Source: Rhodovulum bhavnagarense (GTDB taxonomy: Bacteria; Pseudomonadota; Alphaproteobacteria; Rhodobacterales; Rhodobacteraceae). From it: a stretch of DNA of 64,000 nucleotides. The notes under the pieces were generated by a model. It ran no database searches, had not been told where the DNA came from, and saw nothing but the letters and a program-made list of their open reading frames with translations. The DNA lies in NCBI RefSeq assembly GCF_004343505.1, contig NZ_SLXU01000004.1, positions 124,001 to 188,000 on the forward strand, given 5' to 3'. Each line of letters opens with the position of its first letter. Position 1 is the stretch's first letter. Shown here in pieces: positions 1-64,000 of this stretch. Made by a program: the position numbers and the translations under genes.

Positions 1-214
1 CACGGTCTATCGCCGCCTCTACGCACCTCCGAATGCCGAACTCTGGTCCAAGGGGCGCGATTACCAGATCCGTCTTGTCATGGCCCTTCGGGCCGGTGAC
101 TCAGGCGCCGCCCGGGCCATCATGCGCGCGCACATGCGCACCGCCTGGGCACTGATGCGCCGGCAGGAGGCAGAGATCGAGAAAGGTTTCATCTCTGAGG
201 CGGGCGAGAGTTGA
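1..214 (+). CDS. GntR/FadR-type transcriptional regulator, C-terminal fragment (partial)
   Basis: Only the last 70 residues are present, read in frame from base 2 to a TGA at 212-214; the gene starts left of the window. The fragment is helix-rich and contains ALRAGDSGAARAIMRAHM. This is the typical end of the FCD ligand-binding domain of FadR-subfamily GntR regulators, where a D(x)3A(x)3M-rich helix is followed by H(x)3A. The DNA-binding domain is outside the window, so the target cannot be judged. The family call rests on this C-terminal pattern alone. Confidence 0.6.
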   Translation, partial: TVYRRLYAPPNAELWSKGRDYQIRLVMALRAGDSGAARAIMRAHMRTAWALMRRQEAEIEKGFISEAGES

Positions 215-621
215 TCGCGGCAAAAATCGGCCGAGGCGGAACGCGCCGAACCAAACGCGGCAATGCCATGGGCCCCGGATGGCCGGTTCACCCCCATCCC
301 CCGCGAAGATCACGCGACCGGGGCCGACAAGCCGCTGCATGCCGCGCACTGTCATCGTGCTTGACTTCGACCGAACGATCCCGCATGCACTAGCAACGCT
401 GCGCTGCCGCGTGAGCAAGCCGCGCCCCGAAACGGGCGCATCAGCGCCGAAAACCAGTTCCCCATCACGCAGGGTTCCTGACGCGACGGCCGGACCCGGC
501 GGGAATAGCCCGCCTGTCCCGAGGCCGCCCAGACCCTCGCACGCCGCGCCATGCGCGCGGATGCTGCATCATATCGCCGTGCGGGCCATGAGGCGCCGTG
601 CGGTCTCAAAAGGACGCTTTC
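215..621. other. intergenic stretch with no convincing gene
   Basis: About 400 bases lie between the regulator tail and the helicase. Open frames cross it, but they lack a ribosome-binding site and recognisable protein features. A small GGCGGG..CCCGCC hairpin at about 498-514 could help end transcription of the regulator. The only other clear signal is the AAAAGGACG ribosome-binding site just before 622. Confidence 0.5.
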
Positions 622-1881
622 TTGACCGATTTCCAAACACTCGGCCTGTCGCCGAACCTTTGCGCCGCGCTGAGCCGCGCCAACTTTACCCAACCTACCC
701 CGATCCAGGCACAGGCGATCCCGCTGGCGCTGGCCGGGCATGACGTCCTGGGCCTGGCCCAGACCGGCACTGGCAAGACGCTGGCGTTCGGCCTGCCGCT
801 CATCGATCACCTTCTGGCCAAGCCCGGCAAACCCGCGCCCAAGGCCGCCAATTCACTGATCCTGGCCCCCACGCGCGAGCTGGTGAACCAGATCGCCGAG
901 GGACTTCGCCTGTTGACCGAGGATACGCGCCTGCGTATCGCCGTCGTGGTGGGTGGACAGTCGATCAACCGCCAGATCGGCATGCTCGCGCGCGGCTGCG
1001 ATATCCTGGTCGCAACCCCCGGCCGCCTGATCGACCTGATGGAACGCCAAGCCGTCGATCTTGGTGCGGTGCGCCACCTGGTGCTGGACGAAGCCGACCA
1101 GATGCTTGACCTCGGGTTCATCCATGCGCTGCGCCGGATCGCGCCGCGCCTGGGCACGCCGCGCCAGACCATGTTGTTCTCGGCCACAATGCCAAAGCAG
1201 ATGGAGGAGCTGTCGCGCGCCTATCTCACCGATCCGCGCCGGGTACAGGTTTCACCGCCGGGCAAGGCCGCCGACAAGATCACGCAATCGGTGCATTTCA
1301 TCGACAAACCGGAAAAACCCGCCCGCCTGCGCGAAATCCTGTCGCGCGATCCCGAGGCGCTGACGCTGGTCTTTGCCCGCACCAAGCATGGTGCCGAAAA
1401 GCTGATGAAGGGGCTTGTGGCCGATGGCTATAACGCCGCCTCGATCCACGGCAACAAGAGCCAGGGCCAGCGCGACCGCGCGATCAAGGCATTCCGCGAG
1501 GGCACGATCACGACGCTGGTCGCCACCGACGTGGCGGCGCGCGGCATCGACATTCCCGGAGTGGCCTACGTGGTCAATTACGACCTGCCCGAGGTGCCTG
1601 ACAACTATGTCCACCGTATCGGCCGCACCGCCCGTGCCGGGCGCGAGGGCGAGGCGATCGCGCTATGCGCGCCGGATGAAACCGACCTCCTGGCCCAGAT
1701 CGAAAAGCTGATGAAGATCGAGGTGCCCGTCGCCAGCGGAACCCGGCCAAGCACGGCCCAGGCGCAGCGGCGCAAGCCCCCCCAGCCCCGCAACCGGGGC
1801 AGGTCCGGTGCCGCCAAACCGCAGGCCGGGAAACCGGCCGCGCCGAAAGGTCGGCGGCCCCGCCGGCCTCGCGCCGCCTGA
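622..1881 (+). CDS. DEAD-box ATP-dependent RNA helicase (RhlE-like)
   Basis: This 419-residue SF2 helicase unwinds structured RNA using ATP, probably in cold adaptation, ribosome assembly or mRNA decay. Visible motifs are a Q motif (PTPIQAQAIP), Walker A AQTGTGKT at about 46-53, PTREL, DEAD, SAT and HRIGRTARAG. A basic, proline-rich, disordered tail follows, as is usual for RhlE-type proteins. I chose the TTG at 622 because AAAAGGACG sits just upstream at good spacing and the protein then begins MTDFQTLGL. A GTG at 598 in the same frame would place that site inside the gene. It stands alone on the plus strand. RhlE rather than another DEAD-box subfamily is an inference from core plus tail architecture. 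Confidence 0.9.
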   Translation: MTDFQTLGLSPNLCAALSRANFTQPTPIQAQAIPLALAGHDVLGLAQTGTGKTLAFGLPLIDHLLAKPGKPAPKAANSLILAPTRELVNQIAEGLRLLTEDTRLRIAVVVGGQSINRQIGMLARGCDILVATPGRLIDLMERQAVDLGAVRHLVLDEADQMLDLGFIHALRRIAPRLGTPRQTMLFSATMPKQMEELSRAYLTDPRRVQVSPPGKAADKITQSVHFIDKPEKPARLREILSRDPEALTLVFARTKHGAEKLMKGLVADGYNAASIHGNKSQGQRDRAIKAFREGTITTLVATDVAARGIDIPGVAYVVNYDLPEVPDNYVHRIGRTARAGREGEAIALCAPDETDLLAQIEKLMKIEVPVASGTRPSTAQAQRRKPPQPRNRGRSGAAKPQAGKPAAPKGRRPRRPRAA

Positions 1882-1908
1882 GGGTGCGGGCGGGCGGGCC
1901 CTTGTGCG

Positions 1909-2778
1909 CTATTCTGCCGCCAGCGGCAGCGCGTGCTCGCCCGCACGCCCGATCTGGGCCAGATCGGCGGTGACCGACCCCATCAAACGCCGGAAACCGG
2001 CAAAATCGGAACTGGGCCGGATCAGCGTTTCATCCATGTAAAGCGCGCGGTCGATCTCGACCTGCACGACATGGCAACCGCGCGCGGGACGCCCGTATCG
2101 CTGGGTGATATAGGCCCCGGCAAAAGGCATGTTGCGGCTCACCCGCAACCCGGCAGCGCGAAACGCGGCCTCTACCCGGTCGACAACGCCCGCCCCCGCC
2201 GAGGCGCCAAAACGGTCACCCAGAACGATATCGGGACGCGGGCGGCCGCGGGTCGTCACCGTCTCGATCGCATCGCGCGGCATCGAATGGCAATCCAACA
2301 GGATGGCCTCTCCGAACCTGTCATGCGCGTCGCGCAGCAGCGCCTGCAATTGCGCGTGATAGGGCCTCCAGTATCGCGACAGACGCGCGTTGGCCTCTGA
2401 CAGGGGGATCTTGCCGCGATAGATCGCCCGGCCATTTGCCACGACGCGGGGAATCACCCCCAGCCCCGAACTGATCCGGGGGTTATGTCCGCCTTGCCGC
2501 GCGCCCTCGACTACGGCGGGGTCCAACTCGACCGCGTCGCGGTTAAGGTCCACATAGGCGCGCGGGGCCACCGCCGTCAGCAGCGGCGCGCCGAAACGCG
2601 GCGCCTCGGAATACAGAAGATCGACAAAGGCGTCCTCTGACGAACGGATCGTGCGGTCATCCAGAACCGACTGGCGCAGAAAGTCCAACGCATAGTCGCG
2701 CCCCGAATGGGGCGAGGAAAACACCACCGATGTATCCAGCCGCGCAGGCCGGGCCAGGCGATAGGCGCTTTCGCTCAT
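1909..2778 (-). CDS. N-formylglutamate amidohydrolase family protein
   Basis: The 289-residue protein belongs to the N-formylglutamate amidohydrolase (HutG2-like) family, which hydrolyses N-formyl-L-glutamate to formate and glutamate in histidine breakdown. It shows the family's early SSPHSGRDY motif (about residues 22-30), LDCHSMP in the middle and a GGHNPRIS segment. The start has AAAGGAGCG upstream. It is convergent with the helicase and has no hut genes beside it. The reaction in this organism is therefore inferred from the family, and another N-formyl amino acid substrate is possible. Confidence 0.85.
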
Positions 2779-2925
2779 GGGCGCTCCTTTCAGGAGAGTT
2801 TATAACGGCAATCTCACCGGCATCAAAAGCCCTTGAACCCCGCCCCGACTCCTTTTATAGGCTTGCGGACCGACGCGGTTCTGTCCGCGTCCGTTTTGTT
2901 TACGGGCGCGGCGGGGTCATGTCAC

Positions 2926-3000
<75 letters not shown>

Positions 3001-3074
3001 TCGAATTCCTGCCCCGACAGGCAGTGTTTGTAACCCCAAGGCGCATTGACGCGCCGCGACATGAGGAGAAGGCC

Positions 3075-3200
3075 ATGAAGGTCCGTAACTCGCTCCGCTC
3101 GCTGAAGCAGCGTCACCGCGATTGCCGCGTTGTGCGCCGCAAGGGCCGGGTTTACGTCATCAACAAGACCCAGCGCCGCTACAAGGCCCGCCAGGGCTAA
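3075..3200 (+). CDS. rpmJ: 50S ribosomal protein bL36
   Basis: This 41-residue, very basic protein is the large-subunit protein bL36. The start [10 protein letters not shown] and the tail [13 protein letters not shown] are diagnostic. Only one cysteine remains, so the CCCH zinc ribbon of the Zn-binding form is absent. This is the zinc-independent (C-minus) type, common in alphaproteobacteria. GAGGAG lies 6 bases before the ATG. It follows tRNA-Val and ends in a strong terminator, so it is probably a single-gene unit. Confidence 0.96.
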
Positions 3201-3224
3201 GCGTTGCACGATCCGGTTTTACGA

Positions 3225-3255
3225 AACGCCCCGGCCGCACGCCGGGGCGTTTTCC
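3225..3255 (+). terminator. Rho-independent terminator after rpmJ
   Basis: A perfect 11-bp inverted repeat, AACGCCCCGGC / GCCGGGGCGTT with loop CGCAC, begins 24 bases after the rpmJ stop. It is followed by a T-rich run. Confidence 0.9.
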
Positions 3256-3388
3256 TTTGTGCGCACGTCTTTCGTTGCCCATCTTTTTCGCAAGCGCAGC
3301 AATTTCTTTACGGACCGGCGATCGCAGCTTATCGATATGGCATGACCCGGCATTGCCTGCCGCCAGCCCCGATGACGGAGAGCGCCGC

Positions 3389-5128
3389 ATGAACGTCCCC
3401 AACGGCCAGTCGCCCAACCCCCACCCCTATCAAACCCTCGACCGGACCGGCCGCGCGATGACGGCGCGGATGACCGGCGGATCGTCGCCTCATGCCGCGG
3501 CCGCGGCATGGACGGATTGGGCGCTGCACCTGGCGCGCGCTCCGGGACGACAACTTGAACTGGCCGAACATGCGATGCGGTCCTGGGCCCGGCTTGCCGC
3601 CTATGCCGCGGCCGGCGCAACGCAGAATGCCCCATTCATGCCGCGCCCCGAGGACCACCGGTTCAACCACATGGGCTGGGTCATGCCACCGTTCAGCCTG
3701 TGGCAACAGAGCTTTCTGGCCGTGCAGGACTGGTGGGACCATGCCACCGAGGCCCCGCGCGGCACCAGCGCGCATAATGCAGAACGCGTCAATTTCATGG
3801 CGCGCCAGGCGCTGGACGTGTTTTCGCCCTCGAACGCCGTTCTGACCAATCCCGAGATCCTGCAAGCCACCATGAAACAGGGCGGACGCAACCTTGCCGC
3901 CGGGTGGAAGAACGCGGTCGCAGATATGGTCGGTCGAGCCACCGGCACGCGGCCAGAGGTGAAAAGCCAGTTCAAGGTCGGCAAGACGCTGGCCTGTACC
4001 AAGGGCGAGGTCGTCTATCGCAACGACCTGTTCGAACTGATCCAGTATGCGCCGCAAACCGACACCGTCCATCCCGAGCCGATCCTGATCGTGCCCGCCT
4101 GGATCATGAAATACTACATCCTCGACCTTCGCCCCGAGAATTCGCTGATCAACTTCCTGGTCGGACAGGGTTTCACCGTGTTCGCGATGTCCTGGGTCAA
4201 CCCGACGGACACCCTGCGCGATGCCTCGCTGGACGATTATCGTCGCAAGGGGGTGATGGCCGCGCTTGAGACGGTGAACGCCGTCCTTCCCGACAGAAAG
4301 GTTCATGCCTGCGGCTATTGCCTTGGCGGCACGATCCTGTCGATCGCGGCGGCCACCATGGCGCGAGAGGGTGACGAACGGCTGGCCTCGATCACGCTTT
4401 TGGCAGCGCAAACCGACTTTACCGAGGCCGGCGAGATCATGCTGTTTCTCGACGAAAGCCAGGTCGCCTTCCTGGAAGACATGATGTGGGATCGGGGTTA
4501 CCTGGAACAGGACCAGATGGCCGGGGCTTTCCGCGCGCTCAGGGCCGAGGACCTGATCTGGTCGCGCGCGGTACGGCGCTACCTTCTGGGAGAAGAGGAG
4601 CAGGATTTCGACATCAGTGTCTGGAATGCCGATGCCACGCGGATGCCCGCGCGGATGCATTCGCAATACCTGCGCGCGCTGTTCATGGAAAACCGGCTGA
4701 GTTCAGGCCGGTTCGCGGTCGAGGACCGCGTGATCGCATTGAAGGACATCGCCGCGCCGATGTTCGTGCTGGGCACGGAAAAGGACCATATCGCGCCCTG
4801 GCGCTCTGTCTACAAGGTGACGCTGTTCACCGATACCGAGCTGACATTCGTGCTGACAAAAGGCGGGCATAATGGAGGCATCGTGTCGGAACCCGGTCAT
4901 CGGGGACGGCATTACCGCATTGGCCACCGCGCCCCCGGCGCGGGGTACATGGACCCCGAGAGCTGGTTCGAGCAGCACGAGCGCAAGGGCGGGTCGTGGT
5001 GGCCGGAATGGGCGGCATGGCTGGCCGCCAAGAGCGGCACCAAGGCTGCGCCCCCTGCCATGGGCGCGCCGGAGGCGGGCTTGCCGCCACTGGCCCCTGC
5101 CCCAGGCAGCTACGTGTTCCAGAAGTAG
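3389..5128 (+). CDS. phaC: class I poly(3-hydroxyalkanoate) synthase
   Basis: The 579-residue enzyme polymerises 3-hydroxyacyl-CoA, mainly 3-hydroxybutyryl-CoA, into PHA storage granules. The lipase-like box GYCLGG carries the nucleophile Cys311. The other triad members are Asp466 in TEKDHIAPW and His494 in KGGHNGGIVS. Length and the long variable N-terminus fit class I enzymes, which do not need PhaE. The ATG at 3389 has a GGAG site 8 bases upstream; the open frame extends further left, but only through rpmJ-region sequence. No phasin, PhaR or depolymerase gene adjoins it. Confidence 0.95.
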   Translation: MNVPNGQSPNPHPYQTLDRTGRAMTARMTGGSSPHAAAAAWTDWALHLARAPGRQLELAEHAMRSWARLAAYAAAGATQNAPFMPRPEDHRFNHMGWVMPPFSLWQQSFLAVQDWWDHATEAPRGTSAHNAERVNFMARQALDVFSPSNAVLTNPEILQATMKQGGRNLAAGWKNAVADMVGRATGTRPEVKSQFKVGKTLACTKGEVVYRNDLFELIQYAPQTDTVHPEPILIVPAWIMKYYILDLRPENSLINFLVGQGFTVFAMSWVNPTDTLRDASLDDYRRKGVMAALETVNAVLPDRKVHACGYCLGGTILSIAAATMAREGDERLASITLLAAQTDFTEAGEIMLFLDESQVAFLEDMMWDRGYLEQDQMAGAFRALRAEDLIWSRAVRRYLLGEEEQDFDISVWNADATRMPARMHSQYLRALFMENRLSSGRFAVEDRVIALKDIAAPMFVLGTEKDHIAPWRSVYKVTLFTDTELTFVLTKGGHNGGIVSEPGHRGRHYRIGHRAPGAGYMDPESWFEQHERKGGSWWPEWAAWLAAKSGTKAAPPAMGAPEAGLPPLAPAPGSYVFQK

Positions 5129-5129
5129 G

Positions 5130-5190
5130 CAGGGGGCTCTGCCCCCGGCGCCCTGTCGGGCGCCCCCCCGGGATATTTTCCTCCAAAGCA
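5130..5190. repeat. Rhodobacterales-type intergenic repeat / double hairpin (copy R1)
   Basis: Between the convergent phaC and CoA-ligase genes lie two adjacent hairpins, GGGGGC-tct-GCCCCC (5132-5146) and GGCGCCC-tgtc-GGGCGCC (5147-5164), followed by CCCCGGGATATTTTCC. The same layout (GC hairpins then GGGTATTTT and a CAAGAAG-like end) recurs elsewhere in the window. Here it is well placed to act as a two-way terminator. Confidence 0.7.
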
Positions 5191-5229
5191 GGGGAGAGGC
5201 CGCGCAGCCCGCCGGACCGGCCGGGACGG

Positions 5230-6453
5230 TCAGTCGTAGCTGCGCTGATCGTCGATCACCTTGCCGTCATTGGGCAGGCTGCCGACGGCCACCAATTCGA
5301 CGGCTCCGTTCAGTTTCAACAGTTCGGCAACGCTGGCCGCATAGGGGACGGGGTCGCTTGCCGGGGTTTCGATCTGGACGGTCATCGTGTCCATCTCGCC
5401 CGCGCGCCCGGCGATCACGCGGGCGCGGGCGACCTCTGGGTGGCGGGCGACAAGGGCCGCCACTTGTTCGGGACGCACGAACATGCCCTTGATCTTGGTG
5501 GTCTGGTCGGCCCGTCCCATCCAGCCCTTGATGCGCATGTTGGTGCGTCCGCAAGGCGACTGTCCCGGCAAGACCGCAGACAGGTCACCGGTGGCGAAGC
5601 GGATCAGCGGGTAATCGGCGTTAAAACTTGTCACAACCAGCTCGCCGACCTCGCCCTCGGGGACCGGGTCGCCCGTGCCGGGGCGCACGATCTCGACGAT
5701 CACGCCCTCGTCGACAATCATCCCCTCCATCGCGGGTGATTCGTAGGCGATATTGCCCAGGTCTGCGGTCGCATAGCATTGCAGGCAGGCGATCCCGCGA
5801 TCAGCGTATTCCTGGCGCAGCGAGGGGAACAGCGCGCCGCCCGAGACCGCCGCGCGGGTGATGCGCGACAGGTCGAGGCCCATCGCGTCGGCCTTGTCGA
5901 GGATCACCTTTAGGTAATCGGGCGTGCCGGCATAGGCGGTCACACCCACGTCATGGGCCGCACGGGCCTGGAGCTCGGTCTGCCCGGTCCCGGCGGGCAA
6001 CACCGCCGCCCCCACTGCGCGCGCGCCGCTTTCGAACATCATGCCCGCAGGCGTCAGGTGATAGCCGAAGCAGTTCTGGACGATGTCGCCCGCACCGATA
6101 CCCGCGGCATGCAGGAACCTGCCCAGCCGCCACCAGTCTGCGACGACACGTCCCGGTTCGTAGATCGGGCCGGGCGACTGGAAGACGTGGTCAAACCCCG
6201 AGACCGATCGCGTCGTGAACCCGCCGAAGGGCGGTGCCGCGCCCTGTGCCCCGGACAGGCCGGATTTGCGCAACACGGGCAGAGCCGCCAGCGCCGCGCG
6301 ATCCGTGACTTGTGCCGGATCCACATCCGCGAGGCTGTCGCCATAACCGGGCAGCGCCCTGGCCATCTCGATCAGCGCGGGCAGGCACTCGCGCAAAGAG
6401 GCGGTGCGTTCGTCGGCAGAGCGGGTCTCAAGGGCATCGAAATGGGCAGACAT
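5230..6453 (-). CDS. phenylacetate-CoA ligase (PaaK)-like AMP-forming enzyme
   Basis: The protein has 407 residues from the ATG at 6453. It belongs to the adenylate-forming family closest to phenylacetate-CoA ligase and activates a carboxylic acid to its CoA thioester. Visible features are an AGTPDYL segment, QCYATADLG in place of the usual PaaK YG..E region, RFATGDLS (the D-loop) and KGMFVRPEQV near the C-terminal subdomain. It is the last gene of the liv-type operon, 47 bases after livF. This suggests it traps the imported acid as a CoA ester. Substrate is unknown; phenylacetate is only one candidate because no paaABCDE genes are present. A GTG at 6513 is a possible longer start. Confidence 0.8.
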   Translation of the reverse strand: MSAHFDALETRSADERTASLRECLPALIEMARALPGYGDSLADVDPAQVTDRAALAALPVLRKSGLSGAQGAAPPFGGFTTRSVSGFDHVFQSPGPIYEPGRVVADWWRLGRFLHAAGIGAGDIVQNCFGYHLTPAGMMFESGARAVGAAVLPAGTGQTELQARAAHDVGVTAYAGTPDYLKVILDKADAMGLDLSRITRAAVSGGALFPSLRQEYADRGIACLQCYATADLGNIAYESPAMEGMIVDEGVIVEIVRPGTGDPVPEGEVGELVVTSFNADYPLIRFATGDLSAVLPGQSPCGRTNMRIKGWMGRADQTTKIKGMFVRPEQVAALVARHPEVARARVIAGRAGEMDTMTVQIETPASDPVPYAASVAELLKLNGAVELVAVGSLPNDGKVIDDQRSYD

Positions 6454-6500
6454 GGTTGGGCCTCGGATCGGGTCGGAAACAGTTTTTGGGTGCGCGGCGA

Positions 6501-7325
6501 TCAGCTCAGCCACCGCTTGCGGCGGCGATAGGAGCGCACGTCGCGGAAGGATTTGCGCCCTTCATCGGCCATGCCGAGGTAGAATTCCTTGACGTCCGGG
6601 TTTTCGCGCAGGGCAGCGGCGGGGCCATCCATCACGATACGGCCTGATTCAAGGATGTATCCGTAATGGGCGTAGCGCAGGGCGACATTGGTGTTCTGTT
6701 CGGCCAGCAGGAAGGTCACGCCCTCGTTCTCATTGACCGATTTCACGATCTCGAAGATCTGCTCGACGAGCTGCGGCGCCAGCCCCATCGAGGGTTCATC
6801 AAGCAGGATCGTTTCTGGGCGCGACATCAGTGCCCGGCCGATCGCCGTCATTTGCTGTTCGCCGCCCGAGGTATAGCCCGCCTGGGATTTTCGCCGCTCT
6901 TTCAGGCGGGGGAAGTAGGTATAGACCATGTCGAGATCTGCTGCGATGGCCCCCTTGCCATCGGTGCGGGTATAGGCACCGGTCAAGAGATTGTCCTCGA
7001 CCGTCAGGTGTTCGAAGCAATGCCGCCCCTCCATCACCTGGATCACGCCCTTCTTGACCAGATCGGACGGGCCGAGATCCTGCACCCGCTCGCCGCGATA
7101 GAGGATACTGCCCTTGGTCACCTCGCCGCGTTCGGAATGCAAAAGGTTGGAAATCGCCTTGAGTGTAGTGGTCTTGCCCGCGCCATTGCCGCCCAGAAGC
7201 GCGGTAACGCCGCCCTTGGGCACGCTCAGCGACACGCCCTTTAGAACGAGGATCACATGATTGTAGATCACCTCGATATTGTTGACTTCCAGCAACGTTT
7301 CTTGCGTGCGTCCAGCGTCCAGCAT
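6501..7325 (-). CDS. livF: branched-chain/aromatic acid ABC transporter ATPase (LivF-like)
   Basis: This 274-residue ABC ATPase is one of two nucleotide-binding subunits of a HAAT-family importer. It has Walker A GGNGAGKTT, the signature TSGGEQQ, Walker B ILLDEPS and a switch histidine-region glutamine in LLAEQN. The LivF-type C-terminus (YGYILESGRIV) separates it from LivG. The Met at 7325 starts shortly before the ABC core; an in-frame extension to 7364 adds a basic stretch with no family match. It lies downstream of livK and upstream of the CoA ligase in one minus-strand operon. Confidence 0.92.
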   Translation of the reverse strand: MLDAGRTQETLLEVNNIEVIYNHVILVLKGVSLSVPKGGVTALLGGNGAGKTTTLKAISNLLHSERGEVTKGSILYRGERVQDLGPSDLVKKGVIQVMEGRHCFEHLTVEDNLLTGAYTRTDGKGAIAADLDMVYTYFPRLKERRKSQAGYTSGGEQQMTAIGRALMSRPETILLDEPSMGLAPQLVEQIFEIVKSVNENEGVTFLLAEQNTNVALRYAHYGYILESGRIVMDGPAAALRENPDVKEFYLGMADEGRKSFRDVRSYRRRKRWLS

Positions 7326-7391
7326 ACCCGGTCGGCCTCGTCTGTTGGGAAAGCCCCGGCGCACAATACTGGCGCCGGGGCCGGGATCATG

Positions 7392-8672
7392 TCACTCGCA
7401 GCGCGGGGCGATGTTGTTCTCGGCGGCATAGGCCATCGAGTCCTCTTCGACCAGCGGGGCGATGATCGCATCATCTGGCGCGATATAATCGGTCAGTGCG
7501 ACCCACCGTCCCTCGGACGCGTTCCATTGCTGGACAATGCCCATGCCCGACCCACCGTGATCGGCGCAGGTCACGCCGAATTCCGGGCCGATGCCGGCGG
7601 CGCCCAGGGCCTCCATCTTGGCGGCATCCATCACCAGCGCCTCCATCCCGTCGCGCATCATCGCGGCGGTGATGTCGGGCGTGCCATGGATTTCCTGGGC
7701 GGTCTTGGCCGCCTCTACCGCCAGCATCGCGGCATACATGCCGCGGGTATACAGCACCTTGCCGATGTTCGACCCGTCACCGGCGGCCATTCCCTTGTCC
7801 GCCACATAGGTACGGATGTCGTCAAAAACCGGCAGGTCGCCGATGCGGTTCATGTTCAGGGCCTTGTAGCCATCGGCGGCCGCCCCTGCGGGGGCGACGT
7901 CATGCTCGGCGCCAGCCCACCAGTTGCCAATGAAATTCTCCATCGGGAAGCGGATGTTCGCGGCCTCCTGGATCGCGACCTGGTTCATCACGCCCCAGCC
8001 CCACATGATGACATAATCGGGGCGCTCGCGCCGGATTTGCAGCCATTGCGATTTCTGTTCCTGTCCCGGATGGTCGACCGGGATCGCGGTCAGCGCATAG
8101 CCATGTTTTTGCGCGAGGTCTTCAAGCGTGCGGATCGGTTCCTTGCCATAGGCGGAATTGTGATAGAGAAGCGTGATCTTCTTGCCGCTCAGATCACCGC
8201 CATTTGCATCCAGCAGGTAGTTGATCGCGACAGAGGCCCCATCCCAGTAATTGGCGGGATAGTTGAAAACCCATTCGAATACCTTGCCATTCGCCGCCGA
8301 AGTACGGCCATAGCCCATGGTATGAAGCGGGATACCGTCGGCCTCGACCTTGGGGATCAACTGGTAGGTGATACCGGTTGACAGCGGCTGGTAAATCAGT
8401 GCGCCCTCACCCTTGGTCGCCTCGTAGCATTCCACGCCTTTCTCGGTGTTATAGGCGGTTTCGCATTCGAGAACGCGAGCCTTGACGCCGCCGATACCGC
8501 CGTCGCGTTCATTCATCAGGGTGAAATAGTCCTGGTAGCCATCCGAGAACGGGATACCGCCAGCCGCATAGGGGCCGGTACGGTAGCTGAGATCGGGGAA
8601 TACCAGATCGGCCAGCGCGGGGCTGGCAGCGAGAAGCGCGCCAAGTGCGACGGATGCAAGTTTCAGTTTCAT
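7392..8672 (-). CDS. livK: ABC transporter periplasmic substrate-binding protein (LivK-like)
   Basis: The 426-residue protein is a periplasmic solute-binding subunit. It has a clear signal peptide, MKLKLASVALGALLAASPALA, with cleavage after Ala at about residue 22. The type I periplasmic-binding fold of Leu/Ile/Val-binding proteins follows. GGAGGAGACC precedes the ATG. It sits between livM and livF in the operon. CoA ligases at both ends of the operon suggest an organic acid ligand, possibly aromatic or fatty, rather than an amino acid. Confidence 0.9.
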   Translation of the reverse strand: MKLKLASVALGALLAASPALADLVFPDLSYRTGPYAAGGIPFSDGYQDYFTLMNERDGGIGGVKARVLECETAYNTEKGVECYEATKGEGALIYQPLSTGITYQLIPKVEADGIPLHTMGYGRTSAANGKVFEWVFNYPANYWDGASVAINYLLDANGGDLSGKKITLLYHNSAYGKEPIRTLEDLAQKHGYALTAIPVDHPGQEQKSQWLQIRRERPDYVIMWGWGVMNQVAIQEAANIRFPMENFIGNWWAGAEHDVAPAGAAADGYKALNMNRIGDLPVFDDIRTYVADKGMAAGDGSNIGKVLYTRGMYAAMLAVEAAKTAQEIHGTPDITAAMMRDGMEALVMDAAKMEALGAAGIGPEFGVTCADHGGSGMGIVQQWNASEGRWVALTDYIAPDDAIIAPLVEEDSMAYAAENNIAPRCE

Positions 8673-8741
8673 GTCAGGGTCTCCTCCCAAGATACGCGTG
8701 CCTGCCGGGTTGTCCCGGTCGTTCGCGCGGTTGTGCCGTCC

Positions 8742-9818
8742 CTAATGCGGGAACGGCCAAAGTCTGAGTTTCTCCTTGCCGGTGCGCCAGAGCTGGGCCA
8801 GGCCGTGCGGTTCCGCGATCAAGAAGACGATAATCAGCGCCCCCACGATCATCAGTTCCAGGTGCGCGGCCAGGTCGGTGGGCCAGCCCAGCCCGCCCAC
8901 CAGCACGTTCTTCAGCAGAACCGGCAACAGCACCAGGAAAGCCGCCCCGGCAAAGCTGCCAAAGATCGACCCAAGGCCACCGATGATGATCATGAACAGG
9001 ATCAGGAACGATTTCTGTATGCCGAATGCCTCGCCTACCTCGACTGCGCCGAGATAGACGGCAAAGAACAGCGCGCCCGCGATGCCGATATAGAAAGACG
9101 ACACCGCAAAGGCCGTCAGCTTGGCCTTCAGGGGGTTCACCCCAATGATCTCGGCCGCGATGTCCATGTCGCGGATCGCCATCCATGACCGCCCGACCGT
9201 GCCGCGCGTCAGGTTGCGCGCGGCCCAGGCCAGGACCACGACAAATACGAGGCAGATCAGGTATTGCGCCCAGGCCTCGGTGTTGGGGCCGGTTACGGGG
9301 ATGCCGGCGACCGTGCGTTCGGGCGCGGAAATCTGGCCCGAGGCAGAATAGTTGTAGAACCACGGCACCTTGTTGAAGAGCCACACAAGAAAGAACTGCG
9401 CGGCCAGCGTGGCCACCGCCAGGTAGAACCCCTTGATCCTTAGGGAGGGCAGGCCGAACATCACGCCCACCGCCGCGGTGACCAAGCCCGCCCCGACGAT
9501 ATGCAGCACGATGTTGATGTCGGGAAAGGCCGTCATCAGCTTGTAGCAGGCATAAGCCCCCACCGCCATGAATCCCCCGGTCCCCAGAGACAACTGTCCG
9601 CAATAACCTACCAGTATGTTCAGCCCGATCGCCGCAATCGCGTATATCAGGAACGGAACGATCAGAGCGCTTGCCCAGTAATCGTCGATGACGAAGGGGA
9701 TCACCGCCAACGCGACGGCAAGCACCGCATAGTACCGAAAGCGGTCGAAACGGATCGGAAAGGTCTGGCTGTCCTGCGTATAGGACGTTTTGAAATCGCC
9801 GGCCTCGCGGTAAAACAT
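8742..9818 (-). CDS. livM: branched-chain-type ABC transporter permease (LivM-like)
   Basis: This 358-residue membrane protein has about ten hydrophobic segments after a polar N-terminus. It carries the LivM pattern: IAAIGLNILVGYCGQLSLG near residue 65 and an EAA-like cytoplasmic loop (AIRDMDIAAEIIGVNPLKAKL) that docks with the ATPases. It forms the pore with LivH. Its ATG immediately follows the stop of the small ORF upstream, so the two are probably translationally coupled. Confidence 0.93.
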   Translation of the reverse strand: MFYREAGDFKTSYTQDSQTFPIRFDRFRYYAVLAVALAVIPFVIDDYWASALIVPFLIYAIAAIGLNILVGYCGQLSLGTGGFMAVGAYACYKLMTAFPDINIVLHIVGAGLVTAAVGVMFGLPSLRIKGFYLAVATLAAQFFLVWLFNKVPWFYNYSASGQISAPERTVAGIPVTGPNTEAWAQYLICLVFVVVLAWAARNLTRGTVGRSWMAIRDMDIAAEIIGVNPLKAKLTAFAVSSFYIGIAGALFFAVYLGAVEVGEAFGIQKSFLILFMIIIGGLGSIFGSFAGAAFLVLLPVLLKNVLVGGLGWPTDLAAHLELMIVGALIIVFLIAEPHGLAQLWRTGKEKLRLWPFPH

Positions 9819-10061
9819 TCAAACCTCCCTTGAGAATGCGGGTGCGCGGTACACGCGCACCGGCGCGTGCCGCAGTTGCGGCTGTTTGCCCGATACCAGC
9901 CGGACCCAGCACAGCATTCCGACAAGAAAACCGGCAAAGGCAAAGATCGCATAGGTCGTCGGCATCCAGGCCGCGTCATTGACAGAGGCCACGGCGAGAT
10001 AGGCAAAGCAGTAGAAAAAGCCCCATCCGATGACGCAGGCGATCGCGTACAGTTTCTCCAT
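9819..10061 (-). CDS. small two-helix membrane protein inside the liv operon, unknown function
   Basis: I do not recognise a named family for this 80-residue protein. It has two hydrophobic segments, about residues 3-25 (AIACVIGWGFFYCFAYLAVA) and 35-57 (a TTYAIFAFAGFLVGMLCWV stretch), and then a basic tail. It fits tightly between livH (2-base gap) and livM (no gap). The coding frame, codon use and coupling argue that it is real. A role as an accessory subunit of the transporter is inference from position only. Confidence 0.75.
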   Translation of the reverse strand: MEKLYAIACVIGWGFFYCFAYLAVASVNDAAWMPTTYAIFAFAGFLVGMLCWVRLVSGKQPQLRHAPVRVYRAPAFSREV

Positions 10062-10063
10062 CC

Positions 10064-11056
10064 CTACACCCTCTCGATGATCTTCTCGCCAAACAGGCCC
10101 TGCGGCCTGAACACGAGAAAGACCAAGGCAAGCACATAGGCGAACCAGTTCTCGGTCGCGCCCCCGATCATCGGACCGATAGTGAATTCGAACAGCTTTT
10201 CACCCACCCCGATGATAAGGCCACCGACGATGGCACCGGGGATCGATGTGAACCCGCCCAGCATCAGCACCGGCAGCGCCTTGAGCGCGATCAGCGACAG
10301 GCTGAACTGAACCCCGGATTTCGCCCCCCACATGATACCCGCGACCAGCGCGACAAAACCGGCGATCGACCAGACCAGGACCCAGATAAAGCGCAGGCTG
10401 ATACCCACCGATAGCGCCGCCTGATGGTCATCAGCCACCGCGCGCAGCGCTCGGCCCTGCTTGGAATACTGGCTGAACACCGTCAGCGAGATCACCAGCA
10501 CCGCCGCCACCAGGGCCGCCACGATGTCCAGCCTGTCGATGAAGAAGCCGTAGAAACCATCACCGCCCAGCACCGCGGTCTTTTCCTCGATCCACATGCT
10601 ACCACCCTGCGGCAAGCCCACGTCCAGCGTCTTGATGTCCGCGCCCCACATGATGTCGCCCAAACCTTCCAGGAAGTAGGCAAGGCCGATGGTGGCCATG
10701 AACAGGATGATAGGTTCCTGGTTGACCAAGTGTTTGAGAATGAATCTTTCGATCGCAATGGCCAGCAGGATCATCACGCCCACGGTCAACAGGATCGCCA
10801 GCAATGCCGGCATGTGCCAGCCGAAGTGGTGCAGTTCGGTGCCTAAGGTCGCGTTGATCAGGTGCGCAAAGGGGATCTGCCCCTCTTGCAGCCCCACCAG
10901 CGTCAGCGCCGCGAACAGTGCCAGCACACCCTGGGCGTAGTTGAAGATGCCCGACGCCTTGAAGATCAGAACGAAGCCAAGCGCCACCAGCGCGTAAAGC
11001 ACCCCGGCCATCAGGCCGTTGATCATCACCTCGACGGCATAAAGAAAATTAGTCAT
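10064..11056 (-). CDS. livH: branched-chain-type ABC transporter permease (LivH-like)
   Basis: The 330-residue inner-membrane permease begins with the LivH hallmark, an N-terminal NGLMAGVLYALVALGFVLIF segment near residues 13-32. It continues with about eight hydrophobic helices and the docking loop LRAVADDHQAALSVGI. It overlaps the livG stop by 8 bases. It would pair with LivM to form the channel. Confidence 0.94.
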   Translation of the reverse strand: MTNFLYAVEVMINGLMAGVLYALVALGFVLIFKASGIFNYAQGVLALFAALTLVGLQEGQIPFAHLINATLGTELHHFGWHMPALLAILLTVGVMILLAIAIERFILKHLVNQEPIILFMATIGLAYFLEGLGDIMWGADIKTLDVGLPQGGSMWIEEKTAVLGGDGFYGFFIDRLDIVAALVAAVLVISLTVFSQYSKQGRALRAVADDHQAALSVGISLRFIWVLVWSIAGFVALVAGIMWGAKSGVQFSLSLIALKALPVLMLGGFTSIPGAIVGGLIIGVGEKLFEFTIGPMIGGATENWFAYVLALVFLVFRPQGLFGEKIIERV

Positions 11057-11866
11057 GGCTGACCCCCAGATAGGCGTCGATCACATCCTGGTTCCGGCGC
11101 ACCTCGTCGGGTGGGCCATCACCGATCTTCTTGCCGTAATCCATCACCACCACGCGGTCGGACAGGTCCATGACCACGCCCATGTCGTGTTCGATCAGAA
11201 CGATAGTGGTGCCGAACTCGTCATTCACGTCGAGGATGAAGCGGGACATGTCCTCTTTTTCCTCGACATTCATGCCGGCCATCGGTTCGTCCAGCAGCAG
11301 CAGGCGCGGCTCGGCGGCCAGCGCGCGGCCCAGTTCCACCCGCTTTTGCAGTCCGTAGGGCAGCCGGCCCACCGGCGTCTTGCGGATATGCTGGATTTCC
11401 AGGAAGTCGATGATCTTTTCCACCGCCTCGCGGTGCTCGCTTTCCTCGCGTTCGGCCTTGCCCCACCACAGCGCCTGCGCGGCCAGCGAGGATTTCATCC
11501 GCGTGATCCGCCCGGTCATGATGTTGTCCAGCGTCGACATGCCGGAAAACAACGCGATGTTCTGAAAGGTGCGCGCGATGCCCTGGCGCGCCACCTGGTA
11601 GGGGCGCATCTGCGGGCGCTTGCGGCCCTCGAACCAGACCTCGCCCTCTGACGGCGTGTAAAAACCCGAAATCACGTTCAGCATGGACGACTTGCCCGCG
11701 CCGTTCGGCCCGATGATCGCGCGGATCTCGCCCTCGCGGATGTCGAAGGAGATATCCTTGATCGCCACCACCCCGCCAAAGCGGAGCGTGATGTTGCGCA
11801 ACTCCATCACCGCGTCGCCGATGGTCCGGCCATCTTCGGTGACAAAAGGTTCGTAAGACACCATGT

Positions 11867-11870
<4 letters not shown>
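11049..11870 (-). CDS. livG: branched-chain-type ABC transporter ATPase (LivG-like)
   Basis: This 273-residue ABC ATPase has Walker A GPNGAGKSS, a degenerate signature LPYGLQKRVELGRAL as usual for LivG proteins, Walker B LLLLDEPMAG and the H-loop IEHDM. The LivG-type tail (DEVRRNQDVIDAYLGV) is present. Its ATG overlaps the stop of the upstream acyl-CoA synthetase (ATGA at 11867-11870). The ligase and transporter are therefore translationally coupled. Confidence 0.94.
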
Positions 11871-14029
<2,159 letters not shown>

Positions 14030-14345
14030 GTCGTCTTCCTCCCTGGTCCCGAGACACCCCGCCCGCTGTTTTGCCATGCGGATCTGAATGGCGATCTCGG
14101 CGCGGCCCGTTGAACGGACCTTTTCGTTCAGCCGGTTGGACCCGGCGGCTTTCCTCGTTGGCCGCGCTGCAATCCCTTCCGGGCCCCCTCCGCATCGCGG
14201 TACCGGGTGCAACGTTACGCACCCCCCCGGCGCGGTCAAGCAAAAGGTTAAGTCCCTTCTCCGCGCCGCAACGCCTCCGACCCGGGGACAGGCCAAACTC
14301 CCGCCCCACGGGCCACTTACCCCGCCACACAGACGACTGGGCCTC

Positions 14346-14405
14346 TTCTTCTTGGTAAAAATACCCTGGGGGAGTCGCCCATGGGGCGACGGGGGCAGCG
14401 CCCCC
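14346..14405 (-). repeat. Rhodobacterales-type intergenic repeat, probable terminator (copy R2)
   Basis: Read on the minus strand, GGGGGC-gct-GCCCCC (14405-14391) is followed by a GTCGCCCC-at-GGGCGAC hairpin (14390-14374). Then comes GGGTATTTTTACCAAGAAGAA, which ends at 14346. It lies 38 bases after the DUF3775 gene stop and so fits as the terminator of that operon. It occupies most of the structured part of the 14030-14443 gap; no gene is visible in the rest of the gap. Confidence 0.75.
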
Positions 14406-14443
14406 ATGAAAGGTCGACGCCGCGCCGTGGCCCCCGACCGTCC

Positions 14444-14776
14444 TCAGCGATCGAAGAAATCTTCCTCGACATCGCCCGGGCTGATGCCGATCGCCTCCAG
14501 CCCGGCCTCCAGGTAGTCCGGGAATAACGGCATACCGACCAGATAATTCTCGGTCGGAACCGTGGCCTCTGCCTTGGCGGTGGCAATGGCCTCTGCCAGG
14601 TCCTCGGCATCGAACGTCTCGCGCCCGATCCAGGTCAATGCCACGAGGCTGGCCTTTTCATCCTCGTTCATTGCCGCGATGAACGCACGCAATTCGGGCT
14701 CTGCCATGGCCTTTTCTCGGGCCTGAAAGATAACCTGAACGACCTTGCGCGGGCTGATTTCCAACAGCTCTTCCAT
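14444..14776 (-). CDS. DUF3775 family protein
   Basis: The 110-residue acidic protein matches the DUF3775 pattern: an N-terminal MEELLEISPRKVVQVIFQAR helix, LVALTWIGR and a late YLVGMPLFPDYLEAGLEAIG segment. Its function is unknown. GGAGGAGAGG precedes the ATG. It is the last gene of the operon running from 19425, 60 bases after the SDR gene, and may therefore belong to the RpoE-linked group. Confidence 0.75.
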   Translation of the reverse strand: MEELLEISPRKVVQVIFQAREKAMAEPELRAFIAAMNEDEKASLVALTWIGRETFDAEDLAEAIATAKAEATVPTENYLVGMPLFPDYLEAGLEAIGISPGDVEEDFFDR

Positions 14777-14836
14777 GTCCTCTCCTCCGCACGGGCGCCC
14801 AGTTTCGCGCGCACCCGGCCGATGCACAAGCCCCCG

Positions 14837-15577
14837 TCAGCGCCGAGAGGCGAAAAGCGGAAAGTAAATTTCCTCGGGCAGGAACTGTCCCAGGCGGAAC
14901 AGCCAGGAAAAGACCAACGGAAAACTGCGCGCAAAGCCGTCTGACATCATGTGCTCGACGATCTCGCGTGCCGCAGCGTCGGGTTCCTTGATGAAGGGCA
15001 TGGCGAAATCGTTCTTGTCGGTCAGCCTCGTGCGCACGAAACCCGGATTGACCAGCTGCACCTTGACCCCGGTACCGCGCAGGTCGGCGTGCAGGCTTTC
15101 GGCCAGCGACATCACCCCCGCCTTGGAGGCGCAATAGCCCACCGCACCGGGCAATCCGCGGAACCCCGCAAGGCTGCCGGTGATCACGATATGCCCGGCA
15201 TCCCGCTCGACAAAACGCGGCACCACGTGCCCCAGGACGCGCGCCGCGCCCAGCAGGTTGACATCGCACATCTGTTCGACCTTGTCGGCATCCCAGGCCT
15301 GCGCGGTCATCGGCCAGTAAACCCCGGCCAAAAAGACCATCCCGTCGATCTCGCCCACCGCCTCGAAGGCGGCTTCGACCGAGGCGCGATCCGACACGTC
15401 CATCGGAACCACGTCGGCCTTTCGCGGCAATGACGCGGCGAGTTCCTCCAGCCGCTCGGGCGTGCGCGCACTCAGCACCAGGCGCGCGCCCATCGCCGCC
15501 AGCCGCTCTGCCACGGCCCGGCCCAGCCCTTCACTGGCCCCCACGATCCAGTAGCGTTTTCCGATCAGTTCCGTCAC
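14837..15577 (-). CDS. short-chain dehydrogenase/reductase
   Basis: This 246-residue SDR has the cofactor motif VGASEGLG near residues 12-19, the fold motif NLLGA, the catalytic Ser in ITGSLAG and YCASK (the YxxxK pair). A hydrophobic C-terminal stretch (FPLVFSWLFRLGQFLP) suggests membrane association and a lipid substrate. It begins with GTG, overlapping the DUF3833 stop as GTGA. Substrate is unknown. Confidence 0.88.
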   Translation of the reverse strand: MTELIGKRYWIVGASEGLGRAVAERLAAMGARLVLSARTPERLEELAASLPRKADVVPMDVSDRASVEAAFEAVGEIDGMVFLAGVYWPMTAQAWDADKVEQMCDVNLLGAARVLGHVVPRFVERDAGHIVITGSLAGFRGLPGAVGYCASKAGVMSLAESLHADLRGTGVKVQLVNPGFVRTRLTDKNDFAMPFIKEPDAAAREIVEHMMSDGFARSFPLVFSWLFRLGQFLPEEIYFPLFASRR

Positions 15578-16137
15578 GCCGCCTCCTTCGGGCGCATGGT
15601 CGCAACCAGTTCGGCGACGGGTATGCCAAACTTGCGGAACTGGCTGCGATTCATGATCGCCCCGTTCTCCATCAGATACATCCAGTCGACAGCATCCAGC
15701 ACATGCCCGCCCGAATCCTCGGGCAACCGGATGCGATAGCGCAGGTGTACCCCCGATCCCGCCTGCATACCATGTCCAGTGCCTACAAGGTCGGGTGCCT
15801 CGGCGCGGATCGAGCCATCATTTTCAAGGGTGAAGGTCCAACTGCGGCTTTGGGTAGCACCGCTATCATAGCGGAATTCCTCGGTCATGACGCCGCGATT
15901 GCCTTCCCATCGCGCCTCCATGTCGGCCACGAATCGCGACGTGACCCGGCCGGTGGGCCCATAGATCACCCCTTCGCACAGGATCGGTCCGTTCAGGTGG
16001 CGCGGCAGATCGAACACCGTACCCTGCCCCGTGTAATCGTCGGCCTTCTGCGCGCCAAAGCCCAGCGTTCGGCCCTTGAGCCAGGCCAGCGCCAACATCG
16101 CCAGCGCGCCCAGCAGGAATGACAGGATCGATGTCAT
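15574..16137 (-). CDS. DUF3833 family protein
   Basis: The 187-residue protein has one N-terminal hydrophobic anchor (ILSFLLGALAMLALAWL) and then a beta-rich, lipocalin-like region containing FDLPRHLNGPI and a late W..D(D/S)GGHVLDAVDWMYLM segment. This is the DUF3833 family, often found with SDR and DUF1365 genes. It overlaps its neighbours on both sides by four bases (ATGA and GTGA). It is probably periplasmic or membrane bound; biochemical function is not known. Confidence 0.8.
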   Translation of the reverse strand: MTSILSFLLGALAMLALAWLKGRTLGFGAQKADDYTGQGTVFDLPRHLNGPILCEGVIYGPTGRVTSRFVADMEARWEGNRGVMTEEFRYDSGATQSRSWTFTLENDGSIRAEAPDLVGTGHGMQAGSGVHLRYRIRLPEDSGGHVLDAVDWMYLMENGAIMNRSQFRKFGIPVAELVATMRPKEAA

Positions 16138-17366
16138 CGGTTTTCCTCCCTCGTCAGCGGTATCGCGGCCAGGAGCGCGATCGCGATCAGTTTAAGGACG
16201 CAGGGAACGAGGGCATAAAAAACGCCTAGCATCACAAGCGCCGTGTCCGGATTTTCGGCCCCCGGCCGGAACCCGACGACCTCTAGCAGGGGAAGTAGCG
16301 TGACCGCGGCAAAAGCCAGCGTGAATTTAGACACGAAGGACCAAAGCCCGAAGGCTTGCCCTGCATTCGGTGCGACCTGCGCCATGCGACCGGCGAAAAG
16401 CGCTGGCAAAAGCGTCATATCCGCGCCCAGCGCCGCCCCCGAGGCCAGGCAAATGATCGCGAAGGGCAACAGATCACCCGCCCCCAGCGTCGCAGCAGAG
16501 CCGAAAGCGACGATGGAAAGCACCATGCCCGCCAGCAAACTACGCTTGACCCCGAAACGCTGCGCCAGCCGCCCCCAGCCCGGCGCCGAGGCCGCCGCCG
16601 ACAGAAAGAACAGCAACAACAGCGGCCCCTCCCATCCAGGCGCGGCCAGGCGGCTTTCGACGAAGAACAGGAATAGCGTCGAGGTCACCGCCACCGGCGT
16701 CGCATTGACGAGCGCCACCAGCAAAAGCCGCCTCGCAACCGGATCGGCCAGCACCGCGCGCAGGTTGGACGGCTCTGGCGCGCGGGCCATCCCCCATTCG
16801 CGCCGCATTGCCCAGCCCGCCAACAGCGCCATCCCGACAAAGCCCAGCGCAAAGGCGGCAAAGGGCGCATCGCTGATCGAGATGAGAACGGTCGGTGCGA
16901 CCGCCGCAACGCTGACCCCTACAAGCGCCCCGGTCTCGCGCCAGGCGGCCAGCCGGACATGACCCGCGGCCCCCATCCGCTCGGCACGGGCCACGCCCTG
17001 CGCGTAAAAGGTGATGCTGAGAAAACTGAACGCGGTGAACAACCCCGTCAGCGTCAGGGCGAACCAGACGAGCGGATCAAGTGGCGGCGGCACCGCGAAC
17101 AGCGCCAGCATGGACCCCGCCAACAGCGCCACGCCCCCCGCCACCGCCACCCCCCGGCGGGTCCGAAGCCGTTCCGACAGCCAGCCCAGCACAGGGTCCT
17201 GCACCACGTCGAACAGGCGCAGCGCAAACAGAACAGCGCCCAGCGCCGCCAGGCTGACCCCGTATTCGTCCACGAAAAATTTCGGCGCGTGAATATAGAT
17301 CGGCAACCCCGCAGAGGCCAGAAACGCCGCGAACAGCGCATAGCCGGACAGCGGGGCTGCCGCCAT
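16134..17366 (-). CDS. MFS/GPH-type transporter
   Basis: This is a membrane protein of 410 residues with about eleven to twelve hydrophobic segments. The loop LRLFDVVQDPVLGWLSER is the family motif of glycoside-pentoside-hexuronide:cation (melibiose carrier-like) symporters. In this operon a lipid or lipid precursor is a more likely cargo than a sugar, though that is inference. I start at 17366 (MAAAPLSGY); the frame stays open upstream through the DUF1365 gene. The start overlaps that gene's stop (TGATG). Confidence 0.85.
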   Translation of the reverse strand: MAAAPLSGYALFAAFLASAGLPIYIHAPKFFVDEYGVSLAALGAVLFALRLFDVVQDPVLGWLSERLRTRRGVAVAGGVALLAGSMLALFAVPPPLDPLVWFALTLTGLFTAFSFLSITFYAQGVARAERMGAAGHVRLAAWRETGALVGVSVAAVAPTVLISISDAPFAAFALGFVGMALLAGWAMRREWGMARAPEPSNLRAVLADPVARRLLLVALVNATPVAVTSTLFLFFVESRLAAPGWEGPLLLLFFLSAAASAPGWGRLAQRFGVKRSLLAGMVLSIVAFGSAATLGAGDLLPFAIICLASGAALGADMTLLPALFAGRMAQVAPNAGQAFGLWSFVSKFTLAFAAVTLLPLLEVVGFRPGAENPDTALVMLGVFYALVPCVLKLIAIALLAAIPLTREENR

Positions 17367-18130
17367 CAACTGACCTCTTTGGCGGGCGGCTCGGGCCGGC
17401 GGCGATACCTGGCCCCCTTGAGAACCAACAGCAGCGCGTGCCAGTGGATCAGCGCCAGCACCCTGCGCGACCCCAGCGGGCGGCGCAGATTGCCGCGCAG
17501 GATCGCCCAATTGGTCAGCGGCCGGCGCGGACCGGTCAGCGTGGCATAAAGGCCCAGTTCATCGTTCGCGGAATAATCGATCCAGATGCCGATCTTGTCG
17601 GGCCGGATATCGAAGCGGAACCGGTAGCCGCCTTCGATCGGCAGAAAGGGCGAGACGTGAAAGATCTTGACTGCGGTCAGGATGTCGCCCGGTTCGATCG
17701 GGCGCTGGTCGGGATGGTGACACAGGTAGGAATGCCGGTCGCCCCAGGGATTGTTCACCTCGGCGATAACCGCGCGCAGCGTGTCATCCTTGCCATGGCA
17801 CAGCCAGAAACTGACCGGGTTGAACTCGTGCCCGAGCACCCGCGGGATGGTCAAGAGCTGCACCCGCCCCTTGACCGCGAACAGGTCATGGGCGGCCAGA
17901 ACCTCGCGCACCCATTCTGCGCCACGCCCCTCGCCATAGGGCCCACCGTGATCGCGGTCCCAGACCGACATCCAGTTCTTTTCGTTCAGCGAAAACCGGT
18001 CGGGCATCTTCAGCCCCTCGGCCTCGGGCTCGTAAAGAACATAATCGACCGTGTGGCGCAGCTTGTGCCCAACCTTGCCCCGACGCAGGTGAAAGGTCGT
18101 GCCTTTCACATGTTCGACGATCGCATTCAT
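17366..18130 (-). CDS. DUF1365 family protein
   Basis: The 254-residue protein is DUF1365: it has FHLRRGKVGHKLRHTVDYVL at the N-terminus, PRVLGHEFNPVSFWLCHG in the middle and the VSPFLP.EGGYRF region. DUF1365 genes are regularly paired with the FAD-dependent oxidoreductase found just upstream. The pair is linked to membrane fatty-acid modification and RpoE in Rhodobacter. It overlaps the oxidoreductase stop (ATGA at 18127-18130). No catalytic mechanism is known to me. Confidence 0.88.
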   Translation of the reverse strand: MNAIVEHVKGTTFHLRRGKVGHKLRHTVDYVLYEPEAEGLKMPDRFSLNEKNWMSVWDRDHGGPYGEGRGAEWVREVLAAHDLFAVKGRVQLLTIPRVLGHEFNPVSFWLCHGKDDTLRAVIAEVNNPWGDRHSYLCHHPDQRPIEPGDILTAVKIFHVSPFLPIEGGYRFRFDIRPDKIGIWIDYSANDELGLYATLTGPRRPLTNWAILRGNLRRPLGSRRVLALIHWHALLLVLKGARYRRRPEPPAKEVS

Positions 18131-19425
18131 GCCGTCACCGTTTCGTGCTGTCGCCGACGCATGGCCTCGACCACGTCGACGGCACTGGCCAGCCCGTCCT
18201 CATGGAACCCGTTTTTCATCCACGCGCCGCAGATCCAGGTCCGGTTGGCCCCGTTCATGGCGCGCAGCGTTTCCTGCGCCTTCAGCGCGGGCCCGTCATA
18301 GACCGGATGACGGAAGGTCACCGTGTCATGGATCAAGTCCTCGCGGATCGGACGTTGCGCATTCAGCGTGACGAATAGTGGGTCGCCTTGCGGAATCGGC
18401 TGAAGTGAATTCATCCAGTAGGTCAGGTCGATACGGTCGCTGTCCTTGCCGGTTTGCTCGGTATAGTTCCAGCTTGCCCATGCGGCGCGGCGTTTCGCCA
18501 TCACTGATGTATCGGAATGCAGAACGGCCTCGTTTGGCTGGTAGCGCACGGCCCCCAGCGCGGTGCGTTCCTCTGGCGAGGCATCGGACAAAAGCGCGAG
18601 CGTATCATCGGAATGCGTGGCGAAAATGACCTCGTCAAAGGTTTCCCACACGCCGCCATGGGCGCGTATCTCGACGCTTTCAAGACCGCGGCGCACGGAC
18701 TCTACCGGGGCGGAAAGGCGGATTTCGGCACCCTTTGCGCGCAAGGCGGCCTCAACCCGGCGGACATATTCGACCGACCCGCCCTTGACCGTGTACCACT
18801 GGTGCTGGCCCTTGTGCGACAACAGCGCGTGGTTCTGGAAAAACCGGATCATCGCATGGGCCGGGAAATCCAGGATGCCCTTGGACGGCGTGGACCAGAT
18901 CGCCCCCGACAGCGGCAGCAGATAGCGGTCGCGGAACCAGTCGCCGGTGCCCAGTTCGGCCAGAAACTCGCCGATGGTGGCGCCGGGCATGCGGTCGGCC
19001 ACGCTCAGCGCCTGCGCGTTGAATTTCAGCACGTCGCGCAGCATGCCCAGGAATTTCGGACTCAGCGCGTTGGACGGCTGGGCGAAAACCGCGCGCAGAT
19101 TTTTCAGCCCGTATTCGAATGCCCCTCCGTCCAACGAGGCGCCAAAGCTCATGTCGGATTTCGCTACCGGCACATCAAGCTCTTCGAACAGCCGCGTCAT
19201 GTGGGGATAGTTGACGTAGTTGAACACGATAAAGCCGGTATCGACGGGCTGATCACCGTTCTTGCCCGCCATAACGGTGCGCGCATGCCCGCCCAGCCGG
19301 CCCTCGGCCTCGAACAGGGTCACGCGGGCATCGGCGGCCAGCATGTAGGCCGCCCCGAGACCCGAAATCCCTGCGCCGATGACGGCGATGCGCCGGGGTG
19401 CGCCCGCTGAGGCTTCGAATGGCAT
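18127..19425 (-). CDS. FAD-dependent amine-oxidase-like oxidoreductase of the RpoE-linked lipid cluster
   Basis: The 432-residue flavoprotein has an N-terminal dinucleotide-binding motif, AVIGAGISGLGAAYML (about 14-29), EAEGRLGGHART, and a C-terminal FAD contact (ICGAWMKNGFHEDGLASAVD). It belongs to the amine oxidase/desaturase superfamily and would act on an unsaturated acyl chain. Homologues in Rhodobacter lie beside rpoE-chrR, where related genes have been linked to furan fatty acid formation. I do not assign one of those names. AGGAG precedes the ATG. The gene heads a five- to six-gene operon divergent from rpoE. Confidence 0.82.
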   Translation of the reverse strand: MPFEASAGAPRRIAVIGAGISGLGAAYMLAADARVTLFEAEGRLGGHARTVMAGKNGDQPVDTGFIVFNYVNYPHMTRLFEELDVPVAKSDMSFGASLDGGAFEYGLKNLRAVFAQPSNALSPKFLGMLRDVLKFNAQALSVADRMPGATIGEFLAELGTGDWFRDRYLLPLSGAIWSTPSKGILDFPAHAMIRFFQNHALLSHKGQHQWYTVKGGSVEYVRRVEAALRAKGAEIRLSAPVESVRRGLESVEIRAHGGVWETFDEVIFATHSDDTLALLSDASPEERTALGAVRYQPNEAVLHSDTSVMAKRRAAWASWNYTEQTGKDSDRIDLTYWMNSLQPIPQGDPLFVTLNAQRPIREDLIHDTVTFRHPVYDGPALKAQETLRAMNGANRTWICGAWMKNGFHEDGLASAVDVVEAMRRRQHETVTA

Positions 19426-19506
19426 ATGTCGCTGCTCCTGTTTTGAATACCCGTGCCTATATGGGGTTTATGTTGGTCCGGTCCAGTGACCTGCAAGCCT
19501 TGTGGC

Positions 19507-19512
19507 GGATCA
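19507..19512 (-). promoter_or_regulatory. possible RpoE -35 element for the divergent lipid operon
   Basis: On the minus strand this reads TGATCC, identical to the -35 of the rpoE promoter 15 bases away, and points toward the FAD oxidoreductase operon. The -10 at 18-base spacing reads CACTGG, which does not fit. The element is therefore only a half-match. Confidence 0.35.
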
Positions 19513-19526
19513 AGCGAGGAATATGG

Positions 19527-19556
19527 TGATCCGAATGGCGCGCCCGCCCGTATCAG
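19527..19556 (+). promoter_or_regulatory. RpoE (group 4 sigma)-type promoter before rpoE
   Basis: TGATCC (19527-19532), an 18-base spacer, then TATCAG (19551-19556). The -35 and spacing match the Rhodobacter RpoE promoter consensus TGATCC-N18-TA. It lies about 75 bases before the rpoE start, so rpoE-chrR is probably autoregulated. Confidence 0.75.
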
Positions 19557-19629
19557 GTGCATGTTGAACGGGCCACATGCCGTCGAAAAATCGGATGCAG
19601 TACCAGTGGGGCGGGCATATTCTGCCCCC

Positions 19630-20211
19630 ATGGCGCAACACGAAACCGACAAGGTCAGGACCGTGACACAAGACGAAACGCCCGATGCGGGCTGGGTGAA
19701 ACTGGTAGAGGCCGTCGGGGCACGCAAGGATCAGCGCGCCTTTTCACAGCTTTTCGACCATTTCGCCCCGCGTGTTAAGGCGTTCTTGATGAAATCGGGG
19801 GCCGATGCGCCCTTGGCAGAGGAGGTGGCGCAGGATGTCATGGCGACACTTTGGCACAAGGCGCATCTGTTCGATCCCGAGCGGGCGAGCGTGGCGACGT
19901 GGATATTTACCATCGCGCGCAACCGCAGGATCGACGCCCTGCGCAAGAGTCGCCGCCCCGAGCCAGAGGAACTGACCTGGGGGCCGGAACATGAACCCGA
20001 CCAGGCCGAAACCATCGCCCTGCAACAGGAAAGCGAACAACTGGGCAAGGCGCTGGCCACCCTGCCAGAGGCGCAGCGCCTGCTGATCGAGCGAGCCTAT
20101 TTCGGAGAACTCTCGCACAGCGAGATCGCCGCCGAGACGGGACTGCCGCTGGGAACGATCAAATCTCGGCTGCGTCTGGCGCTGGAGCGTCTGCGCCAGG
20201 AAATGAAGTGA
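19630..20211 (+). CDS. rpoE: ECF sigma factor RpoE (ChrR-controlled)
   Basis: This 193-residue group 4 sigma factor shows region 2 (FDHFAPRVKAFLMKSG..AEEVAQDVMATLWHKAHLFDP, RNRRIDALRKSRR) and region 4 (LPEAQRLLIERAYFGELSHSEIA..LPLGTIKSRLRLALERLRQ). The zinc anti-sigma gene lies 10 bases downstream and an RpoE-type promoter lies upstream. Together these identify the RpoE/ChrR pair known in Rhodobacter to respond to singlet oxygen. The ATG at 19630 is assumed; a GTG at 19663 is a possible alternative. Confidence 0.92.
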   Translation: MAQHETDKVRTVTQDETPDAGWVKLVEAVGARKDQRAFSQLFDHFAPRVKAFLMKSGADAPLAEEVAQDVMATLWHKAHLFDPERASVATWIFTIARNRRIDALRKSRRPEPEELTWGPEHEPDQAETIALQQESEQLGKALATLPEAQRLLIERAYFGELSHSEIAAETGLPLGTIKSRLRLALERLRQEMK

Positions 20212-20221
20212 AGAGACGACA

Positions 20222-20881
20222 ATGAGCACGATGATCAAACACCACCTGACCGACGATCTGCTGATGGCCTATGCTGCTGGCAACCTGCCAGAGGCGTTCA
20301 GTCTCGTCGTGGCAAGCCACGTATCTCTTTGCGACGAATGCCGTGCGCGGCTTGGCGAATACGAGGCCGTGGGCGGCGCGATCCTGGAAGAAAGCGAAAC
20401 CGCCGAGATGACCGCCGACAGCCTTGCGGCCACGATGATCCTGATCGGCCAGATGCACGCGACCGGCGACACCGCGGCATCCGTCGCCCCGCAGAAACCG
20501 GGGCTTTTTCCGCGGCCGTTGCGCGACTATGTCGGCGGCGACCTCGACACGGTCGAATGGCGGTCGTTCGGGGGCAAGGTGCGCCAGGCCGTGCTGCCTA
20601 CCGACAAAGGTGCCTCGGCACGACTTCTCCATATTCCCGCGGGCGTGGCGATGCCCGATCACGGGCATAACGGCACCGAGCTGACGCTGGTTCTGCAGGG
20701 CGCGTTCGAGGATGAGGACGGCCATTTTGCCCGCGGCGATGTAGAGGTTGCGGATGCGGACATGGAACACACCCCCGTCGCAACACAAGGGGCCGATTGC
20801 ATCTGTCTCGTGGCGACCGACGCGCGGCTGAAATTTACCGGGTTCCTGCCCCGGATCGCCCAGCCCTTCCTGGGGATCTGA
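20222..20881 (+). CDS. chrR: zinc-binding anti-sigma factor ChrR (cupin-containing)
   Basis: The 219-residue protein binds and silences RpoE through its N-terminal zinc anti-sigma domain. The ligands His8, His33, Cys37 and Cys40 (HVSLCDEC) are all present. A cupin-like C-terminal domain (residues about 110-200, with PDHGHNGTELTLVLQG and E..H pairs) is the part needed for response to singlet oxygen in R. sphaeroides. It is transcribed with rpoE. Confidence 0.93.
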   Translation: MSTMIKHHLTDDLLMAYAAGNLPEAFSLVVASHVSLCDECRARLGEYEAVGGAILEESETAEMTADSLAATMILIGQMHATGDTAASVAPQKPGLFPRPLRDYVGGDLDTVEWRSFGGKVRQAVLPTDKGASARLLHIPAGVAMPDHGHNGTELTLVLQGAFEDEDGHFARGDVEVADADMEHTPVATQGADCICLVATDARLKFTGFLPRIAQPFLGI

Positions 20882-20884
20882 ACG

Positions 20885-22075
20885 TCACTCGGACGAACGG
20901 CCGAGGGGCACGACATGCGCGCCCGGCTCGGGTCCCAGATCCTCGAAATCGAAATTGTCCAGCCGAGCGGCCCGCTTTCCCGCGCGTTCGGCAGCCACCC
21001 CGATCCCGTCCAGGTCGGCCCGGGCCTGGGAGAAATGGGTGTGCAACTTGTCCACCCGCTCCACCACCAGTTCCACATCGCGGTGCAGTTGTTTCAGCGT
21101 CTTGCGGATCGCGCCCGCCTGTTCGCGCATCCGCGCGTCTTTCAGGATCGCGCGCATCGTATTCAGCGTGGCCATGCAGGTGGTGGGCGACACGATCCAG
21201 ACCCGCGCCTCGAATCCCTCGCGCACGAGTTCGGGAAAATTGGCATGAATTTCGGCATAAATCGCCTCTGACGGCAGGAACATCAGCGCGCCGTCGGCGG
21301 TTTCGCCTTCAAGGATATACTTGTCGGAAATCGCCTTGATATGGGTGCGGACAGAGGTCCGCAGCATCTTGGCGGCCTCGTTCAACTCCCATTGCGTATC
21401 GGCCCGGCGCAGCGCCTCGTAGGCCTCCAGCGGGAATTTCGAGTCGATCACGATGGGCCCGGGCGGATTGGGCAGGTGGATCAGGCAATCGGCCCGCTTG
21501 CCGTTCGACAGCGTGACCTGCATCGCATAGCTGTCGGCGGGCAGCGCCTTGCCCACGATGTCGTGCAACTGGATTTCGCCAAAGGCGCCGCGGGTCTGCT
21601 TGTTCGACAGGATGTCCTGCAACGACAGAACGTCGCCCGACAGTTTCTCGATATTGGCCTGGGCCTTGTCGATGGTGGCCAGCCGCTGCTGCAATTCACC
21701 CAAGGAATGCGCGGTCCGGCGCGATGCGCCCTCAAGGTTCTGGTTCATCTGCTGGGTGACGAGGCCCAGCCGCGCCTCCATCAGTTTCAGCATGTTCGCC
21801 TGGCTGGCCGATTGCGCCTCTGCGACATGGGTCAGCCCGCCGGCCAGCTTGTGCTGCCCGTCGCCCAGGGCCTCTACCCGGCGGGCCAGTTGATCCATCT
21901 GGTAGATCAGGGGTTCGGCCAGCTCCGCCGACCGCCCGGCGCGGCGCACCGCCAGGAACAGCAACAGCAGGATCAGCAGCACCAAGGCCAGCGCGCCCCC
22001 GGCGGCCAGAACAACCGGATCGGTCCACTGATAGACCCGCCCGTTAAGGACGATTTCCTGACCGACCTGGATCAT
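20885..22075 (-). CDS. rmuC: DNA recombination protein RmuC homolog
   Basis: The 396-residue protein has one N-terminal transmembrane segment (about 20-42), a coiled-coil region, and then the RmuC nuclease-like domain. That domain has [39 protein letters not shown] and an [11 protein letters not shown] segment. RmuC limits inversion between short repeats; the fold is related to restriction-type nucleases. The ATG overlaps the mutL stop (ATGA), so both repair genes are made together. It is convergent with chrR, only 3 bases apart. Confidence 0.9.
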
Positions 22076-23925
22076 GTGCGCCCGAACAGCCGTTCGATAT
22101 CCGCCAGCCGCAGTTCCACATAGGTCGGCCGCCCGTGGTTGCACTGGCCCGAATGGGGCGTCGCCTCCATCTCGCGCAAGAGCGCGTTCATCTCGTCCAC
22201 CCGCATCCGCCGGCCAGAGCGGATAGAGCCATGGCAGGCCACGCGGCTAAGGATCGCCTCGATCCGGGCTTGCAGGGTCTGGCTGTCGCCCAGGTCAGTC
22301 AACTCGTCCACGATATCGCGGATCAGCGCCTCGGCGTTCACCTCGCCCAGCAGGGCGGGGGTTTCGCGCACCGCAACCGTTCCGGGGCCGAAGGGTTCCA
22401 CCGTCAAGCCAAGGCGGGCCAGCGTGTCCGCATGATCCATCAGCGCCGCGGCGTCACCCTCGGACAGGGTCACGATCTCGGGGATCAGCAGGGCCTGCGC
22501 GGCAACACCGTTCTCCGCCATCTGGCGTTTGAGTTTCTCGTAGACCAGCCGCTCATGGGCGGCGTGCTGATCGACCAGGACCATGCCGGTTTCGGTCTGG
22601 GCGATGATGTAATTTTCATGCACCTGCGCGCGCGCCGCGCCCAGCGGCAGGGCGGTCGCCTCGGGCGCGGGCTCGGCCGGCTCGAACCGGGCCGAGGGTT
22701 CGGCCAGATCGCCCCCCAGCGACGATTGCGCGGGCGGCATCGGCATCGGCGCCTGTGCGGCATAGGCCGCCGACAGGGCGCCGGGGCTGGGCCGATCCAT
22801 CTGGTAGACGCGGGGGAAAACGGGTTCGGGCCGCATCGCACCCAGGGTCGCGCCCGCCACGGTGGTGGAGGCCCGGTGCCCGGCCTCGGCCAGCGCGTGG
22901 CGCAGGGCCGAAACGATCAGCCCGCGCACGACGCCCGGCGCGCGGAACCGGACCTCGGCCTTGGCCGGGTGCACGTTCACGTCCACCAGATGCGGGTCGC
23001 AATCGACGAACAGCACCGCCGCGGGGTGCCGGTCGCGCGACAGGAAATCGGCATAGGCCCCGCGCAGCGCCCCGATCAGCAGCTTGTCCCGCACCGGGCG
23101 GCCATTGACGAACAGGTATTGCGCGACCGACGAGCCGCGCGAATAGGTCGGCAGGGCGGCATAGCCCGTCAACGTGATCTCTTCGCGGGTGGCCTCGATC
23201 GGCAGGGCGTTTTCCGCGAACTCGTGGCCCAGCACGCGCCCCAGCCGCCGGTGCAGCGCGTCGAACAGATCGCCGGTTTCCGCATCGGCACGGAAGGTCA
23301 CGCGCCCCTCGCCCCCGCCCGAGACATCGCGCAGGGTAAAACCCACGAAAGGCTCGGCCATCGCCAGCCGCTTGATCACGTCCGCGATCGCCTGCGCCTC
23401 GGCCCGGTCGGAACGAAGGAATTTCAGCCGCGCGGGCGTGGCGTAGAACAGATCGCGTAGCTCCACCACGGTGCCGCGCGACAGGGCCGCGGGCGTGACC
23501 TGCCCCATCTGCCCGCCGGACACGGTGATGCGCGCGCCCTCGCCCCCCGCGGCGCGCGAGGTGATGGTCAGCCGCCCCACCGCCCCCAGCGAGGGCAACG
23601 CCTCGCCGCGAAAGCCGAAGCTGTGGATGTTCAACAGGTCGCTGCCGTCGATCTTGGACGTGGCGTGGCGGGCCAGCGCCAGCGGCAGGTCGCCCGCCGG
23701 AATGCCGCAGCCATCGTCGGTGACCCGGATCAGCGTCTTGCCGCCCTCGGCCTGGGCGACCTCGATCCGCCGCGCGCCCGCGTCCAGGGCGTTTTCAACC
23801 AGTTCCTTGACGGCAGAGGCCGGACGTTCGACCACCTCGCCGGCGGCGATGCGATTGATCGCGGCCTCGTCCAACTGGCGAATTATGGGGGTCTCTGCGC
23901 GTATGTTGGGGGCTGGGGAGTTCAT
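22072..23925 (-). CDS. mutL: DNA mismatch repair protein MutL
   Basis: The 617-residue protein has the GHKL ATPase motifs at the N-terminus ([38 protein letters not shown]). The C-terminal domain has [12 protein letters not shown] at about residues 452-463. This fits the DQHA(x)2E(x)4E metal motif, so it is a nicking-competent MutL, as expected in bacteria lacking MutH. A proline/alanine-rich linker lies between. It is encoded upstream of rmuC with a four-base overlap. Confidence 0.96.
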
Positions 23926-23979
23926 GCCACAAGCGATAGCATGCCCTGCGGCGATTCGGCCATGGGGAAGGCGGGGCGG

Positions 23980-25725
23980 TCAGGCGCGGTTGGTGATCCA
24001 GCGGCACTGGTAGGGGGCGAAGGGAATCTCCGGCCCGGTGGGCGAGATCGTCTCGCCCGACAGCAGGTCCACCCAATCCTCGCCCCCGATCAGGTTGATC
24101 GACAGGGGCGGGACGAAGACCTCTTCGCCGCTGACATTGTGCAGCGCGAAAATCGACTGGTCACGATCCAGGCTTTGGCGCCATAGCCCGAACAGGCGGT
24201 GATCCAGGTGCAGCGTGAATTGCGTCGCGTTGGGATGAAAGGCCGGCTGCCGGCGGCGGATGTCGATACGGCGCTTCATATGGCGCAAAACCTGCGCCTG
24301 GGTCGAGGCCGGATCGTCGAGCCGCGCCAGAAGCGTCGGGTAATCCCAGCGATGGCGGTTGATCGCGCGTTTCACCCCGGTCTTTTCCACCCCCGCGTGA
24401 TCGTTCGGCGTGGCCAGCAGGGAATGGATGTAGAAGGCCGGAACGCCCTCCAGCGCCATGACGATGGTCTGCGAACACAGGAACCGGGCAAACTGATGGT
24501 CATCCTCGCCGGCAAAGGTACCCCGCATCGCATCGAACCAGGTGATGTTCAGCTCATAGGGCGCCTCGCCGCCGCCGTTCAACGTGCGCATCGACACCTC
24601 GCCGCCAAAGGCGCGGACGGTGGCGATGATCTGGCCGATCTCGTCCTCGGGCAACAGCCCCTCGACGGGCCGCATCCCGATGCCGTCATGCGATGCGGTA
24701 AAGTTCAGATAGGCACAGCCCAGTTGCGCCGGCGGCATCGTGGCCTGCCAGCGGTGCAAATATTGCGCCGTGCCCGACAACAGCGCATGCAGGATCAGCG
24801 GCGGCAGCGAAAAGTTGTAGACCGCGTGCGCCTCGTTCCGGTTGCCGAAATAGGACAGGTTCTCGACATTGGGCACGTTGGTTTCGGTCAACAGGATGAT
24901 CGGTTCGACCGCGAAATCGCACAGCACGCGCATCAGCTGCACGATGGCGTGGGTCTGGGGCATGTGGATCGAGGGCGTGCCGGCCTCCTTCCACAGGAAG
25001 GCCACGGCATCCAGCCGCACGATGCGGATACCGTTGTCGACATGCAGCCGCATGATCCGCAGGAATTCCAGCAGAACCTCGGGGTTGCGGAAATCCAGGT
25101 CCACCTGGTCGTGGCTGAAGGTGCACCAGACATGGCGCACGCCATTGGCCGTCTCGACCTCGCGCAGCAGCGGACTGGTCCGCGGGCGCACCACCGGCGA
25201 CAGGTCGTCATCGGGCGAGGCCTCGAAGAAGAACCGGTCATAGGGCGGTTTGCCCTGGCGGTAGTCGTTGAACCAGGCCGACTGGCTGGAGACGTGGTTC
25301 AGAACCAGATCGGACATCACGGTGAAATCGTCGGCGATACGTTTGATGTCGGCCCAGTCGCCCAGGTTGGAATTGACCGCGCGGTAATCGGTCACCGCGA
25401 ACCCGTCATCCGAGGTAAAGGGAAAGAACGGCAGGATATGCACCGAGCTGACCGTGCCCCGCAGAAAGCGGTGCAGAAAGTCGTGCAGCAGATCCAGCGG
25501 CTTGTGCTGGCCGTCCCGGATCGTGTTGCCATAGGTGATCACCATCGCGTCGCGCGGAGACCACAGGCGGTTTGATGGCATGCGGGCACGTCGGCGCGGA
25601 TGGTGGCCCTCTGGCCAGAACGCGGCGAGCACCTGCGCAACCAACAGGTCACAATCCTGGCCGGGATAAATACGGCCGATCAGTTCGGCCAGTTTCATGC
25701 TGAGATTTTGGGCGGGTTCTGTCAT
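23980..25725 (-). CDS. GH13 sugar phosphorylase (sucrose/glucosylglycerate phosphorylase type)
   Basis: The 581-residue alpha-amylase-superfamily enzyme cleaves a glucoside with phosphate to give glucose 1-phosphate. Key features are an N-terminal barrel with HILPFFPFTSDDGFAVTDY, LVLNHVSSQS, the nucleophile Asp in IRIVRLDAVAFLWKE and the acid/base Glu in ILLTETN. ASHDGIGMRP is the stabiliser region. These fit GH13 subfamily 18. The substrate cannot be fixed from sequence reading: sucrose, sucrose 6-phosphate or glucosylglycerate are all possible. It stands alone, 54 bases upstream of mutL. Confidence 0.82.
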   Translation of the reverse strand: MTEPAQNLSMKLAELIGRIYPGQDCDLLVAQVLAAFWPEGHHPRRRARMPSNRLWSPRDAMVITYGNTIRDGQHKPLDLLHDFLHRFLRGTVSSVHILPFFPFTSDDGFAVTDYRAVNSNLGDWADIKRIADDFTVMSDLVLNHVSSQSAWFNDYRQGKPPYDRFFFEASPDDDLSPVVRPRTSPLLREVETANGVRHVWCTFSHDQVDLDFRNPEVLLEFLRIMRLHVDNGIRIVRLDAVAFLWKEAGTPSIHMPQTHAIVQLMRVLCDFAVEPIILLTETNVPNVENLSYFGNRNEAHAVYNFSLPPLILHALLSGTAQYLHRWQATMPPAQLGCAYLNFTASHDGIGMRPVEGLLPEDEIGQIIATVRAFGGEVSMRTLNGGGEAPYELNITWFDAMRGTFAGEDDHQFARFLCSQTIVMALEGVPAFYIHSLLATPNDHAGVEKTGVKRAINRHRWDYPTLLARLDDPASTQAQVLRHMKRRIDIRRRQPAFHPNATQFTLHLDHRLFGLWRQSLDRDQSIFALHNVSGEEVFVPPLSINLIGGEDWVDLLSGETISPTGPEIPFAPYQCRWITNRA

Positions 25726-25918
25726 GGCGGTCCGGGCCTGTATGTTCCCGAATCCTTGCGCGCCTCATCGCCAAAGGCAAGGCGGCGCTGCCGGCGCCGC
25801 AGATCGCATCGCCCCCGCGCACAGGATTTGCCCACCCTGCCCGCAGCGTGACCGGGTACGGGGTGGCGTGGTTGTTCCTGCCGGCGCGCCCCGGCCGGGC
25901 GGGGGCGTTCCACACGTC

Positions 25919-28900
25919 TCAGCCCGACAGGGCCTCTTCCAGTTCGCGGGCAAGGCGCCGTGTTTCCTCGGCCCGCGGCGGTGAAAAGCGCGCCAAAACG
26001 AGATAGGCCACCGGCGTTAGATAAAGCGTCGACAGCGTTGCCAGCCCCAGGCCGCCCACGATCACCCAGCCCAGAGCCTCGCGCGCCTCTGCACCGGCAC
26101 CCGAGGACAGGATCAGCGGCACGCCCCCCAGAACGGTCGAGGTCATCGTCATCATCACCGGACGCAGGCGGATCGTGGCCGCATCCAGGATCGCCTCTCG
26201 CACCGCCGCACCGCCATCGCGCAACTGATTGGCGAATTCCACGATCAGGATACCGTTCTTGGCCATGATCCCGATCAGCATCACGAGACCAATCTGCGAG
26301 TATACATTCAGGCTGAGCCCGGTGACGGCCAGCGCGACAACCGCGCAGGCCAGCCCCAGCGGCACGGTGGCCATGACCACAACGGCCGAGACAAAGCTTT
26401 CGAACTGGGCGGCGAGAACGAGGAACACGATAGCGATGGCAAAGCCAAAGACGATGACGAGCCCCGAATTGGTCTGGTTCAGCGTCGCCGCCTCACCCAG
26501 CGGCACGATCCGGTTTTCCTCGGCCAGCAGGTCCTGGGCCAGCCGCTCCACCTCGCGCAAGGCATCGCCAAGTGCAAAATCAGGGGTCAGGCCCGCGGAA
26601 ATCTCGACCGACCTGCTCTGGTCCTCGCGGTCCAGTTCGGGCGCTACGGCGCGTTCTTCGAGGCGGACGAAACTGGACATTGGCACCATTTGGCCCGCCG
26701 CGGTCTTGACGAAAACGTTTTCCAGGTCGCCGGGATCGTCCACCGGATCCGAACTCGACAGCAACTGCACGTCGTAGCTTTGATCCCCGATAAAGACCGA
26801 TGCCACGCTGCGCCCGTTCAGCACCGCGCGCAGGGCGTGCCCCAGCCCGGTGATGTCGATACCAAGGTCAGAGGCCCGCATCCGGTCGATTTCCACGAAA
26901 AGCTGCGGCTGTGTGCGCTCGTACTCAAGTTGGACCGCACCGAATGCGGGGTTTTCCTCCATCCGCGCCACCAGCGCCTCGGACAGATCGGCAAGCTGGT
27001 CATAGCTGTCGCCCGTGATGGCAAAACTGAGCCCGCGCCCCGCGCCGCGGATGCCCAGGGAATTGGGCTGGATCACGAAGGCCCGCACCCCCACGATCCC
27101 CCGAAGCCGGGCGTTGATGTCGTCCACGATCTGCTGTTGGCCACGGTCGCGATCACCCCAGCGGGCCAGAGAGAACACCATGAAACCGCGATTATCTGCG
27201 CCAAAGCCCGAGATAGAGAAGATATTGGTGATCTCGCCGTCTTGGCGCAGCGGTTCCACCGCGTCCTCGATCGCGCGCATCCGCGACTGGGTGTAGTCCA
27301 GCGATACGCCCTGCGGCGCGGTGATGCGCAGCAAGGCCACCGCGCGATCCTCGCGCGGGGTCAGTTCTTGACGAATGCCGCCGGCGATGAAAACCGCGGT
27401 CAGCGCGAACAGCACGGCCGCCACTACGATAGCCAGCGGCGCAGCCAATGCCCAGCGAAGCGTCTGCGCATAAAGCGCGCCAAGTCTCGCCCCGATCCAT
27501 GCGAGGGGCCCGCGACCCTGTTCGCTTCCTCCCGCGAGCATGCGGCTTGCCAGGACCGGGCACAGCGTCAACGCCACGACCGACGAGATCGCCACGGCGA
27601 TGGCCAGCGTAAAGCCGAATTCGCGGAAAAGTCCCCCCGCCTGTCCGGGAAGGAATGACAAGGGCACGAACACCGCGGCCAGCGTCGCGGTGGTGGTGAC
27701 GACCGCAAAGAAAACCTGCTTTGTACCCAGCACTGCCGCGGCGCGCGCCCCCATGCCCTCTGCCCGGCGGCGCACGATGTTTTCCAGCACCACGATGGCA
27801 TCGTCGACCACCAGCCCGGTCGCCAGCACCAGCGCCAGAAGCGTCAGGATGTTGACCGAGAACCCCACGACATGGATCGCCGCCAGCGTGCCGATCAGTG
27901 CCACGGGCATGGTCAACGCAGGGATCAGCGTGGCGCGCAGATCGCGCAGGAACAGGAAGATCACCAGCACGACGATTGCGACCGCCAGCCCCAGCGTCTT
28001 TAGCACCTCGACGATGGCGCCTTTCACGAACACCGCGTCATCCGACGTGACAAAGATCGATATGTCATCGGGCAGCGTGCGGTCGAGTTCATCCACCGCC
28101 GCGCGCACCGCGCGCGAGATGTCCAGCGTGTTGCTGCCTGCCTGCCGGATCACGCCCATGCCCACGCCCGACTGGCCGTTGGCGCGCAGGATGGTTTCGT
28201 CCGGGGCTGGGCCCAGGCTGACGCGGGCCAGGTCACGCAGATAGACATCCGGCGCGACCAGCACCCCCTCGAAGGCCGAGGCCGAGGCCACCATCGCGGT
28301 GGTGCGCACGTTGATCGACTGGCTCTTGCCCTCCAGGTCGCCCGCCGCCGCGTTGAACCCCGCATCCGAAAGCGCCGCGGCGATATCGGCCAGCGTCAGG
28401 CCACGCGCCGCCAGCCGCGCCTGGTCTATATCGACGCGAAAGATCGGCTCGGCATCGCCATAGATATTGACATCGGCCACGCCCGCCACGGATACGATGC
28501 GGTCCTCGACGCGCTCTTGTACGATCTCGGTCAATTCGTGCGAGGACCGGCTCGGCGAGGTGACGGCGATCCGCATCACCGGCTGAGCATCGGCGTCTGC
28601 CTTGACGATCTCGGGGGCCTCGGCCCCGTCGGGCAGGTCGCCCGCGATGCGGGCCACCGCGTCGCGTGTATCCGTTGCAGCAACGTCGATATCGACATTC
28701 TCTGAAAATTCCAGCGTGACCCGACTGCGCCCGAAACGTGAATTGGACGAAATCGCGCGAATTCCGGCCACCCGGCCCACGGCGCCCTCGATCCGCCCGG
28801 TGATTTCCTGGTCGATGGTTTCGGGCGAGGCGCCGGGGAATTGCGTCGTAACGGTGACCACGGGACGATCCACGTTCGGCAATTCGCGAATCTCGACGCC

Positions 28901-29020
28901 GAACAGCGCAGCCAGCCCCGACAGAACGATCAGCGCGCTGACTACCAGCGCGAGGATCGGGCGGCGCACGAACAGCGCCGGTCCGCCCCCCTCGGCCGCG
29001 CGGCTGGCCTGTTCAAGCAT
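25919..29020 (-). CDS. RND-family efflux transporter permease
   Basis: The 1033-residue inner-membrane pump belongs to the hydrophobe/amphiphile RND family, which exports drugs, solvents or dyes by proton antiport. It shows the first helix near the N-terminus, two large periplasmic domains, a GLVVDDAIVVLENIVRR segment with the paired Asp residues of the proton relay, and a second set of helices after about residue 860. It is encoded after its adaptor with an 8-base overlap. No outer-membrane channel gene is adjacent. Confidence 0.93.
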   Translation of the reverse strand: MLEQASRAAEGGGPALFVRRPILALVVSALIVLSGLAALFGVEIRELPNVDRPVVTVTTQFPGASPETIDQEITGRIEGAVGRVAGIRAISSNSRFGRSRVTLEFSENVDIDVAATDTRDAVARIAGDLPDGAEAPEIVKADADAQPVMRIAVTSPSRSSHELTEIVQERVEDRIVSVAGVADVNIYGDAEPIFRVDIDQARLAARGLTLADIAAALSDAGFNAAAGDLEGKSQSINVRTTAMVASASAFEGVLVAPDVYLRDLARVSLGPAPDETILRANGQSGVGMGVIRQAGSNTLDISRAVRAAVDELDRTLPDDISIFVTSDDAVFVKGAIVEVLKTLGLAVAIVVLVIFLFLRDLRATLIPALTMPVALIGTLAAIHVVGFSVNILTLLALVLATGLVVDDAIVVLENIVRRRAEGMGARAAAVLGTKQVFFAVVTTTATLAAVFVPLSFLPGQAGGLFREFGFTLAIAVAISSVVALTLCPVLASRMLAGGSEQGRGPLAWIGARLGALYAQTLRWALAAPLAIVVAAVLFALTAVFIAGGIRQELTPREDRAVALLRITAPQGVSLDYTQSRMRAIEDAVEPLRQDGEITNIFSISGFGADNRGFMVFSLARWGDRDRGQQQIVDDINARLRGIVGVRAFVIQPNSLGIRGAGRGLSFAITGDSYDQLADLSEALVARMEENPAFGAVQLEYERTQPQLFVEIDRMRASDLGIDITGLGHALRAVLNGRSVASVFIGDQSYDVQLLSSSDPVDDPGDLENVFVKTAAGQMVPMSSFVRLEERAVAPELDREDQSRSVEISAGLTPDFALGDALREVERLAQDLLAEENRIVPLGEAATLNQTNSGLVIVFGFAIAIVFLVLAAQFESFVSAVVVMATVPLGLACAVVALAVTGLSLNVYSQIGLVMLIGIMAKNGILIVEFANQLRDGGAAVREAILDAATIRLRPVMMTMTSTVLGGVPLILSSGAGAEAREALGWVIVGGLGLATLSTLYLTPVAYLVLARFSPPRAEETRRLARELEEALSG

Positions 29021-30176
29021 CGCGCGCCCCCTCGAGGGCGCCCGGCCCGGCCGGGCGCATCCTTGCCTGCGGCTCGACGATGCGCAGCTCGGTACCCTCG
29101 CGCAGCGCCTGCACGCCCTCGGTCACCACCCGGTCCCCCGGCACGAGCTCGGACTCGACCAGCACCGCATCGGCATTGCGCTGTCGGATCGTGACCGCAA
29201 CGCGCGCAGCCTTGCCATCGCGTACCACCCAGACATAGGCGCCCTCGCTGGACCATTGCACGGCAAGCGGGTCCACCTTCGGCAGCGTCTCACCCGGGAA
29301 CCCCAGCTCGACCTCGAATGCCATGCCGCCGCGCAACATGTCACCGGCGTTTTCGACCCGCCCCTGAACGCGCAGCGTGCGGCTGGTGCTGTCCACGACA
29401 TTGTCTACGGCATGCACCTCGCCCGCCAGTTCCAGATCGACCAGCCCCAACGGGCGCGCGATCAGCGCCAGGCCAGGCGAAACCTGGCCGACAACCCGCT
29501 CCGGCACGCGAAAATCGATCAGGATCTGTGAATTGTCGGTCAGCGTTGCCACGCTGTCACCACCTGAAACGCGGTCTCCCACCGCGATATCCAGAACGCC
29601 CACCGACCCGGCGAATGGCGCGCGCACGATGCGTTCGGCAAGGTCAAACTCGGCCTGGCGCAATTCCAGCTCAGCAGTGCGCAGGGCAAGATCGGCCTCG
29701 CGGCGGCGCACCTCGGTCACGGCGCCGGTGGTTTCCAGCCGCTTTACGCGCAGGGCCTCGTCGCGGGCATCCTCCAGCACCAGGCGGGCGCGTTCCACCG
29801 CGATCCTCTCGGCCTCGTCGTCCAGCCGCACCAGCCTGTCGCCCGCATCAACATAGTCGCCATCCTGGATGCCAAGTTCCACGATCTGACCGGCGACCTT
29901 TGTCCGGACCGTCACAGTGCGCAACGCCTTGGCGTCGCCGATGGCGATCACGCGATCGCGGATCTTGCCCGCCTCGACCTCGGCCGCCACCACCGTCGCC
30001 GGACCCCCGACATTACGCCGCCCGCCGGCTGCTGTTTCGGGCACGGGCGGGTCGATACCCAGAACGCCCAGCGCCCCGATCCGGTCAAGAACCGGCAGCG
30101 CAGAGGGCACATAGACGATCCACAGCCCGAGCGTCGCCGCGATGATTGCCGCGGAAAGGACAAGTTGCCGGATCAT
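29013..30176 (-). CDS. RND efflux periplasmic adaptor (HlyD/MFP family)
   Basis: This 387-residue membrane-fusion protein has an N-terminal hydrophobic anchor (LVLSAAIIAATLGLWIVYV). Two half lipoyl motifs (KVAGQIVELGIQDGDYVDAGD and RAPFAGSVGVLDIAVGDRV) flank an alpha-helical hairpin at about 115-175, followed by beta-barrel domains. It bridges the RND pump to an outer-membrane channel. The ATG at 30176 begins the anchor; the frame continues upstream, but without supporting features. Confidence 0.9.
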   Translation of the reverse strand: MIRQLVLSAAIIAATLGLWIVYVPSALPVLDRIGALGVLGIDPPVPETAAGGRRNVGGPATVVAAEVEAGKIRDRVIAIGDAKALRTVTVRTKVAGQIVELGIQDGDYVDAGDRLVRLDDEAERIAVERARLVLEDARDEALRVKRLETTGAVTEVRRREADLALRTAELELRQAEFDLAERIVRAPFAGSVGVLDIAVGDRVSGGDSVATLTDNSQILIDFRVPERVVGQVSPGLALIARPLGLVDLELAGEVHAVDNVVDSTSRTLRVQGRVENAGDMLRGGMAFEVELGFPGETLPKVDPLAVQWSSEGAYVWVVRDGKAARVAVTIRQRNADAVLVESELVPGDRVVTEGVQALREGTELRIVEPQARMRPAGPGALEGARDA

Positions 30177-30359
30177 TCTGACGCCACCATGCGGATAACG
30201 GTTGCCGATATGAGAACCAAGCACATAGCGCGCAGCACGGAAAGTCACTTTCATCTCACGCGGATGTGGCGGGCCGCCGCCCGCGCGGCCGCAAGCCGGC
30301 ATCTCAACGCATCGGCGGGCTTGTCCCCGGCCCTTTCGCACCCTAACATTGTTCCACGA
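30177..30359. other. intergenic between adaptor and riboswitch
   Basis: This stretch separates the leftward efflux operon from the rightward thiamine operon and must hold both promoters. I cannot identify a clear -35/-10 pair or an operator. No gene is visible. Confidence 0.4.
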
Positions 30360-30444
30360 ACCGTTGGGGTGCCCCGCAAGGGGCTGAGAGGCCGCGCGCC
30401 AACCCATCGAACCTGATCCGGATCGTACCGGCGTAGGGAACGGT
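30360..30444 (+). promoter_or_regulatory. TPP (THI-element) riboswitch
   Basis: The aptamer is recognisable by the closing helix ACCGTT / AACGGT, GGGGTGCCCC, the conserved GGGGCTGAGA, and GAACCTGATCCGG followed by TACCGGCGTAGGGAACGG. It lies 160 bases before thiY, so binding of thiamine pyrophosphate should switch off the transport operon. A short GGGCC/GGCCC hairpin at about 30454-30467 could be part of the expression platform. Confidence 0.95.
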
Positions 30445-30603
30445 AACATCGTAAAGGGCCTCAGGGCCCCTGTCCGTCTCCGAGCCCATCGATCCTTTTG
30501 GCCATGGAGACGCGGAATGTCACGCGGACCTGTTATTTCGACCCTCCCCCGCCCCGCGGGGCTCCGTCTGCATTCCCGTCGCCCCTTTCTGAAAGGAGAC
30601 ATG

Positions 30604-31545
30604 ATGAAACCCATTTTTGCCGCCCTTTGCCTTTGGTGTGCAGCCGTCGTACCCGCCGCCGCGCAGGACCGGCTGACCGTCATGCTGGACTGGTTTACCA
30701 ATCCCGATCACGGCCCCGTCGTGATTGCGCAGGAACTGGGCTATTTCGCCCGGGCCGGGCTGGAGGTCGAAACCGTCAGCCCCGCCGATCCCAACGACCC
30801 GCCGCGCATGGCCGCCGCCGGGCGTGTCGATCTGGCGGTCAGCTATCAGCCGCAGTTGCATCTCAGCCGCCATGCGGGCCTGCCGCTGGTTCGGGTGGGC
30901 ACGCTGATCTCTACCCCGCTGTCCTGCCTGGTGGTGCTGGCCGACGGGCCGGTGGAAACCCTCACCGACCTGAAGGGCGGCAAGGTCGGATTTGCCGTGG
31001 CCGGCGTGCAGGAGGTGATGCTGAACGCCATGCTGGCCAATGCGGGGCTGGCGCCCGAGGATGTGCAGCAGATCAATGTCGGCTGGTCGATCTCGCCCGC
31101 GCTGATGTCGGGGCAGGTCGACGGGGTGATCGGTGCGTTCCGCAATTTCGAACTGAACCACCTGGCGATGGAAGGCCGCCCCGGCCGCTGCTTCAACCCC
31201 GAGGAACAGGGCGTGCCCGCCTATGACGAGCTGATCTATGTCGCCAACCCCGACCGCATGAACCGCGACGCCATCGCCCGGTTCCTGCGCGCGACGGAAC
31301 GCGCGGCCGCCTTCATCCTGAACCACCCCGACCGTGCGTGGGAAATCTTCGCCGCCACCGCGCCCGAGCTGGACACGGAACTGAACCGCCGCGCCTGGGC
31401 CGATACCTGGCCGCGTTTCGCCACCCGGCCCGCCGCGATGGATGCCGGGCGCTATGCGCGGTTCGAGGCGTTCCTGGCCGAGGCGGGCGCCACCCAAGGC
31501 GGGCTGCCGGTCGCAGACCTGGCCATCGACGTGACCGCGCCATGA
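30604..31545 (+). CDS. thiY: thiamine-precursor ABC transporter substrate-binding protein (ThiY-like)
   Basis: The 313-residue protein is a periplasmic binding protein of the NMT1/THI5-like family, which captures the pyrimidine moiety of thiamine (formylaminopyrimidine or HMP). It has a signal peptide (PIFAALCLWCAAVVPAAA) and then LTVMLDWFTNPDHGPVVIAQ, the family signature. AAGGAG at 30593 favours the second of two adjacent ATGs (30601 or 30604). The TPP riboswitch upstream and the ATPase and permease genes downstream support the role. Confidence 0.9.
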   Translation: MKPIFAALCLWCAAVVPAAAQDRLTVMLDWFTNPDHGPVVIAQELGYFARAGLEVETVSPADPNDPPRMAAAGRVDLAVSYQPQLHLSRHAGLPLVRVGTLISTPLSCLVVLADGPVETLTDLKGGKVGFAVAGVQEVMLNAMLANAGLAPEDVQQINVGWSISPALMSGQVDGVIGAFRNFELNHLAMEGRPGRCFNPEEQGVPAYDELIYVANPDRMNRDAIARFLRATERAAAFILNHPDRAWEIFAATAPELDTELNRRAWADTWPRFATRPAAMDAGRYARFEAFLAEAGATQGGLPVADLAIDVTAP

Positions 31546-32276
31546 CGGGGGCGGCACCCGCGCTGCGGATCGCCGGCGATCTGCGGCTGGGGACGCAGAC
31601 CTTGTGCCGGGATCTGTTGCTGGAGGTGCCGGGCGGGGGCTGGACCGTCCTGTTGGGCCGGTCCGGCGTGGGCAAGTCCACGCTGGGGCGGCTGATCGCG
31701 GGGCTGGCCACACCGGCGCGCCTGATCGGCGGGATCGCGGCCAGCGACGACCGCCCCCTTGCGGGTCGTGTCGCGGTGATGGCGCAGGGCGATCAGTTGT
31801 TGCCCTGGGCCAATGCCCTGTCCAACGCGACCATCGGTGCGCAGCTGCGGGGCAAGGCCCCCGACCGGGCGCGCGCCCGCACGCTGCTGGCCAGGGCCGG
31901 GCTGAATGGGCTGGAACATCGCCGCCCCGCGCAGCTGTCCGGCGGTCAGCGCCAGCGCGTGGCGCTGGTGCGCACCCTGATCGAGGACAAGCCGGTGGTG
32001 GTGCTGGACGAACCTTTCTCGGCGCTGGACGCAGGCACGCGGGCGGCGATGCAGGACCTTGCCGCGCGGATGCTGGCGGGGCGCACGGTGATCCTGATCA
32101 CCCATGATCCGCTGGAGGCCGCGCGCCTGGCCCATCGCGCCTTTCTGCTGGGGTCCGAGGGCGCGCGGCGGCTGGACCTGCCTGACCGTTCCCCGCCCCG
32201 CCCCATCGACGCGGCCGAGACGCTGGCTGCGCAGGGGGCGTTCTATGGCGCGCTGCTGGGACGGGCCGCGGCATGA
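31542..32276 (+). CDS. thiZ: thiamine-precursor ABC transporter ATPase (ThiZ-like)
   Basis: This 244-residue ABC ATPase has Walker A GRSGVGKST, the signature LSGGQRQRVAL, Walker B VVLDEPFSAL and the H-loop ITHD. MAQGDQLLPWANAL resembles the Q-loop of SsuB/ThiZ-type ATPases. It overlaps thiY and thiX by four bases each (ATGA), a tight operon under the TPP riboswitch. Confidence 0.9.
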   Translation: MTGAAPALRIAGDLRLGTQTLCRDLLLEVPGGGWTVLLGRSGVGKSTLGRLIAGLATPARLIGGIAASDDRPLAGRVAVMAQGDQLLPWANALSNATIGAQLRGKAPDRARARTLLARAGLNGLEHRRPAQLSGGQRQRVALVRTLIEDKPVVVLDEPFSALDAGTRAAMQDLAARMLAGRTVILITHDPLEAARLAHRAFLLGSEGARRLDLPDRSPPRPIDAAETLAAQGAFYGALLGRAAA

Positions 32277-33007
32277 GGGGGCTGTTGCATCTGGGGCTGG
32301 CCGCGGGCGTTGGCCTTGCGCTCTGGCAGGGGATCGTCTGGGCGACGGACCTGCCGCCCTTCATCCTGCCCGGTCCCGACCGCGTCGCGCGGACGATGAT
32401 CGACAGCGCGGCGGTTCTGGCCGGGCAGGCGGGCTTTACCGCGCTGAACCTCGCCGTGGGCATGGCCGCCGGTGTGGCGTTGGGCATCGTCACGGCGCTG
32501 CAGCTTGCGCTTTCGCCCGGGGCGCGGCTGCTGGTGCGGCCGCTTCTGGTCTTTGCCCAGGCGGTGCCGGTCTTTGCGCTGGCGCCGATCATCACGCTAT
32601 GGCTGGGCTATGGCGCGCCCTCCAAGATCGTGATGGTGGCGCTGGTGATCTATTTCCCGGTCACATCGGCGCTGTTCGACGGGCTGATGCGCCTGCCCCC
32701 GGGGCTGGAGGATCTGGCCCAGGCCCTGCAGGCCCGCCCGCTGCGCAAGCTGGTCTTGCTGCAACTGCCCAATGCCCTGCCGGCGCTGGGCTCCGGCCTG
32801 CGGCTGGCGGCGGTCTATGCCCCTTTTGCGGTGGTGGTGGGCGAATGGGTCGGATCGTCTCGCGGGTTGGGCTACCTGATGCTGATGGCCAACGGGCGCG
32901 GGCAGACCGACCTGATGTTTGCTGCGCTGATCGTGCTGGCGGGGATGAGTGTCACCCTGTTCTTCGCCATCGACCGGCTGGCCCGGCGCTGGGGGCGCGA
33001 GGCGTAG
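32273..33007 (+). CDS. thiX: thiamine-precursor ABC transporter permease (ThiX-like)
   Basis: The 244-residue permease has six hydrophobic segments and the docking loop EDLAQALQARPLRKLVLLQLP of binding-protein-dependent permeases. The QAVPVFALAPIITLWLGYG segment is typical of the SsuC/ThiX group. It is the last gene of the riboswitch-controlled operon. Confidence 0.9.
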   Translation: MRGLLHLGLAAGVGLALWQGIVWATDLPPFILPGPDRVARTMIDSAAVLAGQAGFTALNLAVGMAAGVALGIVTALQLALSPGARLLVRPLLVFAQAVPVFALAPIITLWLGYGAPSKIVMVALVIYFPVTSALFDGLMRLPPGLEDLAQALQARPLRKLVLLQLPNALPALGSGLRLAAVYAPFAVVVGEWVGSSRGLGYLMLMANGRGQTDLMFAALIVLAGMSVTLFFAIDRLARRWGREA

Positions 33008-33056
33008 GGCCACCCAGGGGAAAGGGCCGGGGTGTCCCAGTCGGGCCGGGCAGCCT

Positions 33057-33078
33057 TATTTCGAAAAATTAGGAAATA
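33057..33078. promoter_or_regulatory. inverted repeat upstream of the arsenic operon (possible operator)
   Basis: TATTTC-N10-GAAATA is a perfect 6-bp inverted repeat in an AT-rich pocket within GC-rich DNA, about 40 bases before the arsR start. It may belong to the ArsR-controlled promoter. Confidence 0.4.
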
Positions 33079-33094
33079 GGGCTGGCCCGAGGCT

Positions 33095-33118
33095 ATATTT
33101 CGTATATTCTCGAATTAT
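33095..33118. promoter_or_regulatory. candidate ArsR operator overlapping the arsR start
   Basis: ATATTTCG-N8-CGAATTAT is an imperfect palindrome resembling ArsR/SmtB operators (ATTCG..CGAAT type). It runs into the ATG of the regulator gene, a common place for autorepression. Confidence 0.45.
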
Positions 33119-33956
33119 GGAAGATCTGATTCCCTCCCGCCTTGCCACCCTTGGCCATCCGCAACGGCTTGCGATCTTTCGGCTGTTGATGCGGCGCTAC
33201 CCCGACCGTGTGGCCGCGGGCGAGATTGCCGCGGCGCTGGATATCCGGCCCAGCACCCTGTCGGCCTATCTGGGCGCCTTGATGCAGTCCGGGCTGGTCA
33301 CGCAGGACCGCGCGGGGACATCCCGCCGTTACACGGTTGCGCTAGCCCAGGTGCAAGACACCTTCGATTACCTCTTTCTCGATTGCTGCCGCGGGCGCAC
33401 CGACATCTGCGCGCCCACAGCCCCCCATCCCCAACCAGGACCCGCCGCCATGCCTGACCGAAAATACAACGTGCTCTTCATCTGCACCGGCAACTCCGCC
33501 CGCTCGATCTTTGCCGAATCCATCCTGCGCGACTGGGCCGACGACCGGTTCACCGCCTATTCCGCCGGGACCAAACCCTATTCGGAACTCAACCCCTTTG
33601 CCGTGCAGGTGCTGCAAGACAAGGGCCACGATACCGCCGCCCTGCGCGCCAAGAACGTGGCCGAGTTCCAGGGCGCGGATGCGCCGGTTATGGATTTCGT
33701 CTTTACCGTCTGCGACCAGGCCGCGAACGAGGAATGCCCGCCCTGGCCAGGCCAGCCGATCAGCGCCCATTGGGGCGTGCCCGACCCGGTCAAGGCCGAG
33801 GGCAGCGATGCCGAGAAAAGCCTTGCCTTCCAGCACGCCTATGGCGCGCTGAAAAACCGGATCAAGGCCTTTGCCGCGCTGCCTTTCGACCAATTGGACC
33901 GCATCGCCCTGCAAAGGGCGGTCGACGACATCGCTTCGGTCGAGGAGCAGGCATGA
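33117..33956 (+). CDS. ArsR-type repressor fused to low-molecular-weight arsenate reductase
   Basis: The 279-residue protein joins two domains. Residues about 1-105 are an ArsR winged helix ([36 protein letters not shown]) with a C-terminal CC-x6-C cluster ([10 protein letters not shown]) that probably binds arsenite. Residues about 117-279 are a low-molecular-weight phosphatase/arsenate reductase with CTGNSARS, nucleophile Cys123. It would sense As(III) and reduce As(V) in one polypeptide. The gene overlaps the GAPDH gene by ATGA and heads an arsenic operon. The fusion is within one uninterrupted frame, so it is not an assembly artefact of a missed stop. Confidence 0.9.
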
Positions 33957-34951
33957 CCACCTATGCGCTGAACGGCCTGGGCCGCATCGGAAAACTGGCG
34001 CTGAAACCCCTGCTGGAACGCGGCGCCGACATTGCCTGGATCAACGACGCGGTGGGCGACCCCGAGATGCATGCGCATCTGCTGGAATTCGACACGGTAC
34101 ACGGGCGCTGGGACGCCGCGTTTTCCCATGATGCGGACAGCATCACCATCGACGGGGTGCGCCTGCCCGTGCATGGCGCATCCCGGATCGAGGATCTGCC
34201 GCTGGACGGTGTCGACGTGGTGATCGACTGCACCGGCTATTTCAAGACCGAGGCCCGGATCGCCCCCTATTTCGCGGCCGGCGTGAAAAAGGTCGTCGTC
34301 TCCGCCCCGGTCAAGGACGGGGATGCGGCCAACATCGTCTATGGCATCAACCACGACATCTACGATCCCGCCCGGCACCGGATCGTCACCGCGGCCAGTT
34401 GCACCACCAACTGCCTGGCGCCGGTGGTCAAGGTCATCCACGAGGGGCTGGGGATCGAACACGGGGTCATCACCACGATCCACGACGTGACCAACACCCA
34501 GACCATCGTCGACCGCCCCGCCAAGGACCTGCGCCGGGCAAGGTCTGCGCTGAACTCGTTGATCCCCACCACCACGGGCAGCGCCACGGCGATCACGTTG
34601 ATCTACCCCGAATTGAAGGGCAAGCTGAACGGCCACGCGGTGCGGGTGCCGCTGCTGAACGGCTCGCTCACCGATTGCGTGTTCGAGGTGGCGCGAAAGA
34701 CCACCGCAGAGGAAGTCAACGCGCTGCTGAAATCCGCCGCCGAGGGACCGCTAAGGGGCATCCTGGGTTACGAGGAACGGCCGCTGGTCAGCGCGGACTA
34801 TGTGAACGACGCACGCTCGGGTATCGTCGATGCACCGTCGACCATGGTGGTGGATGGCACTCAGGTAAAGATCTACGCCTGGTACGACAACGAGATGGGC
34901 TATGCCCACCGGCTGGTGGATGTGGCGTTCATGGTAGGGGACAGCCTGTGA
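33953..34951 (+). CDS. glyceraldehyde-3-phosphate dehydrogenase of the ArsJ pathway
   Basis: This 332-residue GAPDH has an NAD-binding start ([15 protein letters not shown]) and the active-site [10 protein letters not shown] with Cys150. Next to arsJ, this type uses arsenate in place of phosphate to make 1-arseno-3-phosphoglycerate, which ArsJ exports. It overlaps the ArsR-reductase fusion (ATGA) and arsJ (GTGA). Glycolytic GAPDHs usually sit with pgk or fba, which are absent here. Confidence 0.92.
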
Positions 34952-36207
34952 TCCACCGCCCCGAGGGACTGTCGGCCTATATCGCCGTCACCGCCGCCTA
35001 TTGGGCCTTCATGCTGACCGACGGCGCCCTGCGCATGCTGGTGCTGCTTCATTTCCACACGCTGGGATTCAGCCCAATCCAGTTGGCCTATCTCTTCGTC
35101 CTTTATGAAATCGCGGGGATGGTCACGAACCTGTCCGCGGGGTGGCTGGCCGCACGGTTCGGGTTGACCTCGACCCTGTATGCCGGGCTGGGGATACAGG
35201 TCGCCGCCCTTGTCGCGCTGGCCTTCCTGAACCCCGACTGGGCTATTGGGCTGTCGGTGGCCTATGTGATGGCGGTGCAGGGCGCCTCTGGCGTGGCCAA
35301 GGACCTGGCCAAGATGTCGTCCAAGTCGGCGGTCAAGCTGCTGGCCCCGAAAGAGGACGGGGGCCTGTTTCGCTGGGTCGCGGTGCTGACCGGGTCCAAG
35401 AACGCGGTCAAGGGCGTGGGCTTTCTGCTGGGTGCCGCGCTGCTGGCCACGCTGGGATTCACCTGGGCGGTGCTGGTGATGGCGGCGGTGCTGGCCGTGA
35501 TCCTGGTGGCAGTGCTGGTCGCCATGCCGCCGGGCCTGCCCCGGGGGCGCAAGGGTGCGAAATTCTCTGAGGTCTTTTCCAAGTCGGCCAACGTGAACTG
35601 GCTGTCGGCGGCGCGCGTGTTCCTGTTCGGGGCGCGCGACGTGTGGTTCGTCGTCGGCATCCCGATCTATTTCTATGCCGTGCTGTCGGACGGGTCCGAG
35701 GCCGGCAACCGCGCGGCCTTCTTCCTGATCGGCAGCTTCATGGCGGTCTGGATCATCCTTTACGGCGTCGTTCAAGCCAATGCGCCGCGCCTGCTGCGCG
35801 CGAAATCCCGCCCCGAGGCCGAGCTGGTCGGTGCTGCCCGCCGCTGGGCGCTGATGCTACTGGCGGTACCCGCGGCACTGTCATTGGCCACGTTTCTGGC
35901 CGATGGCCGGGCGCCCTGGTTGACGGTGATGCTGGTCGCGGGGCTATTGGCGTTCGGTGCGATCTTCGCGGTGAACTCGGCGCTTCATTCCTACCTGATC
36001 CTTGCCTTTACCCGCGAGGAACGGGTGACCATGGATGTCGGGTTCTATTACATGGCGAACGCGGGCGGACGGTTGATCGGCACGGTCCTGTCGGGACTGA
36101 CCTACCAGGTTGGCGGGCTGGCGCTGACGCTGGGCACGGCTGCCGCGATGGTCGCGGTTTCGGCGCTGGCGTCCGGGCGGCTGAGCGTCGCGCCCCGCCC
36201 GGCCTGA
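34948..36207 (+). CDS. arsJ: organoarsenical exporter ArsJ (MFS)
   Basis: The 419-residue MFS protein has about twelve hydrophobic segments. The ArsJ pattern [19 protein letters not shown] is near residue 26, and [16 protein letters not shown] lies around residue 115. It exports 1-arseno-3-phosphoglycerate, which breaks down to arsenate outside the cytoplasm. It starts with GTG inside the GAPDH stop, so the enzyme and exporter are made in step. Confidence 0.93.
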
Positions 36208-36278
36208 GCCCTGCCCGATTGCCGTGCCACCGGGCCTGTGCTAGGCGCAGGAAACGGCAATGGGGATGGCAGGCGGGC

Positions 36279-37034
36279 ATGGGCTGGCGTGGCTATATCG
36301 ACGCCCCCCACGGGGTGGTCTTTTTCTGGTCGCAAAAGGCGGCCTGCACCACGCTGTTCGGTTTTCTTGCCGACAACATGGACCCGCGCCCGACCCGCAA
36401 ACAGCATTTCCACCTCGAAAGCAAAGGCAGCCGGAAATGCCTTGAGGCAATCGAGGCAGAGGGCCACCGCGCGGTGATCCTGGCGCGGCATCCCGTGACA
36501 CGCTGTATCAGCGCCTATTTCAACAAGTTCTGCCAGTATCGCGGCAAGTCCCTGCGCCATCGTGACGACCTTGAACCGTTCGCCCGCGACCTGCACGATC
36601 ATTTCTGCGCGATGCGCGGGCACAAGACCGACGATAACATCCTGACCTTCGAGGATTTCCTGGATACCGTCGCAGACCTGCACGCGACCCGGCCAAAGCC
36701 GCACCTGCCGATCAACGGCCATTGGGATACGCAGGTGCCGGCGCATCTTGTACAGGCGGGCTTTGCCTATGACGAGGTGATCCGGGTCGAGACGCTTGAT
36801 CGTGACATGCCCGCGCTGGCAGAGCGGCTTTGCATGCGCTGGACCCCCCGGACGATGAACCGCACAAGGGTCGCGGAAACCCCGACCAAGGGATATCTCG
36901 GCACCCTGCCCGCGCGAGAGGTTGCCGCGTATCCCTTTGGATACGCCAATTTCATCACGCCCGACACTCTCGCGCGGATCGGAGAAATCTACGAGGTGGA
37001 TTTCACGATGTTCGGCTACCAGCCCACGCCTTGA
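36279..37034 (+). CDS. sulfotransferase-like family protein
   Basis: The 251-residue protein has a 5'-PSB-like start, VVFFWSQKAACTTLFGFLADN (about 10-30), and a later ILARHPVTRCISAYFNKF segment that resembles the 3'-phosphate-binding R..P..R..S motif of PAPS sulfotransferases. A membrane-bound carbohydrate sulfotransferase family (Sulfotransfer_2 type) is the best guess. The acceptor is unknown. It sits alone, 71 bases after arsJ and convergent with rpoN. There is no clear signal peptide. Confidence 0.65.
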   Translation: MGWRGYIDAPHGVVFFWSQKAACTTLFGFLADNMDPRPTRKQHFHLESKGSRKCLEAIEAEGHRAVILARHPVTRCISAYFNKFCQYRGKSLRHRDDLEPFARDLHDHFCAMRGHKTDDNILTFEDFLDTVADLHATRPKPHLPINGHWDTQVPAHLVQAGFAYDEVIRVETLDRDMPALAERLCMRWTPRTMNRTRVAETPTKGYLGTLPAREVAAYPFGYANFITPDTLARIGEIYEVDFTMFGYQPTP

Positions 37035-37045
37035 GCGGGTCAGGC

Positions 37046-38347
37046 TCAGACCCCGACACAGTCGCGCTGACGCCGGTCGTAAGAGGACGGGATACCCAGT
37101 AACTCGCGATATTTCGCAACCGTCCTGCGGGCCAGCGGAAAACCCGCGCCCTTGGCCTGGCTGGCGATCGCGGCATCGCTGAGGGGATGCGTGCCATCCT
37201 CGCCGCGCACGATGTCCCGAACCAACGCGATAACCGCGTCCTGCGACGGGCCGACCTCGCCCGTGCCCGGCGTGAAGGCCCTGCTGAAGAACGCGCGCAA
37301 GGGCAGCGTGCCACGCGGTGTTTCGATCAGCCGCCCCGCCACGGCGCGACTGATGGTGCTGGGGTGCAACTCCATCTCGTCGGCCAGGTCCTGGGTGGTC
37401 AGCGGACGCAGATGCGCCTGACCCTGCTCAAGGAACGCCTCTTGCCGGCGCACCAGCGCGGCCGCCGCGCGCAACAGCGTGGCCTGCCGCCGTTCCACCG
37501 TGCGGCACAGCCAGCGCGCGCGCGACAGCGCCCGGTTGGAAAAGTCGCGCGCCGCGGCATTGTCCCGGCTGTCAGGGGCGGCGCGCACACTGATGGCGGG
37601 CATCGTCGACCGGTTCAGTTCGACCTGCCATCCGCCATCCCCGCGGGTCACCCGCAAGTCGGGTGGCAGGATCGGGGCGGGATCGGCGGCAAAGGCCAAT
37701 CCCGGTTTGGGGTCGAGGCCGCGAATGGCGCGCAGCGCGTTGCGCACATCGTCGGGCGTGCCGTCACACAGATCCGCGAGTTCGGCAATACGCCCCTCGG
37801 CAATCATCGCGAGGTTATCCAGCACGACCGAAAGTTCCCAGGTGAAAAGCCCGCCATCCTCGGCCTGAAGCTTCAGGCACTCGGCCAGGTCGCGCGCGAA
37901 AAGCCCCGCCGGTTCGAATTGTTGCAGCCTGTCCAGCACGGCCTCGGCCACGCTCAACGGTACGCAGGCAGTGGCGGCCACCGCCTCTATCGGCTGACCA
38001 AGCCAGCCGGTGGGTTCCAGCACCTCGGCAAAGGCAAATGCCACCCTGCGCGCGGCGGGGCTGGAAAAGGCAAGGGCGATCTGGCGGGCAACATGTTCGT
38101 GAAGACTGGGCTTGCCGCTTTCCAGCGCGGCAACCGGGTCGCGGTCAAACGCGCGGGCAGCCGCCGCCGAGGGCAATTCGGGCAGAGGTTCGGGCAGGGC
38201 CACGTCCAGGCAGGGATTCGAAAGCGCCTCTTCGGCAAGATGCGCGGCCAGGTCGAGATTGCTCATTTGCAGGATCTTGAGCGAGGCCTGCATCCTTTCG
38301 GTCATGGCCAGACCCTGCGTCTGGCGTTGGGTGAGCATCATCTCCAT
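37046..38347 (-). CDS. rpoN: RNA polymerase sigma-54 factor
   Basis: This 433-residue sigma-54 has a glutamine-rich region I (LTQRQTQGLAMTERMQASLKILQMSN), a core-binding region, a helix-turn-helix near LADEMELHPSTISRAVAGRLI, and the RpoN box ARRTVAKYRE at about 406-415. It is shorter than enteric RpoN because the acidic region II is nearly absent, as in R. capsulatus. It is the last gene of the nif-linked iscA-nifU-nifV-nifW-rpoN run, 115 bases after nifW. NifA-dependent transcription of that unit would raise RpoN during nitrogen fixation. Confidence 0.95.
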   Translation of the reverse strand: MEMMLTQRQTQGLAMTERMQASLKILQMSNLDLAAHLAEEALSNPCLDVALPEPLPELPSAAAARAFDRDPVAALESGKPSLHEHVARQIALAFSSPAARRVAFAFAEVLEPTGWLGQPIEAVAATACVPLSVAEAVLDRLQQFEPAGLFARDLAECLKLQAEDGGLFTWELSVVLDNLAMIAEGRIAELADLCDGTPDDVRNALRAIRGLDPKPGLAFAADPAPILPPDLRVTRGDGGWQVELNRSTMPAISVRAAPDSRDNAAARDFSNRALSRARWLCRTVERRQATLLRAAAALVRRQEAFLEQGQAHLRPLTTQDLADEMELHPSTISRAVAGRLIETPRGTLPLRAFFSRAFTPGTGEVGPSQDAVIALVRDIVRGEDGTHPLSDAAIASQAKGAGFPLARRTVAKYRELLGIPSSYDRRQRDCVGV

Positions 38348-38462
38348 GGCATCAGCCTAGCATGAACCGACCGCGATCGCGGGAATATTGTGCCGCGCCC
38401 CCGGCCCGTTGACCACCCGCCCCTGCCGTATCGATGCAAAGGCGCGGAGCGGCCGGCGGCAG

Positions 38463-38795
38463 TCATCGGGAAATCGGCAAAAGCCCCTCCAACGGCACAA
38501 TGTTTCCTCGCGACCGGGCGTAGATCTTGAGCGCCTTCTGCTGGCGCGGCGACGAATTGACGAAATCCTGATGCGCGCGGCAAAGCGCCTTTTGCGCCTC
38601 GGCGCGAATGGCCTCCTCGTCAAGGGCGCCCAGATCGACCTTGGCCAGGTAGTCGCCCATCCGTTTCATGACGTGCAACCGGGCACGATTCAGAACAGAG
38701 GGGTCATAATCGAGGTCGAGAAAGGCAAACATGTCCTCGGCCGACGAAAGGGCGCGCATCTGGTCCAGCACGCCGGGGCGGGTTGCGTTGGTCAT
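38463..38795 (-). CDS. nifW: nitrogenase-stabilizing/protective protein NifW
   Basis: The 110-residue protein matches NifW, which associates with MoFe protein and protects it or helps homocitrate insertion. The pattern [17 protein letters not shown] followed by [15 protein letters not shown] is characteristic. Its ATG overlaps the nifV stop (ATGA at 38792-38795). Confidence 0.92.
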
Positions 38796-39982
38796 GGCAG
38801 GCTCCGTTCCTGGGGGTCGCAGGGCGCGGGCCGAAGGGCAAGCGCCCCGGCCCGCGCGGCAAGAATGGCAAGATCGGCAGGGGTCGCGGGGCGTTTCCAC
38901 TGCCCGGCCCAGTCGCGCAAGAGCGGCAACACGGCGCGCGCGCTGTCGGGATCGGAAGGCAGGCCCGCATCGGCCAGCGCAGCCCTGAGCGCAGCAAGGC
39001 CCGAATGCTTGCCCAACACGATCTGGCGGGACCGACCAAACCGCGCGGGGCTGAGCGCGGGCGCCTCGTAGGTGGCCGGGTCCTTCATCAGCCCGTCAAC
39101 ATGGATGCCGGATTCATGAGCAAAGACATTTCGTCCGACAATGGGTCGGCCAAGGCAAAGCTGTCGCCCCGAGGCACGCGCGACAAGATCGGACAGCGCA
39201 CAGAGCCGATCCAGCGCGACGCCGGTCGGGCGGCCCTGAACGGCCAGCGCGGCAACGACCTGTTCCAGCGCGGCGTTGCCGGCGCGTTCGCCCAGCCCGT
39301 TGACGGTGACCGACAGGTGGGTTGCCCCCGCGCGGGCCGCAGCCAGCGTGTTGGCAGTGGCAAGGCCCAGATCGTCATGGGCATGGAATTCCAGCGGCAG
39401 CGGCCCACCAGCCAGCGGCGCAACAAGCGCGATCGTTGCAAACGGGTCCATCAGGCCCAGCGTGTCGGCCAGGCGCAGACGGATCGCCCCCGCCCCGGCC
39501 GCGGTCTCTGCGATCCGGGCAAGAAAGCCGGGATCGGCGCGCGAGGCATCCTCTGCCCCCACCGAGACTGCGAACCCCGCGTCACCGGCCAACCGAACCA
39601 GTCGGTCCAGCTCGTCCAGTGCCCAGTCGCGCGTCTTGCCCAGCTTGGCGGCCAGTTGTCGGTCCGAGGCAGGCACGGTCAGGTGAACGCGGCCCAGGCC
39701 GGTCAGCACCGCCAGATCGAGGTCGCCCTCGCGCAGGCGGCACCAGGCCACGCCCGCAGCCCGCGAAAGGCTTGCCGCGGCCTCGCGGATCGCCTGAACC
39801 TCGGCCATCCCCATCGCGGGCACGCCGAGTTCCACCTCGTCCACCCCGGCCGCATCCAGGGCCACGGCGATCGCAACCTTTTCCGCAACCGAAAAGGCAA
39901 CGCCCGCGGCTTGTTCGCCATCGCGCAAGGTGGTGTCGCAGATCGCGGGCGCGAAGGCGTCCGCAATAACGGGGACGGTCAT
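38792..39982 (-). CDS. nifV: homocitrate synthase
   Basis: This 396-residue enzyme condenses acetyl-CoA with 2-oxoglutarate to homocitrate, the organic ligand of FeMo-co. It has [17 protein letters not shown] (metal and substrate site), [14 protein letters not shown] and [12 protein letters not shown], the family signatures, with HESGIHVDG further on. It overlaps nifU and nifW by four bases each, so the three are translationally coupled. Confidence 0.96.
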
Positions 39983-40701
39983 GGCCTGTCTCCGCTGCGG
40001 GCAGGAACGGGAACGACGAGAACGGCGCGCCCCAGCGCATCGGCCAGCCGCTTTTGCAGCCCGCCCAGCGTCAGGCCCGCCAGCTGGCAACCTGAACAGC
40101 TGCCCTTGAGCAAGACACGCACGCGGGGCCCGATGATATCGACCAGTTCCACATCGCCACCATCAGCTTGGAATTGCGGACGCATCCGGGCCAGGACGGC
40201 CCTCGCGGCGGCGGTTTCCTCGTCGGAATCAAGGCAGCGCGTCGAGGCGGGCAAAGGCCGGGGCGCGGTAGGGGTCAGAGGCGCGATGGCCAGCGGCACC
40301 GCGGCCCGGTTGCCCTTTGCCGCACGAAAAGCCGGCGGCTGGGCGTAATCCCCAAGCGCGGCGGCCAGCGCATCGGCGGCCACCCGTGCCGACGATCGCT
40401 CTGACTCGGGCAGGCCGCCCAACAAGGTCTCGACCTGCGCGGCAGTGATCGCGCGGGCCTCGGCCAAGGTCTTGCCGATCACGCATTCGCTCAGCGCAGA
40501 GGCGGCGGCGATATCGGGGCCGCTGCCCGTGGACTGAAAGCGTGCGGCCGCCACGATACCGCTCTCGATACGAAGCATCAGCCGCAGCGCATCCCCCGTG
40601 CGCACCGATCCCGCCTGGCCCAGGGCATTGGCATCCTCAAGGAGGCCACGGTTGCGGGGATTGAGGAAATGGTCGGTCAGGGTCGGGGAATAATCCAGCA
40701 T
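39979..40701 (-). CDS. nifU: NifU-like protein with cysteine-less scaffold domain and Nfu domain
   Basis: The 240-residue protein aligns along its first 125 residues with the IscU-type scaffold of NifU ([30 protein letters not shown]). All three cluster-ligand cysteines are replaced: Thr35, Ser60 and Ser104. The central [2Fe-2S] domain of full-length NifU is absent. The C-terminal Nfu domain keeps its CSGC pair (Cys202, Cys205). It probably carries clusters on the Nfu part, with the N-domain kept for protein contacts, for example with NifS or IscA. It lies between iscA and nifV. Known rhodobacterial nifU copies near rpoN are short like this; whether they share the Cys loss I cannot check here. 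Confidence 0.88.
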
Positions 40702-40710
40702 CTTGGCCCC

Positions 40711-41031
40711 TCAGCAAAAGGATTTGCCGCAACCGCAGCCCGCCGCGGCATTGGGGTTGTCAAAGACGAAACCGGACCCTTCCAGCCCGTTGACGAAATC
40801 GATGGTCGTGCCGACGAGATAGCCCTGGCTTTCAGGATCGATCAGGACAGTGACGCCCTCGGCCTCGACCACGGCATCGCCATCCTCACGGCTGAGTTCC
40901 AGCGCCATGGCGTATTGCAGACCGGCGCAGCCACCCGATTGCACCATCAGGCGCAACCCGGCAATCGGTTGCCCCGCCCCCTCTATCGCGGTGGCCATCG
41001 CGTCGCGTGCGGCTTGGGTGATCTGGATCAT
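40711..41031 (-). CDS. nif-linked IscA/HesB iron-sulfur assembly protein
   Basis: The 106-residue A-type carrier has the three family cysteines: one in SGGCAGLQY and two in the CGCGKSFC tail. It would receive or deliver Fe-S clusters for nitrogenase proteins. It is the first gene of the operon. A sigma-54 promoter lies 41 bases upstream, and nifU follows after 9 bases. Confidence 0.93.
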   Translation of the reverse strand: MIQITQAARDAMATAIEGAGQPIAGLRLMVQSGGCAGLQYAMALELSREDGDAVVEAEGVTVLIDPESQGYLVGTTIDFVNGLEGSGFVFDNPNAAAGCGCGKSFC

Positions 41032-41072
41032 CGGCGTCTCCTGTCGGTTCGAGCATCCCTCGCAAGAAGGAA

Positions 41073-41087
41073 GCACAAGGCGTGCCA
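41073..41087 (-). promoter_or_regulatory. sigma-54 promoter of the iscA-nifU-nifV-nifW-rpoN operon
   Basis: On the minus strand: TGGCACG-CCTT-GTGC, with GG and GC at the right 10-base spacing for -24/-12. It sits 42 bases before the iscA start. Confidence 0.85.
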
Positions 41088-41143
41088 AGAAAATGACCCG
41101 GGTTTTTCAGCCTGTTTGCCCATGGCACTGGAAGAGTGTCACG

Positions 41144-41235
41144 ATTGTCGGACGGCGCATTGGCGGGTTTGCGACACAAAGCGCCCTGGCGGGCGCTGGC
41201 CTCCGGCGGGGGTATTTCACCCAAGAAGAAGGGGG
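41144..41235. repeat. duplicated upstream block, iscA copy, including repeat R3
   Basis: About 90 bases here closely match 45507-45597 upstream of nifE. Both begin ATTGTCGG, have TGGC[G/A]GGTTTGCGACA 17 bases on, continue with the hairpin GCGCCC-tggc-GGGCGC, and end GGGGGTATTT..CCAAGAAGAAG. The copies lie at the same distance (about 57 bases) from the -24 element. Confidence 0.85.
41161..41176. promoter_or_regulatory. NifA upstream-activator-like site (TGG-N10-ACA) before iscA
   Basis: TGG-CGGGTTTGCG-ACA differs from the TGT-N10-ACA consensus at one base. It lies 74 bases from the -24 element, the same as in the nifE copy. No exact TGT-N10-ACA was found in this gap. Confidence 0.55.
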
Positions 41236-41287
41236 ACGGAAGAACACCCGCCGATGGCAGGCCGGGGCCCGGCAAGGGGGCCAGGCG

Positions 41288-41590
41288 TCAGCCAGCCTCG
41301 GCGGGGGCGTGAACCTGGCAGGCGGAGGGACAGACGCGGGCGCAGGCGCCGCAGCCGATGCAGTCGCCGGCATCGGCAAGGACCATCACCTTGCGTTCTA
41401 TCTCGTCCTCGTGATCCTCGTCGTCGAGGTCGACGATCATGCCCTCGTCGGTCACGCCTTTCAGCGTCAGCACGCTGCGTGCGCAAACCTTGTAGCAGCG
41501 GCCGCAGCCGATGCATTTTTCGACGTCGATCGACATCAGGAATTCCGGGACATATTCGGTCCCGCCACGGGTGGTGGCTGTGATGGGCAT
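41288..41590 (-). CDS. fdxB: nif-specific 4Fe-4S ferredoxin (ferredoxin III type)
   Basis: The 100-residue protein has two cluster motifs, CIGCGRCYKVC near residue 26 and CIGCGACARVC near residue 80. An acidic insert (DLDDEDHEDEIERK) lies between them, as in the FdxB/ferredoxin III family of nif operons. It may donate electrons to cofactor assembly or to nitrogenase. It is the last gene of the nifENX-DUF269-fdxB operon. Confidence 0.92.
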   Translation of the reverse strand: MPITATTRGGTEYVPEFLMSIDVEKCIGCGRCYKVCARSVLTLKGVTDEGMIVDLDDEDHEDEIERKVMVLADAGDCIGCGACARVCPSACQVHAPAEAG

Positions 41591-41604
41591 GGGAACTCCT
41601 TGGA

Positions 41605-42078
41605 TCATGCCGAGGCGGCGTCGGGGAAACGGGCGATCATGTCCGCGGCGTCTCGGCTGGCCTGTTCGCCCGCCTCGGCAAGCCGGACATAGGTTTCGAA
41701 ACCAAATCGGTGGATGTCGCGCACATGTTTCGACAGCACCACAAGCCGACCCGAAATCAGCACGATCCGGCCGAAGCCTTCATGGTGGATCTTCGACATC
41801 TGCGCGGCCATCGCGCCGGTGCGCTTTTCCAGCAGCAGGGCGACGGCCTCGTAGAATTTCTCGACCCGCCAGAGAAGATCGGGGTCCGGGTCGCCCATGA
41901 TCGGCATCTCGCGCCGTTCCTCGGCGGTGACGATGTATTCTTCCAGCAATTCGGCGTCGGGTTTGCCGTCCCAGCTGCCATAGCTGTCCTCGGCGCGGAT
42001 CACGGCAGCCAGCTGTTTCAGGAACTCGTTTGCGGGCATCTCGCCGCCGCGCGGCAGGGTTTCGGTTCCGGCACTCAT
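41605..42078 (-). CDS. NifX-associated nitrogen fixation protein (DUF269)
   Basis: This 157-residue protein belongs to the NifX-associated DUF269 family, always found with nifENX. Recognisable parts are QLAAVIRAEDSYGSWDGK, DPDLLWRVEKFYEAVALLLE, and the late RIVLISGRLVVLSKHVRDIHRFGF. It is proposed to help FeMo-co precursor transfer; mechanism unknown. The start overlaps the nifX stop (ATGA). fdxB follows after 14 bases. Confidence 0.9.
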   Translation of the reverse strand: MSAGTETLPRGGEMPANEFLKQLAAVIRAEDSYGSWDGKPDAELLEEYIVTAEERREMPIMGDPDPDLLWRVEKFYEAVALLLEKRTGAMAAQMSKIHHEGFGRIVLISGRLVVLSKHVRDIHRFGFETYVRLAEAGEQASRDAADMIARFPDAASA

Positions 42079-42515
42079 TCGCTGACATCCTCGGCGTAAT
42101 CGGCGGCGAAATCGGTTTTCGGGCGGCACAGCACCTTGCGCAGGAAGGGCGGCGGGCTGCCCTTGAGCATCGTCTGGGTCTGGGCCAGCACCTCCGCGAT
42201 GGGCTCGGGCGCCTTGCGCTTGATCGGGTGGATGCCGGCGCGCACCACCTTGGCCGCCGAGGGCCCGCCGATCGCCAGCACGAACAACAGCGCACAGCCC
42301 GACAGCGCCTCGACCTTGGGGGTGATGCGGTCGTCGATATCGTTGTGCTGGCCGCTTTGGGCGGTGACATCGTCGAATTCCAGCACCTCGACCACCCGGG
42401 CGGCGGCGGTCGTCACCTCGTAGATGGCGAATTTCCTGGCCGAGCCGAAATGCGCGTCCAGGTGTTCCATGTCATTGGTCGCGATGGCGATTTTCAGGGG
42501 TGTTTCGCTGGTCAT
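42075..42515 (-). CDS. nifX: FeMo-cofactor carrier NifX
   Basis: The 146-residue protein is of the dinitrogenase iron-molybdenum cofactor-binding family. It has KIAIATNDMEHLDAHFGSA (the cofactor-binding H..HFG region), LEFDDV and a C..LFVLAIGG segment. NifX binds the NifB-co/VK cluster between NifB and NifEN. GGAGG precedes the ATG. It lies 13 bases after nifN. Confidence 0.94.
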   Translation of the reverse strand: MTSETPLKIAIATNDMEHLDAHFGSARKFAIYEVTTAAARVVEVLEFDDVTAQSGQHNDIDDRITPKVEALSGCALLFVLAIGGPSAAKVVRAGIHPIKRKAPEPIAEVLAQTQTMLKGSPPPFLRKVLCRPKTDFAADYAEDVSE

Positions 42516-42528
42516 GGATTCCTCCGGC

Positions 42529-43923
42529 TCAATGAGGCGCAGTCTGCGGGCGGTCATGCTCGAACTCCTGCTCGATGGGTGCGGCGCCGAAATCCTCGGG
42601 GCGCGCGGTGTGGGGATGGGCCAGCACGGCATTGGCGACCTCGAACAGGAAGGCGCGGGTGCCGCGATAGCCGACGCGGCAGGCATCCTGCGCGCCGAGG
42701 CGGTCGTTGATCGGAAAGCCCACGCGGATCAGCGGCAGGCCGGTCGCGGCGGCGGCGTGGCGGGCATGGGCGTGGCTGATCAGCAGGGTGGCGCCCGACT
42801 CGCGCGCGCCGTCTTCCAGATCGCCGAGATCGCCGAGGATCGCGGTGTCCGAGGGGATGGCCTCGGTGATGGGATTGGCGGGGGAGGTGACCACGCAGCA
42901 GGCGGCCTCTGCCCCCATCCCCGCCAGCGCGGAGGTCAGGGCATAGGCAAGATCGGCGTCGGCGGCGATGGCGTAGCGCAGCCCGCCGGTCTGGAAATGC
43001 GCGTCCAGCATCGCGTCCTGCAGGCGGGCGCGCTCGCGCTTGATCGCGGGGGGGGCGTCGGCGGTGCCGGCGACGTTCATCAGGGCGGAGACGAAATTGT
43101 CCACCGCCTGAAGGCCGGTCAGCGAGCGGAAGACCTGGACCGGCATGTGCCCCCGCTGGCCCAGCAGGTCGGCCGCGCCGCGCATGCTTTCGCCGATGGC
43201 GAAGGTGACGGCGGATTTGGCCATGTCGGGGATCGCGTCCACGGGCGTGCCGCCCAGCGAACAGCCCGACCAGTCGTCGGCCAGGTGCCCGTCCAGCGAA
43301 AACGACAGGTCCGGCAGCACGATCGGTTTCAGCCCGAAGGCGCGGACCATCCGCACGATTTCCTCGACCTCGGCCGGGGTCAGGTAATTGGCCGGAAGCA
43401 GGTTCACCTGCCGCAGGTCGCGGTCGCAGAACATCGGGTCGACCTCGGGGACCATCGTGTCGATGATCGCCCGCACGGCCTTGGCCCAGCCATCCTCCAT
43501 CGCGCCATCGAAATCGGGGGTGGAGGCATAGACCACCTTGAGATCGGCCAGGTCGGGACGCCGGGCCAGGATGTCGGACAGCTCGGCCGGCACATCCTCT
43601 CCGCGGGTTTCGGTAAGCGCGGTGGAGGCAATGCCGATGAAGCGGGGATTGGCACGTTTCTTCAGGTTGGCCAGCGCCTCTTCGATCTGGTCGGCGCCGC
43701 CCAGGATCGTGGAGACCTCGTTCATCGCGGTGGTCTGCAGCGGGATCGCCTCGCGGAAATGGCGCACCATGTGGACCATGGCGAAGGCGGTGCAGCCCTG
43801 GGCGCCGTGAAACAGCGGTATCGCGCGTTCGATGCCGAGATAGGCCATCGCGGCGCCCAGTGGCGCGCTGGTCTTCAGCGGGTTGGTGGACACGGCGCGA
43901 CGGGGGCGGGTCAGGCGGGCCAT
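42529..43923 (-). CDS. nifN: nitrogenase cofactor scaffold subunit NifN
   Basis: The 464-residue protein is the beta-type subunit of the NifEN scaffold, on which NifB-co matures to FeMo-co. It is homologous to NifK. It has NPLKTSAPLGAAMAYLGI, LFHGAQGCTAFA with the cluster cysteine, and QTTAMNEVSTILGG. It starts 4 bases after the nifE stop. Confidence 0.95.
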   Translation of the reverse strand: MARLTRPRRAVSTNPLKTSAPLGAAMAYLGIERAIPLFHGAQGCTAFAMVHMVRHFREAIPLQTTAMNEVSTILGGADQIEEALANLKKRANPRFIGIASTALTETRGEDVPAELSDILARRPDLADLKVVYASTPDFDGAMEDGWAKAVRAIIDTMVPEVDPMFCDRDLRQVNLLPANYLTPAEVEEIVRMVRAFGLKPIVLPDLSFSLDGHLADDWSGCSLGGTPVDAIPDMAKSAVTFAIGESMRGAADLLGQRGHMPVQVFRSLTGLQAVDNFVSALMNVAGTADAPPAIKRERARLQDAMLDAHFQTGGLRYAIAADADLAYALTSALAGMGAEAACCVVTSPANPITEAIPSDTAILGDLGDLEDGARESGATLLISHAHARHAAAATGLPLIRVGFPINDRLGAQDACRVGYRGTRAFLFEVANAVLAHPHTARPEDFGAAPIEQEFEHDRPQTAPH

Positions 43924-43927
43924 GGGA

Positions 43928-45403
43928 TCAGTCCTCGAAATCGGTGGGGTCGTTGGCAAGCCCGGTGACCGGGCAGCGGTCCTTGATCCGGGGGCGGTGG
44001 CCGGCAAAGGGGCGATCCTCGTCCCAGGGGGCGGGGCGGCGGACGTCGTCCCAGACGGGGTTGTTCGCGGAACGGTCGATGGCGCGGACCAGATCCACCA
44101 TGCCCATGTAGCCGGCATAGGGTTCGTGTTTTTCCTGGTTCACGTCGATCCAGGGCACCCGCGCCTTGAGGCCCACGAACTGGCTGCGCGCGCCCGACAT
44201 CAGGATGTCGGCGCCCGAGGCTTTCAGCGTGGCGTACATGTCCTTGGGCGCCATGTTCTCGTACATATGCGCCTCGGTGCCCATGACCTCGATCACGCGG
44301 GCCTTGTCGTTGTCCGTTGCCTTGCGGACGGAGGTGCCGACGACCTCGACCCCCAGTTCCTGCAGGGCCGAGACGACCGACCAGCTTTTGTGTCCGCCGG
44401 TGTAGAGCAGCACGCGCTTGCCCTCGACCCGGGGGCGGTAGGCGGCCAGTTCTGCGCGGACCTTGGCCTCTTCCTCTTCGATCAGGGCCTCGCAGCGGTC
44501 GATCAGGTCCGCATCGGCGCCGCGGTCGACCAGCATGCGGCACATGGTGCGCAGCGCCTCGGACGTGTCGGAAATGCCGTAGAAGGAGCCCTCGAAATAG
44601 GGGATGCCGTATTTCTCCTCCATCTTCCGGGCCAGGCCCTGCAGCGCGTGGGAACAGACCAGCATGGTCACGCGCGCGCGGTGCATCTGCGCGACCTGGC
44701 GGTAACGGGCGTCCGCCGACAGCGAGCCGAGGATGCGGATGCCGAGGCGGTCGAGCAGCGGCTTTACCTGCCACAACTCGCCCGACAGGTTGTAATCGCC
44801 CATGATGTTGATGTCATAGGCGGTGGTCCGTTCGGGTTCCTGCGTGCCGATGACATGGCGGAACATCATCTCGCCGCCCAGCTTGCAGCCGAGGTTCTTG
44901 GAGCCGACGAAACCGGGCACGTCGACCGGGATGGCCGGGGTGCCGAAAGCCTCGGTCGCGGCCTTGCAGACGGCGCCGATATCGTCGCCGACCATAGAGG
45001 TGACGCAGGTGGAATAGACGAAGACGGCGGGGGGATCGTGTTTCTCCACGATCTCACGGATCGCGCGGTAGAGCTTCTTCTCGCCATGGCCCATGACGAT
45101 GTCGAGTTCGGTCAGGTCCGTGGTGAAGCCGGTCTTGTACAGCATCGACCCCGACGAGGCCGAGCCCCGGTTGTCCCAGGAATTGCCGCCGCAGGCCAGC
45201 GGCGCATGCACCAGATGCGCCACGTCCACGATCGGTTGCAGGGTGATCATCGCCCCGTCGAAGGCGCAGCCGCCCGCGGCCGCGCCGGGCGTCAGAGGTT
45301 TCGCGCAGCCCTTTTTCCGATCCGCGGCGGATTTTGCGCGGTTGGTGGCGCAGGCGGGCTCAACGAAAGCCTCTTGCACGGTTTGCTTAAGGGCGTCGGA
45401 CAT
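43928..45403 (-). CDS. nifE: nitrogenase cofactor scaffold subunit NifE
   Basis: This 491-residue alpha-type subunit of NifEN is homologous to NifD. The three cluster cysteines are in GGCAFDGAM, APLACGGNS and STCVTSMVGDD. The first gene of the nifENX-DUF269-fdxB operon, it follows a sigma-54 promoter 32 bases upstream and the duplicated activator block. A cysteine-containing N-terminal stretch (FVEPACATNRAK) is typical for NifE. Confidence 0.95.
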   Translation of the reverse strand: MSDALKQTVQEAFVEPACATNRAKSAADRKKGCAKPLTPGAAAGGCAFDGAMITLQPIVDVAHLVHAPLACGGNSWDNRGSASSGSMLYKTGFTTDLTELDIVMGHGEKKLYRAIREIVEKHDPPAVFVYSTCVTSMVGDDIGAVCKAATEAFGTPAIPVDVPGFVGSKNLGCKLGGEMMFRHVIGTQEPERTTAYDINIMGDYNLSGELWQVKPLLDRLGIRILGSLSADARYRQVAQMHRARVTMLVCSHALQGLARKMEEKYGIPYFEGSFYGISDTSEALRTMCRMLVDRGADADLIDRCEALIEEEEAKVRAELAAYRPRVEGKRVLLYTGGHKSWSVVSALQELGVEVVGTSVRKATDNDKARVIEVMGTEAHMYENMAPKDMYATLKASGADILMSGARSQFVGLKARVPWIDVNQEKHEPYAGYMGMVDLVRAIDRSANNPVWDDVRRPAPWDEDRPFAGHRPRIKDRCPVTGLANDPTDFED

Positions 45404-45434
45404 CAGGGCACTCCGGGTTGCTGTCAAAGTCAAA

Positions 45435-45449
45435 GCACGGAGCGTGCCA
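45435..45449 (-). promoter_or_regulatory. sigma-54 promoter of the nifE operon
   Basis: On the minus strand: TGGCACG-CTCC-GTGC, correct -24/-12 spacing, 32 bases before the nifE ATG. Confidence 0.85.
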
Positions 45450-45506
45450 AGGCGGTCCTGCGTTGTTTTCCAGAGGATTGAGGGGCAGCGACAGCGTGTT
45501 GTCGCA

Positions 45507-45597
45507 ATTGTCGGGCGCGGGAGTGGCAGGTTTGCGACAGAAAGCGCCCTGGCGGGCGCTGGCCTCCGGCGGGGGTATTTTCACCAAGAAGAAGAGG
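45507..45597. repeat. duplicated upstream block, nifE copy, including repeat R4
   Basis: This is the second copy of the block at 41144-41235. From GGTTTGCGACA onward the copies are nearly identical, including the GCGCCC-tggc-GGGCGC hairpin (45544-45559). The end GGGGGTATTTTCACCAAGAAGAAG matches the dispersed intergenic repeat. Confidence 0.85.
45524..45539. promoter_or_regulatory. NifA upstream-activator-like site (TGG-N10-ACA) before nifE
   Basis: TGG-CAGGTTTGCG-ACA, one base from TGT-N10-ACA, 75 bases from the -24 element. TTGTCGCAA at 45499-45507 forms an inverted partner to TTGCGACA here. Confidence 0.55.
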
Positions 45598-45659
45598 ACG
45601 AAACGGCCGAGCGCGGGCGGTTGCGCAGCCCAGGTATCGTCGGCGGACCGCCCTGTGCA

Positions 45660-45691
45660 TTAAAACGGCCGGCGCTTGTGCACCGGCCGTT
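45660..45691 (-). terminator. terminator after nifK
   Basis: A 9-bp perfect inverted repeat, AACGGCCGG / CCGGCCGTT, with a 10-base loop lies about 58 bases downstream of the nifK stop. Read on the minus strand it ends in TTTTAAT. It separates nifHDK from the nifE promoter region. Confidence 0.85.
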
Positions 45692-45749
45692 CCGGGGATT
45701 GGCAGTCCCGGCAATGGAAGAGGACAGGAGAAGCGGAACTGCCGAACCC

Positions 45750-47288
45750 TTAGCGGGTGAGGTCGAAGGAGATATCCGTCTCGCCCAGCTTGCCGGTGTC
45801 GGTATCCAGCTTGTCGAAGACCGTATCCAGCAGCTTGACCAGCACGTTCAGGCCACCCTGGTAGCCCCAGGTCGGGAAGCGGTGGTGGTGGTGACGGTCG
45901 AAGATCGGGAAGGTCAGGCGGATCAGCGGGATACCCAGGTCGCGTTCCAGGTACTTGCCGTAGCTGTTGCCGATCAGCAGGTCCGTGGGTTCGGTCGCGA
46001 GGATCGAGCGCAGGTGCCAGAGGTCCTTGCCGGCCCAGACCTGCGCGTTCGCGCCGAAGGGCGAGGAGGCCAGAAGCTCTTCCATCTGGGCCTTCCATTC
46101 CTTGCTGCCGTTGGTGGCCAGGCAGTGGGTCGGCTCGCCGCCGGTTTCCATGACGAAGCGGGCCATCGCATAGACGAAGTCTGGATCGCCGTAGATCGCG
46201 TAGGTCTTGCCGTGCAGGTAGGCCTGGCTGTCGGCCATCGCGTCGACCAGGCGGCCACGCTCCAGCGTCAGGCTGTCGGGGATCGCCTTGCCAGAGAGGT
46301 CACTGACCTTCATCAGGAATTCGTCGGTGCCCTGCACGCCCATCGGGTAGTGGAAGGCCGCCGTTTCCTGGCCCGCCTTTTCGCACAGTTCCAGCGTTCG
46401 CTTGGTGTTGTATTCCTGCATGGACAGGGTGGCCTTGGCGTTCACCGCGGCCTTGGCATCCTCCAGCTTGGTGCCACCGTCATACATGCGGAACGTGCCG
46501 TCCGAGGGGGTGTCATAGACATCCGACACGTCCGACAGCAGCGTGTAGGTCACGCCCATCTCGCGCAGCATCCGGTTCAGTTCGCGGATGTTGCCCACCG
46601 CGTAGCCGTCAAAGCCGGGGATGATGTTGATGCTGTCGGTTTCCTTACGCGTGGCATCCTTCCAGAAGTGACCCAGGATGCCCTTGATCATGTTGTCGTA
46701 GCCATCGACGTGGCTGCCGACGAAGGCGGGGGTGTGGGCGAAGGGCACGTCGTAATCCTCGGGGACAGAGCCCTTTTCCTTGGCCTGGATGATGAAGGAG
46801 TTGAGATCGTCGCCGATGACCTCGGCCATGCAGGTGGTCGAGACCGCGATCATCTTGGGGGAATAGAGCGCGTAGGTATTGGCCAGGCCATCCACCATGT
46901 TCACCAACCCGCCGAATACCGCCGCATCCTCGGTCATCGAGGAGGACACCGCCGAGGACGGTTCCTTGAAGTGGCGGGAAAGGTGCGAGCGGTAGTAGGC
47001 CACGCAGCCCTGTGAGCCGTGCACGAAGCTCATCGTGCCCTCGAACCCGGCGGCGGCAAAGACGGCGCCCAGAGGCTGGCAGGCCTTGGCGGGGTTGATC
47101 ACCAACGCCTCGCGGGCGAGGTTCTTTTCGCGGTAGTCCCAGGACTTGGTCCAGTCGAGGATTTCCGTCACCTGCGGCGCGGTCGGCGCGTTTTCATACT
47201 TCGCCCGCTTGGCCTTGAGCATGTCCTGGTATTCGGGCTCGTGGAACAGCTTGTTGTGGTCCAGCACCTTGTCTGCCGATTGAGGCAT
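45750..47288 (-). CDS. nifK: nitrogenase MoFe protein beta chain
   Basis: The 512-residue protein is the beta subunit of dinitrogenase. P-cluster ligands are visible in [19 protein letters not shown] and [12 protein letters not shown]. The N-terminal [17 protein letters not shown] and the C-terminal DISFDLTR are typical. It follows nifD after 93 bases, in the order H-D-K. Confidence 0.98.
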
Positions 47289-47381
47289 CTGTCGCTTCCT
47301 TCTTCAGGCCCGTCCGCATTCCGAGACGCGGCCGAAAGGGTTGAGGGGAAGCGGAGGCATCACACCCCCGCCGCGGGCCGG

Positions 47382-48851
47382 TCAGGCCGATTTCTTCCAC
47401 GGGGCGTCGAACATGCCCCAGATCGGGTTGTTGATCGCCAGGTCCATGTCGCGGGCGAAGATGGCGAAGCCGTCATAGCCGTGATAGGGGCCCGAGTAGT
47501 CCCAGCTGTGCATCTGGCGGAACGGGATACCCATCTTCTGGGTGGGGTATTTTTCCTTGATGCCGGAACCGACCAGGTCGGGGCGGATCGTCTCGATGAA
47601 CTTCTCCAGCTCATAGCCGGTCACGTCATCGTAGATCAGCGTGCCTTCCTTGATGTGCTCGCCGGTGCGCTTGTAATCGTCGCCATGGGCGAACTCGTAG
47701 CCGGTACCCGCGATTTCCATGCCCAGGTCGTCATAGGCGGTCACGACGTGGCGCGGGCGCAGGCCGCCCACATAGAGCATCACCTTCTTGCCTTCGAGGC
47801 GCGGCTTGTACTTGGCCAGGATCTCGTCGACCAGCGGCTGGTACTTGGCGATCACCGCCTCGGCCTTGTCCTGGATGGTCTTGTCGAACTTGGCCGCGAT
47901 GGCGCGCAGGGATGCGGCGATCTGGCTGGGCCCGAAGAAGTTGTATTCCATCCACGGCACGCCGTGCTTTTCCTCCATGTGGCGGCAGATGTAGTTCATC
48001 GACCGATAGCAGTGGATGAGGTTCAGCTTGGCCTTGGGGGCGTTCTCCATCTCGGCCAAGGTCGCGTCGCCCGACCAGGAACCGACGACGTTCAGGCCGA
48101 TCTCTTCCAGCAGGATGCGCGAGGACCAGGCGTCGCCGCCGATGTTGTAGTCGCCGATGATGTTGACGTCATAGGGGGTGGCCTCGTACTCGGACCCTTC
48201 GCCGTCCAGCACCCAGTCACGGATACAGTCATTGGCGATGTGGTGGCCCAGCGATTGCGACACGCCGCGGAAACCCTCGCAGCGGACCGGCACGATGGTC
48301 TTGCCGATGTCCTTCTTCTTCTTGCGGGCGACCGCCTCGATGTCATCGCCGATCAGGCCGATCGGGCATTCCGACTGCACCGAGATGCCCTTGGCCAGCG
48401 GGAACAGCGTGTTGATCTCGTCGATCGTCTTTTCCAGCTTCTTGTCGCCGCCAAAGACGATGTCCTTTTCCTGGAAATCGGTCGTGAACTGGAAGGTGAC
48501 GAAGCTGTCGACGCCGGTGGTGCCAGTGTAGTAGTTGCGCCGCTGGGACCAGGAATAATGGCCGCAGCCGACGGGGCCGTGGCTGATATGGACCATGTCC
48601 TTGACCGGGCCCCAGACCACGCCCTTGGACCCCGCATAGGCGCAGCCGCGGATCGTCATCACGCCGGGGACCGACTTGACGTTGGATTTCACCGTGTCGC
48701 ATTTCGACACGATTTCGGTTTCTCCTTCGGGCACCGGTTCGGCCACGCCAAGATGCTTGGCGCGTTTCTTGGCCGCTTTGGCGGGATAGGCGGAGAGGAC
48801 CTCTTCGATCAGCTTCTCGGGCGCGATCGGATCGGGAATGTCTTTGGCCAT
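47382..48851 (-). CDS. nifD: nitrogenase MoFe protein alpha chain
   Basis: The 489-residue alpha subunit binds FeMo-co and half of the P-cluster. P-cluster cysteines are in [17 protein letters not shown] and [11 protein letters not shown]. The FeMo-co ligands are the Cys in IHCYRSMNY and the His in [11 protein letters not shown]. All are intact, so the enzyme should be active. It is the molybdenum type, since no anfG or vnfG gene is beside it. Confidence 0.98.
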
Positions 48852-48880
48852 CTGGCTGACTCCTTGGGGTGGAATGGGAG

Positions 48881-48902
48881 GGGCCGGCGCAGAGGCCGGC
48901 CC
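48881..48902 (-). promoter_or_regulatory. hairpin between nifH and nifD
   Basis: GGGCCGGC-gcagag-GCCGGCCC, an 8-bp perfect stem in the 58-base gap. It has no T-run, so it is more likely an mRNA stabiliser or processing signal that keeps NifH in excess over NifDK than a terminator. Confidence 0.6.
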
Positions 48903-48909
48903 GCATGTC

Positions 48910-49890
<981 letters not shown>

Positions 49891-49940
49891 TTATCTTTTT
49901 TTTTCAGTGGCTTGAATTTCCATACCCGTCTCGGATCCGA

Positions 49941-49956
49941 TGTGTCGAACACGACA
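49941..49956. promoter_or_regulatory. NifA upstream activator site of nifH
   Basis: TGT-GTCGAACACG-ACA matches the TGT-N10-ACA consensus exactly. It lies 68 bases upstream of the -24 element. Confidence 0.88.
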
Positions 49957-50012
49957 AAACCACGACAAGGGCGCCACTGCCCGAACGCGTCCCGGTCGCG
50001 GCGTCGGATCAT

Positions 50013-50064
50013 GGGTATTTTTGCCAAGAAGAAGGACAGGGGGTTCTTCTTGGTGAAAATACCC
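50013..50064. repeat. inverted pair of the GGGTATTTT..CCAAGAAGAA repeat (copy R5)
   Basis: Arm one, GGGTATTTTTGCCAAGAAGAA (50013-50033), and arm two, TTCTTCTTGGTGAAAATACCC (50044-50064), are inverted with two mismatches. They can fold into a 21-bp stem with a 10-base loop. This is the only place in the window where two copies face each other. Confidence 0.85.
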
Positions 50065-50095
50065 GAAAAACAAGCGGCCCCCGGATGGGGGCCGC
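50065..50095 (-). terminator. terminator after the nifB-nifT-SIR2 operon
   Basis: A 9-bp perfect stem, GCGGCCCCC / GGGGGCCGC, with a four-base loop starts 34 bases after the SIR2-like gene stop. On the minus strand it is followed by TTGTTTTTCGG. Confidence 0.88.
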
Positions 50096-50129
50096 AATGT
50101 AAGGGAATGCGTGCGCCAGCGCGCACGAT

Positions 50130-50963
50130 TCAGACGAAATCCGATAGCGCCTCTGTGACGGCGCAAAGCGGCAGGTCCAGCCGCTCGATCTCCAACTCGT
50201 CGAGGAAACGCGCTTCCATCCGGGTCAGATCGCCCTCGATCACGGCCACATGCCCCGGAGCCGAGCGCTTCGCGATCTGCCGGGCGAAACCGCGCAGCAT
50301 CTGGTCGTCGAACCGGCAGCCCAGGAACAAGAAGGGGCGGCCGCTGCGGCGGGTCTGGACCTCCTCGGGGATCGGCGACTGGATGTCGATTTCTGTCAGG
50401 ACCTCGACATAGTCGCTGTCGGACACCAGGCAGGAGTGGCCGGGCCGGATGACGCCATGGGGTTTGTAGATCAGCACCTCCCAATCCGGGGCGGGGTGTT
50501 CGCCGACAAGCCCGAGCTCGGCATCGTAGGCGCGGGTCCAGATCTCTTGCCATTCGCCGTTGCGGCTGACGCCTTGCACGAGGCCCCAACCGGGTTTGCC
50601 TTCGGCCTGCATGGCCGCGAGGATCGCGCTGTCATACCAGGCATCCACCACGAGCGGCGGACGCACCCGGGCAAGCCAGCGGTGCAACGGCCCCGGCACG
50701 CATTCACCGGAAAAAGCCTCCTGGACGATGGTGTCGAGCGTGGCGCGAAAACGGCGGCTCTCGACGAATTGGGCCACCGACCACAGGTTGCCCCGGGCGC
50801 GCCTGGGGGCGCGCACCCTGGCTTCGATCGCGGCGCAAAGGGCCTGGGGCGAGGCTGGCGGCGCATCGGAGCAAAGCGCGGCGACACCGGCGCCGAGATA
50901 GGGCACGCGATCGCCCGCGGCCACCTCGGCGAGGCATCGGGACAGGCGTTCTTCGGCCGCCAT
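50130..50963 (-). CDS. SIR2-like domain protein of the nif cluster
   Basis: The 277-residue protein has a sirtuin-fold core of the SIR2_2-like type. YLGAGVAAL (residues 22-30) is the nucleotide loop, LVVDAWYDSAIL (104-115) occupies the TTNYD position, IYKPHG (165-170) has the core His, and FLFLGCRFDDQMLRGF (211-226) is the typical C-terminal motif. The catalytic Asn of the TTNYD motif is replaced by Trp109. It may therefore bind NAD-like nucleotides without NADase activity. It is the last gene of the nifB operon, 5 bases after nifT, with its own terminator. Its role in nitrogen fixation is not known to me; sensing NAD(H) or ADP-ribose is speculation. Confidence 0.75.
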   Translation of the reverse strand: MAAEERLSRCLAEVAAGDRVPYLGAGVAALCSDAPPASPQALCAAIEARVRAPRRARGNLWSVAQFVESRRFRATLDTIVQEAFSGECVPGPLHRWLARVRPPLVVDAWYDSAILAAMQAEGKPGWGLVQGVSRNGEWQEIWTRAYDAELGLVGEHPAPDWEVLIYKPHGVIRPGHSCLVSDSDYVEVLTEIDIQSPIPEEVQTRRSGRPFLFLGCRFDDQMLRGFARQIAKRSAPGHVAVIEGDLTRMEARFLDELEIERLDLPLCAVTEALSDFV

Positions 50964-50968
50964 CGGCC

Positions 50969-51178
50969 CTACTCCACCGACAGGCGGCGGGCATCCACCG
51001 TGATCGGCAGTTTCGGGGCCTCGTCGAAGGCGGGCATTTCGAAGGTCCAGCCGTTCGAGAGTTTCGCCCAGCCGCCCCAGATGTCCGGTTTTTCGGATTC
51101 AACGATCATTTCCTCAAGATCCTTCTTGGGCACGTAGACTTCCATGCCCTTGGGCGTTTCACGGACCATAATCTTCAT
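50969..51178 (-). CDS. nifT: NifT/FixU family protein
   Basis: This 69-residue protein matches NifT/FixU: MKIMVRETPKGMEVYVPKKD at the start, GGWAKLSNGWTFEMP in the middle and ITVDARRL at the end. Its function is not established; it is dispensable in some diazotrophs. The ATG overlaps the nifZ stop by four bases. Confidence 0.94.
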   Translation of the reverse strand: MKIMVRETPKGMEVYVPKKDLEEMIVESEKPDIWGGWAKLSNGWTFEMPAFDEAPKLPITVDARRLSVE

Positions 51179-51453
51179 TGGTGTATCTCCTTGTCGAGGC
51201 TGTCGAGTTCGTTCTTGCGCATGCCGACGATGGACCGGCTGTCCACGAACTCGACCGCGTAGATGTAGAATTGCTGCAGGAAGGTGCCGATGTCGCGCAC
51301 ATAGCCGACCTCGCCCTTGTTCACGACGCGTTCGCCGATCTCGCGGCCGGGCACGGTGCCGTCGTTGCGGATATGCTTGCGCGCGCGGACCTTTTCGCCG
51401 GGTTCGAAGGCGGGGGGGCTGTAAATCTCGATTTCGCGGTCGTCAGTGGACAT
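51175..51453 (-). CDS. nifZ: nitrogen fixation protein NifZ
   Basis: The 92-residue protein has the NifZ core PPAFEPGEKVRARKHIRNDG and GYVRDIGTFLQQFYIYAVEFVD. NifZ assists P-cluster formation in MoFe protein. It overlaps the LRV gene stop by 11 bases and nifT by four. Confidence 0.93.
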   Translation of the reverse strand: MSTDDREIEIYSPPAFEPGEKVRARKHIRNDGTVPGREIGERVVNKGEVGYVRDIGTFLQQFYIYAVEFVDSRSIVGMRKNELDSLDKEIHQ

Positions 51454-52213
51454 CGGCGGCTCCTTCGGTGGTGAGCCGGGCCAGCCGCTCGGCGGCGGCT
51501 TCGCGGACCGGAAGCTCGGGGTCATTGATCAGGCGGCGGGCCAGGGCGGCATCGGCGCGCTCGGCCACGGCATGGCGGACGCGCAGATCCGGGTCTTCGG
51601 CCAGTGCGGGCAGGGCGGCGGGGTCGATCCGTTCGGCCGCCGCGCGGCGCACCTGCGGTTCGCGGTCGTGGCGCAGGTGGTCCAGCCAGCGCGGGGCGAT
51701 CCGCGTGGCGACGATTTCGCGGATTTCGGGGTCCGGATCGTGGATCAGGATCGGCAGCACGCCGGGATCGACGCGGCGGGCCGCGATCTGGCGCACGAAG
51801 GCGTCCTCGTCGTGCAGCAGCGGCATCAGGTCGGTCAGCGGCATCCGCCAGGCCAGCGCCAGCCGCACCTCGCGGTCGGGATCGCCCAGGGCCGCGCGGG
51901 CCTGGGCCGCGGGCAGGCGGATCGCGGCGATCGCGCGCACCGCCGGGTCGGGGTCATCCAGCAACGGGCGCAGGCGAAACACGCTGGCCACCCGTGCGGC
52001 CTGGGCGCGGGTTTCCCGATAGGGGGCGTCCAGGCACTGGTCGGCGGTGTCCGGGTTCATCATGAAAAACCGGGCGATCCGGGGCGCGTAGCGATCAAAG
52101 GCGCAGGCCCATCCCGGCCCGCATTGCCGCTGCGCCAAGAGCGACGCGAAGCGGCAACTGGCGCAGTCCAGCGCGCGGCCCTGCCAGTCAACCGGATCGG
52201 GGCCCTTCAGCAT
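51443..52213 (-). CDS. LRV-repeat 4Fe-4S protein of the nifB operon
   Basis: The 256-residue protein has an N-terminal cysteine cluster (Cys17, 20, 31 and 37; CASC-x10-C-x5-C) that fits the LRV FeS4 domain. It is followed by about eight 24-residue leucine-rich-variant/HEAT-like repeats with the pattern DPDPxVRxxxAxR. Related proteins lie near nif genes in Azotobacter. The repeats suggest a docking surface; partner and function are unknown. It lies 7 bases after nifB and overlaps nifZ. Confidence 0.88.
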   Translation of the reverse strand: MLKGPDPVDWQGRALDCASCRFASLLAQRQCGPGWACAFDRYAPRIARFFMMNPDTADQCLDAPYRETRAQAARVASVFRLRPLLDDPDPAVRAIAAIRLPAAQARAALGDPDREVRLALAWRMPLTDLMPLLHDEDAFVRQIAARRVDPGVLPILIHDPDPEIREIVATRIAPRWLDHLRHDREPQVRRAAAERIDPAALPALAEDPDLRVRHAVAERADAALARRLINDPELPVREAAAERLARLTTEGAADVH

Positions 52214-52220
52214 GGCCGGC

Positions 52221-53696
52221 TCAGGCGCCTTGGGCGGCGCGGGGCAGTCGGGCGGCGCGGGATTGCAGGACTGCGGCGATGGCGGTTTCGATGTATTCCT
52301 CGCCCAGGCTGTCGATCGCCTCGATCCCGGCTGCGGCCAGCCGTTTGCGCGGGCCTTCGCCGATCATCTGGCAAAGCACGTATGGCACGTCGTCGAGCAC
52401 CCGGATGATCTCGGCCATCCGTCCGCTGTCGCCATGGCCGCCCAGGCAGTAATTGTCCGCCCGGCGATGCCCGACAAAGCGGATACCGTCACTGTCGGCC
52501 TCGTAGATCTGGAACTCTGTCGCCTTGCCGAAATGCAGGTTGATCCGGCCAGACCCACGGGTGCAGACGGCAAAGAGCGTAGGCGCCTCGGTTGCGGCAG
52601 CAGCCGCATCGGCATGTTGGGCCGCGGCGGCGCGGTCCTTGCGTTCCTCGGCCACCCAGGCGCGGTAGGCATCGCGCGCCTCGGGGGCGTCTTCGATCAC
52701 CTCGGGCAGCTTGTCGAGGGTGAAGTCCTGCCCGCGATCCTCGCCCAGCAGGCCCACCGCATCGGCGCGGCACTGGCGGCAATGGCGCATCAGGTTGGCG
52801 CCGCCCGCGCAGGCGTCCTGGACCTTTTTCAGCTCGGCCGCGGTGGGGCCGCGCTGGCCGGTCAGGCCGAAATGGGTGCCATGCGCGGGATCGGAGATCA
52901 GCGGCATGATGTTGTGCAGGAAGGCGCCGCGCGCCTTGACGGCCTTGTTCACCTCGACAAGGTGATCGTCGTTGATCCCCGGGATCAGGACCGAGTTGAC
53001 CTTGACCAGCACCCCGCGCGCGGTCAGCATTTCCAGCGCCTGCAACTGGCGGTCGCGCAGAATCGTGGCGGCCTCGATCCCGGTATACCGCTTTCGTTCA
53101 TGAAAGATCCACGGGACGATCTGTTGCCCGATCGCTGGGTCGATGGCGTTGATCGTGATCGTGACATGATCAATGTTCATCGCCACGATTTCTTCGACGT
53201 GGTCAGGCAGCGCCAGACCGTTGGAGGAAAGGCACAGCCTGATATCCGGCAATCGCTCTGCCACCAACGCAAAGGTCGCCCTGGTCTTTCGCCAGTCATA
53301 GGCGGCATCCCCCGGCCCTGCGATGCCCAGCACCGACAGTTGCGGCAGCTCGGCGGCCACGGCCAGAACCTTTCGCGCGGCCTGTTCGGGCGTCAGCCGT
53401 TCAGACACCACGCCGGGTCGGCTTTCGTTGGCGCAGTCATATTTGCGGTTGCAGTAGTTGCACTGGATGTTGCAAGCCGGCGAAACGGCGACATGCATCC
53501 GGGCGAAATAGTGATGTGCCTCTTCGGAATAGCAGGGGTGGTCCTTGACCTTGGCCCAGGTCGCCGGGTCCATGTCATCGGGGCCCGCGGACGAGCCGCA
53601 GGAACCGGCAGAACAGCCCCCCTTTGCCAGCGTTTGGCCCATCTTTTCGCGGCTGGACAGCGACAGGCCGGCAATCGGGATCATGGGGGCGGACAT
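52221..53696 (-). CDS. nifB: FeMo-cofactor biosynthesis radical SAM protein NifB
   Basis: This 491-residue enzyme makes NifB-co, the [8Fe-9S-C] core of FeMo-co. The radical-SAM motif SPACNIQCNYCNRKYDC is at about residue 72. Further cysteines (HCRQCRADAVG) would bind the precursor clusters. The C-terminal third is a NifX-like cofactor-binding domain (GRINLHFGKATEFQIYE). The start MSAPMIPIAG follows a sigma-54 promoter 36 bases upstream; the longer open frame overlaps that promoter and is not used. Confidence 0.97.
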   Translation of the reverse strand: MSAPMIPIAGLSLSSREKMGQTLAKGGCSAGSCGSSAGPDDMDPATWAKVKDHPCYSEEAHHYFARMHVAVSPACNIQCNYCNRKYDCANESRPGVVSERLTPEQAARKVLAVAAELPQLSVLGIAGPGDAAYDWRKTRATFALVAERLPDIRLCLSSNGLALPDHVEEIVAMNIDHVTITINAIDPAIGQQIVPWIFHERKRYTGIEAATILRDRQLQALEMLTARGVLVKVNSVLIPGINDDHLVEVNKAVKARGAFLHNIMPLISDPAHGTHFGLTGQRGPTAAELKKVQDACAGGANLMRHCRQCRADAVGLLGEDRGQDFTLDKLPEVIEDAPEARDAYRAWVAEERKDRAAAAQHADAAAAATEAPTLFAVCTRGSGRINLHFGKATEFQIYEADSDGIRFVGHRRADNYCLGGHGDSGRMAEIIRVLDDVPYVLCQMIGEGPRKRLAAAGIEAIDSLGEEYIETAIAAVLQSRAARLPRAAQGA

Positions 53697-53732
53697 GGGC
53701 GGTCTCCTTCGGTTCGGCTCGACACTGGATAA

Positions 53733-53747
53733 GCAGCAACTGTGCCA
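53733..53747 (-). promoter_or_regulatory. sigma-54 promoter of the nifB operon
   Basis: On the minus strand: TGGCACA-GTTG-CTGC, correct -24/-12 spacing, 37 bases before the nifB ATG. Confidence 0.88.
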
Positions 53748-53810
53748 AGACCGGTCAGCACCTTTTCCAACGCCGCAACGGCTTGTGGAGACACGTTCGG
53801 GACGATCGGC

Positions 53811-53826
53811 TGTCGGGGGCATGACA
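53811..53826. promoter_or_regulatory. NifA upstream activator site of nifB
   Basis: TGT-CGGGGGCATG-ACA matches TGT-N10-ACA exactly, 64 bases upstream of the -24 element. Confidence 0.85.
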
Positions 53827-53880
53827 AAGCCTACAAACACGACACCGAGCGCGGGCAACACACCGCCATGACCACCCCTG

Positions 53881-53915
53881 AAAAGCAAAAGGCCAGGCGT
53901 CATCACGGGGCCTGG
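53881..53915 (-). terminator. terminator after nifA
   Basis: On the minus strand CCAGGC-N11-GCCTGG is followed by CCTTTTGCTTTT, 22 bases after the nifA stop. The stem is short but the T-rich tail is good. Confidence 0.65.
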
Positions 53916-53936
53916 AACCATCGCGAACGGGGGGGG

Positions 53937-55691
53937 TCAGAACTTGCGCACCTCGATGCCGTGCTTTTTCAGCGCATAGCCGATCTGGCGCGGGGTCAGG
54001 CCAAGCAGGCGGGCGGCCTTTGCCTGCACCCAGCCCGAGCGTTCCATCGCATCGACCAGCCGGGCGCGATCATCCTGCGGGGGCATGGCCGGATCAGGCG
54101 CAACGCTCAGCGGGTCGGCGGGGCTGAGCGGACAAGGCGCGGGGGCGGGGCGCTGATCGCGCCCGCTATCGATCATGGGCAGCGGCGTCCGCACGGCGGC
54201 AAGTCCGCCGATAGGCGAGCGTTCGTCGGTCTGCATCCGCCACAATTCTGCCGACAGGCATGTGCCCTGGCTACAAGACAGTTCCCGCGCGTCGATCTCG
54301 GCGCCCGAGGACAAGGCCGCCACCCGGCTGATGCAGTTTTCCAACTCGCGCACATTGCCCGGAAACTGACAGCGCGACAGCATCGCCATCGCACCGCGGG
54401 TCAGGCTCTTGTCCATGCCGTTTTCGGCGTTGAACCGGTCAAGAAAGGCCTGCGCCAGTTTCGGCACATCCTGCAACCGTTCGCGCAGCGGCGGCAACAC
54501 GATGGGCACGACGCAGATACGGAAATAGAGATCGGCGCGGAAATCGCCGCGGGCGACAGCGGCCTCAAGATCCCTGTTGGTGGCGGTCACCAGGCGCACA
54601 TCGACCTTGAGAGTGCGCGCGCCCCCGACGCGTTCATACTCGCCCTCTTGCAGGATGCGCAGAAGCTTGGCCTGGAATTCTGGACTGATCTCGCCGATTT
54701 CGTCCAGGAACAGCGTGCCCTTGTCGGCCAGTTCGAACCGGCCCTTCTTTTGCGCGATGGCGCCGGTGAACGACCCCTTTTCATGCCCGAAAAGTTCCGA
54801 TTCCAGCAAGGACGGGCTGAGGGCGGCGCAGTTGACCTTGACAAAAGGTTTGTCTTGCCGGTCCGACAGGGAATGCACGGCACGTGCGAACAACTCCTTG
54901 CCGGTGCCGCTTTCGCCGCGCAAGAGAACAGGGGTGTTGGTGGGCGCGACCTTGCGGATCTGGGCGATCACCGTCTTGATCGCAGGGCTGTCCCCGATGA
55001 TCCCCTCTATGGGGTGTGCGGGGGGGGATGGCTCTGCGGTTGCCTTGTCGTTCGCCTTGCGAAGCGCCAGGCGCGCCTCTTCCATGAGCCGTTCGCGATC
55101 GCGGGCGACAAGACGGCGGAACTTGACCGATTGTTCCAGGATCGCGGCGATCATGGTCATCACGCGCTGATCCTCGTCCAGCGTCTGCCAGCCGCTTTCG
55201 GCCAGGTCGCGCCAGGCCCCCAGCACGCCGATGACATAGGGCGAATGCACCTGCTCGCGGATCGGGACGGCGATAAAGGCATACCGGTTATGCGGGGCGC
55301 AGGGCGGCAGCGCGTCCGCGCCCAGCTCGGCGACCACGTCTCGAGACACCATCGCCACGCCGGTCCGGAAAACCGTGCGCGTGACCGGGACCGGCAAGGC
55401 GCCAGAGCTTGCCGGCTGACAGGCCGTGCCACGCGTCGTTGCCGCGATCACGAACGGATTCACCGATCGGCCGGGGGCCTGCGTGCCCCCCTTGTCATTG
55501 AGCAGCGCAAGCGCCCCCATCTGCATCCCCATGAACGAGGACAGCATGTTCAGGACAGAGGGCATAGCGGCAATCGGATCGCTCGCGCCGGTCAGGATCT
55601 TGGCCGCCTCGCAGACGGTATCCAGCGGGAAACGCTCGGTCGTCGTCCTGGCCTGGCTACGATGAGCCGGATTTGCGGGGGTCTGGATCAT
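53937..55691 (-). CDS. nifA: nif-specific transcriptional activator NifA
   Basis: The 584-residue enhancer-binding protein activates sigma-54 RNA polymerase. It has an N-terminal GAF domain (about 25-180), an AAA+ domain with Walker A GESGTGKE (259-266) and the GAFTGA-type loop (KGSFTGAI), and a Fis-type helix-turn-helix at the C-terminus ([22 protein letters not shown]). Cys441, Cys453, Cys473 and Cys478 form C-x11-C-x19-C-x4-C, the signature of oxygen-sensitive NifA in rhizobia and Rhodobacter. So it should be redox-controlled without NifL. The start is uncertain: 55691 is used, 55727 is possible; neither has a strong ribosome-binding site. Confidence 0.96.
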
Positions 55692-55923
55692 GTCTGGTTC
55701 TCGCGCTTCGATCCAAGCGTTTGTCATCGCGCCCCAGCCTGTCCAGCGTCATTCGCTGAAAGACCGGGATGGCATCAACGAGACGCGAAAAGGCACACCT
55801 GTTTTGCCGCTTTGCGCGCCACCCTATGCCGCACTGCGGAAAAAACGCGCAATACGTGTCCGGGGGCGGCTGTTTCACCGGCTTTGATTCGAGGCGGGCC
55901 GATCACGGCCGAAGGCGCGTGCT

Positions 55924-56937
55924 TCAGGCGGGCGCCAGCCCGGCCGCCGCAGAGCGGGCCGACAGGAAAGCCCCGGCAACGGTTCGTTGCGCCGTTTTGC
56001 GCGCATCCCCGACCACAGTGACGCCAGGGCGCAGGCATGACCGCCCCCGCGCATCGGTCGGACACCAGCCGCTTGCGTCGACCAGCCCCGCGTCATGCGC
56101 GATGCGGCCTGCCCCCTGCCGGGTGACGAAATTCACCACGTCGGCGCGCAGAAGACCCTCGTTCGTTTCCAGCAGGCCCTGCCGGGCATCGACGCGCAGG
56201 ACCGTCCCCCCCCCACGCCAATCGGCATCCGTGCGCATCCCCTGCATCGCCAGCCGGGTCCCGAACCGGGTCGCCAGATCGGCATCGTTGCTGCCATCCA
56301 GGATGGTCAGCCGGCCCCCCGGCCGCGAACGATGCAGAAACGCGGCCAGCCGCACGGCCCGTTCCAGTGCTGCTTCGGGATGGCTGAGCGTGGCAGGCAG
56401 GCGTAGCACGACATGGCCGGCCTGGGGCAGCGCGGCCAGTTGCGCCCGTAAACGGCGCGCCTCTCGCGCGCTGCCCCAGGCGGCGGGCCAGCGGTGGCGG
56501 GCGACGGCGTCGAAGCCGGCCACCGGTTCCTGGATCGCCGCCGTTCCGGGGGCAAGTACCGCCCGGTCGAACTCAAGACGACGACCGCTGAACAGATCCA
56601 ACCGCGCGGCGCCCCAGTCAAGTCCCGCCACATCATCCAGCACCACCTCGATACCGGCGGCGCGCAACGCGTCCAGACCGGGCCCGGCCAAGGGCCGGTC
56701 AAAGGCGGCAACCTCGGACGGACGCAACCGGCGCGGGTCGCGCTCGATCAGCAAGAGGCCAGCCTCGGGGTTGGCCTGCCTCAGCGCCAGCGCCGCGGTG
56801 GCACCCGCGGGCCCGCCGCCGACAACCACGATCCGGTCGCGCGCGCCGAACCGCGCGACTGCCCAGCCACAGGCGCCGGTCACGACGGCCCCGGCAAGGC
56901 AGGTATTGACGAAACGGCGGCGGGTCAGACTGGTCAT
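55924..56937 (-). CDS. Tat-exported FAD/NAD(P)-binding oxidoreductase in the rnf operon
   Basis: The 337-residue flavoprotein has a Tat signal (LTRRRFVNTCLAGAVVTGA) and then a dinucleotide-binding loop, VVVGGGPAGATAALAL. A second nucleotide region and a C-terminal GVTVVGDARKTAQRTVAGAF resemble flavocytochrome c sulfide dehydrogenase/SQR flavoproteins. Cys residues are few; CPTDARGRSC near the C-terminus is the only obvious pair. It should act in the periplasm. It follows rnfH after 43 bases on the same strand, between rnf and nifA, so it may be co-expressed with Rnf. Substrate is unknown. Confidence 0.7.
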   Translation of the reverse strand: MTSLTRRRFVNTCLAGAVVTGACGWAVARFGARDRIVVVGGGPAGATAALALRQANPEAGLLLIERDPRRLRPSEVAAFDRPLAGPGLDALRAAGIEVVLDDVAGLDWGAARLDLFSGRRLEFDRAVLAPGTAAIQEPVAGFDAVARHRWPAAWGSAREARRLRAQLAALPQAGHVVLRLPATLSHPEAALERAVRLAAFLHRSRPGGRLTILDGSNDADLATRFGTRLAMQGMRTDADWRGGGTVLRVDARQGLLETNEGLLRADVVNFVTRQGAGRIAHDAGLVDASGWCPTDARGRSCLRPGVTVVGDARKTAQRTVAGAFLSARSAAAGLAPA

Positions 56938-56980
56938 TGTTCTGTCTCCTTGGCGTTGGACCTGGGGCATCGGGCGAGGC

Positions 56981-57235
56981 TCATTTCTGGTCGAGACGTT
57001 CGGCATCGGGGTGGATGGGGCGATAGATCTCGACCCGGTCGCCCTCTTTCACCGGCTTGTCGAGTTTCGCGAGCGCGCCGAAAATTCCGACCTTGTTCTC
57101 ATCGAGGTCGATTTCGGGAAACTGCTCCAGAAGGCCCGAGGCAAGGATCACGTCGCGCACGCACGATCCTTCGGCGATGTCGATATTCTTCCAGACCTGC
57201 ATGTTTGGCTTGGCATAGGCGATGCTGACGATCAT
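56981..57235 (-). CDS. rnfH: RnfH family protein
   Basis: This 84-residue protein is the ubiquitin-like RnfH (MIVSIAYAKPNMQVWKNIDI, VGIFGALAKLDKPVKEGDRVEIYRP). It is found at the end of rnf operons, and its role is not established. The start overlaps the rnfE stop by four bases. Confidence 0.93.
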   Translation of the reverse strand: MIVSIAYAKPNMQVWKNIDIAEGSCVRDVILASGLLEQFPEIDLDENKVGIFGALAKLDKPVKEGDRVEIYRPIHPDAERLDQK

Positions 57236-57963
57236 GGCCGTTCCCCGGCGGCAGCATCACGCGACAGCGCGCCAGCGGCGGTAAAGACCCTGTTGGCCTG
57301 CGGGCGCTCGGTCCGGTTCGGTCCGCCATGCGCGCGGCGGTCGATCACCGCCTTAAGAGCCAAAAGCGCACCCAGAACGATGAATCCGCCCGGCGGCAGA
57401 ATCATCAGCAGAAAGCCCTGGTAATCAGGGATCACCGTGACTTCGAGCCCCCCGAAGCGCGGCCCCAGCAAGAGGGAAGCATTCGCAAAAAGCGTGCCCG
57501 AGCCAAGGATTTCGCGCACCGCACCCAAGACAACCAGCGCAATCGTGAAACCCAGCCCCATCATCAGCCCGTCAAAGGCAGAGGCCAGCGGGGTCTGGCG
57601 CGAGGCGAAGGCCTCGGCCCGGCCGAGGATGGCGCAGTTGGTGACGATCAGTGGGATGAACAGGCCCAGCATCTTGTGCAAGTCGTGCAGCCAGGCGTTC
57701 ATCGCCAGGTCGACCACCGTCACCAGCGTCGCGATCAGCAGGACGAAGGCGGGAATGCGGATTTCGGGCGTGATGACCTTGCGCAGCACGGACACGGCAA
57801 GGCCGGACCCCACCATGACGGCGGTGGAGGCCAGCCCCATGCCCAGCCCATTGGTCGCGGTGCCGGTGACGGCCAATAGCGGGCACAGCGCCAGCAACTG
57901 GCCGAAGACCACGTTGTTGTCCCAGATGCCGTTGCGGGCGATCGTGGCGTAGTTGGTGGACAT
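57232..57963 (-). CDS. rnfE: Rnf electron transport complex subunit E
   Basis: The 243-residue membrane subunit has about six helices. It pairs with RnfA, whose fold is similar, and probably carries part of the membrane [2Fe-2S] site (CPLLAVTGTATNGLGMG, VTNCAILGRAEAFA). The ATG overlaps the rnfG stop (TGATG); a GTG just before is less likely. Confidence 0.95.
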   Translation of the reverse strand: MSTNYATIARNGIWDNNVVFGQLLALCPLLAVTGTATNGLGMGLASTAVMVGSGLAVSVLRKVITPEIRIPAFVLLIATLVTVVDLAMNAWLHDLHKMLGLFIPLIVTNCAILGRAEAFASRQTPLASAFDGLMMGLGFTIALVVLGAVREILGSGTLFANASLLLGPRFGGLEVTVIPDYQGFLLMILPPGGFIVLGALLALKAVIDRRAHGGPNRTERPQANRVFTAAGALSRDAAAGERP

Positions 57964-58604
57964 CACTGGGCCTCCGTCGGGGGGATCAGGGTTGCGCGGT
58001 GGCGGCCGAACAGCGACAGGCCGCGATGCACGGTGCCGACCACCGCACGGGGCGTGATCGTGGCGCCAGAAAACTGGTCGAACACGCCGCCGTCCTTTTT
58101 CACCTTCCAGCCGTCGGGGGTGGGGTCGGTCAGCGAACGACCGGTGAAATCGGTCACCCAGTCGTTCTTGGCGATCTCGATCTTGTCGCCGAGGCCGGGG
58201 GTTTCGGTGTGCGACAGCACCCGCACGCCCAACAGCCGGCCATCGGGGGCGATGCCCATCAGCACGCGGATCGCGCCGGAATAGCCGTATCCCGTCAGCA
58301 CGAAGGCCACGCCCGTCACCGCGCCGTTTTCGGTGGCGACATAGACCGGCACGGTGCCCTCTTCGGTGTCGGTCACGGTGCGCATGCCGGCGACAAGGTC
58401 GTTGTCATGCAGGTCGGCGGGGATCACCTGGGCGAGCGAGGCCAAGAGGTCCTCGGCCGCGCGGTCGGCGATGGGGCCGCGCGTCAGGTCGTTCGACGCG
58501 GACAGGATCAGCGCGGTGACCAGCGCGAACAGGCCCAGGAGAAGCCCCTGCCAGAGCGGCGAGTTGCGCAGACCGGCGGCGCGGGGGGCGGGGGTGTCGG
58601 TCAT
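57963..58604 (-). CDS. rnfG: Rnf electron transport complex subunit G
   Basis: The 213-residue protein has one N-terminal transmembrane segment ([20 protein letters not shown]) and a periplasmic FMN domain. [11 protein letters not shown] carries the Thr that is covalently flavinylated by RnfF/ApbE. The gene overlaps rnfD (ATGA) and rnfE. Confidence 0.95.
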
Positions 58605-59674
58605 GGCATGTCCCTCAACTCGATCGGCTTGCCGGCGCGGGTGCGGCCGAAGATGCGCGGGCGCACGTAGTCGTCGATCAGCGGCGTGCAGGCGTTCATC
58701 AGCAGCACCGCGAAGGCCACGCCCTCGGGGAAGGCGCCCCAGCTGCGGATGACGAAGATCAGCGCCCCGATGCCGATGCCGTAGATCATCTTGCCCAGCC
58801 CCGTGACCGGCGAGGTGACGTAATCGGTGGCGATGAAGAAGGCGCAGAACATCAGCGAGCCCGACACCAGGTGGAATTGCGGCGGCGGGAACTGGTCGGG
58901 GGCGATCAGCCACGCGGCCCCCGACAGCACCGCGACCGAGCCCAGCACGCTGAGCGGGATGACCACGGTGATGACCCGCAGAAGGATCAGCCCGATGCCG
59001 CCGAGCAGCAACAGGAACGCGCTGATCTCGCCCAGGCTGCCGGGGACGAAGCCGAAAAACTGGTCATGCAGGCTGCCCATGTCGGCAAGGATCGCCTGCA
59101 TCGGCTGGCCGGCGTCCAGCTGGCTTTTGACATGGCTGAGGGTGGAGGCGCTGCTGACCGCGTCGATGCCGGTTTCGCCGCCGAAGGTGATGGCCAGCGC
59201 CTGGCGGAAATCGGTGCCGACGGGGCCGCCGATGATGGGCGTGACCCAGGTGGTCATCTGGACGGGCAGCGCCACCAACAGCATGGCGCGGGCCACCATG
59301 GCGGGGTTGAACAGGTTCTGGCCCAGCCCGCCAAAGACATGCTTGGCCAGGACGATAGCGATGCCCGCCCCGGTGACGCCCACCCACCAGGGCGCCCAGG
59401 GCGGCAGGGTCAGCGCCACGATCCAGCCGGTCAGCACCGCCGAGCCGTCGGTGACAAAGCGCAGGATCGGCTTGCCGGCCAGCGCGAGGCACAGCACCTC
59501 GAACACAAGGGCGGCGGCGATGGTCACGAGGAACAGGAACACCGCGGGCCAACCGAAATGCAGAAGGCCGAAGGCGGTGGCGGGCGACAGGCACATCATC
59601 ACCGCCATCATCGTGCGCGAGACATTGAAGCGCGAATGGATATGCGGCCCGCTGACAAGCGTGGATGCGGTCAT
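58601..59674 (-). CDS. rnfD: Rnf electron transport complex subunit D
   Basis: The 357-residue membrane subunit has about nine helices. It carries a probable covalent-FMN site, [13 protein letters not shown], in which SSAST replaces the usual SGAT; the acceptor Thr is kept. [22 protein letters not shown] is the family core motif. It overlaps rnfC and rnfG by four bases. Confidence 0.95.
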
Positions 59675-61224
59675 TTCGTGGCCTCCTTGCGCGATGTCGC
59701 CTCGACCGCCTCGGCAACCAGCGCCTCGGCCTCGGCCTCGCGTTGCTTTTTCGCGGCCATTTCGGCCTTGCGTTTCGCCATGGCCGCGCGCTTGGCCTCG
59801 GCGATGGCCTCAAGCCGGGCGGTCCGGGCCTCGGCCAGGCGCCTGGCCTGGTCCTGCTGGTGCTTGCGGCTGTCGCGTTCGGCAAGCCTGCCCTTGGCAT
59901 GTTGGATGGTCTGGACCAGCGGCCGGTTCGACGGGCAGGTAAAGGAACAGCACCCGCAATTGATACAATCCAAGAGGCCCACCCTGGCCGCGCCATCGAG
60001 GTCGCCCGCCTCGACCCGCGTGTTCAACTCGAAAGGGGTCAGGCCCATCGGGCAGACCTGCACGCACAGCCCGCAACGGATACAGGGCATGACGTCCTTT
60101 TCGCGGGTTTCAGCAGCGCTCAGCGCCAGCACGCCATTGGTCCCCTTCACGATGGGCACGCGCGGGCTCTGGATCGGTTGGCCCATCATCGGCCCGCCCA
60201 TCAACAGGCGCTCGGGTTCTTCCACGAGCCCGCCGCAATGGGCCAGGATCTCTGCCACCGGGGTGCCGATCAGCACCCTGAGGTTCGCGGGCCGCGCAAC
60301 GCCCCGCCCGGATACGGTGAGCACGCGGGAAATCGAAGGTTCGCCATAGCGGCAGGCCAAGTGCACCGCATGGGCGGTGGCGGCGTTATGGACAACAACG
60401 CCCAGTTCGGCGGTCAGCGCACGCGCCGGTGTTTCCCGTCCGGTCAGCGTCTTGACCAGGTGCCGTTCGGACCCCATCGGATACTGGGTCGGCACCACCC
60501 TTATTTTCAGCGCATGACCAAGCGCGCGCTTGTGGCGTTCGAGCGCGGCGAGGGCCTCGGGCTTGTTCGCCTCTATGGCGACGATGATGTCCCTGACGCC
60601 CAGGGCCTTGGCCATGATCCCCGCGCCATCGGCGATTTCCTCGGCCCGTTCACGCATCAGTCGGTCATCGCAGGTCAGGTAGGGTTCGCATTCGGCGGCG
60701 TTGATCACCAACGTGTCGAGGTCGTATTTCGCCCGCAGGTTCAGCTTGACCGCGGCGGGAAAGGTCGCCCCGCCCATGCCGACGATCCCGGCCTCGGCGA
60801 TATGGGCGGCGATCTCTTCGGGGCTGGCGTCCTCGGGGCGCAGGCGGGGCAGACGCGGGCCCCATTCATCGCGCCCATCGGGGCGGATGGTGATCGTGAG
60901 CACCGGCAAGCCCGAGGGGTGCGGCGCGGTGAAATGGCCCACCGCGATCACCCGGCCAGAGGTCGGCGCATGGATATTGGCCGAAACCGGCCCACAGGCC
61001 TTGCCGATCAACTGGCCCTTGAGCACGGCATCACCACGTTCGACAAGCGGGGCGGCCTCCAGCCCGATATGTTGTTGCAACGGCACCCGGATCAGCGAGG
61101 GCAAGGGCATGTCCTCTATCGCACAATCCGAGGTCAGGAACTTGCGCGTCTCGGGATGAACCCCGCCCTTGAACGAAAACAGACGCGCCGGATCGAACCG
61201 CCCGGCAAAGGGAAAGATGCTCAT
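59671..61224 (-). CDS. rnfC: Rnf electron transport complex subunit C
   Basis: This 517-residue peripheral subunit faces the cytoplasm. It has a Nqo1-like NADH/FMN region (GMGGATFPAAVKLN, INAAECEPYLTCDD) and two 4Fe-4S motifs, CIRCGLCVQVCPMGLTP and CINCGCCSFTCPSNRPL. A Lys/Ala/Glu-rich coiled tail ends the protein. It exchanges electrons with NADH in the Rnf complex. It overlaps rnfB and rnfD. Confidence 0.96.
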   Translation of the reverse strand: MSIFPFAGRFDPARLFSFKGGVHPETRKFLTSDCAIEDMPLPSLIRVPLQQHIGLEAAPLVERGDAVLKGQLIGKACGPVSANIHAPTSGRVIAVGHFTAPHPSGLPVLTITIRPDGRDEWGPRLPRLRPEDASPEEIAAHIAEAGIVGMGGATFPAAVKLNLRAKYDLDTLVINAAECEPYLTCDDRLMRERAEEIADGAGIMAKALGVRDIIVAIEANKPEALAALERHKRALGHALKIRVVPTQYPMGSERHLVKTLTGRETPARALTAELGVVVHNAATAHAVHLACRYGEPSISRVLTVSGRGVARPANLRVLIGTPVAEILAHCGGLVEEPERLLMGGPMMGQPIQSPRVPIVKGTNGVLALSAAETREKDVMPCIRCGLCVQVCPMGLTPFELNTRVEAGDLDGAARVGLLDCINCGCCSFTCPSNRPLVQTIQHAKGRLAERDSRKHQQDQARRLAEARTARLEAIAEAKRAAMAKRKAEMAAKKQREAEAEALVAEAVEATSRKEATK

Positions 61225-61793
61225 GCGGATAGCCTCGTGTCGCCGCCGGTCTCGTCGCCCGCGAGGGGCTTGTCCCAGTACCAGTTGCGCAATGTGCGGG
61301 GTTTCGGGCGGTGGATGATCGCCTCGGTCGGGCAGACCTCGATGCAGGCATCGCAGCCGATACAGGCATCGGTGATGACGGTATGAACCTGCCGGTTCGC
61401 GCCGATGATCGCATCGGTCGGGCAACGCTTGAAACACTTGGTACAGCCGGTGCAATGGTCCTCGAAGATGAAGGCAACCATCTGCGCGGTCTCTTCCATC
61501 CCCTCAAGGCAGGCCCCTCCCCCCGCCTGCGGGCCCAGGATATCGGCAAGGCCCAGCGCCAGGTCGCGACCGCCTGGCGGGCACAGGTTCAGTGGCGCGC
61601 TGCCTTCGGCCAATGCCTCGGCCCCTGCGCGGCAGCCGGGATAGCCGCACTGGCCGCAGTTGGTGCCAGGCAAAAGAGCCTCGATCTCGTCCACGATGGG
61701 GGGCGTTTCGACGTGGAACCTGCGCGCGGCAAGGCCCAGCAACAGACCCAGCCCCACCCCCAGCGTAGTCATCGAGGCAATTGCGGACAGCAT
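61221..61793 (-). CDS. rnfB: Rnf electron transport complex subunit B
   Basis: The 190-residue subunit has an N-terminal transmembrane anchor, a NCGQCGYPGC-containing FeS domain (residues about 45-75) and two 4Fe-4S motifs, CTGCTKCFKRC and CIGCDACIEVC. It is the ferredoxin-interacting subunit, so it should hand electrons to FdxN/FdxC-type carriers. It begins 19 bases after the rnfA stop. Confidence 0.95.
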   Translation of the reverse strand: MLSAIASMTTLGVGLGLLLGLAARRFHVETPPIVDEIEALLPGTNCGQCGYPGCRAGAEALAEGSAPLNLCPPGGRDLALGLADILGPQAGGGACLEGMEETAQMVAFIFEDHCTGCTKCFKRCPTDAIIGANRQVHTVITDACIGCDACIEVCPTEAIIHRPKPRTLRNWYWDKPLAGDETGGDTRLSA

Positions 61794-61812
61794 GACAGCG
61801 GCCTTCCTTTCC

Positions 61813-62394
61813 TCAGTTCGGGACCAGCCCGGAAAAACCCATGAAAGCCATGGACAGCAGACCGGCAGAGATGAAGGCGATGGGCGGCCCGGCAAATGGG
61901 CCGGGCACCGAAAGCTGCGCCAGTTTCTCCCGCATCCCCGCAAAAATCGCGAGAACACCGGTGAAGCCCAGCGCCGAGCCAAAGCCGTAGAGCAGGCTTT
62001 GCGCGAAATCGTGCTGTTCCTGGATGTTCAGAAGGGCCACACCCAGCACGGCGCAATTGGTCGTGATCAGCGGCAGGTAGATCCCCAGCGCCCGGTAAAG
62101 CCCCGGCGAGACCTTGCGCAGCACGGTTTCGGTGAATTGCACGATGGCCGCGATCACAAGGATGAACGACAGGATACGCAGGAATTCCAGGCCCAACGGC
62201 ACCAGGACCAGAGTCTCAATCACCCAGCTTGCCGCCGCGGCAAGTGTCAGCACGAAAGTCGTCGCCAACCCCATGCCAATCGCCGCGTCGATCTTGCGCG
62301 ACACCCCCATGAACGGGCAAAGGCCCAGGAACTTGACCAGCACCACGTTGTTCACCAGCGCCGTGCCAAGCAGGATCATCAAAAACTCTGGCAT
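61813..62394 (-). CDS. rnfA: Rnf electron transport complex subunit A
   Basis: The 193-residue protein has six transmembrane helices. It has [18 protein letters not shown] and [13 protein letters not shown], the conserved cysteine segments thought to hold the membrane [2Fe-2S] cluster with RnfE. It is the first gene of rnfABCDGEH. A sigma-54 promoter lies about 80 bases upstream, so ion-driven ferredoxin reduction is induced with nitrogenase. Confidence 0.95.
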
Positions 62395-62413
62395 ATCCGG
62401 ACTCCTTGGCTAG

Positions 62414-63148
<735 letters not shown>

Positions 63149-63214
63149 GACAGCGAAAGACCGCGCCGGTCGCATTACAGACACTTCATATCCCCCAAGG
63201 AAAGGACACACCCC

Positions 63215-63412
63215 ATGGCCATGAAAATCGACAGCTTACTATGCACCGCTTGCGGCGACTGCGAAGCCGTCTGTCCCACCGGCGCGATCATGCCTCACAA
63301 GGGCGTCTACATGATCCAGGCCGACAAATGCACCGAATGCGAACCCGATCACGACATGCCGCAATGCCTGAACGCCTGCATGGAGGACGGGTGCATAACC
63401 CCGGCGGAATGA
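63215..63412 (+). CDS. fdxN: 2[4Fe-4S] ferredoxin FdxN
   Basis: This 65-residue protein is the nif ferredoxin I. Cluster one is CTACGDCEAVCP. Cluster two is CTEC with an inserted loop (EPDHDMPQ) before CLNAC and a final Cys (DGC), as in rhodobacterial FdxN. FdxN is the main electron donor to nitrogenase in R. capsulatus. AAGGA is upstream. The stop overlaps the next gene (ATGA). Confidence 0.95.
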   Translation: MAMKIDSLLCTACGDCEAVCPTGAIMPHKGVYMIQADKCTECEPDHDMPQCLNACMEDGCITPAE

Positions 63413-63906
63413 TGCAAGCGGCACCGCCAGGGCACGCCCCCCAACCAGGAGACGGTGCCGATCCGCGTGTCCTGCGCCGCAGGCTCAGGGTGGCGGGGGT
63501 GGATGGCGGGATCGCCCGGCTGGAGGTCGATCGCCTGTCGGGCTGCACGCGATGCGCCGTGCGGGCCGGGTGCGGCACCGGTGCGCTGGCACAGATGCTG
63601 GGTAGCCATCCGCTTGATATCCGGCTGCGCCATACCGGGGGTATCGCCCCCGGTGACGAGGTCGTGGTCGCGATGTCCGGCGGTGCGTTTCTGGGCGCGG
63701 CCGGGCTGGCCTACCTGCTGCCGCCTGCGACGCTGGTCTCGGCCGCGGCGATCCTGAGCGCGCTTGGGCTATCGGACATCTGGGTTGCGCTATCCTGCCT
63801 GCCGGTACTCGCGCTGTCCCTGCTGCCCGCCTGGCTGGCCGGCCGGCGGGACCGCCTGGCCCATGCCTTGCGAATCGAGGACGTGATCGCACGGGGGCAG
63901 GCATGA
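63409..63906 (+). CDS. RseC/MucC-like small membrane protein of the rnf region
   Basis: The 165-residue protein resembles the RseC/MucC family. It has a cysteine pattern GCTRCAVRAGCGTGAL (about 42-57), a beta-rich domain and two transmembrane helices (about 83-130). RseC genes sit near rsx/rnf operons. A role in Rnf assembly or regulation is inferred from position. It overlaps both neighbours by four bases. Confidence 0.72.
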   Translation: MMQAAPPGHAPQPGDGADPRVLRRRLRVAGVDGGIARLEVDRLSGCTRCAVRAGCGTGALAQMLGSHPLDIRLRHTGGIAPGDEVVVAMSGGAFLGAAGLAYLLPPATLVSAAAILSALGLSDIWVALSCLPVLALSLLPAWLAGRRDRLAHALRIEDVIARGQA

Positions 63907-64000
63907 ACGGGATGCGGCGCCTTTGGGCCGGGTTCGGGCTGGCGGCGCTGTGCGGCGCGCTGGTCCTCATTGCCGCACACCAGGTCGAGGGCCCGCCAGC
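63903..64000 (+). CDS. probable RnfF/ApbE-type flavin transferase, N-terminal fragment (partial)
   Basis: Only about 32 codons are visible before the window ends. The segment is an N-terminal signal anchor (LWAGFGLAALCGALVLIAA). Its position, fdxC-fdxN-RseC-like-X divergent from rnfA, matches rnfF in R. capsulatus, whose product attaches FMN to RnfG and RnfD. The identity is from gene order, not from catalytic sequence. Confidence 0.5.
   Translation, partial: MNGMRRLWAGFGLAALCGALVLIAAHQVEGPP

Follow-up and report, generated by a model that had tools for sequence, protein, structure and literature searches.

SIR2_2 proteins are known mainly as defence enzymes that destroy NAD. In ThsA, the N112A and H152A substitutions each abolish NAD cleavage, N112A together with NAD binding, and H152A also disturbs the oligomers (PMC7272460, accessible portion). 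The two residues were named as the catalytic dyad in a paper on DSR2, whose accessible part also refers to the Sir2 domain of ThsA N112A with ADP-ribose bound (PMC11263360).

SIR2-like genes have also been reported from nif clusters, and we summarize here the accessible parts of those papers. In Rhodobacter capsulatus, rcc03262, a "SIR2 family protein", belongs to the operon nifB1-rcc03265-nifZT-rcc03262, and its product was detected in the wild type but not in a strain without NifA (PMC6925177). The "prokaryotic sirtuin-like" msi351 of Mesorhizobium loti R7A is the last gene of nifB-fdxN-nifZ-fixU-msi351, which has a NifA/RpoN promoter, and a disruption mutant was fully effective on Lotus with no symbiotic phenotype (PMC3538637), so that the protein is dispensable in one symbiosis. 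ZMO1821, a SIR2-like gene in the nif island of Z. mobilis, is upregulated under N2 fixation (PMC8600466, PMC8594446) and was proposed to encode a deacetylase; NifA and nitrogenase proteins are acetylated (PMC8600466). A figure legend for Rhodovulum also shows a "SIR2-like protein" after nifT (PMC9412634). We assign rcc03262, msi351 and ZMO1821 to the family described below by gene order and annotation: rcc03262 lies in the same operon order as our gene, and in other Mesorhizobium loci the family members come after nifB, nifZ and nifT, in an order matching that of msi351. The first-pass annotation of our gene knew of no described function. In the literature searched, as far as its text was accessible, the function is indeed undescribed, but the gene is not, having been found to be NifA-regulated, proposed as a deacetylase gene, and mutated in M. 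loti without symbiotic consequence. No discussion of the catalytic residues of nif SIR2 proteins was found in this literature, which lay mostly outside subscription journals. While the gene itself is already in print, the family-wide loss of its catalytic residues is new.

The stretch of DNA analysed here (the window) comprises 64,000 nucleotides of Rhodovulum bhavnagarense, in which the gene of interest lies in the following setting.

50130-50963, minus strand: nif-associated SIR2_2 gene, 277 amino acids, ATG start (open reading frame and PF13289)
50969-51178, minus strand: nifT (PF06988, TIGR02934)
51175-51453, minus strand: nifZ (PF04319)
51443-52213, minus strand: gene of an LRV FeS-cluster protein (PF05484, PF01816)
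52221-53696, minus strand: nifB (TIGR01290), with an inferred start, the longest open reading frame running to 53921
53732-53747, minus strand: -24/-12 (sigma-54) element with one mismatch (motif)
53811-53826, no strand assigned: NifA upstream activator site TGT-N10-ACA (motif)
50066-50095, minus strand: intrinsic terminator 3' of the SIR2_2 gene, hairpin 50074-50095 with a U-rich tract at 50073-50066

The order is nifB-LRV-nifZ-nifT-SIR2, and the Pfam and NCBIfam matches, which identify all the upstream genes, bear out the earlier claim that the SIR2_2 gene is the last of this operon. Five bases separate the nifT stop codon from its ATG, which is preceded by GGAG. The dedicated terminator (a strong hairpin and a U-run) and the adjacency of nifH were likewise correctly read, nifH being the next gene and having its own UAS-like site at 49941-49956. 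On the other side, nifA lies upstream of nifB on the same strand. The TGT-N10-ACA site and the -24/-12 element are 63 bases apart ahead of nifB. Taken singly, each motif occurs in the window about as often as in shuffled sequence (8 activator sites vs. a mean of 4.85, and 36 vs. 32.4 for the -24/-12 motif), so the evidence for the promoter is the arrangement of the two before nifB, which supports the NifA-type promoter noted earlier. The SIR2_2 gene is thus encoded with nif genes behind a predicted NifA/sigma-54 promoter, as would be expected of a nif accessory gene.

Five features of the protein are listed next.

50886-50900, minus strand: residues 22-26, YLGAG, what is left of the nucleotide loop GxGxS of SIR2 proteins (Ala instead of Ser at residue 28)
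50637-50639, minus strand: Trp109 codon TGG at the catalytic Asn site (alignment with ThsA)
50457-50459, minus strand: His169 codon CAT, core His of KPHG (alignment with ThsA)
50367-50420, minus strand: residues 182-199, nif-specific conserved DxDYVEVLTEIDIQ[ST]PIP (conservation across loci)
50301-50321, minus strand: residues 215-221, GCRF[DN]DQ (conservation across loci)

All four motifs read earlier (YLGAGVAAL, DAWYD, KPHG and GCRFDDQML) were found in the translated protein, and its assignment to the SIR2_2 type was confirmed by PF13289 (residues 104-260, E 2e-20, scoring 73.8 bits where the threshold is 24.5). This was the sole Pfam match in a search at E up to 10, where the HMMER filters drop most matches above 0.1, and Pfam found no second domain in the 277 residues. 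None of the NCBIfam models matched at E up to 1, and the CobB-type sirtuin deacylase family gave no match in that search or in Pfam, which returned SIR2_2 alone. The predicted model (pLDDT 91.5, pTM 0.91) has a sirtuin-type fold and matches SeThsA best (Z 19.6, rmsd 3.2, 244 residues aligned). Z scores were 19.6-17.1 against ThsA SIR2 domains and 19.2-15.5 against DSR2, with rmsd 3.2-4.0 over about 240 residues; KomC and SPARSA were further matches, and FAM118B and classical Sir2 scored lower. The protein therefore resembles the ThsA, DSR2 and KomC NADases in its fold (Z 19.6-15.5) and alignable core, but it differs from them in the Trp in place of Asn, a mostly lost GxGxS, a single domain and the nif context. 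Human FAM118A/B also share the SIR2_2 fold (9r3e, Z 13.8); according to the accessible text they retain Asn as well as His and, working as a pair, process NAD. In the genome of the window PF13289 matched only once at E 1e-5, so that a FAM118-like composite site with a second SIR2_2 protein is not likely in R. bhavnagarense.

A scan of GTDB genomes with peptide patterns of the window protein, none of which covered position 109, gave 90 relatives. The best 80 of these, in alpha- and betaproteobacteria, make up with the window the 81 loci considered below, identical copies (e.g., L045-L047) included. The nif-family profile aligns Trp109 with the catalytic Asn112 of ThsA (TTNYD) and places His169 on the core His of that protein. 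Residue 109 is Trp in all 81 loci, none of which has the catalytic Asn in a T[TL]N-x-D motif, and Trp was also found in 15 of 15 further alpha/beta rows of the same type from the genome search, near-duplicates included. The earlier statement that the catalytic Asn position is changed thus holds for the whole set. By contrast, 26 non-nif SIR2_2 controls of the same class had Asn in 22 cases by aligned match and in 3 more by motif search of the locus, L114 being the one unread at this site, and four nif proteins returned by the same search all had Trp. Judging from the alignment, Trp109 would sit in the former NAD pocket, and because Asn is replaced by Trp in 81 of 81 loci (the window plus the best 80 of 90), a role other than that of an NADase is likely for the family.

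His169 is kept in most loci. The window is one of the 70 out of 81 loci that have it (again the window plus the best 80 of 90); of the other 11, six have Trp at this site, four have Ile and one has Tyr. KPIG or RPIG, with both catalytic positions lost, is seen in L061, L063, L070 and L072; KPWG, giving Trp at both positions, is seen in L062, L065, L073, L074, L075 and L077. The idea of many independent losses of His169 found no support, as the 80-row tree needs at least two changes between His and not-His; the fewest letter changes at this site were six among the 76 Trp rows, and the root of the tree is unsure owing to the long branch to a distant clade. Pro168 was dropped as a nif-specific residue, since KPHG is found in L105 too, which is a non-nif control.

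These residues bear directly on two enzymatic explanations. Deacetylation of nitrogenase or NifA, as proposed for ZMO1821, would fit the upregulation of that gene under N2 fixation and the acetylation of NifA and nitrogenase proteins (PMC8600466, accessible part), but the protein belongs to SIR2_2 rather than to the canonical sirtuin family in Pfam, is without a match in NCBIfam, and has Trp at the Asn site in 81 of 81 loci (window plus best 80 of 90), and we regard this role as very unlikely. It is more unlikely still, indeed barely credible, that the gene encodes an NADase of phage defence that happens to lie in the nif cluster. Its best-scoring solved relatives are defence proteins and it has weak PADLOC ThsA matches (E 0.00055 and 0.033), but the Asn is lost, no further Pfam domain is present, the gene is found with nif genes, and its R. 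capsulatus counterpart is under NifA control in the portion of the report available (PMC6925177). Moreover, the 47 pattern matches in viral contigs included no confirmed relative, and a viral origin was rejected on the same count.

The nucleotide loop was earlier described as kept. YLGAGVAAL is indeed present, but GxGxS is incomplete, with Ala at residue 28. Of the 76 Trp rows, 8 have the complete GxGxS, compared with 20 of 23 non-nif controls (L114, L116 and L129 left out); in 65 of the 76 a residue other than Ser stands at position 28, and Gly26 is replaced by Glu or Asp in 10 of the 81 loci (window plus best 80 of 90). Loss of an aromatic nicotinamide-stacking residue was also considered and set aside: Trp is absent from residues 27-48 in 76 of 76 rows, but it is missing in many controls too. 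The first-pass annotation had proposed a protein that senses rather than degrades NAD or ADP-ribose and links redox state to nitrogenase. Its non-degrading half is supported by the invariant Trp109, while its sensing and redox-linking half found no support: GxGxS is mostly lost and, in the accessible account, ThsA N112A failed to bind NAD. A sensor whose pocket would bind NAD(H) or ADP-ribose without cleavage and so tie nitrogenase assembly to the redox or energy state is on balance rather unlikely. In its favour, conservation clusters in loops around the rim of what was the NAD pocket, and Asp107 and Arg217, both close to invariant and shared by the two nif clades, might hold a new ligand with a phosphate. 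In addition, the mention of ThsA N112A with ADP-ribose bound (PMC11263360, accessible part) means that ADP-ribose binding may survive without the Asn. The result with ThsA N112A (PMC7272460, accessible part) counts against NAD itself, as do the changes at residues 26 and 28 against the sensor as a whole.

A second, distant clade is also associated with nif genes. In the four members read at the residue level (the fifth genome, G440, lies outside these four), the motifs are DxNRD, with Asn kept and Tyr replaced, and KP[LM]G, with His replaced by Leu or Met. Four of the five distant members have nif genes in the stretch examined. L137 has nifB; in L134 and L135, nifHDK and nifT lie at distances of about 4.5 to 14 kb; L136 has a run of SIR2, SOD, rhodanese/ankyrin, glutaredoxin and BolA followed by nifQ (on the other strand) and nifB; and L138 has no queried nif gene in the stretch, with nifB on the same contig. 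We note that in L136 (7468-10490) the SIR2 gene heads the run and the second gene encodes an Fe/Mn superoxide dismutase. In a joint tree of 80 rows (L082, which is the window itself, and the near-identical L090 and L092 were left out), none holds both catalytic residues, because one clade lost the Asn and the distant clade lost the His.

Asp107, S-D-x-D-[YF]-V-[ED]...T-E and G-x-R are common to both nif clades, although few controls align in the latter two stretches and control L117 reads G-S-R. Asp107 is found in 81 of 81 loci (window plus best 80 of 90); elsewhere it is replaced by His in L096 and by Thr in L097, and the 22 controls for which the site was read directly carry Thr. Cys216 is present in 75 and Arg217 in 74 of the 76 Trp rows, Arg217 occupying the position of Ser in the G[YF]S of many SIR2_2 proteins. 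Such constancy could point to another kind of catalysis in the remodelled pocket, e.g., with Asp107, Cys216 and Arg217, but Cys216 is Leu in the distant nif clade, Asp107 varies in L096 and L097, and no candidate reaction suggests itself; we consider this unlikely.

The link of the protein with nif is real and wide. Across the 81 loci (window plus best 80 of 90), nifT, nifZ and nifB lie near the SIR2_2 gene in 78, 76 and 75, and 79 loci have at least one of NifA, B, Z, T, H, D, K and LRV. The remaining two, L065 and L066, have none of the eight genes asked for; L065 starts 1.6 kb from the contig end and L066 is a shortened copy. A wide spread of homologues without nif genes, which had been named as evidence against a nif role, was not seen in these loci or among nifB-negative genomes. 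In an even class sample of 385 genomes, with at most six first-look candidates scored per genome, the protein was found in 7 of 13 nifB-positive and 0 of 372 nifB-negative genomes (Fisher p 7e-12, a value that ignores kinship). When samples of the class, phylum and order were taken together and nearly all candidates scored, 21 of the 51 nifB-positive genomes had a match (16 of the window type and 5 distant, E ~1e-33) and 30 had none. Matching plasmid records number 76 (40 of them listed), and 71 of these come from Rhizobium, Sinorhizobium, Mesorhizobium and Bradyrhizobium. A Nonomuraea plasmid outlier (27% identity) has TTNYD and KMHG, i.e., both catalytic residues.

A protein serving the NAD-dependent ADP-ribosylation of NifH would be expected to co-occur with DraT. 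Such a link found no support, DraT being present in 6 of the 21 nifB-positive genomes with the nif SIR2 protein vs. 24 of the 30 without it; of 20 alphaproteobacterial nifB-positive genomes, 3 had both, 3 DraT alone, 11 the SIR2 protein alone and 3 neither. Dependence on NifT was discarded as well, since NifT occurs in 47 of the 51 and is too common for discrimination.

The family is under purifying selection, with dN/dS of 0.056-0.274 in 11 of 11 close pairs. An alignment of the window and 62 of the 80 loci (near-duplicates, some others, and the N-terminally shortened L052 and L066 omitted) has 37 invariant columns among 63 rows. Eleven of the 37 fall in the 24 residues 176-199, of which 187-193 are predicted with a pLDDT under 50. 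The seven loops at the C-ends of strands hold 12, compared with 2 at the N-ends, so that much of the constraint on the predicted model falls on the rim of the old ligand site and on a single flexible segment. Selection of this kind speaks against a dispensable passenger or decaying relic of the operon. That explanation draws on the M. loti mutant without symbiotic phenotype (PMC3538637, accessible part), on the 30 of 51 nifB-positive genomes without the protein and on the N-terminally shortened copies in two loci, L052 and L066; weighed against the invariant columns and the low dN/dS in every pair, it seems to us improbable. As a separate observation, an open reading frame of L052 (7731-8558, Salipiger thiooxidans) starts as NifZ and runs in frame into the C-terminal two thirds of SIR2; the locus has no nifT match, and the frame looks like a deletion fusion.

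We favour, with moderate confidence, the reading that this protein is a nif-specific, catalytically dead SIR2_2 pseudo-sirtuin that serves as a non-essential accessory binding factor of nitrogenase maturation. Enzyme activity is presumably absent, judging from the replaced residues and the model, and the protein is probably a binding or assembly protein rather than an enzyme. It would be made with NifB, the LRV FeS protein, NifZ and NifT from the NifA/sigma-54 operon. A Nif partner, or else a ligand that is not a substrate, would be bound by the remodelled cleft that once took NAD together with the conserved region 182-233. Such binding would aid nitrogenase maturation, usefully under some conditions only and without being essential. 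We infer that a role in nitrogenase assembly is the most likely one because the protein is co-produced with NifB, an FeS LRV protein, NifZ and NifT, and because the constraint falls on the cleft rim and the flexible segment. Against the pseudo-sirtuin we count the effective M. loti msi351 mutant (accessible part of the report), the 30 of 51 nifB-positive genomes without the protein, L065 and L066 without queried nif genes, and the retention of His169 in 70 of 81 loci (window plus best 80 of 90), which a purely structural role leaves unexplained. A ligand-gated checkpoint of assembly, in which a nucleotide or ADP-ribose-like signal in the pocket would move the 182-199 loop and tune NifB/NifZ-dependent cluster maturation, is an unlikely variant.

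Two related SIR2_2 clades thus belong to nitrogen fixation, each missing a different part of the catalytic dyad, which argues against the published assumption that the SIR2 protein of a nif island is a deacetylase. The analysis supplies a defined residue set and adds a conserved part to the nitrogenase assembly set, and it bears on attempts at moving nitrogen fixation into new hosts.

Two further observations concern neighbouring DNA. In a Burkholderiales nif cluster (L073, 9500-10447), an ADP-ribosylglycohydrolase family gene lies on the opposite strand 0.7 kb past the SIR2 gene. In the window, positions 50013-50064 form a big near-perfect hairpin (GGGTATTTTTGCCAAGAAGAA...), an arm of which recurs at 14346, 41210 and 45573 with 1-3 mismatches, giving five matches in all vs. 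0.01 expected.
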